Virus record (IMG/VR): IMGVR_UViG_3300046463_000181
Location: 1 to 47,076 of that record
From: a virus
DNA length: 47,076 nucleotides
Reading direction: 5' to 3' (one strand)
Shown: positions 1 through 47,076 of the stretch, piece by piece
Layout: each line of letters begins with the position of its first letter
How positions within the stretch are numbered: position 1 is the stretch's first letter
The notes under the pieces: generated by a model
What the model saw: only the letters and a program-made list of their open reading frames with translations
Told to the model about the DNA's origin: nothing
Databases searched by the model: none
Translations under genes and position numbers: made by a program

Positions 1-32
1 GGTCGTTGGTTCGAGTCCAATCGCGCCTACCA
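1..32 (+). tRNA. tRNA-Val(GAC), 3' end only (gene runs off the left edge)
   Basis: The bases form a T arm (GTTGG / TTCGAGT / CCAAT), a seven-base acceptor strand CGCGCCT, discriminator A and an encoded CCA at 30-32. Identity comes from the right-hand copy, which retains the anticodon loop TTGACAT (anticodon GAC, valine). The 5' part lies outside the window. Integration regenerates the 3' end, so the host gene should stay functional. Confidence 0.85.
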
Positions 33-63
33 AACAAAATCCGCTCTGCTGGGCGGTCTAGAA

Positions 64-91
64 GGGCTCACCGAAAGGTGGGCCCTTTTTT
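64..91 (+). terminator. rho-independent terminator of the tRNA-Val gene
   Basis: A nine-pair stem (64-72 with 77-85, one G-T pair) closes a GAAA tetraloop and is followed by six T residues. It sits 31 bp after the tRNA CCA and is part of the att repeat, so the phage carries the host terminator and rebuilds it at both ends (the copy is at 47031-47058). Confidence 0.85.
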
Positions 92-102
92 GTTGTCTGG
101 CG

Positions 103-135
103 TTTGGGCAAACTTTGGGAATATTTTGGGCAAAC
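103..135. repeat. Direct repeats, candidate integrase arm-type sites
   Basis: TTTGGGCAAAC occurs at 103-113 and again at 125-135, a 22-bp period (about two helical turns), with a partial copy TTTGGGA at 114-120 between them. The repeats fill the gap between the att repeat and the end of the integrase gene, where lambda-type integrases have high-affinity arm sites. A further related TTTGGGCAA lies near 1496 inside the excisionase gene. The function is inferred from position and spacing only. Confidence 0.5.
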
Positions 136-144
136 GACCACCGA

Positions 145-1284
145 TCACACCTTCAGGTCGGCGCTCACCCGCATGTACACCACGGCGTCATCGCCATGCC
201 CGGACTGGTAGTGTTCAGTCATCTTGACGTCCGCGTGACCCATCAGCCCTTGGATGTATTCCTGCGGGAAACCCTGCTGCTCGTACAGCCACGCACCCAG
301 TGCCCGGATTTCGTGAAAGGTGGGGCGCTCGCCGGCCGGCATGTCCTTGTATGCCTCGGAGCCATCCCGGGCCTGGGCGAATGACTTCGTCAGGTAATCG
401 GGTGTCACGGCGTTCCAGTGCAGCTTCGCATCCAGTTGCGACCGCTTGCGGGCTTTAGGCGAGTAGTGGATCAGGTACGGGCACACAACCGGCGATCGCA
501 TGCACTCGGCAACGACCTCGCGCAAAGCCGGGCCCATGGCAATCTCCAAGTGCACCGGCTTCCCGTAGTTCTGTGTCTTCCCGGGCGACACCTTGATGGT
601 GTTCTGCTCGAGGTCAACGGCCGACTTCGGCCACATCACGATATCCTCCCGCCGCTGAAGACTCAGCAAGCCCAGCCGGATCGCGCGCTTCAGCCAGATC
701 GGCGTCCCCACGTAGTTCAAAATCGCATTCAATCCCTCGACGGTGTGGCGCTGGCGCTTCTTCTCGGCCTCTTTCTTGACCAGTGTCAGCTCGGCGGAGT
801 TGCGTTCGCATAGGCCCTTGGCCACGGCGAAGGCGAAGATCTGGACGAGCAGGCCACGGTGCTTGGTGTAGGCGTTGTTCTCGAAACCGTCCAGGTACTC
901 AGCGACGGTCAGCACGTCCAGTTGCCCCATCATCAAATCGCCCAAGTCTTCCCGGTACCGGGCCAACTTGAATTTGATTTCCTTCAGGGTACTCTCGGCA
1001 TAATTCCGCGTGCCCAGCCATTCATCCTCGAAGCGCTCCAGGCAGCGGCTGAACTTCGGCGCCGCCTCGCCGGTGAGCATTGCCAGTAGCGCGCCGTCGT
1101 CGGCCAGCAAGGGCAGCAACTTCGCGTTGGCGGCGTTGGCCAGCTTGATGGCCTCCGCCATCGGCTTGTTGATGCTGGTCTTCTTGCCGGTGATCGGGTT
1201 CTTGTACTGCCAATATTTCCCATTCGGGTAAAGGTTGGCCGGCAGATCCCGGTTCTTGATTGTCCTGGCGCGCGGCGGAGCCAT
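145..1284 (-). CDS. int: Site-specific tyrosine recombinase (lambda-type integrase)
   Basis: 379 residues. The N-terminus (about 8-45, with a DLP.NLY pattern followed by a W/Y-rich strand) resembles the lambda Int arm-binding domain; a SAM-like core-binding domain follows (about 80-160) and then the catalytic domain. The tyrosine-recombinase residues are all visible: R211, K236, H324 and R327 (HEIR), H350 (GHAD) and the nucleophile Y359. The protein should integrate the phage at tRNA-Val and, with the excisionase, excise it. The start overlaps the excisionase stop (ATGA), so the two are translationally coupled. The gene ends 50 bp from the att repeat. Confidence 0.97.
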   Translation of the reverse strand: MAPPRARTIKNRDLPANLYPNGKYWQYKNPITGKKTSINKPMAEAIKLANAANAKLLPLLADDGALLAMLTGEAAPKFSRCLERFEDEWLGTRNYAESTLKEIKFKLARYREDLGDLMMGQLDVLTVAEYLDGFENNAYTKHRGLLVQIFAFAVAKGLCERNSAELTLVKKEAEKKRQRHTVEGLNAILNYVGTPIWLKRAIRLGLLSLQRREDIVMWPKSAVDLEQNTIKVSPGKTQNYGKPVHLEIAMGPALREVVAECMRSPVVCPYLIHYSPKARKRSQLDAKLHWNAVTPDYLTKSFAQARDGSEAYKDMPAGERPTFHEIRALGAWLYEQQGFPQEYIQGLMGHADVKMTEHYQSGHGDDAVVYMRVSADLKV

Positions 1285-1517
1285 CAGCCCACCTCCATCA
1301 TCTTGGCGAGCAGGGGATCATTCGACCCCATCACGACCGCCTGCAGATCCACGAAATACATCCCGCCTTTTACCTCTCCCACAACTTCGCCTTCCTCAAT
1401 CCATTTTTTCAACTGCTGCAGGCTCGGCTTTCCGCCGGCGTAGCGCAGCTTCCTGTATTCGCCTGCCTCCATGAGGCGCGGCAGCCTGGCCGTAATTTGG
1501 GCAATGACCTTTGCCAT
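1284..1517 (-). CDS. xis: Excisionase-like DNA-binding protein
   Basis: 77 residues. The segment KPSLQQLKKWIEEGEV (about 30-45) followed by a short hydrophobic strand ending in YFVD is the winged-helix pattern of MerR-like phage excisionases. It is translated just before integrase with a 1-base stop/start overlap. Such proteins bend attR/attL DNA and push integrase toward excision. A GGAG site sits eight bases before the ATG. The assignment rests on size, fold pattern and position. Confidence 0.8.
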   Translation of the reverse strand: MAKVIAQITARLPRLMEAGEYRKLRYAGGKPSLQQLKKWIEEGEVVGEVKGGMYFVDLQAVVMGSNDPLLAKMMEVG

Positions 1518-1561
1518 GATGATGCTCCATGCCGCGCGTGGCGGCAGAAGGTGGTGATGAG

Positions 1562-1921
1562 TTATGCGGCTTGGCGACGTGCCTGAGCTGCGTTTCTGCG
1601 TCGAGCCATGAGCAGTTGCAGTCGATAAGTCCGGAACCGCCGGCCATCTTGCGACCTGATTTCTTGAGCCAAGTCGGCCAAGTCCTCGTCGAGCCGGCCG
1701 AAGTAGTAGAGGTGCTCGCCATCACCCATCCACTCGGGCTGAGCGATCGCCCAGACGCGCGCTTCGAGGCAGGGCATGCAGGTTTTGCAGGAATCCATGC
1801 GCCCATCCCAGCAGCCAGACACAAGCTGGTATTTCTGGCCCGGCTCAATCAGGCCGTAGCACTCGCCGCACTTGTGCTGCTTGCGCGCGGTGGGCGTGGT
1901 TTCGGTTTGGAAATCGGACAT
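1562..1921 (-). CDS. Small zinc-binding phage protein, unknown function
   Basis: 119 residues from the ATG at 1921, chosen because GAGG lies at the right distance; an upstream ATG in frame lacks a site. Two cysteine pairs (CGEC near residue 18 and CKTCMPC near 45) suggest a structural zinc site. The C-terminal half is rich in R, Q and A and probably helical. It belongs to the leftward early train; no function can be assigned. Confidence 0.75.
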   Translation of the reverse strand: MSDFQTETTPTARKQHKCGECYGLIEPGQKYQLVSGCWDGRMDSCKTCMPCLEARVWAIAQPEWMGDGEHLYYFGRLDEDLADLAQEIRSQDGRRFRTYRLQLLMARRRNAAQARRQAA

Positions 1922-1972
1922 AACGAATCCTCGCCCGCCGTACACCGGCAGGCTGTTGAGTTGGGGTAGGGG

Positions 1973-2290
1973 TTATTGCAGGATCAGTTCGGCGGGGACG
2001 TTAACCGTGGCGCCGCGCTTGGCGAATACCACGGCGCGGAACACTGCGATGGTTCGGGTTTCGCCGGTGACCCGGTTGAACGGGTCGTTGGTGATGTCTG
2101 CCAGCCAAGGGTGCCGGTGGCCAACGTCGACCCATACGCCGTACTTCGTGATTAGTTGCTCGGCGTCGGGCACGGCGAAGAGTTGAAGCTGACCGGTCCC
2201 GGGCTGCTGATCACCCTCGATTGCGTTGATTGCCCAATCCAGCGCCGGGCCGGCCAGTTCCTCGGTGCGGACGCTGACCATGCGGTTCAT
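1973..2290 (-). CDS. DUF2591 / NinX-like phage protein
   Basis: 105 residues. The N-terminal ELAGPALDWAINAIEG pattern, the central strand-rich segment and the terminal 'KRGATVNVPAELI' ending are characteristic of the DUF2591 family (NinX in lambdoid phages), whose role is unknown. Its ATG overlaps the stop of the upstream methyltransferase gene (ATGA), placing both in one transcript. Confidence 0.8.
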   Translation of the reverse strand: MNRMVSVRTEELAGPALDWAINAIEGDQQPGTGQLQLFAVPDAEQLITKYGVWVDVGHRHPWLADITNDPFNRVTGETRTIAVFRAVVFAKRGATVNVPAELILQ

Positions 2291-2763
2291 GGTGCCGGTC
2301 GCTTCATGAACGTGATCCAGTGCGTCTTTTCGCGCTTTCCGGACTTGTGGCCAAACAGCGGCTGCTCATCGGTAAGGGCAAGAATCTCGCTGACCCGGAT
2401 CTGAGTTTCGTTCCACTTGAAGATCAGGAACTGACCAGGCATCAGAACCCGGAAGCACTCAGCGAAGCCTTGGCGAAGATCATCGCGCCAGTCGTCCGTG
2501 AGGATTCCGTACTTCAGTCGCAGCCAGCTTTCACGGCCGGCGCGCACCAGGTGCGGCGGATCGAACACAACCATTTTGAAGCTTGCATCAGGGAAGGGAA
2601 GGCTCCGGAAATCCATGATGACGTCTGGTTCAACCTTCAGCACCCGACCATCACAAAGCACATGCTCTTCGTCGCGGATATCACCGAACAGTGCGCGCTG
2701 GTCACCCTTATCGAACCACATCATGCGGCTGGCGCTGCACGGATCGAGAACTTGCGCATTCAT
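2287..2763 (-). CDS. Class I SAM-dependent methyltransferase-like protein
   Basis: 158 residues. LDPCSASRMMWF near the N-terminus looks like a SAM-binding motif, and VVFDPPH (about 66-71) is a DPPY-type catalytic motif as in N6-adenine or N4-cytosine DNA methyltransferases. A terminal TH-W-T-F strand matches the Rossmann fold end. The start is taken as ATG 2763 because it overlaps the stop of a micro-ORF and has AAGGGG eight bases before it; GTG 2769 is possible. No specificity domain is seen, so the substrate (phage DNA, to evade restriction, or another molecule) is inference. Confidence 0.7.
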   Translation of the reverse strand: MNAQVLDPCSASRMMWFDKGDQRALFGDIRDEEHVLCDGRVLKVEPDVIMDFRSLPFPDASFKMVVFDPPHLVRAGRESWLRLKYGILTDDWRDDLRQGFAECFRVLMPGQFLIFKWNETQIRVSEILALTDEQPLFGHKSGKREKTHWITFMKRPAP

Positions 2764-2816
2764 CGCCACGGCCCCTTGTAGATGAGGTAGGCCATGTAGA
2801 GCGGGGCGAGGATCAT
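2760..2816 (-). CDS. Micro-ORF, 18-residue hydrophobic peptide
   Basis: ATG at 2816 to TGA at 2760, 18 codons. The peptide begins MILAPLYMAYLIY and ends KGPWR, a short membrane-type helix with a basic tail. Its start overlaps the stop of the gene before it and its stop overlaps the ATG of the methyltransferase, both as ATGA. It may be a real membrane micropeptide or simply a coupler that carries ribosomes to the next gene. Confidence 0.45.
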   Translation of the reverse strand: MILAPLYMAYLIYKGPWR

Positions 2817-3100
2817 GGCTTCACCTTCAGGCCGGCGGATTCGATGGCGAATCGAACGCCGTTAGGCGTCAGCATGGCGCCTACATTGGTTTGCCATGGC
2901 TTAGGCAGCTCAATCACCAGCGATTCGCGAGAAGCCTGCCAAGCCAAGCAGGCCAGCCTGAGCATCGGGTCGGCGAAGCTGCCGTCCTGACGCCTCCAAG
3001 CAAGATTTTTCTCTGCCTGAGGTCTGACGCTCTCGCCGTATGATTGAGTGGCGTCTGCTAGATACCACGCGGAAAACTCTTCACGCATTTTGTCGCTCAT
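2813..3100 (-). CDS. Phage protein of unknown function
   Basis: 95 residues from the ATG at 3100, supported by AGGCGG upstream and by overlap with the stop of a preceding micro-ORF. The N-terminus MREEFSAWY and the 'LACLAWQASRESL' helix are of the kind seen in small early proteins of Pseudomonas and lambdoid phages that carry an EF-AW module. No catalytic residues are apparent. Confidence 0.7.
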   Translation of the reverse strand: MSDKMREEFSAWYLADATQSYGESVRPQAEKNLAWRRQDGSFADPMLRLACLAWQASRESLVIELPKPWQTNVGAMLTPNGVRFAIESAGLKVKP

Positions 3101-3177
3101 CCGATCACCGCCTTTATGGTCAGTACCAATGGAAGCCAGAAGAAGAGGGTGCAGCCGAGTGCGCACTTGGTGATCAT
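3097..3177 (-). CDS. Micro-ORF, 26-residue predicted membrane peptide
   Basis: ATG at 3177 overlaps the stop of the preceding gene, and the TGA at 3097-3099 overlaps the next ATG. The peptide starts MITKCALG and contains the hydrophobic run TLFFWLPLVLTIKAVIG, enough for one membrane helix. Same ATGA-in, ATGA-out arrangement as the ORF at 2760-2816. Confidence 0.5.
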   Translation of the reverse strand: MITKCALGCTLFFWLPLVLTIKAVIG

Positions 3178-3542
3178 GGCGTCACCTGCTTGCGGTACCC
3201 GGCGTCAATTGCTCGGAGAAAGTCGAGCCGGCCATTCTCGTTGATGCCTTCCCAAGGCAGGCAACGGCATTCAGCAGGGATCATCGTTTCGAACAGTTCT
3301 CGCGCCAGGTTCTGCCGGTGCTGCTCGGCTGTTGCACCGTTCGGGCGAAACTCGCGGGCGCCAACGTACGCGCAGTGTTCGACGTCAGAGCCGAGGTACT
3401 GCCAGACAATCACGTCGTTCGATGAGTAGTTGATGGTGCATGTGGCAAAACCGGTTTCGCCGGCGGAACCGTCGACCTCGCAAACCGTTCCGGTCGGGGG
3501 CGGTCCTTCGCCAGCCCAGGGCGATACACTTTCTTGAGACAT
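3174..3542 (-). CDS. Phage protein of unknown function
   Basis: 122 residues with AAGGA seven bases before the ATG. The middle (VIVWQYLGSD...CAYVGAREF) is strand-rich and the C-terminal half helical with 'ECRCLPWEGINENGRLDFLRAI'. Not recognised. A perfect 14-bp palindrome (GCCGCTATAGCGGC, 3554-3567) lies just upstream and could be a regulatory or processing site. Confidence 0.65.
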   Translation of the reverse strand: MSQESVSPWAGEGPPPTGTVCEVDGSAGETGFATCTINYSSNDVIVWQYLGSDVEHCAYVGAREFRPNGATAEQHRQNLARELFETMIPAECRCLPWEGINENGRLDFLRAIDAGYRKQVTP

Positions 3543-3660
3543 GACTTCGTCCTTGCCGCTATAGCGGCTGACTTTGAAGGGGGGAATGGGGGATTGCTTA
3601 AACGATGCTGCGGCGGGCGCGGGAGCTGACGCTCAGATTGTGCCCGCCAAATTTAGGCGA

Positions 3661-3912
3661 TCAGGTAGAGGGGGCGAGGAGTACGCGGCCGGTACCATTG
3701 CAACGAATGCAGGAATCGGATCGCGAATAGCTCTCCGTTATTTTTCCGCGCCCCTTGCAGAGCTTGCAGTACGTGGATTTCTGCGTGCCAACGTTTCCAG
3801 GCAAGAGCCTGGCAGTCTCATCGGCAAGAGCCCAAGCTCCCGTTTCTTGCAAAAGACCCACAATACTTTCCAGTAACCCTACGGGCACTCCGTCGATCTT
3901 ATTGTTTGTCAT
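3661..3912 (-). CDS. Small DnaJ-type zinc-finger protein
   Basis: 83 residues. The C-terminal part has CKLCKGRGKI and CIRCNGTGRV, the two CxxCxGxG halves of a DnaJ-like zinc ribbon; the N-terminus is helical and leucine-rich. Short proteins of this design are common in phage early operons and are thought to bind zinc, but their partners are unknown. About 160 bp upstream is free of long ORFs. Confidence 0.7.
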   Translation of the reverse strand: MTNNKIDGVPVGLLESIVGLLQETGAWALADETARLLPGNVGTQKSTYCKLCKGRGKITESYSRSDSCIRCNGTGRVLLAPST

Positions 3913-4073
3913 TCACGAATCCTTTCCACCTTGGCTGTTGAGCTGAGCAAGGCGTGGTTAAATGGTTTGGCACAATCGTGCAATATAGGTGAAATAAATC
4001 TCTTGGACGATGGCGAATCTCCTACAAAGAAATGGCCAGCGGGATGAATTTGAAGGGGGAGGGAGTTACTGGA

Positions 4074-4136
4074 TCAGGCGAAGAGGTGCGCCAGTGCCAG
4101 CAGGCAGCAGAGGTAGGCGGGGAACTGGGCGATCAT
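4074..4136 (-). CDS. Micro-ORF, 20-residue hydrophobic peptide
   Basis: ATG at 4136 overlaps the TGA of the upstream gene; 20 codons follow. The peptide is almost entirely hydrophobic (MIAQFPAYLCCLLALAHLFA), compatible with one membrane helix. It is the third such ORF in 1.4 kb, all beginning Met-Ile with an ATGA overlap. Confidence 0.45.
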   Translation of the reverse strand: MIAQFPAYLCCLLALAHLFA

Positions 4137-4369
4137 CCGCGCACCTCGACATCGGTGGTTATGGCCTTGACGACTACCGGGCCCAGAATCCTGACGCCTC
4201 GATGGTCATCCTTGAACGCGCGATTAATCCGGCCCACTGCTTCCTCGCGGGCCTGCTGATATACCTGATCAATTTTGCAGTCCGGCCCCCAGCTGCCAAT
4301 GTTTGAGATCTCAATCGTGAGGGTCACAGTCGCGCCGGTGGTGGTTCTGACTATCGGCCGTTTACTCAT
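4133..4369 (-). CDS. Phage protein of unknown function
   Basis: 78 residues from the ATG at 4369, which overlaps the stop of the preceding gene. A strand-rich N-terminus (TTGATVTLTIEIS) leads to a basic helix (QVYQQAREEAVGRINRAF) and a further strand pair. Resembles small single-domain phage proteins without assigned function. Confidence 0.65.
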   Translation of the reverse strand: MSKRPIVRTTTGATVTLTIEISNIGSWGPDCKIDQVYQQAREEAVGRINRAFKDDHRGVRILGPVVVKAITTDVEVRG

Positions 4370-4734
4370 GGCAGTTCGTCCCCGACGATCATCTTGCACG
4401 GGCCTTCGCGCACCTTTGCGAGCTCTGCCACAAGCTCATCAATCCGCTGATCCGCTGCGTTCAGACGCTGCTGCAGGGCGTCACGTTCGGCGGTGACCCG
4501 GTCGAACTCGACGGCCATCACCACATCAGGTTGTGGTTGCTGGCAAGTGTCCGGCTGATCTTTGCCGCTGAATGCCCACGCTGTGGGGCCTTGGCACATC
4601 TCCAGCGTCAGGTTGCTGGTGATCTCATCAATCACCTCGCGGTCAAGCTTCTTGCTGTAGTGGTTGACCAGCTCGTTGGCGATAGTGAAAACCATGGTTC
4701 CGAGTCGGGTGGACTTTTGGTCTTGATTGCTCAC
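4366..4734 (-). CDS. Coiled-coil phage protein, unknown function
   Basis: 122 residues from GTG 4734, preferred over an upstream ATG because AGAGG sits nine bases before it and it avoids a 31-bp overlap. The C-terminal half (DRVTAERDALQQRL through ELVAELAKV) is a heptad-type coiled coil. Proteins with this layout are frequent in Pseudomonas phages; the function is not known. Confidence 0.6.
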   Translation of the reverse strand: MSNQDQKSTRLGTMVFTIANELVNHYSKKLDREVIDEITSNLTLEMCQGPTAWAFSGKDQPDTCQQPQPDVVMAVEFDRVTAERDALQQRLNAADQRIDELVAELAKVREGPCKMIVGDELP

Positions 4735-4748
4735 TTCGAATGCCTCTT

Positions 4749-5306
4749 TCAATTGTCGGTACCGGTGTAGGTGCGCCAAGGCACCTTCACGCCGTTTACG
4801 AGGAATCCCCAGTCACCGCGCCACTTGCTGGTGATGAAGAGGGTGATGACGCCTTCGTGGAAAACCTTGTCGATCCGGTGGTATTCGCCGTGCAGCAGTT
4901 GCGCGGTGTCACCTGGTTGGCGGTCGATGTATTCGGTGGCTTGGGCGCTGGCCGAGACATTCAGTCCGCACAGTGCCGGGTCGTCGTGATTAAGCAGGCG
5001 CTGCTCCGTGTAACAGCCGCGCAAAATGATCGTCCTGGCGTTCCACGGGTGATCGTGCAGATCCCGATCTTCATCCGGACGCATGATGTGGTGAATGCGG
5101 AACGACCACGGGCACCACCACAGCGCCGGTTTATGCGTCTCCCTGCTGTACGGGTTGAACAGCCACCAGCGGCCCATGTACATCTCGGTGCCGTCGGCGG
5201 ACATGATGTGCTGGTACGGGGTGAGCTTGGCGCGGGCGATGAGCCAGTCGGCGATAGCTGGGTGCGCGAGTACCTTGGCGATGATTCGCCAGAAGATGTT
5301 CAGCAT
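4749..5306 (-). CDS. Cupin-like metal-binding protein
   Basis: 185 residues from the ATG at 5306. The motif DLHDHPWNARTIILRGCYTE, followed some 40 residues later by LLHGEYHRID, matches the two histidine motifs of a small cupin barrel that binds a metal. An N-terminal helix precedes the barrel. The reaction is not identifiable; related phage proteins are annotated only as cupin domain or hypothetical. It is divergent from the membrane-protein gene at 5415. Confidence 0.6.
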   Translation of the reverse strand: MLNIFWRIIAKVLAHPAIADWLIARAKLTPYQHIMSADGTEMYMGRWWLFNPYSRETHKPALWWCPWSFRIHHIMRPDEDRDLHDHPWNARTIILRGCYTEQRLLNHDDPALCGLNVSASAQATEYIDRQPGDTAQLLHGEYHRIDKVFHEGVITLFITSKWRGDWGFLVNGVKVPWRTYTGTDN

Positions 5307-5354
5307 GGATGGCGTCCTATGCCGGGGCATGCCCGGGCGGTGGAGGGTGGTGGG

Positions 5355-5388
5355 TTGTTTCCCGGTAGGCTCAGCAGTTCGGCATAAT
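5355..5388 (+). promoter_or_regulatory. Possible weak promoter for the accessory gene at 5415
   Basis: TTGTTT (5355-5360) and CATAAT (5383-5388) face rightward but are 22 bp apart, longer than ideal. The gene they would serve is oriented against the surrounding operon and needs its own promoter. A strong GGAGG (5402-5406) precedes its GTG start by eight bases. Confidence 0.3.
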
Positions 5389-5414
5389 CTCGACTCAACT
5401 CGGAGGATGCGGTC

Positions 5415-6176
5415 GTGATTAAGGACAAGGTGGTATGGGGCGGCTGCGTCGGTCTTTTTCTGACTGGCGCCTTGTTCGCTTACGGATTCTCGGGAGCGAA
5501 AGCTGAAGGCTTCAAAATCGTTGACCTGTTCGCGATCATTTCTGCTGTCGCGACGGCGTTCGCTGCCTTCGCAGCATGGAGCGCAGCAAGCGCTGCTCAG
5601 AAGCAGTCATTCGACTCTTCAATATCGATAAGACGTCAAACATACAGGATGCACTTCGAGTCCTTTAACGAGTGGCTGGACGGGGTTGAGTCTTCTCTCA
5701 ATATTGAGTTTTATCGAAGATACGAACTGTATGACGTAATCTTCCCCGACAACCGCAATCCATCACTTGGATTCAGCGAAGTCGGGGATCCCGAACTTGT
5801 TTCATGGCAGAGAGCTTTTAAAAGTCTCGCTGATCTCGCATGCAAACCAATTCAGCCAAGCAGGCGGGAGGTATCGACTTGGCTCGGTGATTTCGCTTCC
5901 CTTTCAGGGCACATGCATTACACGTTTCTAGAAGCTGACAAAATTCAGATATACCTTGGCGGCCATGTTCCATCCGGTATTTCACCGGAGAACTTGAAGC
6001 GAGCACTACCTGTAATGGGTATGGTGTTGAGCGCGCTCACGAAGTTTTCATACATTGAAGGCGCGTCGTCTGCCCGAGGAATGTCGCTTGAGTTCGAGTT
6101 CGCGTTCAATGAATTTATGGAAGCAATCATGGACACGTCATGGCATCAGCATGAGTACAAGGTCATGCCTATTTGA
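5415..6176 (+). CDS. Two-TM inner-membrane protein, probable accessory (moron) gene
   Basis: 253 residues, GTG start with GGAGG. Two membrane helices (about 6-26 and 35-60) are followed by about 190 cytoplasmic residues. It lies on the opposite strand to the early operon and is less GC-rich than its neighbours, both marks of a lysogenic accessory gene. The layout (two N-terminal helices, then a helical domain after a QKQSF...RRQTY segment) recalls membrane effectors of defence systems, including the Ec48 retron effector family, but no reverse transcriptase is present. Superinfection exclusion is a reasonable guess, not a finding. Confidence 0.65.
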   Translation: MIKDKVVWGGCVGLFLTGALFAYGFSGAKAEGFKIVDLFAIISAVATAFAAFAAWSAASAAQKQSFDSSISIRRQTYRMHFESFNEWLDGVESSLNIEFYRRYELYDVIFPDNRNPSLGFSEVGDPELVSWQRAFKSLADLACKPIQPSRREVSTWLGDFASLSGHMHYTFLEADKIQIYLGGHVPSGISPENLKRALPVMGMVLSALTKFSYIEGASSARGMSLEFEFAFNEFMEAIMDTSWHQHEYKVMPI

Positions 6177-6207
6177 CGGCGATTGTCGTGGTTGTCGGAG
6201 CATGGAG

Positions 6208-7158
6208 TTATTCGCAGAGGCCATAGGCTGAAGAGCAACTGTTCTGGCTGTCGGAGCGTGCAATTAGGTCAACCATGTCGAACTGGCGGCCACCGCGCGC
6301 GGTGTTGCTCCAGTCGACAATCCTGTCAATTCCGTGCGTGACAGCGCTCACCTTGTCATCTGACCTGACGGTGGGGTCGGTTACGGTGGCGAAGAACGTA
6401 GCCGCTCCGCGCTTGCTGGCAATGCTCACCAGTCGCTCCCACTCCCGCACACGATCAACTTCTTCTGGCCACCGGGCCGCGATCTGCCTCAGCTCGTCCT
6501 TCGCACACATGATGCAGGGCATGCAGCCAACGCGGTTGCAGCCTTGCAAGTAGAGAGGGTTCGGCTTGATGCCGGCGGCGCGGTGAGCCTCGAAGACCGA
6601 ATCAACCGTCCACTTCAAGATGGGCCGATAGTTGAACAGGCCGCCGCCAACCTCATCGCACTCTGGTAGGTACTTGCGGGCCGGCGACTCATCAGCCCGA
6701 ACGCCTTGCCAAGACAGCAGCATGTTCTCACCGTCCATGAGCGGCAGGTAAACCTGCTCGATGATTGGATTGCGCTTGAGCTCGTCGGTGCAGAAGCGGG
6801 CTTTAGTGCTGGGAAATCTACCTTTCCACAGGCACAAGTCCAGGAACGGGTTGCCGGTTGGGTTCAGGACTTCTAGAGCGCCCAGCACCACGGATTCCGC
6901 CACACCCTTTTCGCGCCATTTCGTTTCGATGAATTTGCGCTTGCCGGCGATCTGTCTGGAGAAGTCTGCCTTCACCCACCGGATGGGAACACCAGTGGCT
7001 TCGGCCAGGTAGTGGATGTAATCGTACGTCTCTGGATGCTCATGCCCGGTGTCAGCCACTACAGCGCTGAGATTTGGCACCTCCAGCTCGCGGGCGACCA
7101 GCAACGTAGCCGTGCTGTCTTTACCGCCGCTCATGCTGACGATGTTGTGAGTAGGCAT
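6208..7158 (-). CDS. PP-loop ATPase, PAPS-reductase-like family
   Basis: 316 residues. The PP-loop SMSGGKDST (about 8-16) that binds ATP pyrophosphate is intact, followed by a VVADTGHEHPET segment typical of PAPS-reductase/DndC-like enzymes. A cysteine cluster (CNRVGCMPCIMC, about 207-218) and a terminal CSSAYGLCE suggest metal or Fe-S binding. Phage homologues are usually labelled phosphoadenosine phosphosulfate reductase; because of the cysteine cluster a nucleic-acid or tRNA thiolation or DNA modification role is as likely as sulfate assimilation. GAGG precedes the ATG. Confidence 0.8.
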   Translation of the reverse strand: MPTHNIVSMSGGKDSTATLLVARELEVPNLSAVVADTGHEHPETYDYIHYLAEATGVPIRWVKADFSRQIAGKRKFIETKWREKGVAESVVLGALEVLNPTGNPFLDLCLWKGRFPSTKARFCTDELKRNPIIEQVYLPLMDGENMLLSWQGVRADESPARKYLPECDEVGGGLFNYRPILKWTVDSVFEAHRAAGIKPNPLYLQGCNRVGCMPCIMCAKDELRQIAARWPEEVDRVREWERLVSIASKRGAATFFATVTDPTVRSDDKVSAVTHGIDRIVDWSNTARGGRQFDMVDLIARSDSQNSCSSAYGLCE

Positions 7159-7236
7159 AGGGGATCCTCGCCGGCTGGCGTGATTCGTAGAAGTGGGGTA
7201 TTTGTTTCGGTTAAATGACTAGCGTATGAGGCGGGG

Positions 7237-7770
7237 ATGGAGATGAAATATCTTGCGGAATTGTTAACGAAAAACCCTTTAATCGTTGTTTCTATGTTCG
7301 TATTTACGTTACTTAGCACCCTTGCTGGGTTGCTTGTTAGCTGGGAGGATCTATACAGGGACTATCTGTCCAAGTCGATTTCGATTCCCGCTTGGCTTTT
7401 ATTGTTGTTGATAGTGATCGGTTTCTTCGGATGGATCGTTTACGGAACTCGAAAGAAAAATAGGAACGATGCTCCTTTGGAGTTAATCGCAGACAAGAGT
7501 TATGGAGTTCAGAGAGTTAGCGCCTGCGGCAAAAAATTCGTAAATTGCAAATTCAGTGGAACAGAAATTGTCATAGATGGGCAGGCAGGTCTCGGGTTCG
7601 AAAACTGCAATTTTGAAAGCCAAAGGTTCACTTTTGATGGGTATGCAAGCCTTACCATTTCTATATTGGCAGGAATGTACAGAGACCCCAGCTTCCGACC
7701 CATGGTTGATCATGCAATAACGAATATAAAGACCGGAAACTTCCTTATGGCAACGCCGCCATCAACCTGA
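7237..7770 (+). CDS. Two-TM membrane protein with beta-helix-like C-terminus, accessory gene
   Basis: 177 residues. Helices at about 14-35 and 50-70 anchor the protein; residues 85-135 read as short strands (KKFVNCKFSGTEIVIDG, FENCNFESQRFTF), similar to a pentapeptide or right-handed beta-helix repeat. It is plus-strand in a minus-strand operon, clearly AT-richer, and its 3' end overlaps the convergent gene by nine bases. Like the gene at 5415 it flanks the PP-loop enzyme. A lysogenic membrane function such as exclusion is plausible but untested. Confidence 0.6.
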   Translation: MEMKYLAELLTKNPLIVVSMFVFTLLSTLAGLLVSWEDLYRDYLSKSISIPAWLLLLLIVIGFFGWIVYGTRKKNRNDAPLELIADKSYGVQRVSACGKKFVNCKFSGTEIVIDGQAGLGFENCNFESQRFTFDGYASLTISILAGMYRDPSFRPMVDHAITNIKTGNFLMATPPST

Positions 7771-8133
7771 AATATCAGGTTCAATGATCTCGTCGTCGAC
7801 CTCTCCTGGGTGCTTGGCTAGATGCTGAAGCCCAGCCGCCTTCAATTGCTGCGACACCTTTGCTGTAACAACAAAAGGTGTCGTGACACATCGAAGCATC
7901 TTGGCCTGGGTTCCGAAGTCGGCGGCGATCAGGTTCATCAGTAGTAGCTGGTAAACCTCCTGCTGATTGTTGATGCCGTGGGCCTTCATGACCGCTTTCA
8001 GATCAGGCTTGAACACCCCGGCGACCTCAACCGTAAACTTCTCGACGCCCAATGCAGCGTCCTTTGCTGCAGCCTTCTCGCGCTTCCTGCGCTGCTTCTT
8101 GGCTTCCTCCGTCAGTTCCTTTTCCTCGGCCAT
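7762..8133 (-). CDS. Phage protein of unknown function
   Basis: 123 residues with a charged lysine/glutamate-rich N-terminus and a central helical segment (FKPDLKAVMKAHGINNQQEVYQ). The codons for VTTPFVVTAKVS lie in a strong hairpin (7851-7889) that belongs to a repeat family seen elsewhere in this prophage, so this part may be an inserted element. AGAGG precedes the ATG. Confidence 0.65.
   Translation of the reverse strand: MAEEKELTEEAKKQRRKREKAAAKDAALGVEKFTVEVAGVFKPDLKAVMKAHGINNQQEVYQLLLMNLIAADFGTQAKMLRCVTTPFVVTAKVSQQLKAAGLQHLAKHPGEVDDEIIEPDISG
7851..7889. repeat. Hairpin repeat copy 1 (GTGTCGTGACAC type), inside a gene
   Basis: GCGACACCTTT (7851-7861) pairs with AAAGGTGTCGT (7874-7884) across a 12-base loop, 10 of 11 pairs. 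The right arm runs into the near-palindrome GTGTCGTGACAC (7878-7889). Copies with the same arms are at 16035-16074 and 22548-22589. Confidence 0.6.
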
Positions 8134-8208
8134 GGCCTACCTCTTCAATTCCGCTGGCAGGCAAGTCCAGCCAGGTCTGTCGTTTGCGTTGTTGGGTGCG
8201 AAAACGTC

Positions 8209-8673
8209 TCACGCTGCTACCTTCACCTGATGCCAGGCGCCGGCGGCGTAGAACAACTTCGCGGCTTGGGCTTCGTCCATTGATATCTCATCCGGAATGG
8301 CGATCCAGCCTGATGCCACCAGATGAGCCGGGTTCGCGCTGTTGCGCAGCTCCAGGTAGTAATGCTCGATGGCGTCGGTCAGACGCTCGACCTTGTACAC
8401 ACCTTCTGGCGAGATCTCGACCGACTTGATGTACTCGGCGCCGCGCTCGTCGCGACACATGGCGGCGATGTAGATCGTCCAGCGGTAGGAGAAGTCGAAT
8501 ATCGCGTTGGCGATCGCCAGACTGCGGATCTGCTTGCAGCTCTTCCAGTTCGCCATGATCTGGCTGCCGCTGGGATCGATGTTGACCACCGCGACGTGAT
8601 TGGTGCGCAGCAGCGCCCGGCAACTGCGTTCAGCCCGGGCGAAACCGTTGTTGGGTTTGCGTTTCGACTTCAT
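8209..8673 (-). CDS. Phage protein of unknown function
   Basis: 154 residues. Basic N-terminus (MKSKRKPNNGFARAERSCRALLRTNHVAVV), then a segment rich in aromatic residues (FDFSYRWTIYIAAMC) and a C-terminal helix. The ATG at 8673 overlaps the stop of the preceding gene. Not recognised; the basic start could bind nucleic acid. Confidence 0.6.
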   Translation of the reverse strand: MKSKRKPNNGFARAERSCRALLRTNHVAVVNIDPSGSQIMANWKSCKQIRSLAIANAIFDFSYRWTIYIAAMCRDERGAEYIKSVEISPEGVYKVERLTDAIEHYYLELRNSANPAHLVASGWIAIPDEISMDEAQAAKLFYAAGAWHQVKVAA

Positions 8674-8912
8674 ATCGAGTCCGCCATTTTGCGAAAAGCC
8701 TTGCGTTCGGCGGCCGATATCGGCTTCGGCCGCCGCTTGAGGACCGTTTCAGGGTCTATTTTCTTCGAGCGGGGCGGCTTTGGCTTCATTCGGGCGGTTG
8801 GCAGCTCTATGAAGCTTGCGCCGGGCCGCGTCCAGAAGTCAGCCATCGCTTCCTCGATTCGGGCTGACTCTGCTTGTTTGGCTCGAACCGCGTTGAGGTG
8901 GTTGCTGATCAT
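8670..8912 (-). CDS. Small basic phage protein, unknown function
   Basis: 80 residues, helical and lysine/arginine-rich in its second half (MKPKPPRSKKIDPETVLKRR). ATGA overlaps link it both to the ATPase gene before it and to the gene after it, so it is expressed with the recombination genes. It may bind DNA, judged from charge only. Confidence 0.6.
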   Translation of the reverse strand: MISNHLNAVRAKQAESARIEEAMADFWTRPGASFIELPTARMKPKPPRSKKIDPETVLKRRPKPISAAERKAFRKMADSI

Positions 8913-9766
8913 GCGGCCTCCATCAGTTCAGATTTTCGCTTGTCCTTCGCCGCGTTGAGTCGCGCCAATGGCTCGGGCATGCTCTCTGCAATGCGATATG
9001 CCGCCGAATAAATGCTCTGCAGCTCTTGCATCGTTTCGGAGAGAGGGATCTTTGAGATGGCTTCATTGATTGCTTCGAGGCCATGCTCTTCTTGCTTCTG
9101 TCCATCGTTCAGCCACGCGATGAGTCGTCGGCCAGTGTCGGCACTGATGACTTCTGGCTGATCAAAAATCCGCGTCCGGTCCTTAGTTGCGACGGCCACA
9201 TTGCCGTCATGGACAAGATCAAGAACGACTGTGAACTCATAGTCAGATCCGTCACGCTGCTCGGACTTCATTCCGAGCTTGATGATCTTCTTGCCCTCAC
9301 CTTGAACCGTCTCAGTCTTGCTTCGCATCGTGCAGATGATGTGTAGTGGACTGGTCAAGATCGTGTCGACAAGCTTGCGATGGCGCGGCGTTGTTTCGTT
9401 CCATGCCGACCAGGTGTTGCCCTTATATTTCTGCTTTGCGATCAGATCATTGATTTCCAGGCATCCGCCGGCGCCGATCCACTCGTGCGAATAACTGTCG
9501 ATGATCAGCACCGAATAACCACCAGCCTCCGCCGACTTGATCGCCTCGATGTAGCGTTCCGGGGAGTAAGGCGCGCAAAGGCTCATCACGTCGAAATCGG
9601 CGTCATCTGCGTATAACGACGCGCTATCGTGTTCGGTGTCGATTACTGCAATGCGTCCGCCGAGGCCGGTGGCCAGCAGCAGTGCGGAAAGCGTTTTACC
9701 TGAACCAGAAGGGCCAGCAAGAGCGAGCCGTAGCCTCGCTTGCTTACGTTCGGCTTTCTTGAACAT
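8909..9766 (-). CDS. P-loop ATPase of the phage recombination type (Sak4/AAA_24-like)
   Basis: 285 residues from the ATG at 9766 (GAGGA eight bases upstream). GPSGSGKT (about 18-25) is the Walker A motif and SVLIIDSYSHEW carries the Walker B aspartate. The sequence has the RecA-like core of the phage nucleotide-binding proteins that work with a single-strand annealing or exonuclease partner. The long coiled-coil gene upstream and the early operon setting support a role in recombination. No annealing protein or SSB was recognised next to it. Confidence 0.75.
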   Translation of the reverse strand: MFKKAERKQARLRLALAGPSGSGKTLSALLLATGLGGRIAVIDTEHDSASLYADDADFDVMSLCAPYSPERYIEAIKSAEAGGYSVLIIDSYSHEWIGAGGCLEINDLIAKQKYKGNTWSAWNETTPRHRKLVDTILTSPLHIICTMRSKTETVQGEGKKIIKLGMKSEQRDGSDYEFTVVLDLVHDGNVAVATKDRTRIFDQPEVISADTGRRLIAWLNDGQKQEEHGLEAINEAISKIPLSETMQELQSIYSAAYRIAESMPEPLARLNAAKDKRKSELMEAA

Positions 9767-9777
9767 CGTGAGTTTCC

Positions 9778-9921
9778 TCAGTTCGGTTGGTTGTCCCACT
9801 GCTGCTCAATGCGGCGGGCTTCGTCTTCGTACTCTTTGCGCTGCTCGCCGCTGAACTGCTCGGGCGAGAATGCGCCGACCGTCATCCAGTCGAGCTGGGC
9901 GGCCAAGCGTGGTTTGCTCAC
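9778..9921 (-). CDS. Small phage protein, 47 residues
   Basis: GTG at 9921 with GAGGAG nine bases upstream, TGA at 9778. The product begins VSKPRLAAQLDWMTVGAFSP and ends in a charged helix (EYEDEARRIEQQWDNQ). It fills the 12-bp and 11-bp gaps between the ATPase and coiled-coil genes exactly, and uses high-GC third positions like its neighbours, so it is very likely real. Function unknown. Confidence 0.7.
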   Translation of the reverse strand: MSKPRLAAQLDWMTVGAFSPEQFSGEQRKEYEDEARRIEQQWDNQPN

Positions 9922-9933
9922 AAAGGGTGCTCC

Positions 9934-11010
9934 TCAGAAGTTGATCGTCACGTTGGGAACTTCGCCTCGCGCGATCTTGAGGACGATGGCCTTCGCCAAC
10001 TCCTCGGTGACATTCATGGAGATGATCGCTTCCTTAGCGGCGCCCATGATCCGGCTCTTGTGAGCCTTGTCAGCTTCGCGCAGGTTCTGCTGGCGAATGA
10101 TCTCGTCGGCTGCCGCCTTCTGGCGCGCCTGCTCTTCTTTCCGAGCATCTTCAGCAGCCTGCTCAGCACGGGCAGCCGAATCCCTTTTTTCCCGCTCGGC
10201 GCGTTGTTCTGCTGCCTCTTTATCAGCCTTGGCCTGCTTCTCGCGCCGCTCGGCATCCTCGGCCTGCTGTTTCAACTGCAACTCTCGCTGCTCAGCCTGC
10301 TCCCGCTCGCGTCGGGCAGTCTCATCAGCCTCCCTTTGTGCCTTTTCTGCTGCCTCCTTGCGGATCTGTTCGTCGCGATCACGCTGCGCCCTCGCTTCGT
10401 CGTCAGCTCGCCGCTGAGCCAGTTCGGCCTGATCAGCTTCGTACTTCTGGCGGGCTGTCAGGGCATTGCGGAGCGTGTTCAGCGCCGACTCCTTGGCCAG
10501 CGCCGCGTCAGCCTGAAACTCTGCCCACTTGTCAGCGATCGCTACCGCGTCAACACGGGCAATTCGTTCCGAAAGGTCTTCGGCGGTGATGCCGTCAAGA
10601 TCTACCGCGAGCGCCGTAATCTTGGCGATGTCGTCTTTGATGGATGAAATCCTTCTCTCTTCTGCTTCCTCCCAGTCATCCAATGGCTTGCGGATTTCCT
10701 TTTGCCACGACTCCAGGGTGTCCCATACGCGCTTGCGCTCGGCGTCGATACGTTTCGGGACTTCCTTCTGCTGGGCTGACAACTCTTTGCCTACAGCATC
10801 CAGCGCCGTTTTGGACTTGGCGACCTTATGCGCCATCGAAGCGAATGCTTTGCGGCCTTTGTCAGTGGCGAGGTCTGGCAGCACCGAAAGGAACTTGTCG
10901 ACTTCGGCGCGGATCTGGCTCAGCCATGGGTCAAGACCGTTCGCCGTGCTGTACATGGACAATGCAGTTTCTTTCGGCGGCACTTGTGCCAGTTCGGTAG
11001 ATGCGCTCAC
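9934..11010 (-). CDS. Long coiled-coil phage protein
   Basis: 358 residues, GTG start with AAGGA. Residues about 185-310 are an uninterrupted charged coiled coil (repeats of A, E, R, Q, K), which gives spurious similarity to TolA. The N-terminal 150 residues form a separate helical domain and the last 40 a small domain ending in VPNVTINF. Proteins of this layout sit next to recombination ATPases in many lambdoid phages; a scaffold or accessory role there is inferred. Confidence 0.7.
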   Translation of the reverse strand: MSASTELAQVPPKETALSMYSTANGLDPWLSQIRAEVDKFLSVLPDLATDKGRKAFASMAHKVAKSKTALDAVGKELSAQQKEVPKRIDAERKRVWDTLESWQKEIRKPLDDWEEAEERRISSIKDDIAKITALAVDLDGITAEDLSERIARVDAVAIADKWAEFQADAALAKESALNTLRNALTARQKYEADQAELAQRRADDEARAQRDRDEQIRKEAAEKAQREADETARREREQAEQRELQLKQQAEDAERREKQAKADKEAAEQRAEREKRDSAARAEQAAEDARKEEQARQKAAADEIIRQQNLREADKAHKSRIMGAAKEAIISMNVTEELAKAIVLKIARGEVPNVTINF

Positions 11011-11053
11011 GGAAGATCCTTGCCGCGACGTGCGCAGCGATTGAATGCTTTGC

Positions 11054-11170
11054 TTATTGGGTGATGCGTTCGGCGAGAGCGCTGAGCAGCATCAAGAAGG
11101 TGTAAACGCCGATGGCGGAGAACGAGCCGCGCCGAATCAACAGACGGCGCGCTCGCTGAAGACTGGTCAC
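11054..11170 (-). CDS. Micro-ORF, 38-residue predicted membrane peptide
   Basis: GTG at 11170 overlaps the TGA of the preceding ORF (GTGA), TAA at 11054. A basic start (VTSLQRARRLLIRRG) precedes one hydrophobic helix (FSAIGVYTFLMLLSALAERI). Orientation with positive residues inside is typical of single-span phage membrane peptides. Confidence 0.5.
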   Translation of the reverse strand: MTSLQRARRLLIRRGSFSAIGVYTFLMLLSALAERITQ

Positions 11171-11292
11171 CGGAAAACCCGGTAGGTGGTTGAGTGAGGA
11201 ACCTGGCACGTTGCGGAGGACTCGCGAACTGCGCTATACGCCGCAAGAACGACAACAAGACCAGCAGAAAGACACCAGAACATGATCTTCAT
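11167..11292 (-). CDS. Micro-ORF, 41-residue peptide with N-terminal membrane segment
   Basis: ATG at 11292 overlaps the stop of the next ORF upstream (TGATG). The N-terminus MKIMFWCLSAGLVVVLAAYS is a signal anchor or signal peptide; the remaining 21 residues are polar with one cysteine. It is the middle member of three overlapping small ORFs at 11054-11426. Confidence 0.55.
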   Translation of the reverse strand: MKIMFWCLSAGLVVVLAAYSAVRESSATCQVPHSTTYRVFR

Positions 11293-11426
11293 CAGCTGAT
11301 CCTCGCGATGAGCATTCCCCGGCGCGACCGGATGGAAATACGGTTTGGCAGATCGGAGACCAGAAAAAAGCCCTGTCGCTGCAGGGCTTCGGTCATTGCT
11401 TTCGCGTTGCGTGCGATGATGGTCAT
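11292..11426 (-). CDS. Small phage protein, 44 residues
   Basis: ATG at 11426 overlaps the stop of the gene before it (ATGA). The product starts MTIIARNAKAMTEALQRQGF and continues with basic, strand-like sequence (RISIRSRRGMLIARIS). It looks like a compact nucleic-acid-binding type peptide but no family is recognised. Confidence 0.55.
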   Translation of the reverse strand: MTIIARNAKAMTEALQRQGFFLVSDLPNRISIRSRRGMLIARIS

Positions 11427-11656
11427 GCTGCAGCTCCTTGCGTGATCGAAGCGTTGTAGGAGGCGTAGATCTGGTCGATGCGCGCGCGGTAATGCCGGTG
11501 TTCATCGTTATCGATGGCGCGAAGCAGGAAGGCGAGGGTGATTGCAGATGTCGCGGCGGCGCTGGCGTTTGGCTGTCCAAGGTCGCGGATCATGTTTTCG
11601 ATCTCGCCCTCGATCCAGGTGATCGCCGTCTGGTGATCTCGCTGCTGAACGTTCAT
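11423..11656 (-). CDS. Phage protein of unknown function
   Basis: 77 residues, entirely helical in appearance (ITWIEGEIENMIRDLGQ; AITLAFLLRAIDNDEHRHYRARIDQIYA). ATGA overlaps connect it with genes on both sides. Not recognised. Confidence 0.65.
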   Translation of the reverse strand: MNVQQRDHQTAITWIEGEIENMIRDLGQPNASAAATSAITLAFLLRAIDNDEHRHYRARIDQIYASYNASITQGAAA

Positions 11657-11889
11657 TTCAACCCCCAGAACTCACCATAAGCGACCACTGCTACCGCGAC
11701 TCGCTTGGCCCGCGCTTTACGGTCTACTAGTTCCTGAGCGGCCATCAGCGCTTGACGCTGTGTGCGTTGCTGCTCAGCAGCTTCGTAGTCATGGAATTCT
11801 TCAACCTGCGGCGCTTTCGGGCGCCCCCAGTCGTCGTAGCGCCTGTCCCACTCTCGGGCCTGCGCACTGTCTGCATAGCTGGTTGCCAT
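11653..11889 (-). CDS. Phage protein of unknown function
   Basis: 78 residues, ATG preceded by GGAGG. Tyrosine/tryptophan and aspartate-rich N-terminus (REWDRRYDDWGRPK), then a glutamine/alanine-rich helix. Part of the ATGA-linked early gene train. Confidence 0.65.
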   Translation of the reverse strand: MATSYADSAQAREWDRRYDDWGRPKAPQVEEFHDYEAAEQQRTQRQALMAAQELVDRKARAKRVAVAVVAYGEFWGLK

Positions 11890-11901
11890 GGTCGCCTCCA
11901 G

Positions 11902-12147
11902 TTACTTTTGAGTTGCTCGATAGCGCCTCATGAAGCCTTCAGTCAGGCGCTTCATGATTCGCGGGTAACGGTCTGGGTGGTGGAGGCGACAAGGCAGCTC
12001 GTACCGCCCCATGTCGTCTTCGCAGTAATCGCAGTTGCAGTTTTTACGGAGCAGGGTGGATGCCTCGGCCCGGCATGCGGCGCGCAAGGTGAACCATCTA
12101 CGCCCGCCACCACGGAACACCTCGGCGGTTTCAGTCGTGACGCTCAT
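11902..12147 (-). CDS. Small cysteine-containing phage protein
   Basis: 81 residues with GGAGG before the ATG. NCNCDYCEDDMG near residue 36 and a later CRLHH give four possible zinc ligands. The remainder is arginine-rich. A small zinc-binding early protein of unknown role. Confidence 0.65.
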   Translation of the reverse strand: MSVTTETAEVFRGGGRRWFTLRAACRAEASTLLRKNCNCDYCEDDMGRYELPCRLHHPDRYPRIMKRLTEGFMRRYRATQK

Positions 12148-12422
12148 GCCGCCTCCGGCCAGTGGCGCTCAATGCTCTCTTTTGCGTAAATGGACAGCCG
12201 CTCGTAACTGTTCACGCCGCCGCAGCCGGGCATGGTTTCTTCCAGCTCGACGCAGGCGCGGATGTCGCAGCGGCGCGAGCAAACCCAGCCGCCGTAATGG
12301 CAGCGGTGGACTTCACCTTTCGGATCCGGGTGATAAGCGAGGCCGGCCTTCCAAGAAGGCGATCCGCGCAACTTGAGGCCGCACCCTCGGCACACCGCTT
12401 GAGTTTCAGTACAGCTATGCAT
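12144..12422 (-). CDS. Small zinc-finger-like phage protein
   Basis: 92 residues. CRGCGLKLRG at the N-terminus and CHYGGWVCSRRCDIRAC in the middle provide two clusters of cysteines, with a C-terminal helix ending in IERHWPEAA. GGAGGT precedes the ATG, and the end overlaps the next gene by four bases. It resembles zinc-ribbon early proteins of Pseudomonas phages. Confidence 0.7.
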   Translation of the reverse strand: MHSCTETQAVCRGCGLKLRGSPSWKAGLAYHPDPKGEVHRCHYGGWVCSRRCDIRACVELEETMPGCGGVNSYERLSIYAKESIERHWPEAA

Positions 12423-12443
12423 GGCGACCTCCAGTGTTTGGGG

Positions 12444-12767
12444 TTAGGCGGAGCGGGCTGCGAGCATGGCGTCGGCGAGCTCGTAAGACTCAGCTGCGAT
12501 CTTCTCGTTGCTGATCAGGCCCCATGTGTCTGCGTGAGAGCAGATGCCTTGCATGGCCTTGGCCGCGAAGTAATCGCGAATCGTGATCCCGTAACAGGTC
12601 CCGTGCCCGCCGTATTCGTTGGCGCCGACAGGGAAGGCCGGTTCCTTTGCAGCGTCGACGGCATGGCACTCAAAGCAGATGCCGCCGGACTGTTCCGAAT
12701 CCTCGATCAGACTGTTGCACTTCAAGCACGACCCGAAGCGTTCCGGATCTGGTGGCTGAAAATTCAT
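12444..12767 (-). CDS. Phage protein with zinc ribbon and helical tail
   Basis: 107 residues from the ATG at 12767 (GGAG upstream). Two CxxC pairs (CLKC, CFEC) form a zinc ribbon; the sequence YGITIRDYFAAKAMQ matches a motif common in small phage proteins ('GISIRDYFAAKAMQ'). The in-frame extension to 12887 lacks a ribosome site and crosses a terminator, so it is not used. Confidence 0.7.
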   Translation of the reverse strand: MNFQPPDPERFGSCLKCNSLIEDSEQSGGICFECHAVDAAKEPAFPVGANEYGGHGTCYGITIRDYFAAKAMQGICSHADTWGLISNEKIAAESYELADAMLAARSA

Positions 12768-12875
12768 GGCTTTCTCCATTCGTTGATTGATCCAACAAAA
12801 CTCGGATGCACTCATCCGCTCCGCTGGTTGCCGTTGGGCGCGGAGGGGAGTGCATTCGGGTGGTGTCGGGTAAGT

Positions 12876-12907
12876 GAAAAGGCCCAACTGGACGGGAGGG
12901 CCTTTTC
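12876..12907 (-). terminator. Intra-operon terminator-like hairpin in the leftward transcript
   Basis: GAAAAGGCCC (12876-12885) and GGGCCTTTTC (12898-12907) form a perfect 10-bp stem with a 12-base loop; the leftward strand ends in TTTTC. It lies between two early genes, so full expression of the distal genes may need antitermination. The symmetry means it could work in either direction. Confidence 0.5.
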
Positions 12908-12930
12908 GATCAGATGCAGATTCAGGTCAA

Positions 12931-13092
12931 TTATTTGGTTCGGGGCAGCGCGCGCCAGAACGAGCACTGACCCTCGGTACATCGCCAGCGCTCACGATGG
13001 GAGCGCAATGGACCGGTTGGCAGGCCGTCATCAGGTGGCGGTTCTGGCCGCGCATGGCTGAGCGCTGCGCCGATCAGGAACAGTAGGAGCAT
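12931..13092 (-). CDS. Small secreted or membrane-anchored protein, 53 residues
   Basis: ATG at 13092 preceded by GGAG, TAA at 12931. MLLLFLIGAALSHA is a short signal-peptide-like segment, followed by a polar, proline/arginine-rich remainder with CTEGQCSFW near the end. It sits just before the terminator-like hairpin. Confidence 0.5.
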   Translation of the reverse strand: MLLLFLIGAALSHARPEPPPDDGLPTGPLRSHRERWRCTEGQCSFWRALPRTK

Positions 13093-13339
13093 GGTGATCT
13101 CCGGTTGGTTGGTGCCGGTTACGTCTCCGGCGCGGGCTTTACCGCCGTGGCGCTTGGTGCTGGCTTGATTACGCGCAAGCTACCCCGCGTTGATGCAGAT
13201 GACCGGAGCTGATCCCGGCATGACTGGACTCAAACCAGCCTACGTTTAACGATTTCGAGCGCGTCGATTCGCCAGCATCAAGCGGGTCTGACCGTTCTGC
13301 CGTCTCCGGCGGACTATGCTTTCGCATCCGATCCCTGAA

Positions 13340-13444
13340 CTACATCAGGGGTGTTTTCCCGTACGTGAGCCCGTCAGCCCGGGCATTCATCTGCTTGTTG
13401 CGGTGATGCAGGTTGGCGGTTATAGGCCGCAGTTTCGTCCGCAT
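13340..13444 (-). CDS. Possible micro-ORF, 34 codons, start inside a long hairpin
   Basis: ATG at 13444, TAG at 13340. The peptide begins MRTKLRPITANLHHRNKQ and ends YGKTPLM; composition and codon use look protein-like. There is no Shine-Dalgarno sequence, and the initiation region pairs with a sequence about 100 bases upstream, which would block initiation unless the structure is opened. Confidence 0.35.
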   Translation of the reverse strand: MRTKLRPITANLHHRNKQMNARADGLTYGKTPLM

Positions 13445-13558
13445 CGGGGTGTGATCTGGCCGGGGCTCAACCGGCATTCGGCGGAAGGGGTAGCCCTGTA
13501 GGCGACCGGTTGGCACATCCGCTGCCCGAGGCTTAGCCTCAGATCACACCCCGATGCG
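13440..13558. repeat. 19-bp perfect inverted repeat with 81-base interior
   Basis: Arms at 13440-13458 and 13540-13558 contain GCATCGGGGTGTGATCTG and its exact complement. In RNA this would be a long stem closing a structured loop. It is far larger than a terminator and lacks a T run. Confidence 0.7.
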
Positions 13559-13642
13559 CTCTCATAGAGAGGATCGGGCAGTTAACGACAGGCTGTCGTG
13601 AAGCAGGTCCATGCATTCCGTTTCAAGCGCTACGAATGACAG

Positions 13643-13858
13643 CTACGCGGTTTGCAGCGGGCCCTGATCATCTTTCAGCATCAGTCCGCGCTCAGTGCAG
13701 AACTGAATCTCTGCTTCGTATCCAGCGCGATTCAGAACCTGCTGACCGTTTTGGTCGTAGATCGCTCGGTAGTGTCCGGCGCCGTTTTTGCGCAGCGTGC
13801 GCTCAACCGCATAACCATGACGCTGGAAGCAGCCGTTTGGGCTGTTTGGGTCTGGCAT
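13643..13858 (-). CDS. Small phage protein of unknown function
   Basis: 71 residues with GAGGG before the ATG. Starts MPDPNSPNGCFQRHGYAVER, then strand-rich sequence (GHYRAIYDQNGQQVLNRAGYEAEIQFC). It is the first full-length gene after the PL leader, the place of early regulators in lambda-like phages, but nothing in it identifies an antiterminator. Confidence 0.65.
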   Translation of the reverse strand: MPDPNSPNGCFQRHGYAVERTLRKNGAGHYRAIYDQNGQQVLNRAGYEAEIQFCTERGLMLKDDQGPLQTA

Positions 13859-13945
13859 CGTCTTGCCCTCACTGAATTCAACAATGCCGCCTCATAGAAG
13901 CGGCATCAGTAAATCTGTGGTCTTTCTCCGCACCCGCTTACCAGG

Positions 13946-14061
13946 TCATTCACTCAGTTCGGTCAACACCTCGTCCGCCGTCGCAGTGGGCTGCGCGTGG
14001 GCAGGCTTTCGGGCCTGTCGGATCGCCGGTCGCCGGTAGAGGCAAGTGCGGTTTTGTTCAT
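13946..14061 (-). pseudogene. Frame-shifted small Arg-rich ORF after PL
   Basis: GGAGG is well placed before the ATG at 14061, but the frame from this ATG reads only 32 residues. One base away, the same stretch reads as a coherent sequence (RTCLYRRPAIRQARKPAHAQ, then a DEVLTELSE ending) up to the TGA at 13946. Adding one A to the AAAA run after the start codon joins the strong start to that frame and gives 38 residues. So this is a small gene with a one-base deletion, or a site of frameshifting. Its Arg-rich segment and first position after PL recall N-type regulators, but the length is far shorter. Confidence 0.4.
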
Positions 14062-14065
14062 CGGT

Positions 14066-14128
14066 TTACTGACCTCCCACCGATGGAGCCGGGAGTGACC
14101 TAACCGGACTGGCCGGGTAGTCGTTCAT
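14066..14128 (-). CDS. Possible 20-codon leader peptide of the PL transcript
   Basis: ATG at 14128 to TAA at 14066. Its last codons overlap the GGAGG of the following ORF. On the RNA, CTCCC within it can pair with GGGAG of that ribosome site (14091-14095 with 14074-14078), and a six-pair stem ATCGGT/ACCGAT can alternatively form around it. Translation of the leader would affect access to the next start. It has no clear ribosome site of its own. Confidence 0.3.
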   Translation of the reverse strand: MNDYPASPVRSLPAPSVGGQ

Positions 14129-14200
14129 GGCGCTGGTTATTAAAGAGCGGCGGGTCTGTTGAGGCCCTTCGCAGTGGCTGTGTGTCGCTGCGATGGGTGA

Positions 14201-14229
14201 ACAATACCGATGGCATTATTATGCGTCAA
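14201..14229 (-). promoter_or_regulatory. Leftward early promoter PL
   Basis: Reading leftward: TTGACG (14229-14224), 17-bp spacer, TATTGT (14206-14201). Both elements are embedded in CI-type operators, and the promoter points into the long minus-strand early operon. The strong -35, exact spacing and operator overlap make this the counterpart of lambda pL. Confidence 0.8.
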
Positions 14230-14242
14230 TACCAATGGCAAT
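14203..14242. promoter_or_regulatory. OL operators (two 15-bp sites)
   Basis: Two imperfect palindromes centred at 14210 (AATACCGATGGCATT) and 14235 (AATACCAATGGCAAT), 25 bp apart centre to centre. They share the half-site AATGCCA with the sites at 15164-15203 and cover the -10 and -35 of PL, so repressor bound here would block the leftward operon. Confidence 0.75.
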
Positions 14243-14260
14243 AATATTTTCAGTAGGCAA

Positions 14261-14289
14261 TAAAAAACCCGCGCTCGGCGGGTTTTATT
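14261..14289 (-). terminator. Terminator downstream of the repressor gene
   Basis: A perfect nine-pair stem AAAACCCGC/GCGGGTTTT (14264-14272, 14278-14286) with a five-base loop begins 13 bp after the repressor stop; the leftward strand ends in a T run. It isolates the repressor transcript from PL. Confidence 0.85.
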
Positions 14290-14301
14290 TGCGTGTCTGG
14301 G

Positions 14302-15129
14302 CTATCTGGCGTACATGCCCCACCAGAATACGTGTCCTAGGATGGCGATTTGCTCCTCTTGCATCTGCATGAAGGTGTATTCCTCATCGGGATGATCGTC
14401 GCGGTTGAAGCTTCGCAGGCGGATTCCCTGTGGAAGCCTAAATAGCTGCTTAACGCGAAGCTGGCCGCCATGATTGATGGCATAAAGGTCGCCATCAATC
14501 ACATCCCCAAGCGCCGTTTTCCCGAGGTCAACCCCAACGGTCGCGCCATCGCGCAGCACCGGCATCATACTGTTGCCGCGTACGGTCACGCATTTTGCGT
14601 GACCGAACTGGACATTATTCTCTCGAAGATTCTTTTTCTTGAATCTAAGGCTTTCACCTACATCCTCCTGGATCACAAAACGCCCCGATCCGGCCGCAAG
14701 CTCTACCTCTCTCAAGAACGGCACCTCCACCTCATCTTCTCGAAGCGGACTTTTTTCATCCCACTCATCTATGTCAGCGAGCTCAGATGCATTCGACGCG
14801 ATGTCACGAAAATCATCATCGACGAGCCGTTTTACAGACGCCTTGGCACGAAGGTCCGTAACGAACCCCATCATTTCAATTATCTGCTGGGCGAGTCGAG
14901 GACTGAAATCCTCTACCGGCACATCTAGGATTTTTGAAAATTCTGCAGCCACCGGGGCGTTGAGTGGGTTCACGCCATTCAGGTAGTGGCTCACCGAGCT
15001 CTGGTTCATATCGAGCGCGTGTGCGAGCTTTTCCTGGGTGAGTCCCAGTTCGCGTTTCTTCGAATTGAATATCGCTTTGAGCTTATCCGACTCGGCTTTT
15101 CTTTCTGGATCTAGGGCTTTCTTGGTCAT
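14302..15129 (-). CDS. cI: CI-type prophage repressor with S24 self-cleavage domain
   Basis: 275 residues. An N-terminal helix-turn-helix (about 28-52: LTQEKLAHALDMNQSSVSHYLNG) binds the operators; a linker contains the Ala146-Gly147 cleavage site (ELAAGSGRF); the C-terminal LexA/UmuD-type domain has the catalytic Ser187 (RGNSMMP) and Lys227 (LRVKQLF). RecA-stimulated autocleavage should therefore induce the prophage on DNA damage. It faces the Cro gene across the OR region. A TAGTAT -10 for its promoter lies at 15154-15159 with a poor -35, as expected of a promoter that its own product activates. Confidence 0.95.
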   Translation of the reverse strand: MTKKALDPERKAESDKLKAIFNSKKRELGLTQEKLAHALDMNQSSVSHYLNGVNPLNAPVAAEFSKILDVPVEDFSPRLAQQIIEMMGFVTDLRAKASVKRLVDDDFRDIASNASELADIDEWDEKSPLREDEVEVPFLREVELAAGSGRFVIQEDVGESLRFKKKNLRENNVQFGHAKCVTVRGNSMMPVLRDGATVGVDLGKTALGDVIDGDLYAINHGGQLRVKQLFRLPQGIRLRSFNRDDHPDEEYTFMQMQEEQIAILGHVFWWGMYAR

Positions 15130-15163
15130 CCGCGAATCTTATTCCCGCCAGTAATACTATCCA

Positions 15164-15203
15164 AATGCCATTGGCATTTACTTTGATAAATGCCATAGGT
15201 AAT
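15164..15203. promoter_or_regulatory. OR operators (two 15-bp sites)
   Basis: One site is a perfect palindrome, AAATGCCA-T-TGGCATTT, centred at 15171; the second, AATGCCATAGGTAAT, is centred at 15196, again 25 bp away. They overlap the -35 and -10 of PR. A degenerate third site may sit near 15148 (ATTCCCGCCAGTAAT), between OR and the repressor start. The match with the OL sites identifies the binding motif of CI and Cro. Confidence 0.8.
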
Positions 15204-15205
15204 AT
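15177..15205 (+). promoter_or_regulatory. Rightward early promoter PR
   Basis: TTTACT (15177-15182), 17-bp spacer, TAATAT (15200-15205), with both hexamers touching operators. Transcription would begin near 15212, just before the Cro ribosome site, and continue through the replication genes. Confidence 0.8.
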
Positions 15206-15235
15206 CTCGCCATGAGTAACCCATGGGAGAAGACC

Positions 15236-15442
15236 ATGAACCGCGTTCACATCAAGGAATTCGCAAATCAACTCGGCCAGACCGAGGCAGCGATCCTCCT
15301 CGGCATGACCCAAGGCGGCCTCAGCAAGGCTATCCGCGTTGGGCGTGACGTTTACGTCACCAAGCAGGAGGACGGCACGTACACCGCAGAAGAGGTGCGT
15401 CCGTTCCCCAGCCAAGCCGTTGCCAAGAAATCAGCCGCTTAA
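15236..15442 (+). CDS. cro: Cro repressor (lambda Cro family)
   Basis: 68 residues from ATG 15236 (GGGAGA six bases upstream); the ATG at 15212 lies at the expected transcript start and has no ribosome site. The sequence parallels lambda Cro along its length: helix-turn-helix QTEAAILLGMTQGGLSKAIRVGR, a strand YVTKQEDGTY, and the terminal EEVRPFPS where lambda has EEVKPFPS. It should bind the same operators as CI and favour lytic growth. Confidence 0.93.
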   Translation: MNRVHIKEFANQLGQTEAAILLGMTQGGLSKAIRVGRDVYVTKQEDGTYTAEEVRPFPSQAVAKKSAA

Positions 15443-15471
15443 ACCCATTCCAATCACACAAGGAAACACAG

Positions 15472-15663
15472 ATGTCGTACTTCGCACCTGACCACCTCCA
15501 CGACAAGCCGACCAAGGTTCGCCTGGACGAGGCGGCTGACGACCTGCTGACAGCAATGGCCCGCTTTCAGCGGACTCAGAAAGCTGTACTCGCTCGCGAA
15601 ATCCTTGAGCGCGGCCTGAACCAAATGATGGAAGAGCTTAACGCGAAAACAGACGTGGCCTGA
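15472..15663 (+). CDS. Small ribbon-helix-helix-like protein
   Basis: 63 residues. TKVRLDEAADDLLTAMARFQRTQKAVLAREILERGL has the strand-helix-helix spacing of CopG/Arc DNA-binding proteins. It follows cro, where lambda has cII, but shows no CII similarity. A regulatory role is inferred from the fold pattern and position. Confidence 0.65.
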   Translation: MSYFAPDHLHDKPTKVRLDEAADDLLTAMARFQRTQKAVLAREILERGLNQMMEELNAKTDVA

Positions 15664-15681
15664 AGTAGCCGAGGAGGCCCT

Positions 15682-15870
15682 GTGCCTGAAAGAAAGCCGC
15701 TGGAAATCCAGCTCGACTGGCAGGGACTCGCTGATCTGGAGCTATTAGCCAGACGCAACGGGGTAACGCCAGAAGAGATGGCCGCAACAATCATGAACCG
15801 GGCGCTGGATCGAATGACCCGGCCACCAAAGAGCCGGAGCAACGTCGCTTCCATAGGACGGAAGGGCTGA
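15682..15870 (+). CDS. Small ribbon-helix-helix-like protein
   Basis: 62 residues, GTG start preceded by GAGGAGG. LEIQLDWQGLADLELLARRNGVTPEEMAATIMNRAL again reads as a strand followed by two helices. It may be a second small regulator, or a partner of the protein at 15472. Confidence 0.6.
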   Translation: MPERKPLEIQLDWQGLADLELLARRNGVTPEEMAATIMNRALDRMTRPPKSRSNVASIGRKG

Positions 15871-15902
15871 TAAGCCCCTCAGGGACTCATGAGGAACTGC
15901 CA

Positions 15903-15998
15903 ATGAAAAAACCATCCACCAAATCGCAGGCACAAAAAAACCGACGGATCAGGTCGGTTCTTTTAACAGCGCTTGCAACAACGTTCTGGAGCGAATAA
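15903..15998 (+). CDS. Micro-ORF, 31 residues, overlapping a terminator-like hairpin
   Basis: ATG at 15903 with GAGGA seven bases upstream; the TAA at 15996 overlaps the ATG of the antirepressor gene (TAATG). A basic N-terminus (MKKPSTKSQAQKNRRIR) precedes a hydrophobic end (SVLLTALATTFWSE). The same bases hold a terminator hairpin, so the ORF may instead be incidental or a coupler through it. Confidence 0.45.
   Translation: MKKPSTKSQAQKNRRIRSVLLTALATTFWSE
15939..15964 (+). terminator. Terminator-like hairpin in the PR transcript
   Basis: AACCGAC (15939-15945) pairs with GTCGGTT (15953-15959) over a seven-base loop, followed by CTTTT and preceded by an A run. Its place, between cro and the replication genes, corresponds to lambda tR1. 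Confidence 0.6.
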
Positions 15999-16849
15999 TG
16001 CCCACTACCCAATCAATCGTCAATACCCCCGCCGGTGTCGCGACACGTTTTTCGAATTTTGAAAACGTGTCGCGTGCTGAAATCGTCAGCCTTGTAGATG
16101 GCGAGGCAGTTACTACCACTCTCGCCATCGCGGCAGGGTGCGAAGTGGATCATGCCAGCGTTATCAAACTGGTCAGAACCTACCAAGCGGACATGGAAGA
16201 GTTTGGAAGGGTCGGATTTGAAATCCAGACCTTTCAAACGGCTGGCGGCCAGCAAGCACGGGAGATTGCAACACTCAATGAGCAGCAATCGACATTACTC
16301 CTTACCTACATGCGCAACAGCGCCATCGTCCGCGACTTCAAAAAGCGACTCGTAAAAGAGTTTTGGCGTATGGCTCACAAGCCTGCTTTCGACATCGCAA
16401 GTCTCAACGACCCTAAAGTCCTGCTGGCCTTGCTGACAGACAACGTCCGCAAGGTTGTCACCCTGGAAGCAGATAACACCGAGCTTTCCCACGAAAACCT
16501 GATGCTCGAGCAGAAGGTCGCCGCCGACGCGCCGAAGACAGCTTTCTTCGACGCAGTGACGGTCACCCACGAAACCTACTCGGTGGCCGAGGCCGCAAAA
16601 CTGATCGGCACCGGCCAGAACCGCCTGATGGCATTCCTGCGCCAGCGCCGCTGGGTAACTCTTCGTAAGAACGAGCCGATGCAAGGCCCGATTGAATCCG
16701 GCTACCTGACGGCGAAGCTCAGCACCTTTGAGCATCCCGAGAACGGCAAGACTACCGTGTCCACGCCTCGCGTCACTGGTAAAGGCCTGACAAAGCTCCA
16801 GGCTCTATGGGCGCGCCGTGACGCTGATCTGCTCGGAGGTGCGCTGTGA
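15998..16849 (+). CDS. Antirepressor: Rha-type N-terminus with KilAC (ANT) C-terminus
   Basis: 283 residues. Residues about 25-115 (VDGEAVTTTLAIAAG, SVIKLVRTYQ, LTYMRNSAIVRDFKKRLVKEF) match the Rha regulatory domain; a coiled linker (LEADNTELSHENLMLEQKV) leads to an ANT/KilAC domain at about 175-270 (SVAEAAKLIGTGQNRLMAFLRQRRWV ... KGLTKLQALW). Such proteins modulate repressor or host regulators during early lytic growth. The codons for residues 13-26 lie in a 14-bp hairpin of a repeat family found elsewhere here, so the very N-terminus may be an inserted element. Confidence 0.9.
   Translation: MPTTQSIVNTPAGVATRFSNFENVSRAEIVSLVDGEAVTTTLAIAAGCEVDHASVIKLVRTYQADMEEFGRVGFEIQTFQTAGGQQAREIATLNEQQSTLLLTYMRNSAIVRDFKKRLVKEFWRMAHKPAFDIASLNDPKVLLALLTDNVRKVVTLEADNTELSHENLMLEQKVAADAPKTAFFDAVTVTHETYSVAEAAKLIGTGQNRLMAFLRQRRWVTLRKNEPMQGPIESGYLTAKLSTFEHPENGKTTVSTPRVTGKGLTKLQALWARRDADLLGGAL
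16035..16074. repeat. Hairpin repeat copy 2 (GTGTCGCGACAC type), inside the antirepressor gene
   Basis: GTGTCGCGACAC (16035-16046) is a perfect 12-bp palindrome. From its centre, CGCGACACGTTTTT (16039-16052) pairs with GAAAACGTGTCGCG (16061-16074) over an eight-base loop, giving 14 pairs. It is translated in frame as part of the antirepressor. Confidence 0.7.
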
Positions 16850-17178
16850 TCACCACTGAACGACTTCAGCTGGCCCTGCGCGTTGCTGATCGCGCATTGG
16901 CTCATCAGCGCGCCATCGACGATCTGGCCGAAGCCCAGCGTCGACTGGATCAAGGATATGCCGACTTCTTCGAAGAGCATGGCCGCCCATTTGACGATCG
17001 CCGTCCGATCAATCCGGAAATTGAAGAATTCTTCCCGGTTATCGACGCGACTCGCCACCTCTACATCAATCGCTGCAACGCCCGTCAAGCCGCCAACACA
17101 GCCAAGCGCAAGCTCAAGCTGGCTGTTCGTGCTGTCGAGCGTTACGACGCAGCCTTTAACCCTCAGGGGGCCGCATGA
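16846..17178 (+). CDS. Phage protein of unknown function
   Basis: 110 residues, GTG start overlapping the antirepressor stop, with GGAGG upstream. Almost wholly helical (ALRVADRALAHQRAIDDLAEAQRRL and a basic C-terminal helix). It is coupled to the replication initiator downstream and may accompany it, but no family is recognised. Confidence 0.65.
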   Translation: MITTERLQLALRVADRALAHQRAIDDLAEAQRRLDQGYADFFEEHGRPFDDRRPINPEIEEFFPVIDATRHLYINRCNARQAANTAKRKLKLAVRAVERYDAAFNPQGAA

Positions 17179-17984
17179 TGGCCAGATCCAGAAATATCAA
17201 ACCGGGGTTCTTCTCGAACGAACACCTGGCTGAAGTAGATTTTGCAACGCGCCTCCTTTTCATTGGCATGTGGACCGAGGCTGATCGGGAAGGGCGCCTG
17301 GAAGATCGCCCGCGACGCCTGAAAATGGCTTTGTTTCCGGCCGACAATGTCGACATCGAAAAGATGCTCGCCGACCTGGATCATCTGGGGTTCATCACGC
17401 GTTACACCGTTGGATCATTCAAGGCCATCCAGATCGTGAACTGGTCGAAGCACCAGAACCCTCACGTCAAAGAGGCGAAGAGCGTAATCCCTGAAATGCC
17501 CGTTTTAGAGCCTTCACAGGAAGAGCATGGTGCTAGCCCGGTGCAAGCACCAGACAAGAACAGTTCTTTCCCGGCTGATTCCCTCTCTCTTGATTCCGGA
17601 TTCCTGATTCCTGATTCCCTCTCTCCGTCGCCTGCTCCGGTGGTGATCGAGGACCTTTTCCCGAAGTTCTGGAAGCTCTATCCCCGCAAGGTCGGGAAGG
17701 ACAAAGCCGAGAAGGCGTGGGCGAAGCTCAAGGTGAACCAGGCGCTGTACGACCTGATGGTCGCGGCTCTGGCCAAGCAGGTTCTGACGCCTGACTGGAC
17801 CAAGGAGCGGGGCCAGTTCATCCCGCACCCTGCGACGTGGCTCAACGGCAAGCGCTGGCAGGACGAGATCCCCGAGCTCGCCAGCAACGTGCACCCGTTC
17901 CCGCAATCCCGCCACACCGGCTTCGCCGAACGCGATTACACCTCCGGATTGAAGCAGCGGGAGGATGGCAGCTATGCGCTCTGA
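17175..17984 (+). CDS. Phage replication initiation protein (O-type)
   Basis: 269 residues. The N-terminal MARSRNIKPGFFSNEHLAEVDFATRLLFIG...RLKMALFP pattern is that of phage replisome organisers with a winged-helix domain; a variable linker (about 105-160) leads to a C-terminal domain (FWKLYPRKVGKDKAEKAW ... PATWLNGKRWQDE) that recruits the loader. Lambda O is the functional analogue, binding the origin, which in such phages often lies in the initiator gene itself. The repeat-rich codons near 17575-17640 (several near-copies of GATTCC) in the linker are a candidate origin region. The gene overlaps the DnaC-like gene. Confidence 0.85.
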   Translation: MMARSRNIKPGFFSNEHLAEVDFATRLLFIGMWTEADREGRLEDRPRRLKMALFPADNVDIEKMLADLDHLGFITRYTVGSFKAIQIVNWSKHQNPHVKEAKSVIPEMPVLEPSQEEHGASPVQAPDKNSSFPADSLSLDSGFLIPDSLSPSPAPVVIEDLFPKFWKLYPRKVGKDKAEKAWAKLKVNQALYDLMVAALAKQVLTPDWTKERGQFIPHPATWLNGKRWQDEIPELASNVHPFPQSRHTGFAERDYTSGLKQREDGSYAL

Positions 17985-18780
17985 GCCAGTCCAAGCCACT
18001 CCAGAACTGCCACCAGGCACTCGCATTCAGCCGGCCGAGTGCGAAACCCACGGCGCCTACGAACAGAAGGTCTATGCCGTGCTGGGCCGCGAACTCAGAA
18101 GCAATTGCCCTGAGTGCAGCCGTATTGCCCGCGAGAAAGCCGACGCGGCCGAGAAGGCCAACAAGGCGATGGAGCTGCGCATGTCCCTCGCTCGCAAGCT
18201 GGGTGACGCGCTGATCCCGAAACGGTTCACCACTCGGACCCTGGGCAACTACCAGGCCGAGAGCGACGGCCAGCGCAAAGCCCTCCGGTTCTGCCAGCAC
18301 TACGTGCAGATCTTTGACGAGATCCTGAAAACGGGTCGCTGCATGGTGCTGATCGGCAAACCCGGTACCGGGAAAACGCACCTCGGCGCCGGCATGGCCA
18401 ACGAGCTGCTGCACAACACGTCGCGCACGGCCGTGTACCGCACTGTCGGCGCAATCCTTCAGGCGATCCGCTCCACGTACGACAAGCACAGCGAACGCAG
18501 CGAGGCCGAGATCCTGTCGAGCCTGATAGATCCCGATCTGCTGGTGCTGGACGAGGTAGGCGTGAGCAAGGAGCAGCCGAGCGACTTCGAGCTGACAACC
18601 CTGTTCGCAATCATCAATGGCCGCTACGAGCAGGAGCGCCCCACGGTGGTGATCTCCAACCTCGAAGCCAGCCAGTTGCCGGCCGCCATGGGTGACCGCT
18701 GCGTCGACCGTCTGCGCGAGGGCGGAATGATCGTGGTCCCGTTCGACTGGGAATCTCAGCGCGGCAAGGAGGGTTTCTGA
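17974..18780 (+). CDS. DnaC-like helicase loader ATPase
   Basis: 268 residues from the ATG at 17974 (GGGAGG nine bases upstream). After an N-terminal CETHG...CPECSR zinc motif come Walker A GKPGTGKTHL (about 128-137) and Walker B LLVLDEVG, followed by sensor residues (VISNLEAS), the order seen in DnaC/IstB-type ATPases. It should load the host DnaB helicase at the phage origin together with the initiator encoded just before it. Confidence 0.9.
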   Translation: MRSEPVQATPELPPGTRIQPAECETHGAYEQKVYAVLGRELRSNCPECSRIAREKADAAEKANKAMELRMSLARKLGDALIPKRFTTRTLGNYQAESDGQRKALRFCQHYVQIFDEILKTGRCMVLIGKPGTGKTHLGAGMANELLHNTSRTAVYRTVGAILQAIRSTYDKHSERSEAEILSSLIDPDLLVLDEVGVSKEQPSDFELTTLFAIINGRYEQERPTVVISNLEASQLPAAMGDRCVDRLREGGMIVVPFDWESQRGKEGF

Positions 18781-18781
18781 A

Positions 18782-19624
18782 ATGAACAAGCAGAATTGCG
18801 TCGAGCCTGATTTTGCGGCCGAAAGTTTTAAATTCCAAAAGCACGCCGCTGAGCTCGGGCTTTGCCTGGACAGACTTCCGGGTGGGTTTTACGTGGAGCA
18901 GAAGACCCAGAGCGCGTGGGCTTCATGGATCCGGCAGGCGGCTATGGACGGCTACACCGAGCTGAAGCGTGCCGCCGAGGCTTGCAAGGATTCGCTCTCT
19001 CTTCGGTATATGGAGAGTCACGGTGAACTCTACATTCGTAATGACCATGGCATCGTGTTTGATGTGCATCGGAACCGGTCCTTTCCGGAAATCATGGAAA
19101 CCAACAAGGCCTACGCCGATCTGGTGCTGGCGGCCCGACCTTCCGCGGTGCTGTCCTTGATCGCCGAGTTCGAGGCTCTGAAGGGACCGCATGACTGGCT
19201 GGCGGAAGACCTGATCAAAGAGTTGGTCGACAACGCCCAGTCATTTCAGGAAAACGCATGTGAAGAAGGGGAAGACCCCTTCGTGGTTGTCCTTCTAGCT
19301 GCCGCATCCCGCATCCGTAGGCAGGAAGCGAACATCGAACAGATGAAGGCTGGCTTCAAAAACTTTCACCGCAGCCTATGCGAGCGATTTGGCTACTTCC
19401 ACGACGAGGCCGACTGGCAACGTGATCAGCTTTCGCTGGAAGAGCATATCGCCACCCAGTTCAGCCACGTCAGCGCGGAGAACGCTGCGCTGCGTGGACA
19501 GGTCGAGGCGTTGCAACGTGGCGCGGGCCAGCTGCAGGAAGAGAACGAGGCTCTGCGCAAAGAGCGGGAGAAGTTGGCCGAGGACAAGCAGGGCCTGCTC
19601 GAAGACTTTGCGGGGTGCCTATGA
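18782..19624 (+). CDS. Ead/Ea22-like phage protein with C-terminal coiled coil
   Basis: 280 residues, preceded by AAGGAGG. The central LIAEFEALKGPHDWLAEDLIKELVDNA and FVVVLLAAASRIRRQEANIEQMK resemble Ead/Ea22-type proteins found in early regions of lambdoid phages. The last 60 residues form a coiled coil (ENAALRGQVEALQ ... KEREKLAEDKQGLL). The function of this group is not established. Confidence 0.65.
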   Translation: MNKQNCVEPDFAAESFKFQKHAAELGLCLDRLPGGFYVEQKTQSAWASWIRQAAMDGYTELKRAAEACKDSLSLRYMESHGELYIRNDHGIVFDVHRNRSFPEIMETNKAYADLVLAARPSAVLSLIAEFEALKGPHDWLAEDLIKELVDNAQSFQENACEEGEDPFVVVLLAAASRIRRQEANIEQMKAGFKNFHRSLCERFGYFHDEADWQRDQLSLEEHIATQFSHVSAENAALRGQVEALQRGAGQLQEENEALRKEREKLAEDKQGLLEDFAGCL

Positions 19625-20091
19625 CCGACAAGATCAGCGTCAACTGCCAGGCCAAGCTCTCCGAAGCCATCACCGCGCTCAGCACCATGTTCCGCGACAA
19701 GAAGTTCGTCGTCGTATCGCTGCGCCCGGGAAAGGACCGCACGCTCGATCAAAACCGGCTGTGGTTCGCGATGTACAAGCGCATCGCGGAAATGACCCAG
19801 ATCGGAGATGAGGCTGAAGCCCGGCGCTACTGCAAGCTGCACATTGGCGTGCAGATCCTGCTGAACGAGGATGCCGGGTTCCAGGCGGAGTGGTACCGGG
19901 TGATGCGTCACCTGCCATACGAAACGAAGCTGGACATGATGGGGGGTTGCCATTTGTTCGGCCCGGATGGCTTCCCGGTGACCAGTCTGTTCAATCGTTC
20001 CCAGGGCATTGCCTACACCGATCGCATTGTCGCGCGCTTCGCACCGCAGGGCGTGTACTTCGATGATCTGTTGAGCCAGGAGGCTGCATGA
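19621..20091 (+). CDS. NinB-like recombination protein
   Basis: 156 residues from the ATG that overlaps the preceding stop. The stretch VVVSLRPGKDRTLDQNRLWFAMYKRIAEM corresponds to the 'RSLDQNRKLWACLGDVSRQV' core of lambda NinB. The remainder is more divergent and continues into a DFPVTSLFN-type end seen in other phage proteins. It sits directly before NinG, as in the lambda nin region, which supports a role in phage recombination. Confidence 0.6.
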   Translation: MTDKISVNCQAKLSEAITALSTMFRDKKFVVVSLRPGKDRTLDQNRLWFAMYKRIAEMTQIGDEAEARRYCKLHIGVQILLNEDAGFQAEWYRVMRHLPYETKLDMMGGCHLFGPDGFPVTSLFNRSQGIAYTDRIVARFAPQGVYFDDLLSQEAA

Positions 20092-20690
20092 CGATTGAAC
20101 GGAAGCAACCCAAACCGAAGAAATGCCGCGTTGCTACTTGCAGGGCCTCATTCGTCCCATCGCGGATGGGGCAGGCAGTTTGCAGCCCTGGGTGCGCATT
20201 GATCGATGCGCCGAAGAATCAGGACAAAGCCCGCAAGGCAATCGCCCAGCGCGACCGTCGAGAGATCAAGGTTCGCAAGGAGAGTCTGAAGAGCAGGGCG
20301 GATCATCTGCGCGAAGCCCAGGCCGCCGTGAACGAGTACGTCCGCCTGCGTGATGCGCACCTGCCGTGCATCAGCTGCGACTCGATGCCGAACGACAATG
20401 ACCTCATGACCGGCAGCCGCTGGGATGCTGGGCACTACCGGTCGGTCGGCGCCCGCCCGGAGCTGCGCTTCGAGCCGCTGAACATCCATCGCCAGTGCGT
20501 GAAGTGCAACCGCAACCTGTCCGGCAACGCGGTCGAGTACCGAATTCGGTTGGTGCAGCGCATTGGCGCCGAAACCGTGGCTTGGCTCGAAGGGCCTCAC
20601 GAGCCCCGCAAGTACACCGTCGAAGAAATCAAAACCATCAAGTCCGAATACCGGGCAAAAACAAGAGAGCTGAAGGGGAGAGCAGCATGA
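20088..20690 (+). CDS. ninG: NinG/Rap-type Holliday junction protein
   Basis: 200 residues. Cysteine motifs KKCRVATCRASFVPSR...CSPGC near the N-terminus and CISCD...DAGHYRSVGARPELRFEPLNIHRQCVKCNR in the second half are the hallmark of the NinG (Rap) family, which processes recombination intermediates. AGGAGG precedes an ATG that overlaps the previous stop. The GHY...CVKCN part resembles an HNH-like metal-binding core. Confidence 0.92.
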   Translation: MTIERKQPKPKKCRVATCRASFVPSRMGQAVCSPGCALIDAPKNQDKARKAIAQRDRREIKVRKESLKSRADHLREAQAAVNEYVRLRDAHLPCISCDSMPNDNDLMTGSRWDAGHYRSVGARPELRFEPLNIHRQCVKCNRNLSGNAVEYRIRLVQRIGAETVAWLEGPHEPRKYTVEEIKTIKSEYRAKTRELKGRAA

Positions 20691-21268
20691 AGATCAACTC
20701 AGCACGACAGGCGTGGCACGACTGCAAATACAACCCGGCCCCCGGCCAGTCCTCGGACGTTGTCCAGCTTGGGGTGGTGGTGCAGAGCACGGAACGCGGC
20801 CCAACGGCGAGTCATGCGATACACGGCGCCATGGCCGGCCACATCCAGTCGGTAATCGCTCGGCTGCACCCGCAGATCCGCGTCTTCGGTGATTTCATGT
20901 ACGCCGCCGAGCAGAGCGACGACATCCGCGAGGCGGCCGAAGATGTGGTGTTCCTGCTGGTGCAAAACAGATCGCCACGGATGACTGCGGCCAAGCGCGA
21001 AAAGCTGGAGTACGTGGTGAAGGGCGTCATGAGCCGGTACCGCTACATGCACCAAGGTGGACAGTCGGCCAATGAGGACCCGCTCGCCAACGCCGAGAAG
21101 TTCCGGGCGTGGCTGTGGCAGGTGTACGGGGTTCGGTTGGAGTCGTGCAACTGGGAGCGGGATTGGGGTGGTGTGCTGCAACTGATTTTCGAGTGCTGCG
21201 AGGATCTTGATCGCCGTGCACTGAGTCCAGTTGCTGCGGTAATTTACGAAATGCGTGAGGCCGCTTGA
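20687..21268 (+). CDS. Probable late regulator at the Q position, family uncertain
   Basis: 193 residues from ATG 20687, which overlaps the ninG stop. It ends 84 bp before a terminator that opens the late leader, the place of the Q antiterminator in lambda-like phages. Helical throughout (AKREKLEYVVKGVMSRYRYM; FRAWLWQVYGVRL); no Q family motif or zinc finger is visible. The function is inferred from position alone. Confidence 0.55.
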   Translation: MKINSARQAWHDCKYNPAPGQSSDVVQLGVVVQSTERGPTASHAIHGAMAGHIQSVIARLHPQIRVFGDFMYAAEQSDDIREAAEDVVFLLVQNRSPRMTAAKREKLEYVVKGVMSRYRYMHQGGQSANEDPLANAEKFRAWLWQVYGVRLESCNWERDWGGVLQLIFECCEDLDRRALSPVAAVIYEMREAA

Positions 21269-21352
21269 GGGCCTATTGCGTTCCCGTGCGGCTCATGGCA
21301 TGATTTCGCCACTGTTAGAGTTTTGCCTCCGGCAACTTACTCATGATTCAAG

Positions 21353-21380
21353 AAAACCCGGCCATCGTGCCGGGTTTTTT
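21353..21380 (+). terminator. Rho-independent terminator at the head of the late region
   Basis: AAAACCCGGC (21353-21362) and GCCGGGTTTT (21369-21378), six-base loop, T run. A strong terminator between the putative regulator and the tRNAs, comparable to a tR' site read through by Q. Confidence 0.9.
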
Positions 21381-21394
21381 ATTGCCTGAAATTC

Positions 21395-21470
21395 GCCGTC
21401 ATAGCTCCAGCGGTAGAGCAGTCGCCTTGTAAGCGAATGGCCCGGGGTTCGAATCCTCGTGACGGCACCA
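21395..21470 (+). tRNA. tRNA-Thr(TGT)
   Basis: 76 bases. Acceptor GCCGTCA pairs with TGACGGC, discriminator A and encoded CCA. D arm AGCTCCAGCGGTAGAGC, anticodon loop CTTGTAA with anticodon TGT, T arm with GGTTCGAATCC. The anticodon stem has only four standard pairs. Phage-encoded, lying with tRNA-Asn in the late leader. Confidence 0.92.
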
Positions 21471-21473
21471 CAT

Positions 21474-21549
21474 TGGCGCGTAGCTCAGTTGGTAGAGCAG
21501 GCGGCTGTTAACCGCCCGGTCGGAGGTTCGAGTCCTCCCGTGCCAGCCA
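21474..21549 (+). tRNA. tRNA-Asn(GTT)
   Basis: 76 bases, three bases after tRNA-Thr. Acceptor TGGCGCG with CGTGCCA (one G-T pair), anticodon stem GGCGG/CCGCC with loop CTGTTAA (anticodon GTT), T arm GGAGG-TTCGAGT-CCTCC, encoded CCA. All canonical features are present. Confidence 0.95.
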
Positions 21550-21873
21550 GCAACACTGTAGCCAGGACAGCCCCAGGGAAGGCCTGGACGTCGATAGCCG
21601 GATAGTGCGACGTACGGAATCAACACCAGCAGCCCGCGCACTCTGACCTCACATGCTTGCAGAGTGGCGCGAGACTGGATCAGCGAGATCGATACAAAGG
21701 GGCGTCGACGTTGAGAAGGCCTTTGGCCGACAGCTCGGAAAGACGAGCGCACCTATTGAGGGCCTCGACATTGATCGAGGCTTTTTCGTTTTCGGCTCCC
21801 CACACCCATTGCTCCGAGCTGGGAGTGCAGCGGACGCCGACTTATTTCAGTCATGCCCCACGGAGTCGAGCGC
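21550..21873 (+). other. Late leader without genes
   Basis: 324 bp between tRNA-Asn and the holin-like gene. No convincing ORF on either strand. It holds a second terminator (21762-21786) and several GC-rich hairpin-forming stretches (for example around AGGCCTTTGGCCGA). Late transcripts must cross both terminators, consistent with antitermination. Confidence 0.5.
21762..21786 (+). terminator. Second terminator in the late leader
   Basis: GCCTCGA (21762-21768) and TCGAGGC (21775-21781) around a six-base loop, then TTTTT. It lies 88 bp before the first late gene. Confidence 0.8.
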
Positions 21874-22203
21874 ATGGATTATTTGCACCGCCTGCTCGAC
21901 AGGTTGGATCTGTTGATCGCCGGCATGTTCGGCGTGATCGTCGCCAGTTGGTGGCACAAGGACGACCTGACCGATTGGCGCGCCTGGCTGATCTTTCTCA
22001 CCACCGGTGTGGCGTGCGCCCTGTACCTGACTGGGATGGTCAGCGCATACCTTGGGGTGACTGAACCGAACACTGTTGCCGGCGTGGGCTTCCTGCTGGG
22101 CACCTTCGGCGGGTCACTGCTGGCAGCCATCAATCGCGCCATCAAAGCCGCTGACCTCTGGGCGCTAATTCGCCAGCGGTTCGGGGGAGGCAATCCACCA
22201 TGA
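21874..22203 (+). CDS. Holin-like three-span membrane protein
   Basis: 109 residues from ATG 21874 (CGGAG eight bases upstream; the ATG at 21853 has none). Three hydrophobic segments: LLIAGMFGVIVASWW (about 14-28), AWLIFLTTGVACALYLTGMVSAYL (36-59) and VAGVGFLLGTFGGSLLAA (66-84), with a basic C-terminus. This matches class I or LydA-type holins. It is the first late gene, far from the endolysin, so the assignment rests on topology. Confidence 0.7.
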   Translation: MDYLHRLLDRLDLLIAGMFGVIVASWWHKDDLTDWRAWLIFLTTGVACALYLTGMVSAYLGVTEPNTVAGVGFLLGTFGGSLLAAINRAIKAADLWALIRQRFGGGNPP

Positions 22204-22547
22204 ATCTTGAACTGATCAACTCCATCGCCTGCGGCTTAATTGCCTTGTGGGCGACCTGGTGTGTTCTGAGCGGGCGAGTGCGGGACGGTGTCATCGGCAA
22301 GCTTATCTATTCGGCTATCGCCATCAGCGGCTTCGTGGTGATGAGTCGCGACCAGAACATTTTCATCATGGCCCCGACCACTGCCGGGATCACATTGCAC
22401 GTCTCATTGGCCCTTGCCGGTATGCGTCACATCTTCATGGTCATTTGGTGGCAGAGGGTGAAGGCGTGGTTATGCCGCACCATGAACTGTGAGCATTGCA
22501 TGGGGTGTGACAAGGCGCCTGGCGGGATTGACCGTCGATCCAAATAG
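22200..22547 (+). CDS. Multi-span membrane protein, possible holin partner
   Basis: 115 residues; the ATG overlaps the preceding stop. Hydrophobic segments at about 4-24, 34-50 and 60-85, then a cytoplasmic tail with CEHCMGC. Coupling to the holin-like gene suggests a second holin or antiholin, but no family motif is visible. A strong hairpin starts at the base after its stop codon. Confidence 0.55.
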   Translation: MNLELINSIACGLIALWATWCVLSGRVRDGVIGKLIYSAIAISGFVVMSRDQNIFIMAPTTAGITLHVSLALAGMRHIFMVIWWQRVKAWLCRTMNCEHCMGCDKAPGGIDRRSK

Positions 22548-22589
22548 GTCGCGACACCTTTCTCTGATCGTAAAAACGTGTCGCGACAC
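22548..22589. repeat. Hairpin repeat copy 3 (GTGTCGCGACAC type), intergenic
   Basis: GTCGCGACAC (22548-22557) pairs with GTGTCGCGAC (22578-22587), with further T-A pairs inside after one mismatch; the right arm completes the palindrome GTGTCGCGACAC (22578-22589). It fills the gap between 22547 and the next ribosome site and could terminate or stabilise the upstream mRNA. Confidence 0.7.
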
Positions 22590-22600
22590 TGAGGTGGTGA

Positions 22601-23215
22601 ATGGATAGGCCTATGCCTCCGGCATCGCTGCTCGACTTGTCCGAAGTTGGTATGCGTCTGATCCCCGCTCCAGAAGTATGGGAATGGCTGCAAGCCGAAA
22701 TCCTCGCCGGCACCGGAAGAATCCACAACGAAGACCACGCCCATCTGATCGATGCGGACGTAAGAGTCATGTGGGCGTCTGCTGCCTTCACGAAGAAGGG
22801 GCGCACGGTAGTCGGTCAAGCTGAACAGGTAGCGTTCCGCGCCGGTGGTTGGCAGAAAGCGAGGATGGAACAGCAGATGCTGGATTGGTTCGGCGAGGTG
22901 CCGGCCTACATCATCACCCTGGCTGCCGACTACTGCGCGGATTGCTCCGACGCTGACTTCTGCGCACTGGTCGAGCATGAGCTTTACCACATCGCCCAGG
23001 CGACCGATCAGTACGGCGCACCCAAGTTCACCCAAGAAGGATTGCCCAAGCTTGAGATGCGCGGACACGACGTTGAAGAGTTCGTCGGTGTGGTGCGTCG
23101 GTATGGGGCGAGCCCTCAAGTTCAAGAATTGGTGGGCGCTGCAAACAATCCTGCTGAGGTGGGGAAATTGAATATATCGAGGGCCTGCGGAACCTGTCTG
23201 CTCAAGTCGGCCTGA
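22601..23215 (+). CDS. Putative phage metallopeptidase
   Basis: 204 residues. HELYH (126-130) inside FCALVEHELYHIAQ is a zincin HExxH site, with a third ligand possible at H155 (MRGHDVEEFV). GAGG precedes the ATG. Homologous genes sit just before terminase in many Pseudomonas phages. The substrate is unknown; a role in particle maturation or host takeover is guesswork. Confidence 0.8.
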   Translation: MDRPMPPASLLDLSEVGMRLIPAPEVWEWLQAEILAGTGRIHNEDHAHLIDADVRVMWASAAFTKKGRTVVGQAEQVAFRAGGWQKARMEQQMLDWFGEVPAYIITLAADYCADCSDADFCALVEHELYHIAQATDQYGAPKFTQEGLPKLEMRGHDVEEFVGVVRRYGASPQVQELVGAANNPAEVGKLNISRACGTCLLKSA

Positions 23216-23246
23216 TTCTGGACAGGCATTGGACGGATGAGAATTT

Positions 23247-23723
23247 ATGGCTGCCCTTCAAACCGACGTGAAGGCCTTTATCGTTCAGGCCCTGGCATGC
23301 TTCGACACGCCTTCTCAGGTAGTTGAGTCTGTCCAGAAAGAATATGGGGTGACGATCACCCGCCAACAGGTTGAGACGCACGACCCTACAAAGACTTCAG
23401 GTAAGTGCCTGGCCAAGCGATGGGTGACGTTGTTCGAGGACACACGAAAGCGATTCCGCGAAGACACCGCCGATATCCCGATCGCCAACCGAGCGTTCCG
23501 ATTGCGCGCCCTTGGACGAATGGCCGAGCGAGCTGAAAGTATCAAGAACCTTGCACTGGCCGCTCAACTCATGGAGCAGGCAGCCAAAGAGACTGGCGGG
23601 GCATACACGAACAAACAACAGGTGGATTTGAGTTCCGCTGATGGCTCGATGAGTCCGAAGGCGGCGCCAACCGGAGTAGATGCGGCCCTCGTTAAGGCCC
23701 TGGTAGATAAGCTGGTTGACTGA
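23247..23723 (+). CDS. Terminase small subunit (DUF2280 family)
   Basis: 158 residues. An N-terminal helix-turn-helix (PSQVVESVQKEYGVTITRQQVETHDP) followed by a helical middle (RFREDTADIPIANRAFRLRALGRM) is the DUF2280 layout. Its TGA overlaps the ATG of the large terminase. It should recognise phage DNA and start packaging. Confidence 0.85.
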   Translation: MAALQTDVKAFIVQALACFDTPSQVVESVQKEYGVTITRQQVETHDPTKTSGKCLAKRWVTLFEDTRKRFREDTADIPIANRAFRLRALGRMAERAESIKNLALAAQLMEQAAKETGGAYTNKQQVDLSSADGSMSPKAAPTGVDAALVKALVDKLVD

Positions 23724-25273
23724 TGGCTATCAAACCGATCGAGTGGGACACGCTTTCCGTTGACGAGCGTGCCGCCTTGATCGCGGCTGGCGAGCATAGT
23801 CCACTGGCCTTCACCAGTCTGTGGTTCAACATCACCCAAGGCGACAGCTTCAGAACGAACTGGCACCACCACTATTTCGACTACGCCGCTCGCAAGATGC
23901 TGGAAGGCAAAGCGCAGAACATCGTCGTCAACATCCCACCAGGTGGCACGAAGACCGAATTCTGGTCTGTGCACCTGCCGGTCTACACGATGGTCAAGCA
24001 CCGCCGGGTGCGGATCCTCAACACCAGCTACTCCAAGAACCTGGTCGATGAGAACAGCGAGCGCAGCCGCGCACTGGTCAAGTCATCAGAGTTCCGCGAG
24101 TTCTATCCCTTCGACATCGAGAAGGACAAGGTAGACGACTGGACGCTGGCCAAGGATGGGAAGCGCGTACACCAGCTATTCAGCCGCTCGAGTGGCGGCC
24201 AGATCACCGGCGTCCGTGGCGGCTACATGGGCGACGGCTACACCGGCCACATCCAGGCGGATGACTGGGACAAGATCGACGACCTGTTCAGCGAGGCAAA
24301 GCGGCGCAAGTCGCACACGCGCCTGGTGAACACCCTGCGCAGTCGGAAGGCGCACAGCGGCACACCATTCGTTGCGATCCAGCAGCGGGGACACGTCGAC
24401 GACTCGACCGCGTTCCTGCTGTCCGGCGGCATGGGCCTGAAGATCGATCTGCACATCAAGATCCCGGCCCTGGTCAATCAGGAGTACATCGACAGCCTGC
24501 CTGACGGCATCCGCGAGCGCTGCATCAAGTGCGTATGTGGGTCGGAGCAGGTTGATGGCTACTGGTCGTACTGGCCGGCCAAGGAAAACGTTCACGACCT
24601 GATCGCGCTGCGTACGGCTCACCCGTACACGTTCAGCAGCCAGTACATGCAGAACCCCGACACGCTCGACGGCGGGATCTTCTCGGCGGATGACTTCCAG
24701 TACTACGGCGACGTGGATGCCGGGGCCGATCTGCCGGTGCCGGAGAAGTTCGACTATCGCTTCATCACCGCCGACACCGCCCAGAAGACCAACACCTGGA
24801 ACGACTGGACTGTGTTTGCGGAGTGGGGGGTGGCGGAAGGACGCATCTACCGGCTGAGCATGAAGCGCGGCCGGATGGATGCGAAGACCCTGCGCCGTGA
24901 GTTCGAGGCATTCGTCAAAGGTGCTTGGGCCAAGAACGGGAAAGCCAACGGCATCCTGCGTCGGGTCTACGTCGAGGACAAATCAAGCGGTACCGGCCTG
25001 ATCCAGGAGATGGAGAAGCGCCTGCCGCTCAAGGTGACGCCTGTTCCGCGCGATCGCGACAAGCTGACCCGCGCACTCGACGTGCAGGGCTTCCACGCCG
25101 CCAAGCTGGTCTGTCTGCCGTACGACGACAGCCAAAACTACGAGTTCGTGTGTGAGGTCGCGTCCTTCACCGCCGACGACAGCCACAAGTACGACGACCA
25201 GACCGACGTGATGATCGACGCCTTGTCCGAGGTTTACATCAAAGGCAAGCGCTCAATCCGCGACCTCCTATAA
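23723..25273 (+). CDS. Terminase large subunit
   Basis: 516 residues. The ATPase half has a Walker A-like VVNIPPGGTKTEF (about 68-80) and an acidic Walker B-type segment (GHIQADDWDKIDD); the C-terminal nuclease half has the RNase H-like acidic residues in YRFITADTAQK, VEDKSSGTGL and DDQTDVMIDAL. It cuts and pumps phage DNA into proheads through the portal encoded next. Confidence 0.95.
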   Translation: MAIKPIEWDTLSVDERAALIAAGEHSPLAFTSLWFNITQGDSFRTNWHHHYFDYAARKMLEGKAQNIVVNIPPGGTKTEFWSVHLPVYTMVKHRRVRILNTSYSKNLVDENSERSRALVKSSEFREFYPFDIEKDKVDDWTLAKDGKRVHQLFSRSSGGQITGVRGGYMGDGYTGHIQADDWDKIDDLFSEAKRRKSHTRLVNTLRSRKAHSGTPFVAIQQRGHVDDSTAFLLSGGMGLKIDLHIKIPALVNQEYIDSLPDGIRERCIKCVCGSEQVDGYWSYWPAKENVHDLIALRTAHPYTFSSQYMQNPDTLDGGIFSADDFQYYGDVDAGADLPVPEKFDYRFITADTAQKTNTWNDWTVFAEWGVAEGRIYRLSMKRGRMDAKTLRREFEAFVKGAWAKNGKANGILRRVYVEDKSSGTGLIQEMEKRLPLKVTPVPRDRDKLTRALDVQGFHAAKLVCLPYDDSQNYEFVCEVASFTADDSHKYDDQTDVMIDALSEVYIKGKRSIRDLL

Positions 25274-25289
25274 CCAAATCGGTGACCTC

Positions 25290-27155
25290 ATGAGCAAGAA
25301 GGGCTTAGTGCCAGCAGACAAAAAGCTGGGCAAAGCCCTTGTGAGGGCCGCTCAGAAGTACGAGGCATCGATCAAGTCCTCGAGTGATGGCCTGGTCAAC
25401 GTTGTATCGGGGCTCGGCACTCAGAAGGCCAAACGCTCACACAACCAGTTCCAGTACGGCTTCCTCAACGACTTCCAGCAGCTCGACGCGGCGTATCAGA
25501 CGAGCTGGCTCGCTCGGGCGATCGTGGACTACCCAGCCGAGGACATGACCCGCGAGTGGCGCACCCTCAAGTGCGACGACGCGGACGTGATCCGGGCTGA
25601 GGAAGACCGGCTCAACCTGCCGGCCATGGTCAGCGAGGCAACCAGCTGGGCACGCCTATACGGTGGCGCTGGCATCCTCATGCTGACCAATCAGGACCTG
25701 ACCAAGCCGCTCAAGCCGGAGAAGATCAAGAAGGGCGACCTGTACCGCCTGCTGGTGATCGACCGCTTCGACATGACGGCGATGGACCTGAACCAGACCA
25801 ACATCCTGGCTGCGAACTACTTGCAGCCGGAGTTCTACACCATCGCCGCCGGCGCCCAGATGATCCACTGGACGCACTTCGCACGGTTCGCCGGTGCCAA
25901 GCTGCCGCGCCGCCAGCGTGCACAGACGCAAGGCTGGGGTGACTCAGAGCTGCGCAAGTGCCTCGATGACGTGATGGACATCGTAGCCAGCAAGGACGGC
26001 ATCGCCGAGCTGATGCAGGAAGCGAACGTCGACATCATCAAGCGCGTCGGACTCTCGGATGAACTGGCCAGCGATCAGGACGACGCCATCACGGCGCGCT
26101 ACGCCCTGTTCAGCATGATGAAGTCCTCGATCAACCTGGCGCTGTTGGACGACGAAGAGACCTACGACCGCAAGACGCTGGATCTGTCCGGCGTTGCCCC
26201 GGTGCTCGACCTGCTGATGACGTGGATCGCTGGCGCTGCCGACATCCCAGTCACCCGCCTGTTCGGCACCTCCGCCAAAGGCCTCAACGCCACCGGCGAA
26301 GGGGACATGGACAACTACTTCAACTCGCTGTCCTCGAAGCGCCTGACCCAGATTGACCCAGGCCTTCGCCAGCTCGACGAAGTGCTGGTGCGCTCGGCCA
26401 CCGGGCAGTGGATCAACGACTTCAACTACGTATGGAACCCGTTCCAGCAGCCTGATGTCGTGCAGATCGCTACAGCCAACAAGGCCAAGGCCGAGACGGA
26501 CCTCATCTACAAGGATGGCGGGATCGTCACCACCAGCCAGATTCAGCGCCGCCTGCAGGCCGAAGAGCTCTACCAGTTCGACGACGAGAAGATCGAAGCG
26601 CTGGAGGCTGATGAAGACCTGACGATGTTCAATGACCCGGTGGATGACGATGACGATGGCGGCAATAGAAAGCCGTCTTCTGATGCTGCACCTGCTCCGC
26701 TCTATGTGTTTAGGCCGGTGCTGAACGCCGACGCGCTCATCAGCTGGGCTAAGTCGCAGGGCTTCACGCAGACCCTGCCCGCCGACGACCTGCATGTGAC
26801 CGTGGCGTTCAGCAAGTCGCCGGTCGACTGGATGAAGGCGGGCGAGGCTTACAGCTCCCGCGATGATGGCGGCGTGACTGTTCGACCTGGTGGGCCTCGG
26901 ATGCTCGAGGTGTTCGGCGAGGGCGCGGTTGTTCTGGCGTTCAACAGCTCAGACCTATCTTGGCGCCACATGTCTCTCAGGGAGATCGGCGCCTCTTGGG
27001 ACTACCCGGAGTACCAGCCACACATAACCATCACCTACAACTTGGGTGATGTGGATGTGAGCAAGGTAGAGCCGTATCGCGGGGAGATCATCCTCGGTGC
27101 TGAGGTGTTCAAGCCGATCAAGCAGAACTGGAAGGCGGATGTCAGCGAGGAGTAA
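25290..27155 (+). CDS. Portal protein (DUF1073) with C-terminal Acb1-like anti-CBASS domain
   Basis: 621 residues. Residues 1 to about 450 are a DUF1073-type portal (SWLARAIVDYPAEDMTREW; PVTRLFGTSAKGLNATGEGD). After an acidic linker (about 448-462) comes a roughly 150-residue domain starting YVFRPVLNADALISWAKSQGF with two H-x-T motifs: H502-V-T504 and H578-I-T580. That pairing is the 2H-phosphoesterase active site of Acb1, which hydrolyses the cyclic nucleotides that activate CBASS. Whether the fused domain is active, or released from the portal, cannot be seen. Position after terminase confirms the portal role. Confidence 0.9.
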   Translation: MSKKGLVPADKKLGKALVRAAQKYEASIKSSSDGLVNVVSGLGTQKAKRSHNQFQYGFLNDFQQLDAAYQTSWLARAIVDYPAEDMTREWRTLKCDDADVIRAEEDRLNLPAMVSEATSWARLYGGAGILMLTNQDLTKPLKPEKIKKGDLYRLLVIDRFDMTAMDLNQTNILAANYLQPEFYTIAAGAQMIHWTHFARFAGAKLPRRQRAQTQGWGDSELRKCLDDVMDIVASKDGIAELMQEANVDIIKRVGLSDELASDQDDAITARYALFSMMKSSINLALLDDEETYDRKTLDLSGVAPVLDLLMTWIAGAADIPVTRLFGTSAKGLNATGEGDMDNYFNSLSSKRLTQIDPGLRQLDEVLVRSATGQWINDFNYVWNPFQQPDVVQIATANKAKAETDLIYKDGGIVTTSQIQRRLQAEELYQFDDEKIEALEADEDLTMFNDPVDDDDDGGNRKPSSDAAPAPLYVFRPVLNADALISWAKSQGFTQTLPADDLHVTVAFSKSPVDWMKAGEAYSSRDDGGVTVRPGGPRMLEVFGEGAVVLAFNSSDLSWRHMSLREIGASWDYPEYQPHITITYNLGDVDVSKVEPYRGEIILGAEVFKPIKQNWKADVSEE

Positions 27156-27158
27156 TCC

Positions 27159-27974
27159 ATGGACATGATCGGCATCCAGTACAACGCCAAGCTTCAGCGG
27201 CTGGTGAAGCAGGTCAAAGCCGATATCTCAGCCGAGATCATGCCTCTGGTCCGCCAGCTTGCCCCGGAGTACACGCAGGACGCCGTGGTCACGACCGATG
27301 CCTGGTCAGACCGGATCCTGAGTGCAATGTCTCGCCTGATGCAGAAATGGCAGTCGGAGCGGGTCAGTGCTGGCGCAAACCGGATGGCCGCCGAGTTCGT
27401 TCAGTCGTCGCTGAAGAAGTCCGAGCGCGACCTGAAGAAGACGGCCGGCATCGACGTGTTCAGCGGCAACAACACGCTGCAGGACTACCTGAAGGCATCC
27501 GCACAGCAAAACGCACTCCTGATCAAATCCATCCCGGCCAAGTACCTCGACGAGGTGCAGACGCTGGTGATGGCGAACATGCGTTCCGGCATGCGGCCGG
27601 GCTACATCGAGAAGGCGTTGCAGGAGCAGTTCGGCGTGACCCAGCGCCGGGCCAAGATGATCGCCCGCGACCAGACATCGAAGATCAGCGGCGAACTGGC
27701 CGAGAAGCAACAGACGGGCGCCGGCTTCGAGTACTTCCAGTGGATCGACTCGGACGACAGTCGCGTCCGGCACCGCCATTCGGAGATCGCCAACAAGGTC
27801 ACCGCATACGGCAAAGGGATCTACCGCTGGGACAACCTGCCGCTGAGTGCAGACGGCAAGCCGATCAAACCCGGCTCCGACTATCAGTGCCGCTGCATCG
27901 CGCGCCCAGTGAGCGCACGCGAGGTCAAGGCCAACCAAGACGCAGGCCGCACAGCGCCGGGCGTCTACCGATAA
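27159..27974 (+). CDS. Head morphogenesis protein (SPP1 gp7-like)
   Basis: 271 residues. The C-terminal half RAKMIARDQTSKISGELAEKQQ...YFQWIDSDDSRVRHRHSEI...PGSDYQCRCIARP is the conserved minor head protein (MuF/gp7) signature. GAGGAG precedes the ATG. It normally associates with the portal and is injected or needed for correct DNA exit. Confidence 0.9.
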   Translation: MDMIGIQYNAKLQRLVKQVKADISAEIMPLVRQLAPEYTQDAVVTTDAWSDRILSAMSRLMQKWQSERVSAGANRMAAEFVQSSLKKSERDLKKTAGIDVFSGNNTLQDYLKASAQQNALLIKSIPAKYLDEVQTLVMANMRSGMRPGYIEKALQEQFGVTQRRAKMIARDQTSKISGELAEKQQTGAGFEYFQWIDSDDSRVRHRHSEIANKVTAYGKGIYRWDNLPLSADGKPIKPGSDYQCRCIARPVSAREVKANQDAGRTAPGVYR

Positions 27975-27998
27975 TCCATTCCAGCGACGAGAACGATC

Positions 27999-28226
27999 AT
28001 GAAAATCAAGGTTAAGTGCATCGAGACCGGCGCCGAGTCGGTATTCGACACCGACGGCTACCACATTTCCGTGCAGATGACGCCGGCAGACTTGGCAAAC
28101 ATCAAGTCGCTGCCGGAAACCGAAGACGGTCGAAGCCTCGACGGTAATGAGCATCGCACCTACGCATGCGTGCGCCCGGTTGACGACGAGCATTCCGACA
28201 GCCTCTTCGCATGGGCGAAGCAGTAA
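27999..28226 (+). CDS. Small phage protein of unknown function
   Basis: 75 residues, acidic, with a strand-rich start (MKIKVKCIETGAESVFDTDGYHISVQM). Lies between the minor head and protease genes; its stop overlaps the next start (TAATG). Function unknown. Confidence 0.65.
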   Translation: MKIKVKCIETGAESVFDTDGYHISVQMTPADLANIKSLPETEDGRSLDGNEHRTYACVRPVDDEHSDSLFAWAKQ

Positions 28227-29386
28227 TGACCACCTGTACGGTCTTTGACCGTGTCAGCCACCGCATCACCCACCGGGAATACACCGACGAGGGCTTCCTC
28301 AAGGTGCCGGGCCGAGTGGCGCGCACCGGCATTCAGGAGTATCTGGCCCGCGAGCTTGGGCTCGACGGTGATCCGAACCGAATCGTTCGCGTGTACCGCC
28401 CCGAAGAAGAGGTGTTCAACGACTCGTCGCTGGGCACGTACGACGGCGCGACGGTCACCAACGACCACCCTAAAGAACTGGTCACGGCCAAGAACTACAA
28501 GGCCGTAGCTGTAGGCGAGGTGCGCGGTTCGGGCCGGCGCGACGGCGACTTCGTCGTCTGCGATCTGATCATCAAGGATCAGAAGACCATCGACGATATC
28601 AATGCCGGCAAGTGCGAACTGTCCGCCGGCTACACCGCTGAATACGTCCACGGGCCCGGCGTGACCGCCGACGGTCAAGAGTACGAGTACACCCAGCGCA
28701 ACATCATCATCAACCACCAAGCGGTGGTTACCAAAGCGAGGGCGGGCGGCATCGCTCGCGTCTTCGACCACAACCCAGGAGGCAACACAATGCCTGTACT
28801 TATCACCACCGATAGCGGGCGCAGCGTTGATGTTGCTGATCCTGCGAACGCCCAAGTGGTCGCCGACTCGTTCGACCGATTGATGAAGCGTGCCACTGAT
28901 GCGGAATCCAAGGCTGATACAGCTCAAGCTGCCGCCGACAAAGCGGCCGAAGACTTGGTCGACGCCCGCAAGGCCTCGGGCGATGAGGCGATCACTGCAC
29001 GCGTCAAAGCCATCAGCGCAACCCAAGCACTTGCCCGCAAGGTCGCCGGCGACAGCTTCACCTGCGACAGCCTCGACGTGATCGAGATCAAGCGTGCCGC
29101 GCTGGCAGTGGCGTTGCCGAAGCGAGATTGGTCGGACAAGTCCGCGGGATACGTTGAAGCCGCCTTCGACGCCGAGTCCGACAAGGACGAGGAAGAAGAC
29201 GACAAAGACGAGAACGGCAACAAGAAGCCGAAGCCGGCCACCGGTGACACCGCCGCGCTATTCGCTCAGTTCATGCAGTTGGCTAAGGACGGCGCAACCA
29301 CCGCCGCGACCACCGACGCCGCACCGACCCCGTACCAGGCGCACAAGCAAAGCTTGTCCGGCGCACACAAACAGAAAGGAGCCTAA
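28226..29386 (+). CDS. DUF2213 prohead protease/scaffold
   Basis: 386 residues from ATG 28226, which overlaps the previous stop. The N-terminal 190 residues match DUF2213 (YDGATVTNDHPKELVT; GKCELSAGYTAEYV; IIINHQAVVTKARAG), a head maturation protease type. The C-terminal half is alanine-rich and then highly acidic (DKDEEEDDKDENG), as expected of a fused scaffold that is removed before packaging. Confidence 0.85.
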   Translation: MTTCTVFDRVSHRITHREYTDEGFLKVPGRVARTGIQEYLARELGLDGDPNRIVRVYRPEEEVFNDSSLGTYDGATVTNDHPKELVTAKNYKAVAVGEVRGSGRRDGDFVVCDLIIKDQKTIDDINAGKCELSAGYTAEYVHGPGVTADGQEYEYTQRNIIINHQAVVTKARAGGIARVFDHNPGGNTMPVLITTDSGRSVDVADPANAQVVADSFDRLMKRATDAESKADTAQAAADKAAEDLVDARKASGDEAITARVKAISATQALARKVAGDSFTCDSLDVIEIKRAALAVALPKRDWSDKSAGYVEAAFDAESDKDEEEDDKDENGNKKPKPATGDTAALFAQFMQLAKDGATTAATTDAAPTPYQAHKQSLSGAHKQKGA

Positions 29387-29388
29387 CC

Positions 29389-29883
29389 ATGCCAGTTCAA
29401 GGTGGTAACGCAATCAACCACGGCGTCGCATACGCGGGCATGGTCGCTGACGGCGAAGTGTCCAACGGCGTCTCCAAGGTCAACAAAGGCACCGCGAACA
29501 TCGCGTACGGCCTGGGCGTTGTGAGCGACGGTGACGACGGCGCAAAACTGCCAGTCGCTGCATCGACCGCAGCCCAGTTCATCGGCGTCGTGAAGCGCGA
29601 ACTGAACCGAGCCTACACCCAGTCCGACGTGTTCGGTGCGGTCGCCAAGCGCGACATGACCGTAGAGACCATGGCGCCTATCTGGGTTACTGCTCGCGTA
29701 GCAGTTGCCAAGGATGACCCGGTCTATCTGGTAGTCGGCGACGGCACCGGCACCAACCAAGGCCAGTTCTCGAACGTGGTCGGCGCGGCTGCAACCTTGG
29801 CCGTGCTGATCCCTAACGCCAAGTGGGTAACCACCACCGGCGCCGGCGTACTTGGAAAAATCTCTCTCAAGGTCGGGGGCTAA
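29389..29883 (+). CDS. Capsid cement/decoration protein (Gp24-like)
   Basis: 164 residues, AAGGAG upstream. Starts MPVQGGNAINHGVAYAGMVADGE and is beta-rich throughout (FIGVVKREL; AVAKDDPVYLVVGDG), matching structural cement proteins encoded next to DUF2184 capsid genes. It would stabilise the expanded head. Confidence 0.8.
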   Translation: MPVQGGNAINHGVAYAGMVADGEVSNGVSKVNKGTANIAYGLGVVSDGDDGAKLPVAASTAAQFIGVVKRELNRAYTQSDVFGAVAKRDMTVETMAPIWVTARVAVAKDDPVYLVVGDGTGTNQGQFSNVVGAAATLAVLIPNAKWVTTTGAGVLGKISLKVGG

Positions 29884-29888
29884 TCGAC

Positions 29889-30917
29889 ATGACTCAGCTT
29901 AAAAAAATCGTCGTAGCCATTGATGCCGCAATCGCGCACCAGATCGGCCGCGATGCGTACCAAGTGACCTTCAATGACGGTCTGCCGACCCTCGATGACG
30001 GCCTGGCGTTCTACATCAGCCAGCTGGCGAGCCTGGAATCTCGTATCTACGAGGCCAAGTACGCCGCAATCAACTACATGGAACTGATCCCGGTCGACAC
30101 TTCTCTGCCTGAATGGGTAGATCAATGGGACTACATCAGCTACGACGGCGTGACCATCGGCAAGTTCATCGGCGCCAGCGCTGACGACCTGCCCGATGTG
30201 ACGGTAAACGCGAACAAATCGGTTGTGCCGATCGGCTACGCGGGCAACAAGTACAGCTACAGCCTGGACGAACTGCGCAAATCGCAACAGCTGCGCATCC
30301 CGCTGGATACCACCAAAGCCCGTCTGGCTTTCCGTGGCGCCCAAGAGCATACCCAGCGTGTGGCGTACTTCGGTGACGCAGCTCGCGGCATGACTGGGCT
30401 GTTCAACAACCCCAACCTGGCGCTGTCGAACTCCACGCTGGACTGGTACAACGCCGCGACCACCGGTGACCAGATCGTTGCCGACCTGAACAAGATCCTG
30501 GTTGATGTCTACATCAACTCGGCCACTGTGCACGTCCCTGACACGATCATCCTGGATGCTGCCCGCTTCGCGTTCATCTCGAACAAGCGGATGGGCACCA
30601 TCACCGACAAGACGATCCTCGAGTACTTCCGCACCAACAACCAGTTCACCGCGCTGACCGGTCGCCCGATCAATATCTTCAGCCGCCTGCAACTGTCTGC
30701 TGCCCAGTTGTCCGCCGCCGGCGTGTCCAATGGCAACAAGGACCGCATCGTCGCTTACGAACTGAACGACGAAAACCTTGGCATGCAGGTGCCGATCCCG
30801 TGGCGCTCCCTGGCTCCGCAGATGTGGAATCTGAAGGTCAACGTGCCGTGCGAGTACAAGATCAGCGGCGTTGAATTCCGCTACCCGTTCTCTGGCGCGT
30901 ACCGCGACCAGTTCTAA
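29889..30917 (+). CDS. Major capsid protein (DUF2184)
   Basis: 342 residues from ATG 29889; the upstream in-frame ATG lies inside the cement gene. The pattern YEAKYAAINYMELIPVDTSLPEWVDQWDY...GKFIGASADDLPDV...YGYSLDELR-type core and the end GVEFRYPFSGAYRDQF are typical of DUF2184 capsid proteins of HK97-like fold. It lies directly after protease and cement genes. A GC-rich hairpin (30930-30962) follows the stop. Confidence 0.9.
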   Translation: MTQLKKIVVAIDAAIAHQIGRDAYQVTFNDGLPTLDDGLAFYISQLASLESRIYEAKYAAINYMELIPVDTSLPEWVDQWDYISYDGVTIGKFIGASADDLPDVTVNANKSVVPIGYAGNKYSYSLDELRKSQQLRIPLDTTKARLAFRGAQEHTQRVAYFGDAARGMTGLFNNPNLALSNSTLDWYNAATTGDQIVADLNKILVDVYINSATVHVPDTIILDAARFAFISNKRMGTITDKTILEYFRTNNQFTALTGRPINIFSRLQLSAAQLSAAGVSNGNKDRIVAYELNDENLGMQVPIPWRSLAPQMWNLKVNVPCEYKISGVEFRYPFSGAYRDQF

Positions 30918-30985
30918 CCATCCGATCCGTGGCCGCCTCCGCTATGCCCGGGGCGGCGGCCAATGATTCCGGGCGAGGATTCGAC

Positions 30986-31312
30986 ATGTTCCTGAAGAAC
31001 GAAGCGGCACGACTGATCACCATTAATCACCTGGTCGACGGCGTCGAAACCAGCTATCCGATCCTGCCGGGCGAAAACCCGGTGGTCGAGGTGCCAGACG
31101 CAGTCAAGAAAATTGATTTCGTGAAGGCTTTGCTGAAAAACGGCGACCTGCGTATCGCCGGCTCTGACGAAGCGGAAGGCGATGATGAAGAAGACGAAGT
31201 CGACATGGATGCCCTGCGCGCCGAAGCGACTGAACTCGGCATTGAAGTGAATGCTCGCTGGGGCGAAAGACGCCTGCGTGAAGAAATCACCAAGGCTCAG
31301 CCAGTCGTGTAA
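30986..31312 (+). CDS. Head-associated protein with acidic linker and HeH/LEM-like end
   Basis: 108 residues from ATG 30986 (GAGG upstream; GTG at 30929 lies in the hairpin). An N-terminal beta domain (MFLKNEAARLITINHLVDGV), an acidic stretch (EGDDEEDEVD) and a C-terminal LRAEATELGIEVNARWGERRLREEI helix-extension-helix motif. GC-rich hairpins flank the gene on both sides. The role is unknown; a head-tail joining accessory is likely from position. Confidence 0.65.
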   Translation: MFLKNEAARLITINHLVDGVETSYPILPGENPVVEVPDAVKKIDFVKALLKNGDLRIAGSDEAEGDDEEDEVDMDALRAEATELGIEVNARWGERRLREEITKAQPVV

Positions 31313-31354
31313 CACCCGGGCGCCTAGCGCCCACTCATTCATAACGGAGAGCCC

Positions 31355-31774
31355 ATGCTAATCACCCCTGAGATGATTGCGGCTTTCCGCAGCAATCCCG
31401 TTCTGAAGGCATTCGCAGACCCAGCGAAGTGGCCAGACGAGTACATCGTCGAGGCCCTTTGCGAGGCTGGCACCGAGACCGGCTCAAACCGATGGGGCGC
31501 CCTGGAGCTGACCTGCGATAACTTCAAATGGCGCGGTATGCAGTACTTCGCGGCGCACTGGCTGGCAACCAACTTTGCCACGCTCGGGGCCGGCGGCACA
31601 CCCAACTCCGAGGCCCGTCTCAACGTGGCCCAGAAAGCAGTTGGCGATGAGTCGATCGCGTACCGCGTGCCGCAGATGATGGACGCGGGAACCGACTGGC
31701 TCACCTACACCAACTACGGCCAGCAGTTCTACAGGCTCAGGAAGCGCGCCGGGATGGGTGCGAAGGCGGTTTAG
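31355..31774 (+). CDS. Head-tail connector (DUF4054)
   Basis: 139 residues, CGGAG upstream. Begins ITPEMIAAFRSNPVLKAFADPAKWPDEYI and contains GMQYFAAHWLATN and DWLTYTNYGQQFYRLRKRAG, the usual DUF4054 elements. Such proteins sit under the portal and link head to tail. Confidence 0.85.
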   Translation: MLITPEMIAAFRSNPVLKAFADPAKWPDEYIVEALCEAGTETGSNRWGALELTCDNFKWRGMQYFAAHWLATNFATLGAGGTPNSEARLNVAQKAVGDESIAYRVPQMMDAGTDWLTYTNYGQQFYRLRKRAGMGAKAV

Positions 31775-32374
31775 ATGATCGAACTCGATATCCAGGGCTT
31801 CCAGGAACTGCAGGACGAGCTCACGAAAGAGCTGAATGCACTGAAGTCCGACAAGGTCGTGACGATCGGCATTCACGAAGAGGCCGGCAACGTCGAGTCG
31901 GGCGACATCACTATGGCTGGGCTCGGTGCTACGCATGAGTTCGGCGCCGAGATCAAGCACCCAGGTGGCACGTCATACGGCTATGCCAGCAAGGCGGCAG
32001 CCGACCGCGATGAGGTGCGATTCCTTAAGGCTGGTGCCGGATACATGCAATTGGGCGTTACGCAGGCGCACACGATCGACATCCCGGCCCGGCCCTGGCT
32101 AGAACCCGGAGTTGCCAGCGCTACGCCAGAGGTGCTGCTGACCATTCAAGAAGGCATGGAGGCGGGACAGTCGATGGATCAAATCCTAGAGGCTGTCGGC
32201 GTCGTGGCTTCGGCCAAGGTGAAGGTGTACATGACTGACCTGAAAACACCTCCGAACGCCGCTTCAACCATTCGCAAGAAGGGCAGCAGCAACCCTCTCA
32301 TCGACTCCGGCGCTATGCGCCAGTCAGTCACGCACAAGGTCTCAGTCGGGCCTGTAACGGAGGGTCTTGAATGA
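31775..32374 (+). CDS. Neck/tail completion protein (HK97 gp10-like)
   Basis: 199 residues, starting at the base after the previous stop. VTIGIHEEAG...GATHEFGAEI and IPARPWLEPGV are the hallmark strands of HK97 gp10/virion morphogenesis neck proteins; a 45-residue insertion (HPGGTSYGYASKAAADRDE...) lies between them. The C-terminal PLIDSGAMRQSVTHKV matches the family end. Confidence 0.75.
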   Translation: MIELDIQGFQELQDELTKELNALKSDKVVTIGIHEEAGNVESGDITMAGLGATHEFGAEIKHPGGTSYGYASKAAADRDEVRFLKAGAGYMQLGVTQAHTIDIPARPWLEPGVASATPEVLLTIQEGMEAGQSMDQILEAVGVVASAKVKVYMTDLKTPPNAASTIRKKGSSNPLIDSGAMRQSVTHKVSVGPVTEGLE

Positions 32375-32742
32375 GCCTGAATATGGAAGGCCAGATCGAC
32401 CAGGTCTTCGCCAGCGTCGAAGCAAGCCGCACGGTTGATTCCGGTGGTGACTGGGTAGAAGGAATTTGGGTGCCCGGCACCCCAAGCACCACCCAATACA
32501 TCGTGAACATTCAGCCGGCCAGCGATAGGGAAGTTGATTTCCTTCGGCAGGGTGGCGAACGGATCGTCGATGCGCGCCGGATCTATATCAATCAGGGCGA
32601 TATGCAACTGATTGACCAGACCGGAACATGGGAATTTCTGGGACAGCAGTGGAAGGCCGTCAAATGCGACAACCGCCACTGGCGGAACTACTGCAAGGTC
32701 ATTGTCTCCAGAATCGACGACCAGTCAGGCGGCCCGGCATGA
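32371..32742 (+). CDS. Head-tail joining protein
   Basis: 123 residues, ATGA overlaps at both ends. Beta-rich: TTQYIVNIQPASDREVDFLRQGGERIVDARRIYIN then WEFLGQQWKAVKCDNRHWRNYCKVIVSR. The order between gp10-like and tail terminator genes points to a stopper or joining protein. Confidence 0.7.
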   Translation: MSLNMEGQIDQVFASVEASRTVDSGGDWVEGIWVPGTPSTTQYIVNIQPASDREVDFLRQGGERIVDARRIYINQGDMQLIDQTGTWEFLGQQWKAVKCDNRHWRNYCKVIVSRIDDQSGGPA

Positions 32743-33284
32743 CCAACGAAGAACTGTTCAAGAAGATCCGTCCGATTGTGATGCTGGCGACCGGCGTGCC
32801 TGAGTGCGTCCTTGCTGATCAGGCAGGCCCCGGAAGCATGCCCGCGCCAAAGGGTGAATACGCGACCATCACGCCTCGACAATACGTCGGCGAGCGCGGC
32901 CAGGCGAATATCAAGTCGCGTGACATCCCCGACGACAAAGTCGAGACCGAAGTTCGCGCGCAAATCATGTGTTCGGCCAGCATCAACTTCTATCGCGGTG
33001 AAGCGCTGATGTATGCCGAGCGCCTGAAGCAGGCCAATAAGCGGCCAGACATCAGCATGATGTTGTTCAAGTCCAAGATCGGCTGGAACAGCACCGACGG
33101 TGTGAACAACCTGACCAGCCTGCAATCGGCCAACTTCGAGCAGCGCGCACAGATCACTATTCGCCTGATGTACGAGGCGATCAGCGTGGCCGAGATCAAC
33201 AACATCCTGAGCGTAGAAGTCGCCCTTCAGAACGAAAAAGCCCAGGTCCTCGACACCTTCATCGTGGAATTCGACCCCACATAA
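32739..33284 (+). CDS. Tail terminator/neck protein (gp12-like)
   Basis: 181 residues from ATG 32739. The region EYATITPRQYVGERGQANIK...VRAQIMCSASINFYRGEALMYAERL is like the neck terminator proteins that cap contractile tails, followed by a beta domain ending VLDTFIVEFDP. It is immediately upstream of the sheath gene. Confidence 0.75.
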   Translation: MTNEELFKKIRPIVMLATGVPECVLADQAGPGSMPAPKGEYATITPRQYVGERGQANIKSRDIPDDKVETEVRAQIMCSASINFYRGEALMYAERLKQANKRPDISMMLFKSKIGWNSTDGVNNLTSLQSANFEQRAQITIRLMYEAISVAEINNILSVEVALQNEKAQVLDTFIVEFDPT

Positions 33285-33302
33285 CCCATTGGAGCTAGCA
33301 CA

Positions 33303-34445
33303 GTGAGCTATCCAGCTACCAACATCATCCGGATTAATGCCCGGATCAGCCCGGCAGGCCTGGGCAATGCGAACTTTGCCAGTGCCATGCTGTTCGCACC
33401 GCAGCTAGAACTGCCGGTTGGCTTTTCGCCGGACACGTATCGGACGTATTTCAGCCTCCCAGCGCTGTCAGAGGATTTCGCTGATACCACCGAGACATAC
33501 AAGGCAGCACAGCGCTGGCTCGGCGGCACGCCTGCCACCCGCGAGCTGAAGGTTTATGGTGTGGCTACGGCCGATGCCACACGCGCCGCCACGCTCAACA
33601 AAGCCAGGAACCTGCTGTGGTGGTACTGGACCATGTGGACCGCGCCGATACTGGCGGTCAAGGCCGATGTGTTGGCGATCGCTCAATGGTGCGAAGACAA
33701 CACCAGCATGCTCATCAACAATCAGACCGGCGCATCGGCAACCGAGATTCGTGACCCGGCCGATACTGACGATATTGCCACTCAACTGACGACCGCTGGT
33801 TTCCGCCACGTTTACACTGCCGCGCACGCCACCGATCCATATTCCGGTTCGGCACTGGCCAAGCATTTCGCAGCCGTCAACTACAGTGCTGACAACTCGA
33901 CCATCACCGGCGAGTTCAAAAAATCTCCAGGAGTGCCGGCGGAATCGCTGACCGGTACTGCATACGCTGCGATGCAGAGTGCCACCAAGAAAGCGATCTT
34001 CTACACCGTCGTCGACAATCAAGGATCGGTCGATTCTGGGCGCTGGATCAACACCGTCACGCACAGCACCTACGGCGAATTCATTGATGATGTGGTGAAC
34101 CTGGATGCCTACATCAACGGGTTGACCACGGCGTTGTACAACGCAAATGCGAACCAGCCGACCAAGTTGCGGCAGACCCCGGCAGGCGAAGCTGTTTTGA
34201 TTGGTGCCGCGAGGTCTTTCTCGCAGGGCTATATCGGAAACGGCTACCTCGGCCCACGCAATTACATCGACCCGGACGACGGCCTCGAAAAGTACACCTC
34301 AGGTTTCGAGATTCTGACAAAGCCCGAGGACATTCTCGATCTGTCGGAGTCCGATCGTAATGCCCGCAAGGCCGCTCCTTTGAGAATCCGCCTGTTCCGC
34401 GCCGGCGCCATCCACATTGTCGATGTCGATCTCGACGTCTATTGA
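33303..34445 (+). CDS. Tail sheath protein (DUF3383)
   Basis: 380 residues, GTG start with GGAG. Sequence elements VRINARISPAGLGNANFAS-type start, TYFSLPALSEDFADTTETYKAAQRWLGGTP and the C-terminal APLRIRLFRAGAIHIVDVDLDVY are those of DUF3383 sheath proteins. Presence of a sheath makes this phage a myovirus. Confidence 0.9.
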   Translation: MSYPATNIIRINARISPAGLGNANFASAMLFAPQLELPVGFSPDTYRTYFSLPALSEDFADTTETYKAAQRWLGGTPATRELKVYGVATADATRAATLNKARNLLWWYWTMWTAPILAVKADVLAIAQWCEDNTSMLINNQTGASATEIRDPADTDDIATQLTTAGFRHVYTAAHATDPYSGSALAKHFAAVNYSADNSTITGEFKKSPGVPAESLTGTAYAAMQSATKKAIFYTVVDNQGSVDSGRWINTVTHSTYGEFIDDVVNLDAYINGLTTALYNANANQPTKLRQTPAGEAVLIGAARSFSQGYIGNGYLGPRNYIDPDDGLEKYTSGFEILTKPEDILDLSESDRNARKAAPLRIRLFRAGAIHIVDVDLDVY

Positions 34446-34455
34446 TAGGTGATCC

Positions 34456-34863
34456 ATGAGCCTGAATAACTTCTCGACAGACCTGTGCGTCGTCACCATC
34501 AACGGCCGGCAGATCCAGGACTGGGGCGAGACCGCAACCCCGTACACGGATGTGCCAATCGATGCGCGTAGCCAACTGCGGCGCGGGCAGGGCGGGAATG
34601 CTGTCCGCCTCGACCGAATCAATCCCGGGCGCGAGGTGAGCGTGTACCTCAACCCCGGCTCTGCAGACTCCGCCTACGTGCAAGGCCTGCTGAACTCGAA
34701 CGCCAACATCACACTGACCTTCACCCAGATCGGCACGCTGGAAACTGCGCTTGGCTCGGAAGGAGTGCTGGTGAACGATGGTCAGCGCGGCCGGGCCGGT
34801 TCCACCATCACGGACGACCAGTTCACGATGCACTTCAACATTTGGGAAGCGACAAGGGGCTGA
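34456..34863 (+). CDS. Tail tube protein (DUF3277)
   Basis: 135 residues. Starts MSLNNFSTDLCVVTINGRQIQDWG and is beta-rich (VSVYLNPGSADSAYVQGLLNS; FTMHFNIWEATRG), matching the DUF3277 tube family that follows DUF3383 sheath genes. It polymerises inside the sheath. Confidence 0.88.
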   Translation: MSLNNFSTDLCVVTINGRQIQDWGETATPYTDVPIDARSQLRRGQGGNAVRLDRINPGREVSVYLNPGSADSAYVQGLLNSNANITLTFTQIGTLETALGSEGVLVNDGQRGRAGSTITDDQFTMHFNIWEATRG

Positions 34864-34866
34864 TAG

Positions 34867-35268
34867 ATGAGCGTGAAAGCATTCACCATCGGCGGCGTGC
34901 AGTACAACGCCGCCATGGCCAGCGCTGTCGATCAAGACCGCCTGATGTCCTTACTGTCCGCTGCCGTGCTTGAGCGATTCGCCACGGCTGCCGGCGCAGG
35001 CCTGGAGGTTGATGACAAGGTGTTGAGCGCCATGTTCATGTCTATGCGTCAGGATGTGAAGGCGCAGGTCACACAGATGCTCATGACCCGGGTATTCGTC
35101 AACGGAACTGAGCGAGCTGTCACCGTTTCCGACTTCGGCGGCAAGATGGTTCAGTACAACCAGCTCTTGGCTGAGCTGCTGCGCTGGAATCTCTCCGATT
35201 TTTTCGACTGGCTGCCAAGCGGCGAAAAAAGCCCAAGGCAGCCGGGCGCGGAAAGCGTAGCGCCGTAA
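34867..35268 (+). CDS. Tail assembly chaperone, upstream frame
   Basis: 133 residues located between tube and tape measure, the invariable place of the chaperone. Helical after a strand-like start (KAFTIGGVQYNAAMASAVDQDRLMSLLSAAV). Near its end the codons GAA AAA AGC form an A6 run (35225-35230); a -1 shift there would extend it through the next ORF, the common G/GT arrangement. Confidence 0.75.
   Translation: MSVKAFTIGGVQYNAAMASAVDQDRLMSLLSAAVLERFATAAGAGLEVDDKVLSAMFMSMRQDVKAQVTQMLMTRVFVNGTERAVTVSDFGGKMVQYNQLLAELLRWNLSDFFDWLPSGEKSPRQPGAESVAP
35225..35230 (+). other. Candidate -1 frameshift site (A6 run)
   Basis: The run GCGAAAAAAGCC near the 3' end of the chaperone gene is in the frame GAA AAA AGC. 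A lysine tRNA on AAA can slip back one base and re-pair perfectly. The -1 frame is then open through 35432, into the ORF starting 35280. It is not the canonical zero-frame A AAA AAG heptamer, so efficiency is uncertain. Confidence 0.45.
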
Positions 35269-35279
35269 ATTGGTTCCTG

Positions 35280-35432
35280 ATGCGGCCCTGTGTTGGGATC
35301 GTGGGCATTTGCCCGCCACTCTGCACTTGGTCGCAACTCGCCGACGGATCGTTATCGATCGCTGATGTTGAGCGCTTCAACCAAGCCATGGACGAACTGT
35401 TCGACCAATACGAGGCCGCGAAGAATGGCTAG
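35280..35432 (+). CDS. Tail assembly chaperone, downstream frame (DUF6889-like)
   Basis: 50 residues if started at ATG 35280 (MRPCVGIVGICPPLCTWSQL ... MDELFDQYEAAKNG). The proline/tryptophan segment followed by a VERFNQAMDELFDQYE helix matches the short second-frame partner of tail chaperones. It is in the -1 frame relative to 34867-35268 and overlaps the tape measure start by eight bases. It may be made alone or as a frameshift fusion. Confidence 0.65.
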   Translation: MRPCVGIVGICPPLCTWSQLADGSLSIADVERFNQAMDELFDQYEAAKNG

Positions 35433-36879
35433 CAAGGTACTGAAGTCGTTCCTGATTGGCATCGGCTATGACACGAAGGCGTTGGAAGCCGGCGACAAAA
35501 AGATCAACGCCAGTCTCAACGGAATAAAGTCTGGCGCGCTGGGAATCTCTGCTGCACTGGTTGGCGCTTTCGGCACTGCCGCCGCATCTATTGTGGGAGT
35601 GGCCAACAACGTCGACAAGCTGGCCATGTCGACGCAGAACCTGCGCACCTCTCAGGCTGCCGTCTACAACTACGGTAACGCCATCAAGCTGATGGGTGGG
35701 GATGCGGCTGATGCCGTTGAAACCCTCAAGCGCTTCGAAGAAATCCAGAACAATCTGCGACTGAAAGGTGATGCGGGGCCGATCAACGATCTGGCTATGG
35801 CAGGCCTGGACGTCAGCACGCTTTACGATACGAAAACCGGCGAAGAGTTCATGCGCGCGCTGGCGGAGATGATCCCTCGGCTCGACGAGGGGCAGCGATC
35901 CGTTGTTCAGAGCTCACTTGGTTTGTCGGATGCGGTGTTCCGGTCCCTTGCGGGTGGCGTTGATCAGCTCGACGCTTCGATGAAGAAGGCCGGCGACCTG
36001 ACTGGGCCAGTTGATCAGCTGACCGACAATGCGCGAAAGCTCGCAGAGAACTCCAGCGAGTTTGGACTGATCGTTGAAGGTATCAAAAACGAACTGTCCG
36101 AAAAGTTCCTACCGAGCCTGATCGGCGCCGGCGATGCGGTGAACAACTTCCTCAAGGAGTACCGGCCGCAGATCAGCAAGGCAATTGACTACTCAGCTGA
36201 AAACCCTGAGGCCACCGCAGCGCTCGGAACATCCGCAGCTGCTGCCCTCGCAGGCGCAGGCGCGGCTAAGCTTGGTCTAAGTACAGTAGGGGGCGCCCTG
36301 AGCAAAACTGGCACCGCCGGCGTCGCGCTGACCGGATCCGCTATTGGCGCGAACGTTGTAAACCGAACCCTTGATGAGTACGTGCCAGGCTATTCGGCTG
36401 CATCGAGAAAATTCGACGAGATTCTTAAGGGTATGACCGGGCTCGAAAGGATCAAAGGCCCAATGGAATTGATGTTTGGTGGAAATCCTGGAGTTTCCAG
36501 CTCGCCCAATGTCCAGCAGGGCACCGACGATCACCAAGCTCCGCAGGCGTACAGCCGTCCGAAATCCGATGAGGATTCTGGATATACCGGTTTGCCACTC
36601 CCGCCAGAAGAGCCTGGTCGCCATGTTGACGACATGCTTGGCGGTAGAACAGCGGCGGACATCATGCCGCCAGCGAGCGAATCAACAGCAGAAGATGATC
36701 GCCAAGCAAATGCCGAGGCATTCGCCGGCGCACTCAGCAAGACGCCAATCAAGGTGCAAAACCAGCTCGGTATTACCGTCCAGCTTGATGGTCAGGCGCT
36801 GGAGACCAAGATCACCCAGGTCAACGAGCGGCAGAATTACGAAACCTTGGGCGACCTGAGGACCACCACGGAGCGATAG
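35425..36879 (+). CDS. Tape measure protein
   Basis: 484 residues from ATG 35425. MASKVLKSFLIGIGYDTKALEAGDKKINASL is a common tape measure start; hydrophobic segments (GALGISAALVGAFGTAAASIVG; GTSAAAALAGAGAAKLGL) and long helices follow. The short length predicts a short contractile tail. The C-terminal third is proline/charged and low in hydrophobicity. Confidence 0.88.
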   Translation: MASKVLKSFLIGIGYDTKALEAGDKKINASLNGIKSGALGISAALVGAFGTAAASIVGVANNVDKLAMSTQNLRTSQAAVYNYGNAIKLMGGDAADAVETLKRFEEIQNNLRLKGDAGPINDLAMAGLDVSTLYDTKTGEEFMRALAEMIPRLDEGQRSVVQSSLGLSDAVFRSLAGGVDQLDASMKKAGDLTGPVDQLTDNARKLAENSSEFGLIVEGIKNELSEKFLPSLIGAGDAVNNFLKEYRPQISKAIDYSAENPEATAALGTSAAAALAGAGAAKLGLSTVGGALSKTGTAGVALTGSAIGANVVNRTLDEYVPGYSAASRKFDEILKGMTGLERIKGPMELMFGGNPGVSSSPNVQQGTDDHQAPQAYSRPKSDEDSGYTGLPLPPEEPGRHVDDMLGGRTAADIMPPASESTAEDDRQANAEAFAGALSKTPIKVQNQLGITVQLDGQALETKITQVNERQNYETLGDLRTTTER

Positions 36880-36881
36880 CC

Positions 36882-37538
36882 TTGAGCATCATGAATATCT
36901 TCACGCGACAGGCGCCCACCATCGCGGGCTACTCGTTCGACGCAGTGCTGGAGGACACGTTCGAGGCGACTGTCACCATCACATCCGTTCCGATCGAGTC
37001 TGGCGTGAGAATTTCAGATCACCGCATTCTGAATCCTTTCAAATGGACGATGACCGGGGCTATCAGCAACAACCCGGTCAAGGTTCAGCTGACCGACTTC
37101 CTCGGTGGCGCGATCTCAAACCTTACGAGCAATCCGATTGTTTCGACGGTTGCGGGTCTTTCCGCAGGCTTTCTTTCCGGTAGTGATGAAACCCGGGCAA
37201 GCACAACGCTTGAGTTCCTGATCTGGCTCATGCAATCCGCTGATCCGTTCGATATTGATGCCGGCGACATCCTGCTCAAGAACATGGCAATCACTCGCCT
37301 TTCGAGAACTAAAGAGCCGAGAAACGAAGGTGGCCTTGAGTTCGTAGCCGAACTTCAAGAGGTCATAAGTCTTGATCGGATTGCGCAAAGTACGGAATGC
37401 GCTCTCCCTCAGTTGCGAGAAGGTGACCCGTCACAAAGCGCGCTGTCGAGAGCGATCAAGCGGGGACAGGCAATCGCCAAAGAGGCAAATGACACCGTCG
37501 CTAGTGCGGTCAACGACGTTCTTGATGGAGTGGTCTGA
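36882..37538 (+). CDS. Dit-like distal tail/baseplate protein
   Basis: 218 residues with TTG start (CGGAG upstream). GYSFDAVLEDTFEATVTITSVPIESGVRISDHRI is the N-terminal beta domain of Dit-like phage proteins, with a later LEFVAELQEV strand. It lies between tape measure and hub genes. ATG 36891 is an alternative start but is too far from the ribosome site. Confidence 0.8.
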   Translation: MSIMNIFTRQAPTIAGYSFDAVLEDTFEATVTITSVPIESGVRISDHRILNPFKWTMTGAISNNPVKVQLTDFLGGAISNLTSNPIVSTVAGLSAGFLSGSDETRASTTLEFLIWLMQSADPFDIDAGDILLKNMAITRLSRTKEPRNEGGLEFVAELQEVISLDRIAQSTECALPQLREGDPSQSALSRAIKRGQAIAKEANDTVASAVNDVLDGVV

Positions 37539-37846
37539 TGTACGTAATTCCACTGCGCCAAGGCGCTGGCAATGCGCACCAGCGATTTTCAGTTCAACTC
37601 GGCGAAAACTTGATCGACTTCGAGGTCGATTTCGTTTCGTACCTGGATCAGCCGGCCTGGTCGATGAATCTGATTCGTGACGGCAGCCGGCTTGTATCAG
37701 GCGCCATGCTTGAGCCAGGCAGTGACGTCATCCAGAGCTACCGCGCGGGAATCGGCCAGATGGTGTTCACCGGTGCCGATGTGACTCTGGATAATCTTGG
37801 CGTCGACAACTTCCTAGTTTGGGTTCCCCCACTGGTGGAAACATGA
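37538..37846 (+). CDS. Baseplate plug protein (Pam3 gp18-like, DUF6983-like)
   Basis: 102 residues. MYVIPLRQGAGNAHQRFSVQL...FEVDFVSYLDQPAWSMNLIRDG is a compact beta protein like the plug protein of Pam3-type baseplates. The start overlaps the Dit stop and the end overlaps the hub start (ATGA). Confidence 0.75.
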   Translation: MYVIPLRQGAGNAHQRFSVQLGENLIDFEVDFVSYLDQPAWSMNLIRDGSRLVSGAMLEPGSDVIQSYRAGIGQMVFTGADVTLDNLGVDNFLVWVPPLVET

Positions 37847-39258
37847 GAGAGCGAGTCTGGTCGGTCGATGTAAACGGCCAGCCGTATATCGGCCTTCAGT
37901 CCGGGCGTCGGCAGTTCCGCATCCAGTTCAACATTGATATTTCACCAGGTGACGCGATTTCGTTCGCGGACATTCGCCTCTACAACATGAACAAAGGCTC
38001 TAGCATCGCTCAAGGCTCCAGCATCGTGCTGCGCGCAGGGTACGACGATAACATCGACGCGGTTTTCACCGGGTTTGTGACGAACACTCTTCGTGAGCGC
38101 GAGCCTGGAGCGCCGGAGATCATTACCAGGCTCGTCTGTCGTTCCGGGCAGCCGGCGGTAGATAGAGCATCTGCTCAGCTGTCGTTCGGTATCGGGACGC
38201 GCATTGAAGAAGTTCTCCGCGCTCTTGCGGCGGCTTGGCCGCTCCCGATCGACATCGACAATGCCCAGTTCGCCGATGCGAAGCCGTTGTCGTCCGGGCT
38301 GGTGGTGGACGGTGATATACCCTCAGCCATGAACGACCTGGCCTATGCCTATAAATTCGAGTGGATGCAGGACCGCGGGCGAATCGTAGTCACGAAAACG
38401 AACATGCCACGTACTGCCACACCGGTCAGGGTTGACCAGTTCAGCGGAATGATCGGCATCCCCGAGGTGTCTCGTGGACCTGACGGTCTCGGCGTGTTCG
38501 TTTCGGTGCAAATGAATCCGGCTCTGCGCATCAATGGCAAGATCGACATCGAGAGTGAGTTCGCCACTTTCAACACTGGCAACCTGTTCGTTTCCGAGTT
38601 GAGCGGTGATGCAAGCGCCAACGGCGAGTACAACATCTTCGCAATGAAGCACAGCGGAGACTCCCATAGCGACGTTTGGCGCACCGAGATCGACGGTCTT
38701 CGCGCCGGCACGACGCCAAGCACTACGCAGTTGGCCACGACCGAAAACGGGAAGCTGGTCTGGGGCGCAAGGGTAGATCAGGCTTTCCGAGCGAAAGTGC
38801 GCGAGATAACGTCACGCTTATCGTTTGACCCCAATTGGCTAATGGCTGTAATGGGGTTCGAGACTGGCTATACGTTCAGCCCCGCCGCCAGAAACCCGGG
38901 AAGCACGGCAACCGGTCTGATTCAGTTCATCGAATCAACCGCACGTGGACTCGGAACATCAACGGCGCAGTTGGCGCGTATGACCGCGATTCGGCAGCTC
39001 GACTATGTCGAGAGTTACTACCGACCTTACGACGGGCGAATCCGTAATTTGGGAGACGCCTATCTTGCAGTGCTTTGGCCGGCGGCCGTCGGCAGACCTG
39101 ACTCCTATGTAATGTGGCAGCGTGATTCCGGTCCTTACCAGCGCGAGTACGCGGCCAACTCTGGCCTGGATGTGAACCATAACGGCGTGATCACGCGAGG
39201 CGAAGCAGTGGCATCGGCCAATACCTCGTTCATGCGCGGGCAGCAGTTCGTCAGATGA
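37843..39258 (+). CDS. Baseplate hub protein fused to a transglycosylase-like domain
   Basis: 471 residues from ATG 37843. The first 300 residues are a hub domain (RRQFRIQFNIDIS; DIRLYNMNKGSS; VFTGFVTNTLRER), followed at about 315-455 by a lytic-transglycosylase-like domain: FDPNWLMAVMGFETGYTFSPAARN...ATGLIQF, with Glu340 as the likely catalytic acid. The enzyme would open peptidoglycan as the tail tube passes. Confidence 0.85.
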   Translation: MRERVWSVDVNGQPYIGLQSGRRQFRIQFNIDISPGDAISFADIRLYNMNKGSSIAQGSSIVLRAGYDDNIDAVFTGFVTNTLREREPGAPEIITRLVCRSGQPAVDRASAQLSFGIGTRIEEVLRALAAAWPLPIDIDNAQFADAKPLSSGLVVDGDIPSAMNDLAYAYKFEWMQDRGRIVVTKTNMPRTATPVRVDQFSGMIGIPEVSRGPDGLGVFVSVQMNPALRINGKIDIESEFATFNTGNLFVSELSGDASANGEYNIFAMKHSGDSHSDVWRTEIDGLRAGTTPSTTQLATTENGKLVWGARVDQAFRAKVREITSRLSFDPNWLMAVMGFETGYTFSPAARNPGSTATGLIQFIESTARGLGTSTAQLARMTAIRQLDYVESYYRPYDGRIRNLGDAYLAVLWPAAVGRPDSYVMWQRDSGPYQREYAANSGLDVNHNGVITRGEAVASANTSFMRGQQFVR

Positions 39259-39331
39259 CAAGTAGGCCTTCGGAATTGCCGTATCGTGTCTGCTACATTT
39301 CGCTGTATTACCGAGCCATCTGGGGAAACAC

Positions 39332-39754
39332 ATGCTGATGAAGATCAGGTCCATGATCACCACCTTCGTGATCCTCGCGGCCTCCGCATCAAACACCGCA
39401 TTTTCGGCCGAGAATCAGGCCGAGTGCGACGGACGCCAGATGTATAACTACGTCGATGTCGCGCTCAAAGCGGGCGGAGGAGTTGTGAATGTCGCGAACG
39501 ATCCGGAATACGGCGGCAGCTCAATATCTCTGGCGCTGAAGTCGGAGAACATGCGGATCTACAGCAAGATGATCTCCGACATTCGCGAGCACGACCTGAG
39601 CCTGGCTCGCGGCGGTTGCAAGACCCTGATCAAAGGCCCTACGAAGGGGATGATGTCGAGCCTCCGACAGGTAGAGTCGAAAATCCGAGCCTTGGTGAGC
39701 AGCCAGTACAGCGAGAAGGGTGTATTGACCGACGGTTTCGGAGATATCAGATAG
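39332..39754 (+). CDS. Exported small protein, possible moron
   Basis: 140 residues. MLMKIRSMITTFVILAASASNTAFSA is a signal peptide with cleavage near residue 26; the mature part has two cysteines (ECDGRQ, GGCKTL) that may bond in the periplasm. It interrupts the baseplate operon, with 73 bp before it and its own terminator after it. Not a recognised tail component; expression in the lysogen is possible. Confidence 0.6.
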   Translation: MLMKIRSMITTFVILAASASNTAFSAENQAECDGRQMYNYVDVALKAGGGVVNVANDPEYGGSSISLALKSENMRIYSKMISDIREHDLSLARGGCKTLIKGPTKGMMSSLRQVESKIRALVSSQYSEKGVLTDGFGDIR

Positions 39755-39783
39755 ACCAACAACACAGCAGAACCCATCAAATG

Positions 39784-39804
39784 ACCCGCTCCGGCGGGTT
39801 TTTT
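39784..39804 (+). terminator. Terminator after the exported protein gene
   Basis: ACCCGC/GCGGGT stem (39784-39789, 39794-39799) with TCCG loop and six T residues. It lies inside the baseplate operon 29 bp before the spike gene. Confidence 0.8.
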
Positions 39805-39832
39805 ATTGCCCATGGAAAAATGGAGAACTGGA

Positions 39833-40540
39833 ATGCTTGAGTCTGAGGGGCGCGCAAGGCAGGCAAAGCTCATCCGCGACGCATTTCGCGAGGTTTTGAA
39901 GGGTGTCAGCACCTCAATCCCAGGTCACGTGCTTACGTTCAATCCAGATACCCAGCTCGCCCAAGTGCAGCCAGGCATCGTCCGGGTGGACATAAACGGC
40001 GCCGAGTTCAAGGTTCCTCCGATTATCGAGGTCCCAGTCTATTTCCCTGGTGGCGATTACTGCGTCGAATACCAGATCGACCCTGGTTGTGAGGGCAACA
40101 TCCTGTTCTCCCAGCGCTGCATTGATGGATGGATCCAGAGCGGCGGTATCGCCAGCAACCCGATCGGTCGCTTCCACAACATGCAGGACGCCATGTTCCT
40201 GCCGGGATTCAGGTCGCAGCCGAACGTGCTACCGGAGTTCCAAAACAACGGCTTGCGCTTGCGCAATCGAGCTGGAACGCAGTTCGTCTGGCTGAAGAAT
40301 GACAACAGCATCTCCATGGATAACGGGGTCGCCAGGTTCAACGTACTGCCAGATGGTACGACCCTCATGCAGAACAGCTCCGGCATGTTCCAGCTTCTGG
40401 CTGACGGTTCTTTCCTGATCAACGGACTGAAGATAACGCCAGACGGCGACGTGATCACAGCTACCGGTATCTCCCTCAAAAATCACAGAACGTCAGGTGT
40501 AACGCCTGGATCTGGAACAAGTGGAGTGCCTGTTATATGA
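39833..40540 (+). CDS. Baseplate spike protein (Gp138-type N-terminus)
   Basis: 235 residues from ATG 39833 (GGAG upstream). VSTSIPGHVLTFNPDTQLAQVQPGI and PVYFPGGDYCVEYQIDPGCEGNILFSQRCIDGW are the OB-fold elements of Gp138-like spikes; the C-terminal half is a repetitive beta-helix ending LKNHRTSGVTPGSGTSGVPV. It forms the membrane-piercing tip. Confidence 0.85.
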   Translation: MLESEGRARQAKLIRDAFREVLKGVSTSIPGHVLTFNPDTQLAQVQPGIVRVDINGAEFKVPPIIEVPVYFPGGDYCVEYQIDPGCEGNILFSQRCIDGWIQSGGIASNPIGRFHNMQDAMFLPGFRSQPNVLPEFQNNGLRLRNRAGTQFVWLKNDNSISMDNGVARFNVLPDGTTLMQNSSGMFQLLADGSFLINGLKITPDGDVITATGISLKNHRTSGVTPGSGTSGVPVI

Positions 40541-40884
40541 CCGTTCGCAGACTCGACGACAACGGCGACATCGTGACGCGCGGGCAACAGTTCATCTCCG
40601 GCCAGTCCGAGGTTGCGCAGACGGTGCTAACCCGGCTCCGCCTATTCCTAGGCGAGTACTTCCGGGACATCACCGACGGCACGCCATGGTACGAGCAGAT
40701 CCTGGGTAAGTTCACCAGCCTCTCCACCGCCGAGGCTGCACTCAGGGCGCGCATCGCCAACACGCCAGGCGTGATCCGGCTCGCCAGCTTCTCCGCTGAC
40801 TTCAATATCGAAAACCGCAAATACAGCGTAAGCGCTGGGATTCTCACTGAGTTCGGCCTAGAAGAGGTAACACTGAATGGCTAG
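40537..40884 (+). CDS. Baseplate wedge protein (GpW/Gp25-like)
   Basis: 115 residues. RLRLFLGEYFRDITDGTPWYEQILGKF and the ARIANTPGVIRLASFSADFN strand pair are the standard gp25-like wedge features. ATGA overlap with the spike gene and an eight-base overlap with the next. Confidence 0.85.
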   Translation: MTVRRLDDNGDIVTRGQQFISGQSEVAQTVLTRLRLFLGEYFRDITDGTPWYEQILGKFTSLSTAEAALRARIANTPGVIRLASFSADFNIENRKYSVSAGILTEFGLEEVTLNG

Positions 40885-42097
40885 CCTGACTTCGACCGGC
40901 TACGTGCTACAGACGCAAAACGACTGGTTCGCCCAAGAGAGGCAGTTCTACCTCGACATCGATCCGTTGTGGAACCTGGATCCTTCGACGCCTGATGGCC
41001 TGAAGATGGCGCACGACTCGGAGATCTTTTACGCGCTCGACGAGACGCTGCAGCAGGCCTACAACTCGAAAGACCCGAACAAGGCCAAGGGCAACGACCT
41101 CGACATCATTTGCTCGCTGACCGGCACCATCCGCTCAGGCGGTTCGCGCTCGAGCGTGCAGCTGACCTTAACCGCCACCCCGGGCACTCCCATTCCGGCA
41201 GGTAACCGGTTTGAGTCGGTCACCACCGGCAGCCGCTGGGCGACTGACCAGGCCGTGACCGCCGACTCATTGGGGTCGGCGACCGTCAACGCGACATGCA
41301 CAGTCGTCGGGCCTACCCAGGGTGACATCGGCACCATCACCCGCATCGTGGACGTGGTAGCAGGCCTGGCCAGCGTGACAAACGCCACGCCTGCCACGCC
41401 TGGCACCGACGGTCAGCGCGATGAGCAGCTACGCGTGACGCGAGCAACTGCAGTAGGCAAGCCGGGCAATAACCAGATCGACTCCATGGTCGGCGAACTG
41501 TTCGGCGTAGACGGCGTGCGCAGGGTGAAGGTGTACGAGAACGACACAAACTCAGGCACCGTAACGGCAGACAATCCACATGGACTCCCGCCGCACTCAA
41601 TCGCACCCATCGTAGATGGTGGGACTGACGACGATGTTGCAATGGCGATCTATCTGAAGAAAAACCCTGGTGCGCTGCTATATCAGGCCGGCACGCCCTT
41701 CCAAGTTGAGGTCACTTCACCCAAGTACCCGACCAATAAGAAGGTGGTCCGCGCGAGTCGCCCCATCTACGTCGACATGCTCCCGGTCATCCATGTCGTC
41801 AGCGACGGATCACTTCCGCCGAACGCCGACCAGCTTATAAAGGAGGCGATCATGGAGTACGCCGCCGGCGACCTGATCCCGGCTGACGTTGGATTCAAGA
41901 TCGACGGCTTCGATATCGGTGAGACGGTGCCATTCAGCACGATCTTCACGCCGGTCAACAAGGTCATTGGCTCGTACGGTGACAGCTATGTCGACTTGCC
42001 TTCGTCCAGTCTAAACGGCGGACAGGCAAACGTCGTCATCGCCTACAACCAGATGTCCCGGTGGACGGAGAGCAACATCACCGTAGTGATCACGTGA
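40877..42097 (+). CDS. Baseplate J-like protein
   Basis: 406 residues. The central TPGTDGQRDEQLRVTRATAVGKPGNNQIDSMVGELFGVDGVRRVKVYEN is the Baseplate_J signature; N- and C-terminal regions agree with wedge proteins of simple contractile tails. It bridges hub and tail-fibre attachment. Confidence 0.9.
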   Translation: MASLTSTGYVLQTQNDWFAQERQFYLDIDPLWNLDPSTPDGLKMAHDSEIFYALDETLQQAYNSKDPNKAKGNDLDIICSLTGTIRSGGSRSSVQLTLTATPGTPIPAGNRFESVTTGSRWATDQAVTADSLGSATVNATCTVVGPTQGDIGTITRIVDVVAGLASVTNATPATPGTDGQRDEQLRVTRATAVGKPGNNQIDSMVGELFGVDGVRRVKVYENDTNSGTVTADNPHGLPPHSIAPIVDGGTDDDVAMAIYLKKNPGALLYQAGTPFQVEVTSPKYPTNKKVVRASRPIYVDMLPVIHVVSDGSLPPNADQLIKEAIMEYAAGDLIPADVGFKIDGFDIGETVPFSTIFTPVNKVIGSYGDSYVDLPSSSLNGGQANVVIAYNQMSRWTESNITVVIT

Positions 42098-42738
42098 TGA
42101 ACATCCCAGATCGCATTTACGCCCAGTACCGGGACAAGGCAAAGGCTGTGAACTGGTACGCCATTGCTCGGAAGCTGGGCGGAAGCCTTGAAGATGCAGC
42201 GAAGGCCATCCGCAATAGCTACGACATTGATGCCGCAGAGGGTGAGCAGCTCAACGTCATAGGGCGCATTGTTGTAGTGCCGCGCAGTTTCGTGGGTTCT
42301 ATGCCGATGAACCCTGGCATGTTCGATCTAACGGATGGGTCCGAATTCGGCGACGACGAAGCCATGTTCAGCGCGCTGACTATCGACCAAGACGGGCAGC
42401 TCTCCGACGAGCTCTACCGGCTGGTCATTAAAGCAAAGATCGTCAAGAACAACGGCGACGCCACTATCGAAAACATCCTCGACGGCATGAATTTCCTACT
42501 TCCGAATGCAGAGGTTTTGCGCGTTACGGACGGAGAGGACATGTCGTTCAGCATCGAGTTTTACGGGCAGATCACCAACCTTGAACGGTTCGCGCTGCTG
42601 AATGCAGGGCTAGTGCCGAAGCCACAAGCGGTGAGGTTTAGCGGGTTCCTTGAGGGGTTCGAAATGGTCGAATTCGGCGATATGGATGCTGAGTTCGGTG
42701 ACGAAAACGCAGAATTTGCAGGATATATAGGGGCATAA
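42097..42738 (+). CDS. Baseplate/tail-fibre connector (DUF2612)
   Basis: 213 residues from the ATG that overlaps the preceding stop (TGATG). Helical start RIYAQYRDKAKAVNWYAIARKLGG and AAEGEQLNVIGRIVVVPR, then LIKAKIVKNNGDATIENILDGMNFLLP: the DUF2612 pattern. A repeated EFGDxDAEFGDENAEF tail follows. Confidence 0.85.
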   Translation: MNIPDRIYAQYRDKAKAVNWYAIARKLGGSLEDAAKAIRNSYDIDAAEGEQLNVIGRIVVVPRSFVGSMPMNPGMFDLTDGSEFGDDEAMFSALTIDQDGQLSDELYRLVIKAKIVKNNGDATIENILDGMNFLLPNAEVLRVTDGEDMSFSIEFYGQITNLERFALLNAGLVPKPQAVRFSGFLEGFEMVEFGDMDAEFGDENAEFAGYIGA

Positions 42739-42739
42739 C

Positions 42740-43738
42740 ATGGCATTGAATCTTAACGAGCGCTACCCAGGCCGATTCAATAATCCAACTGCTGGCTATC
42801 CTCAGGGCTCTTATAGAAATAGAACAAGCCCAACGGCAAAGGACGGATCGTACCTAGAACAGGACTGGGCCAACGACAAAGAGGGATTCTTTCAATCTCT
42901 ACTGGTCGATGCTTCTATCACGGCAAATGGAGAAGTGGATTCGGTAGGGGCGTCACAATATCGAGACGCTTTGAGGAAGATCATTGGTGATATTGTTCAG
43001 GCATCATCTCCGGTAGTTGGGTCGTCGCGCAATGTGCGGATGAGTGTACCAGTAGCCTCCGCGACCGCTACGCTTACTGCTGATCAGATAGTTGTAGGGA
43101 CATCTTTGATTGGGGCTACATATCGGGTAGGCGGATTCAACAAAACCGTTAATCTTAGTGGTAATGGCGTAGGCGGAATGGATGTTGGCACCGCTCCAGT
43201 TAGTGGATTTGTTGCGGTTTATGCAATCTATAATCCTTTAACTGGTGTGTCGGGGCTGCTGGCTACAAACGCGACTACTACGCTTGCGCCTGAAATCTAT
43301 GGTGGTGCTAATATGCCATCTGGTTATACTGCGTCGGCATTGCTTAGTGTTTGGATTACTAACGCAAGCAGGCAGTTCGTAGTTGGATCCCAAATCGATC
43401 GTCGTATTGGCATGACCACAGTAAATGCGCTATCAAGTTCAACTGTGAACGCTACGCCGGTAGCCTTAGCGGTTACTTTTTTGCCTAAGAACGCGAAGTT
43501 TTGTTCGGGTGCGCTTCAGATTTCATCGACTGCTACATCAGTTTCCTCTATTGCAGTATTCGATTCTGATGCCGCGGTCGGGGGGCAGCCATGCGGCGGG
43601 GCACTTGTAGCGAGTGCAGTCCAGTCCAGTGCGTTCAGTCGGATTGCCATGCAGACTGTACAGCAGATCCGCTGGAGTTCATCTAATAGCGCTGGTACGC
43701 CGACGTTTTCGATTGGTATCAGTTCATATGAGATCTAA
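42740..43738 (+). CDS. Tail fibre protein
   Basis: 332 residues. The N-terminal 70 residues (RYPGRFNNPTAGYPQGSYRN...LEQDWANDKEGFFQSLLVDASITANGEVDSV) are the conserved Pseudomonas tail-fibre attachment region; the rest is serine/threonine/alanine-rich beta sequence. Third-position GC drops along the gene, typical of exchanged receptor-binding ends. Confidence 0.88.
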   Translation: MALNLNERYPGRFNNPTAGYPQGSYRNRTSPTAKDGSYLEQDWANDKEGFFQSLLVDASITANGEVDSVGASQYRDALRKIIGDIVQASSPVVGSSRNVRMSVPVASATATLTADQIVVGTSLIGATYRVGGFNKTVNLSGNGVGGMDVGTAPVSGFVAVYAIYNPLTGVSGLLATNATTTLAPEIYGGANMPSGYTASALLSVWITNASRQFVVGSQIDRRIGMTTVNALSSSTVNATPVALAVTFLPKNAKFCSGALQISSTATSVSSIAVFDSDAAVGGQPCGGALVASAVQSSAFSRIAMQTVQQIRWSSSNSAGTPTFSIGISSYEI

Positions 43739-43741
43739 GCT

Positions 43742-43924
43742 ATGAAAATAATTGTCCAGTTTTCCGATGAGTCGGAGACGAAAATTTCAGGATATCTTTC
43801 GTGCTTTCAGGACGAAGAAGTTTATCCCAATCAATCTGAAATAGTCGCCTCCGATCCACGGTGGAAAGAGTACTTCGAAAGCCTGCCGGCAATGCTTCAA
43901 GAGGCATTGCCAACACCGAATTAA
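43742..43924 (+). CDS. Small protein after the tail fibre, possible fibre chaperone
   Basis: 60 residues (MKIIVQFSDESETKISGYLS...EEVYPNQSEIVASDPRWKEYFESLP). The position and the 'YPNQ...D.RW..Y' ending resemble short tail-fibre assembly proteins. AT-rich like the 3' half of the fibre gene, so the two probably move together. Confidence 0.6.
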   Translation: MKIIVQFSDESETKISGYLSCFQDEEVYPNQSEIVASDPRWKEYFESLPAMLQEALPTPN

Positions 43925-43932
43925 GTTACGCT

Positions 43933-45087
43933 TCAGCCATGCGATGGGGTTGTTGAGCGCTTACCTTCAACCCTATATTTAATAATCTTATCGGAAATCG
44001 CGCGGCCCTTCCTGCGCATTGGTGTTTCCACTAGCCTGAAGGTTGCCTCTGACAGCAAGAAAATCATCACCGCAGCAGTTAATGTGAATGCTATCGTGAA
44101 TGTTTCATCAAACCTTACTTCTGGGTTCAATCTATACCAGACTTCGCGAGTACCGAAGAAAACTGCTTCATGGCATAGATAGATTGCATATGATCGTGAT
44201 CCTAGATAAACCAAAGACTTCCTGAATAAATTCTCTTTAATTAGCAATCCTGAATTATGCCCGGCGATCCATACGAGAAAAGCAGACGCAACAGCAGCGA
44301 GGCCCGGTGACAACGATGGGGAAATGATTGGCAGACGTATCAAACAAAAAACCAACACCGTGAATGTAATCCATCTTAATAGGCTGTATTTAAGCACTGA
44401 AGGTTTTACACGATTGAATATAGCTTCCGGGATCATCGCCAGTAGGACGCCACATATTATTGCGTCGGTACGTACAGGCCAGAGGAATGCAGCGATAGGT
44501 CGCTCGATAAAGAATTGAATTGCAAACAAGGCAATAAACACTATTGCAAGTGTGGATCGCCTGAGCGCGAAAAGAACGATAGGGAAAATAAAGTAGAATT
44601 GTTCTTCTAGGGAAAGGCTCCAATACACTGCCGCAGAACCGCAGTTATGGTCTCGTATGCACAAATAGAAGTAAAAATTCGCCACTTGAAATGCAGCAGC
44701 CAATGCATTGGTTACGGTATTTTCCAGAATGCCATACGCACCACTGGTATTGAAAAAAGCTGTGGCCAAAACATAGATAGCCAGCCATAGCAGGGCAGCA
44801 GGCCACAGACGCCACATCCGGCGCACCCAAAAAGGAACAGCGAAATATCTAAAGTCTCTCCATGAGTTATTTTGCGACAGCTTTGGGAGTACAGATCGAG
44901 CTATTACAAATCCAGAAATACAAAAGAAAAGGTCGACGCCTCCAGTCAAAGAAGAGTTCGACGCGAACTTTTCAAACCATGAGGGCGCCCAGACGTACAG
45001 AAGTCGCAGGTGGGCAGCAATAGTAATGATGATTGTCACACCGCGTAATGCTTCAATTTCTAGGTTTTTCTGTTGAGAATCGATCAT
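43933..45087 (-). CDS. Membrane acyltransferase (acyltransferase-3 family)
   Basis: 384 residues from ATG 45087; a TTG at 45132 would add 15 residues but lacks a ribosome site. Ten or so membrane segments. LEIEALRGVTIIITIAAHLRLLY contains the family's R...H pair and GGVDLFFCISGFVIARS its second motif, with WSLSLEEQFYFIFP further on: the OafA/O-acetyltransferase layout. Reversed, AT-rich and placed between fibre and lysis genes, it most likely acetylates surface polysaccharide in the lysogen and changes phage receptor properties. Confidence 0.88.
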   Translation of the reverse strand: MIDSQQKNLEIEALRGVTIIITIAAHLRLLYVWAPSWFEKFASNSSLTGGVDLFFCISGFVIARSVLPKLSQNNSWRDFRYFAVPFWVRRMWRLWPAALLWLAIYVLATAFFNTSGAYGILENTVTNALAAAFQVANFYFYLCIRDHNCGSAAVYWSLSLEEQFYFIFPIVLFALRRSTLAIVFIALFAIQFFIERPIAAFLWPVRTDAIICGVLLAMIPEAIFNRVKPSVLKYSLLRWITFTVLVFCLIRLPIISPSLSPGLAAVASAFLVWIAGHNSGLLIKENLFRKSLVYLGSRSYAIYLCHEAVFFGTREVWYRLNPEVRFDETFTIAFTLTAAVMIFLLSEATFRLVETPMRRKGRAISDKIIKYRVEGKRSTTPSHG

Positions 45088-45183
45088 TCCAAGCTTTTCC
45101 GAACGCTGGGTTGTAGGTGGCGCGAGGCTCAAGGGCGGAACTATCCACTATGAGGTCACATAAATAAAGCGAAGTCCCGAGAT

Positions 45184-45208
45184 CCCGCCATCTAGCGGGT
45201 ATTTTTTT
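45184..45208 (+). terminator. Terminator between acyltransferase and endolysin
   Basis: CCCGC/GCGGG stem (45184-45188, 45195-45199), six-base loop, then TA and seven T residues. It faces rightward and lies 16 bp before the endolysin start. Confidence 0.7.
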
Positions 45209-45223
45209 GCCTGGAGAAAAGTG

Positions 45224-45646
45224 ATGCCTGTAACCGAGAAAGAGCGCGACATCCTCGCCCGCACGCTGTGGGGGGAGGCTCGCGGTGAAGGAACTGCCGG
45301 CCAGATCGCCGTGGCGTGGACGATCCGCAACCGTGTCTTCGATGGAAAGGAGAAGTCATGGTGGGGAGAGGGCTACGCCGGCGTTTGCCAGAAGCCTTAT
45401 CAATTCAGCTGCTGGAACAAGACCGACCCGAACTATCAGTTCCTGATCGGCGTGAAGCAGATCCCGTTCCGCGAACTGGCGCAATGTCGCATCGCTGCTG
45501 ACAAGGTGATCGACGGCGCGGTGCCTGATCCAACCGGCGGCGCCACGCACTACTACGCCACCAGCATCAAGGCACCGGCCTGGGCGGCAAAGGCCAAGCA
45601 GACGCTGAAGTTGGGCGGTCACGTCTTCTTCAAGGATGTCCCGTGA
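45224..45646 (+). CDS. Endolysin (SleB-like cell wall hydrolase)
   Basis: 140 residues from ATG 45224 (GGAG seven bases upstream). ERDILARTLWGEARGEGTAGQIAVAWTIRNRV carries the family's catalytic glutamate in WGEARGEG; YQFSCWN and GATHYYA are the other conserved blocks of SleB/hydrolase_2 lysozymes. No signal peptide, so it depends on a holin. Its stop overlaps the Rz start. Confidence 0.9.
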   Translation: MPVTEKERDILARTLWGEARGEGTAGQIAVAWTIRNRVFDGKEKSWWGEGYAGVCQKPYQFSCWNKTDPNYQFLIGVKQIPFRELAQCRIAADKVIDGAVPDPTGGATHYYATSIKAPAWAAKAKQTLKLGGHVFFKDVP

Positions 45647-46167
45647 TGGTCGTCCCTTGGAAGGCGGTAGGCCTGCTGGCGCTGGTGCTGATCGGCGCCG
45701 GCAGTGCCTGGCAGTTTCAGGAGTGGCGCTACGGGAGGCAGTTGGCCGAGCAGGCGCGGCTTAACGCTGACGCCATGAATCAACTGACCCTGACCGCGGC
45801 CATCGCGCAGCAGGCCGAGCAGGAAAAGCGTCTGGCGCTCGAGCAGAAGCTGGCGGCCAGTGAGCAAACCCATTACAGGAAATTGAGTGATGCCCAACGT
45901 GACCAAGATCGCCTGCGCGATCGCCTTGCCACTGCTGATCTCCGGCTGTCAGTCCTCATCGACGCGGATTCAGCCAGTGGCTGTGACGTGCCAAAAGCCA
46001 CCGGCGCCGGCTGCGTGGATCATGCAGCCGTACGCGCCCGACTTGACCCAGCGCATGCTCAAAGAATTATCGCCATCACCGACACCGGTGACCGTGGATT
46101 GATCGCGTTGCAGGCGTGTCAGGCCTATGTGAGGGCGGTCAGCTCTCCCGATCCCGCGCATCCCTGA
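45646..46167 (+). CDS. Rz: Rz-like inner membrane spanin subunit
   Basis: 173 residues from ATG 45646 (AAGGA nine bases upstream). One N-terminal membrane helix (VGLLALVLIGAGSAW) then a long periplasmic coiled coil (AQQAEQEKRLALEQKLAASEQ...QRDQDRLRDRLATAD), the i-spanin layout. With Rz1 it fuses the membranes in the last step of lysis. Rz1 is embedded in it in another frame. Confidence 0.88.
   Translation: MVVPWKAVGLLALVLIGAGSAWQFQEWRYGRQLAEQARLNADAMNQLTLTAAIAQQAEQEKRLALEQKLAASEQTHYRKLSDAQRDQDRLRDRLATADLRLSVLIDADSASGCDVPKATGAGCVDHAAVRARLDPAHAQRIIAITDTGDRGLIALQACQAYVRAVSSPDPAHP
45890..46102 (+). CDS. Rz1: Rz1-like outer membrane spanin lipoprotein
   Basis: 70 residues from ATG 45890 (AGGA upstream), wholly inside Rz in another frame. 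Signal MPNVTKIACAIALPLLISGC with lipobox LISGC, then a proline-rich mature part (CQKPPAPAAW, LSPSPTPVTV) of 52 residues. This is the embedded o-spanin arrangement known from lambda. Confidence 0.85.
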   Translation: MPNVTKIACAIALPLLISGCQSSSTRIQPVAVTCQKPPAPAAWIMQPYAPDLTQRMLKELSPSPTPVTVD

Positions 46168-46471
46168 GAAGGCGCTGATTTTCTTGGAAGAGATGGTCTC
46201 TCTGGTGCGACACGTCAGCGAATCGGCGTCTTTCGCTCAGTAAATCCCCCTCGGCGTATTGAAGCTTTGCCCTGAAGGAATTTCTCTCCTGTGTGAGCGC
46301 ATCGTTGTCTCGAACCAACCCCTCAATATTTGCCAGTGCGCGCTCGAGCTTTAGGGTGAGGGCTTCGAATTCGTTCTCATACATCCGCAGCTGGTGGCGG
46401 CAGGTTTCGAGCGAAGTCGGGTTACCGAGCCAATCGTCGGTTTCTTCTATATAGAGGGGATCCACGGGCAT
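46139..46471 (-). CDS. Small coiled-coil protein, probably SOS-regulated
   Basis: 110 residues. After an acidic start (PVDPLYIEETDDWLGNPTS) the protein is a coiled coil (RHQLRMYENEFEALTLKLERALANIEGL ... RDHLFQENQRLLRD). Its 3' end overlaps Rz by 29 bp. A CTG-N10-CAG LexA-type box lies 13-28 bp before the ATG, where it would cover the promoter. The ribosome site is weak. Function unknown. Confidence 0.65.
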   Translation of the reverse strand: MPVDPLYIEETDDWLGNPTSLETCRHQLRMYENEFEALTLKLERALANIEGLVRDNDALTQERNSFRAKLQYAEGDLLSERRRFADVSHQRDHLFQENQRLLRDARDRES

Positions 46472-46484
46472 GCCTTGCTGAGTA

Positions 46485-46500
46485 CTGGTTGCATATACAG
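46485..46500 (-). promoter_or_regulatory. LexA (SOS) box upstream of 46471
   Basis: Reading leftward: CTGTATATGCAACCAG, a CTG-N10-CAG site with TATAT in the first half, extended symmetrically by TA...TA. It fits the gamma-proteobacterial LexA consensus well and sits just before the start of a minus-strand gene. Confidence 0.65.
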
Positions 46501-46543
46501 TAATCGAGGCGAAGGGAGCGGGCGAGGGTGAAGCGACGAACTG

Positions 46544-46753
46544 TCAGTCAGGTGTCATCAAAACGGCGAGCGTCATCTTGATGAACTCCTCGTTCTTGTC
46601 GATTGCCCAGAGCGCGCCGCGGACATTCTCGGCCACATCGGCCGATCCGCGCTGCTCGACCCAATTCGATAGCTCCATGATGGCTGCTTCGAGTGCGAGT
46701 TGGTTTTCGTTGATCTTGAAAAGCAGGGAAGGGAGCAGGTCAGAGTTTGGCAT
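46544..46753 (-). CDS. Small phage protein, probably SOS-regulated
   Basis: 69 residues from ATG 46753, with GGAGGAAAC directly upstream; the in-frame extension to 46834 has no ribosome site. Helical (LLPSLLFKINENQLALEAAIMELSNWVEQRG; AENVRGALWAIDKNEEFIKMTLAVL). A LexA-type box lies 81 bp before the start. Function unknown; it is the last gene before attR and may act at induction. Confidence 0.7.
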   Translation of the reverse strand: MPNSDLLPSLLFKINENQLALEAAIMELSNWVEQRGSADVAENVRGALWAIDKNEEFIKMTLAVLMTPD

Positions 46754-46833
46754 TTGGTTTCCTCCGTGGACGAAACCAGCGTAGCAGGGGGTTTGATTTT
46801 CAAGTGGCAGAACGCCGGGGGAAGGAGCAACCA

Positions 46834-46849
46834 CTGTAGGAAAATACAG
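46834..46849 (-). promoter_or_regulatory. LexA (SOS) box upstream of 46753
   Basis: CTGTAGGAAAATACAG, a CTG-N10-CAG site with fully symmetrical CTGTA/TACAG ends. It is the second such site within 350 bp, in the only intergenic space before the att repeat. Confidence 0.65.
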
Positions 46850-46950
46850 CGCTAAGTTGTTGATTCTTATGTGGGGTAATGGCGATTTTTTACCCTGCGA
46901 TTTTAGGGCTGTTTCTCTTCTATATCAGTAGCTTACGATCATTCAGAAGT

Positions 46951-46999
46951 CACCTTGACATGGTGGGGGTCGTTGGTTCGAGTCCAATCGCGCCTACCA
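46951..46999 (+). tRNA. Partial tRNA-Val(GAC) duplicate at attR
   Basis: From CACCTTGACATGG to the CCA at 46997-46999: the anticodon arm (loop TTGACAT, anticodon GAC), variable loop, T arm and acceptor strand. The D arm and 5' acceptor are absent (46920-46950 is unrelated), so this is a non-functional remnant carried in by the phage attachment site. Confidence 0.9.
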
Positions 47000-47062
47000 A
47001 ACAAAATCCGCTCTGCTGGGCGGTCTGGAAGGGCTCACCGAAAGGTGGGCCCTTTTTTGTTG
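46968..47062. repeat. attR: right copy of the 95-bp att direct repeat
   Basis: Matches 1-95 except G at 47027 for A at 60. Beyond 47062 the sequence differs from the left side and should be host chromosome. The phage-derived tRNA homology actually begins at 46951. Confidence 0.95.
47031..47058 (+). terminator. tRNA terminator, right copy
   Basis: Second copy of the GGGCTCACC-GAAA-GGTGGGCCC hairpin and T run, identical to 64-91. It would stop rightward transcripts leaving the prophage. Confidence 0.8.
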
Positions 47063-47076
47063 CCTGTTATTTGCCG

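Follow-up and report, generated by a model that had tools for sequence, protein, structure and literature searches.

Acb1 proteins cleave 3′3′-cGAMP and cAAA and block CBASS in vivo; in their binding pocket Y12, W74, F107 and W147 stack on the bases while E141 contacts adenine N6, and in T4 the activity is late, at about 15 min, in line with the late death associated with CBASS (PMC9117128). Hobbs et al. (2022) tested nine further homologues, all of which were active, and described 112 prophage relatives that were defined by their closeness to structural genes. According to the accounts that cite Richmond-Buccola (2024) in PMC11312562 and PMC12409349, a phage prohead protease can activate a CBASS cyclase. 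Here we analyze a stretch of viral DNA (the window, a 47,076-base IMG/VR virus record) in which a domain assignable to Acb1 forms the C-terminal third of a portal protein.

The fusion gene (25290–27155, + strand; 621 aa) lies in a block of head genes on the same strand, where it follows the large terminase gene (23723–25273; PHROG_38) and precedes the genes for a Mu-F-like minor head protein (27159–27974; PF04233, 5.6e-14; PHROG_15127/324), a DUF2213 head maturation protease (28211–29386; PHROG_530, 5.9e-103; PF09979) and the major head protein (29823–30917; PHROG_264). This order of terminase, portal, minor head protein, protease and major head protein is that of the PF06381/HI1409 portal family. 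The preliminary description had spoken of a prophage, reasonably, as the window encodes an integrase and a CI-type repressor, from which we conclude that the phage is temperate; its host is probably Pseudomonas. Two phage tRNA genes, Thr(tgt) and Asn(gtt), lie immediately upstream of the packaging genes (21395–21549, + strand). The early region holds a phosphoadenosine phosphosulfate reductase-like gene (6208–7158, − strand; PHROG_424), and an O-acetyltransferase gene (43933–45132, − strand; PHROG_3333), likely O-antigen-modifying cargo, is found near the right end.

Profile searches divided the fusion protein into two parts, as the preliminary description had proposed. Pfam placed PF06381 (Phage_portal_3) on residues 64–404 (25479–26501, + strand; E = 1.6e-91), the portal part being also recognized by TIGR01555 (E = 1.5e-77; NCBIfam), and PF23474, named "Acb1", on residues 470–616 (26697–27137, + strand; E = 4e-44, 150 bits against a cut-off of 27, model positions 2–143 of 144). 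At the level of sequence we consider the latter match decisive for Acb1 identity. PHROG_146, a "portal protein" family, spans residues 24–616 and covers both parts, indicating a fused form frequent enough for a family to be built on it. The C-terminal part also matched the Pam3 cyanophage portal 8hds in a sequence search (5e-34) and the crystallised FBB1 Acb1 7t26 with phmmer (E = 4e-16). Both catalytic motifs lie exactly where they had been reported, H502-V-T504 (26793–26801, + strand) corresponding to Acb1 H44/T46 and H578-I-T580 (27021–27029, + strand) to H113/T115. The pairing of the motifs had itself been offered as evidence; two HxT motifs spaced 60–90 residues apart occurred in only 0.04% of shuffles of residues 454–621, but the protein contains four H-x-T/S triplets, the others being H193-W-T and H560-M-S, so that the motif by itself is weak evidence and it is homology that carries the identification.

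To the extent that a model can show it, the fold agrees. The AlphaFold2 model of residues 454–621, built from an alignment of 41 natural relatives, has a pLDDT of 90 and a pTM of 0.83 and agrees with a compact 2H fold with a U-shaped pocket; a model lacking the duplicated 2H barrel, which for the preliminary description would have been a refutation, was not obtained. Its top Foldseek matches in the PDB were the Acb1 structures 7t26 and 7t27 (apo and product complexes; E = 7e-10 and 5e-9, TM 0.81 and 0.80 by target), with LigT also matching the fold, well behind Acb1. On sequence, predicted fold and catalytic residues taken together, the assignment of the domain to the Acb1 family appears secure. 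The full-length model (pLDDT 76) comprises a body matching many phage portals, a predicted disordered linker at residues 444–465 (26619–26684, + strand; pLDDT <50) and the 2H domain; the linker includes the sequence VDDDDDGG and is acidic, as the preliminary description had said. The best portal match was 8hds, in which 442 residues of a 621-residue chain are modelled. When the domain model was compared with the PDB by Foldseek, 8hds was absent among the matches listed, though its deposited chain sequence contains the Acb1 domain. We infer that in the Pam3 portal, the one solved virion with such an architecture, the domain has no model because it is either flexible or cut off.

To evaluate conservation, we collected 121 distinct Acb1 domains from 47 IMG/VR loci, six bacterial genomes and further scans, 105 of them fused to a PF06381-type portal; a single profile scan found at least 592 relatives in IMG/VR. 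Both H-x-T/S motifs are kept in 119 of the 121. Within the portal-fused set, whose median pairwise identity is 59%, no variation occurs at H502, T504, R475, R537, G598, G603 or E605; H578 is present in 104 of 105, and T or S occupies position 580 throughout. Known pocket residues are retained in part: Y472, aligned with Acb1 Y12, is kept in 104 of 105, position 572 (Y572, aligned with F107) is aromatic or His, and W614, aligned with the lid residue W147, is found in 73 of 105. W74 has no clear equivalent in the window domain, where F542 lies nearby. The position of E141 is occupied by K608 (27111–27113, + strand), the alignment of the lid being uncertain here; in the fused relatives it is Glu in 80 of 105 and Lys in six, including the clade of the window. 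Mainly because of this lysine, where Acb1 has the Glu that reads adenine, a specificity identical to that of Acb1 should not be assumed. Three residues away lies E605, which from its invariance is a candidate stand-in for E141. In two of the 121 distinct domains (L038/L039 and L051), Tyr replaces the second catalytic His; L036, near-identical to L038, retains His, so the change looks like a recent loss.

The portal body and the Acb1 domain have not always travelled together. Between the window and its close relatives both parts diverge equally (body/domain identities of 92/94, 79/77 and 70/66%), whereas comparison with fusions of the phiPSA1 and Brevundimonas types gives 31–36% identity for the body and 58–63% for the domain. 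The window portal body is also 70% identical to a Jedunavirus portal that lacks the domain, and a scan of the checked Jedunavirus genome, run without a positive control of its own, found no Acb1 elsewhere in it. Over all pairs, mean identity is 55% for the domain and 40% for the body, and in 94% of pairs the domain scores above the body; this is not what a decaying accessory piece would be expected to show. As far as these comparisons reach, they are most simply read as lateral gain or swapping of the domain, with slower domain evolution contributing to a degree that is not fully separable.

The portal–Acb1 fusion is widespread in IMG/VR and in GenBank phages, and other head-assembly proteins carry the domain too. 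According to Pfam, L049 encodes a PF06074 Mu-type portal with PF23474 and a PF14550 XkdF protease, and this locus and its near-identical copies are the only Mu-portal fusions; L053 joins Acb1 to a PF04860 portal, and L021 and L051 join it to an XkdF-type protease. By-eye calls of protease fusions at L054 and L029 were not confirmed by Pfam. An Acb1 domain also sits on a Mu-F-like minor head protein (L176:2–1132), and L167, L171 and L172 encode large proteins with an unusual combination of ChaB, Acb1 and XkdF-type protease domains, some with DUF5824. The joining of Acb1 to three portal families, to a Mu-F minor head protein and to XkdF-type proteases, as read from domain profiles, is new and a more interesting finding than the window gene alone. 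That fusion was repeated follows from the different partner families (PF06381, PF06074 and PF04860 portals, Mu-F minor head protein, XkdF proteases); a quick domain tree, unresolved at many forks and long in its branches, does not fix the number of events. Free Acb1 genes may lie close to head genes as well, directly upstream of the portal genes in Edwardsiella phage ZHS and, as gene 57B, near several internal head protein genes in phage VR7 (L061:1447–2884). The label "prohead protease" on the free Acb1 of DSS3P8 (gp129, L003) and of ZHS (ZHS_4, L004) is, as far as Pfam shows, an apparent mislabel.

We tentatively suggest, at somewhat less than even odds, that phages have repeatedly and convergently joined a mobile anti-CBASS nuclease to those head-assembly proteins whose assembly can trigger CBASS, the enzyme possibly also acting from inside the virion when the next infection begins. 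In the papers on Acb1 covered by the search, which reached few subscription journals, we found no mention of the portal fusion, so the architecture is apparently undiscussed despite being widespread; some of the 112 prophage relatives mentioned above may be such fusions.

The closest sequenced host genome with such a prophage is that of Pseudomonas morbosilactucae, whose prophage has 82–88% DNA identity to the window over the ~12 kb compared. The same genome (G001, contig C6; L078:4008–8618) holds a complete-looking CBASS locus with cyclase, HORMA, TRIP13 and NucC genes and CapP nearby, a type that we expect to signal through a cyclic trinucleotide. In a sample of 299 genomes from the P. morbosilactucae genus group, five strong matches were obtained, all in open frames of 624–645 codons, the size of the portal. 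Co-occurrence with CBASS of the cyclase-HORMA-TRIP13-NucC type was not significant (one of five Pseudomonas carriers against eight of 294 others; Fisher p = 0.14), and the general SMODS profile proved not sensitive enough to serve here. The host context therefore agrees with an anti-CBASS role without proving it.

Our preferred reading, to which we give a probability of roughly 0.6, is that the C-terminal third of the portal is a functional Acb1-type cyclic-oligonucleotide phosphodiesterase, made late and probably acting while attached; an anti-CBASS role of the portal-borne domain is likely. Portals are late proteins, procapsids are permeable to small molecules, and CBASS and related systems are known to notice phages during head assembly. 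Synthesized late as part of the portal, the domain would, in unassembled cytoplasmic portals and in portals of still-permeable procapsids, cut the small cyclic di- and trinucleotides produced by a CBASS cyclase at a late stage of infection, and their loss would keep the effectors untriggered until phage release. Fusion to a head-assembly protein would couple both the dose and the timing of the enzyme to head assembly. Because T4 Acb1 activity is late and a prohead protease can activate a CBASS cyclase, a portal-borne Acb1 would appear alongside the very proteins that trip the alarm. The preliminary description had asked how about a dozen portal copies per virion could act in the cytoplasm, for instance by proteolytic release or delivery with the particle; the need for release is probably no real obstacle, since portal synthesis takes place in the cytoplasm, the enzyme's substrates are small molecules and active sites would already amount to ~1–2 µM (by arithmetic from 12 portal copies and 50–100 heads, an assumed burst size). 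What speaks against the preferred reading is that after packaging a still-attached domain would sit, useless, in a DNA-filled head, that K608 replaces the adenine-contacting Glu, and that two distinct domains have Tyr at the second catalytic His.

Release could nevertheless occur if the head maturation protease cut the flexible linker, the free enzyme then leaking from the procapsid into the cytoplasm or being ejected with the DNA. The acidic, predicted disordered linker and the DUF2213-type protease encoded two genes downstream of the portal, a candidate linker cutter, would fit such a scheme, as would the Pam3 portal of equal architecture, whose model lacks the domain; this missing density is, however, equally explained by flexibility, linker length and sequence vary strongly among relatives with no common cleavage motif noticed, and small substrates make release unnecessary, so that we consider this route unlikely and release from the virion speculative. 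A separate Acb1 protein might instead arise from internal translation initiation within the portal gene. In the clade of the window (L008, L009, L010, L012 and L055) an ATG at codon 446 lies 7 nt after AGGA, with only AAG in the window itself; this linker ATG is confined to the close clade, it is not conserved in the wider fused family and several members have no linker ATG at all, which removes a conserved internal start as a general mechanism and leaves this the least credible of the alternatives, a very long shot even for the window.

It is also improbable, slightly more so than release by the protease, that the domain has lost or changed the Acb1 activity and serves as a structural crown or plug inside the capsid, or that its target is a different 2H substrate, for example RNA or a 2′,3′-cyclic phosphate end. 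K608, the many substrates on which 2H folds act, the match of LigT to the fold and the expected position of the domain on the capsid side of the portal are all compatible with such a change. Nevertheless, the 105 distinct fused domains retain the catalytic tetrad together with most of the pocket aromatics, the best fold match is Acb1 and not LigT, and the close portals of the Jedunavirus type manage without the domain, which shows that it is not needed for portal assembly.

If the domain is active, an anti-CBASS enzyme would be part of an essential structural protein and not an early accessory gene, which the phage could not lose cheaply and whose dose would track head assembly. That the domain has repeatedly been fused to different head proteins suggests that selection favours a link between counter-defence and the stage of assembly sensed by CBASS. 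As an overlooked anti-defence element, the domain probably occurs in hundreds of viral records whose labels read "portal" or "hypothetical protein"; among its free relatives, some are wrongly labelled "prohead protease".

Compared with described systems, the window domain shares with Acb1 (T4 gp57B; FBB1 Acb1, 7t26/7t27) the PF23474 profile, the predicted 2H fold, both aligned HxT motifs, most pocket aromatics and the lid Trp. It differs in having Lys at the position aligned with E141 and in being the C-terminal domain of a portal; Acb1 of the T4 type stands alone, as a protein of ~150 aa whose gene is not among the head genes. The portal of cyanophage Pam3 (8hds), like other PHROG_146 portals, has the portal-plus-Acb1 architecture, and at 621 aa it equals the window protein in length; its domain, of whose activity the accessible literature holds no description, is 39% identical to that of the window, reads HIS at the second motif and was left unmodelled. 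The portals of Pseudomonas phages phiPSA1/psageB2, Rhizobium phage RHEph04 and Synechococcus phage Yong-M2-251 carry Acb1 domains 47–61% identical to the window's in features whose annotation goes no further than portal, head or hypothetical protein; the 600-aa psageB2 product, a checked portal–Acb1 fusion of the phiPSA1 type, has a portal body only 31% identical to that of the window. Jedunavirus portals, such as that of Klebsiella phage vB_Kpn_HF1013, show the opposite pattern, with a body 70% identical to the window's in a protein of 472 aa that ends without an Acb1 domain.
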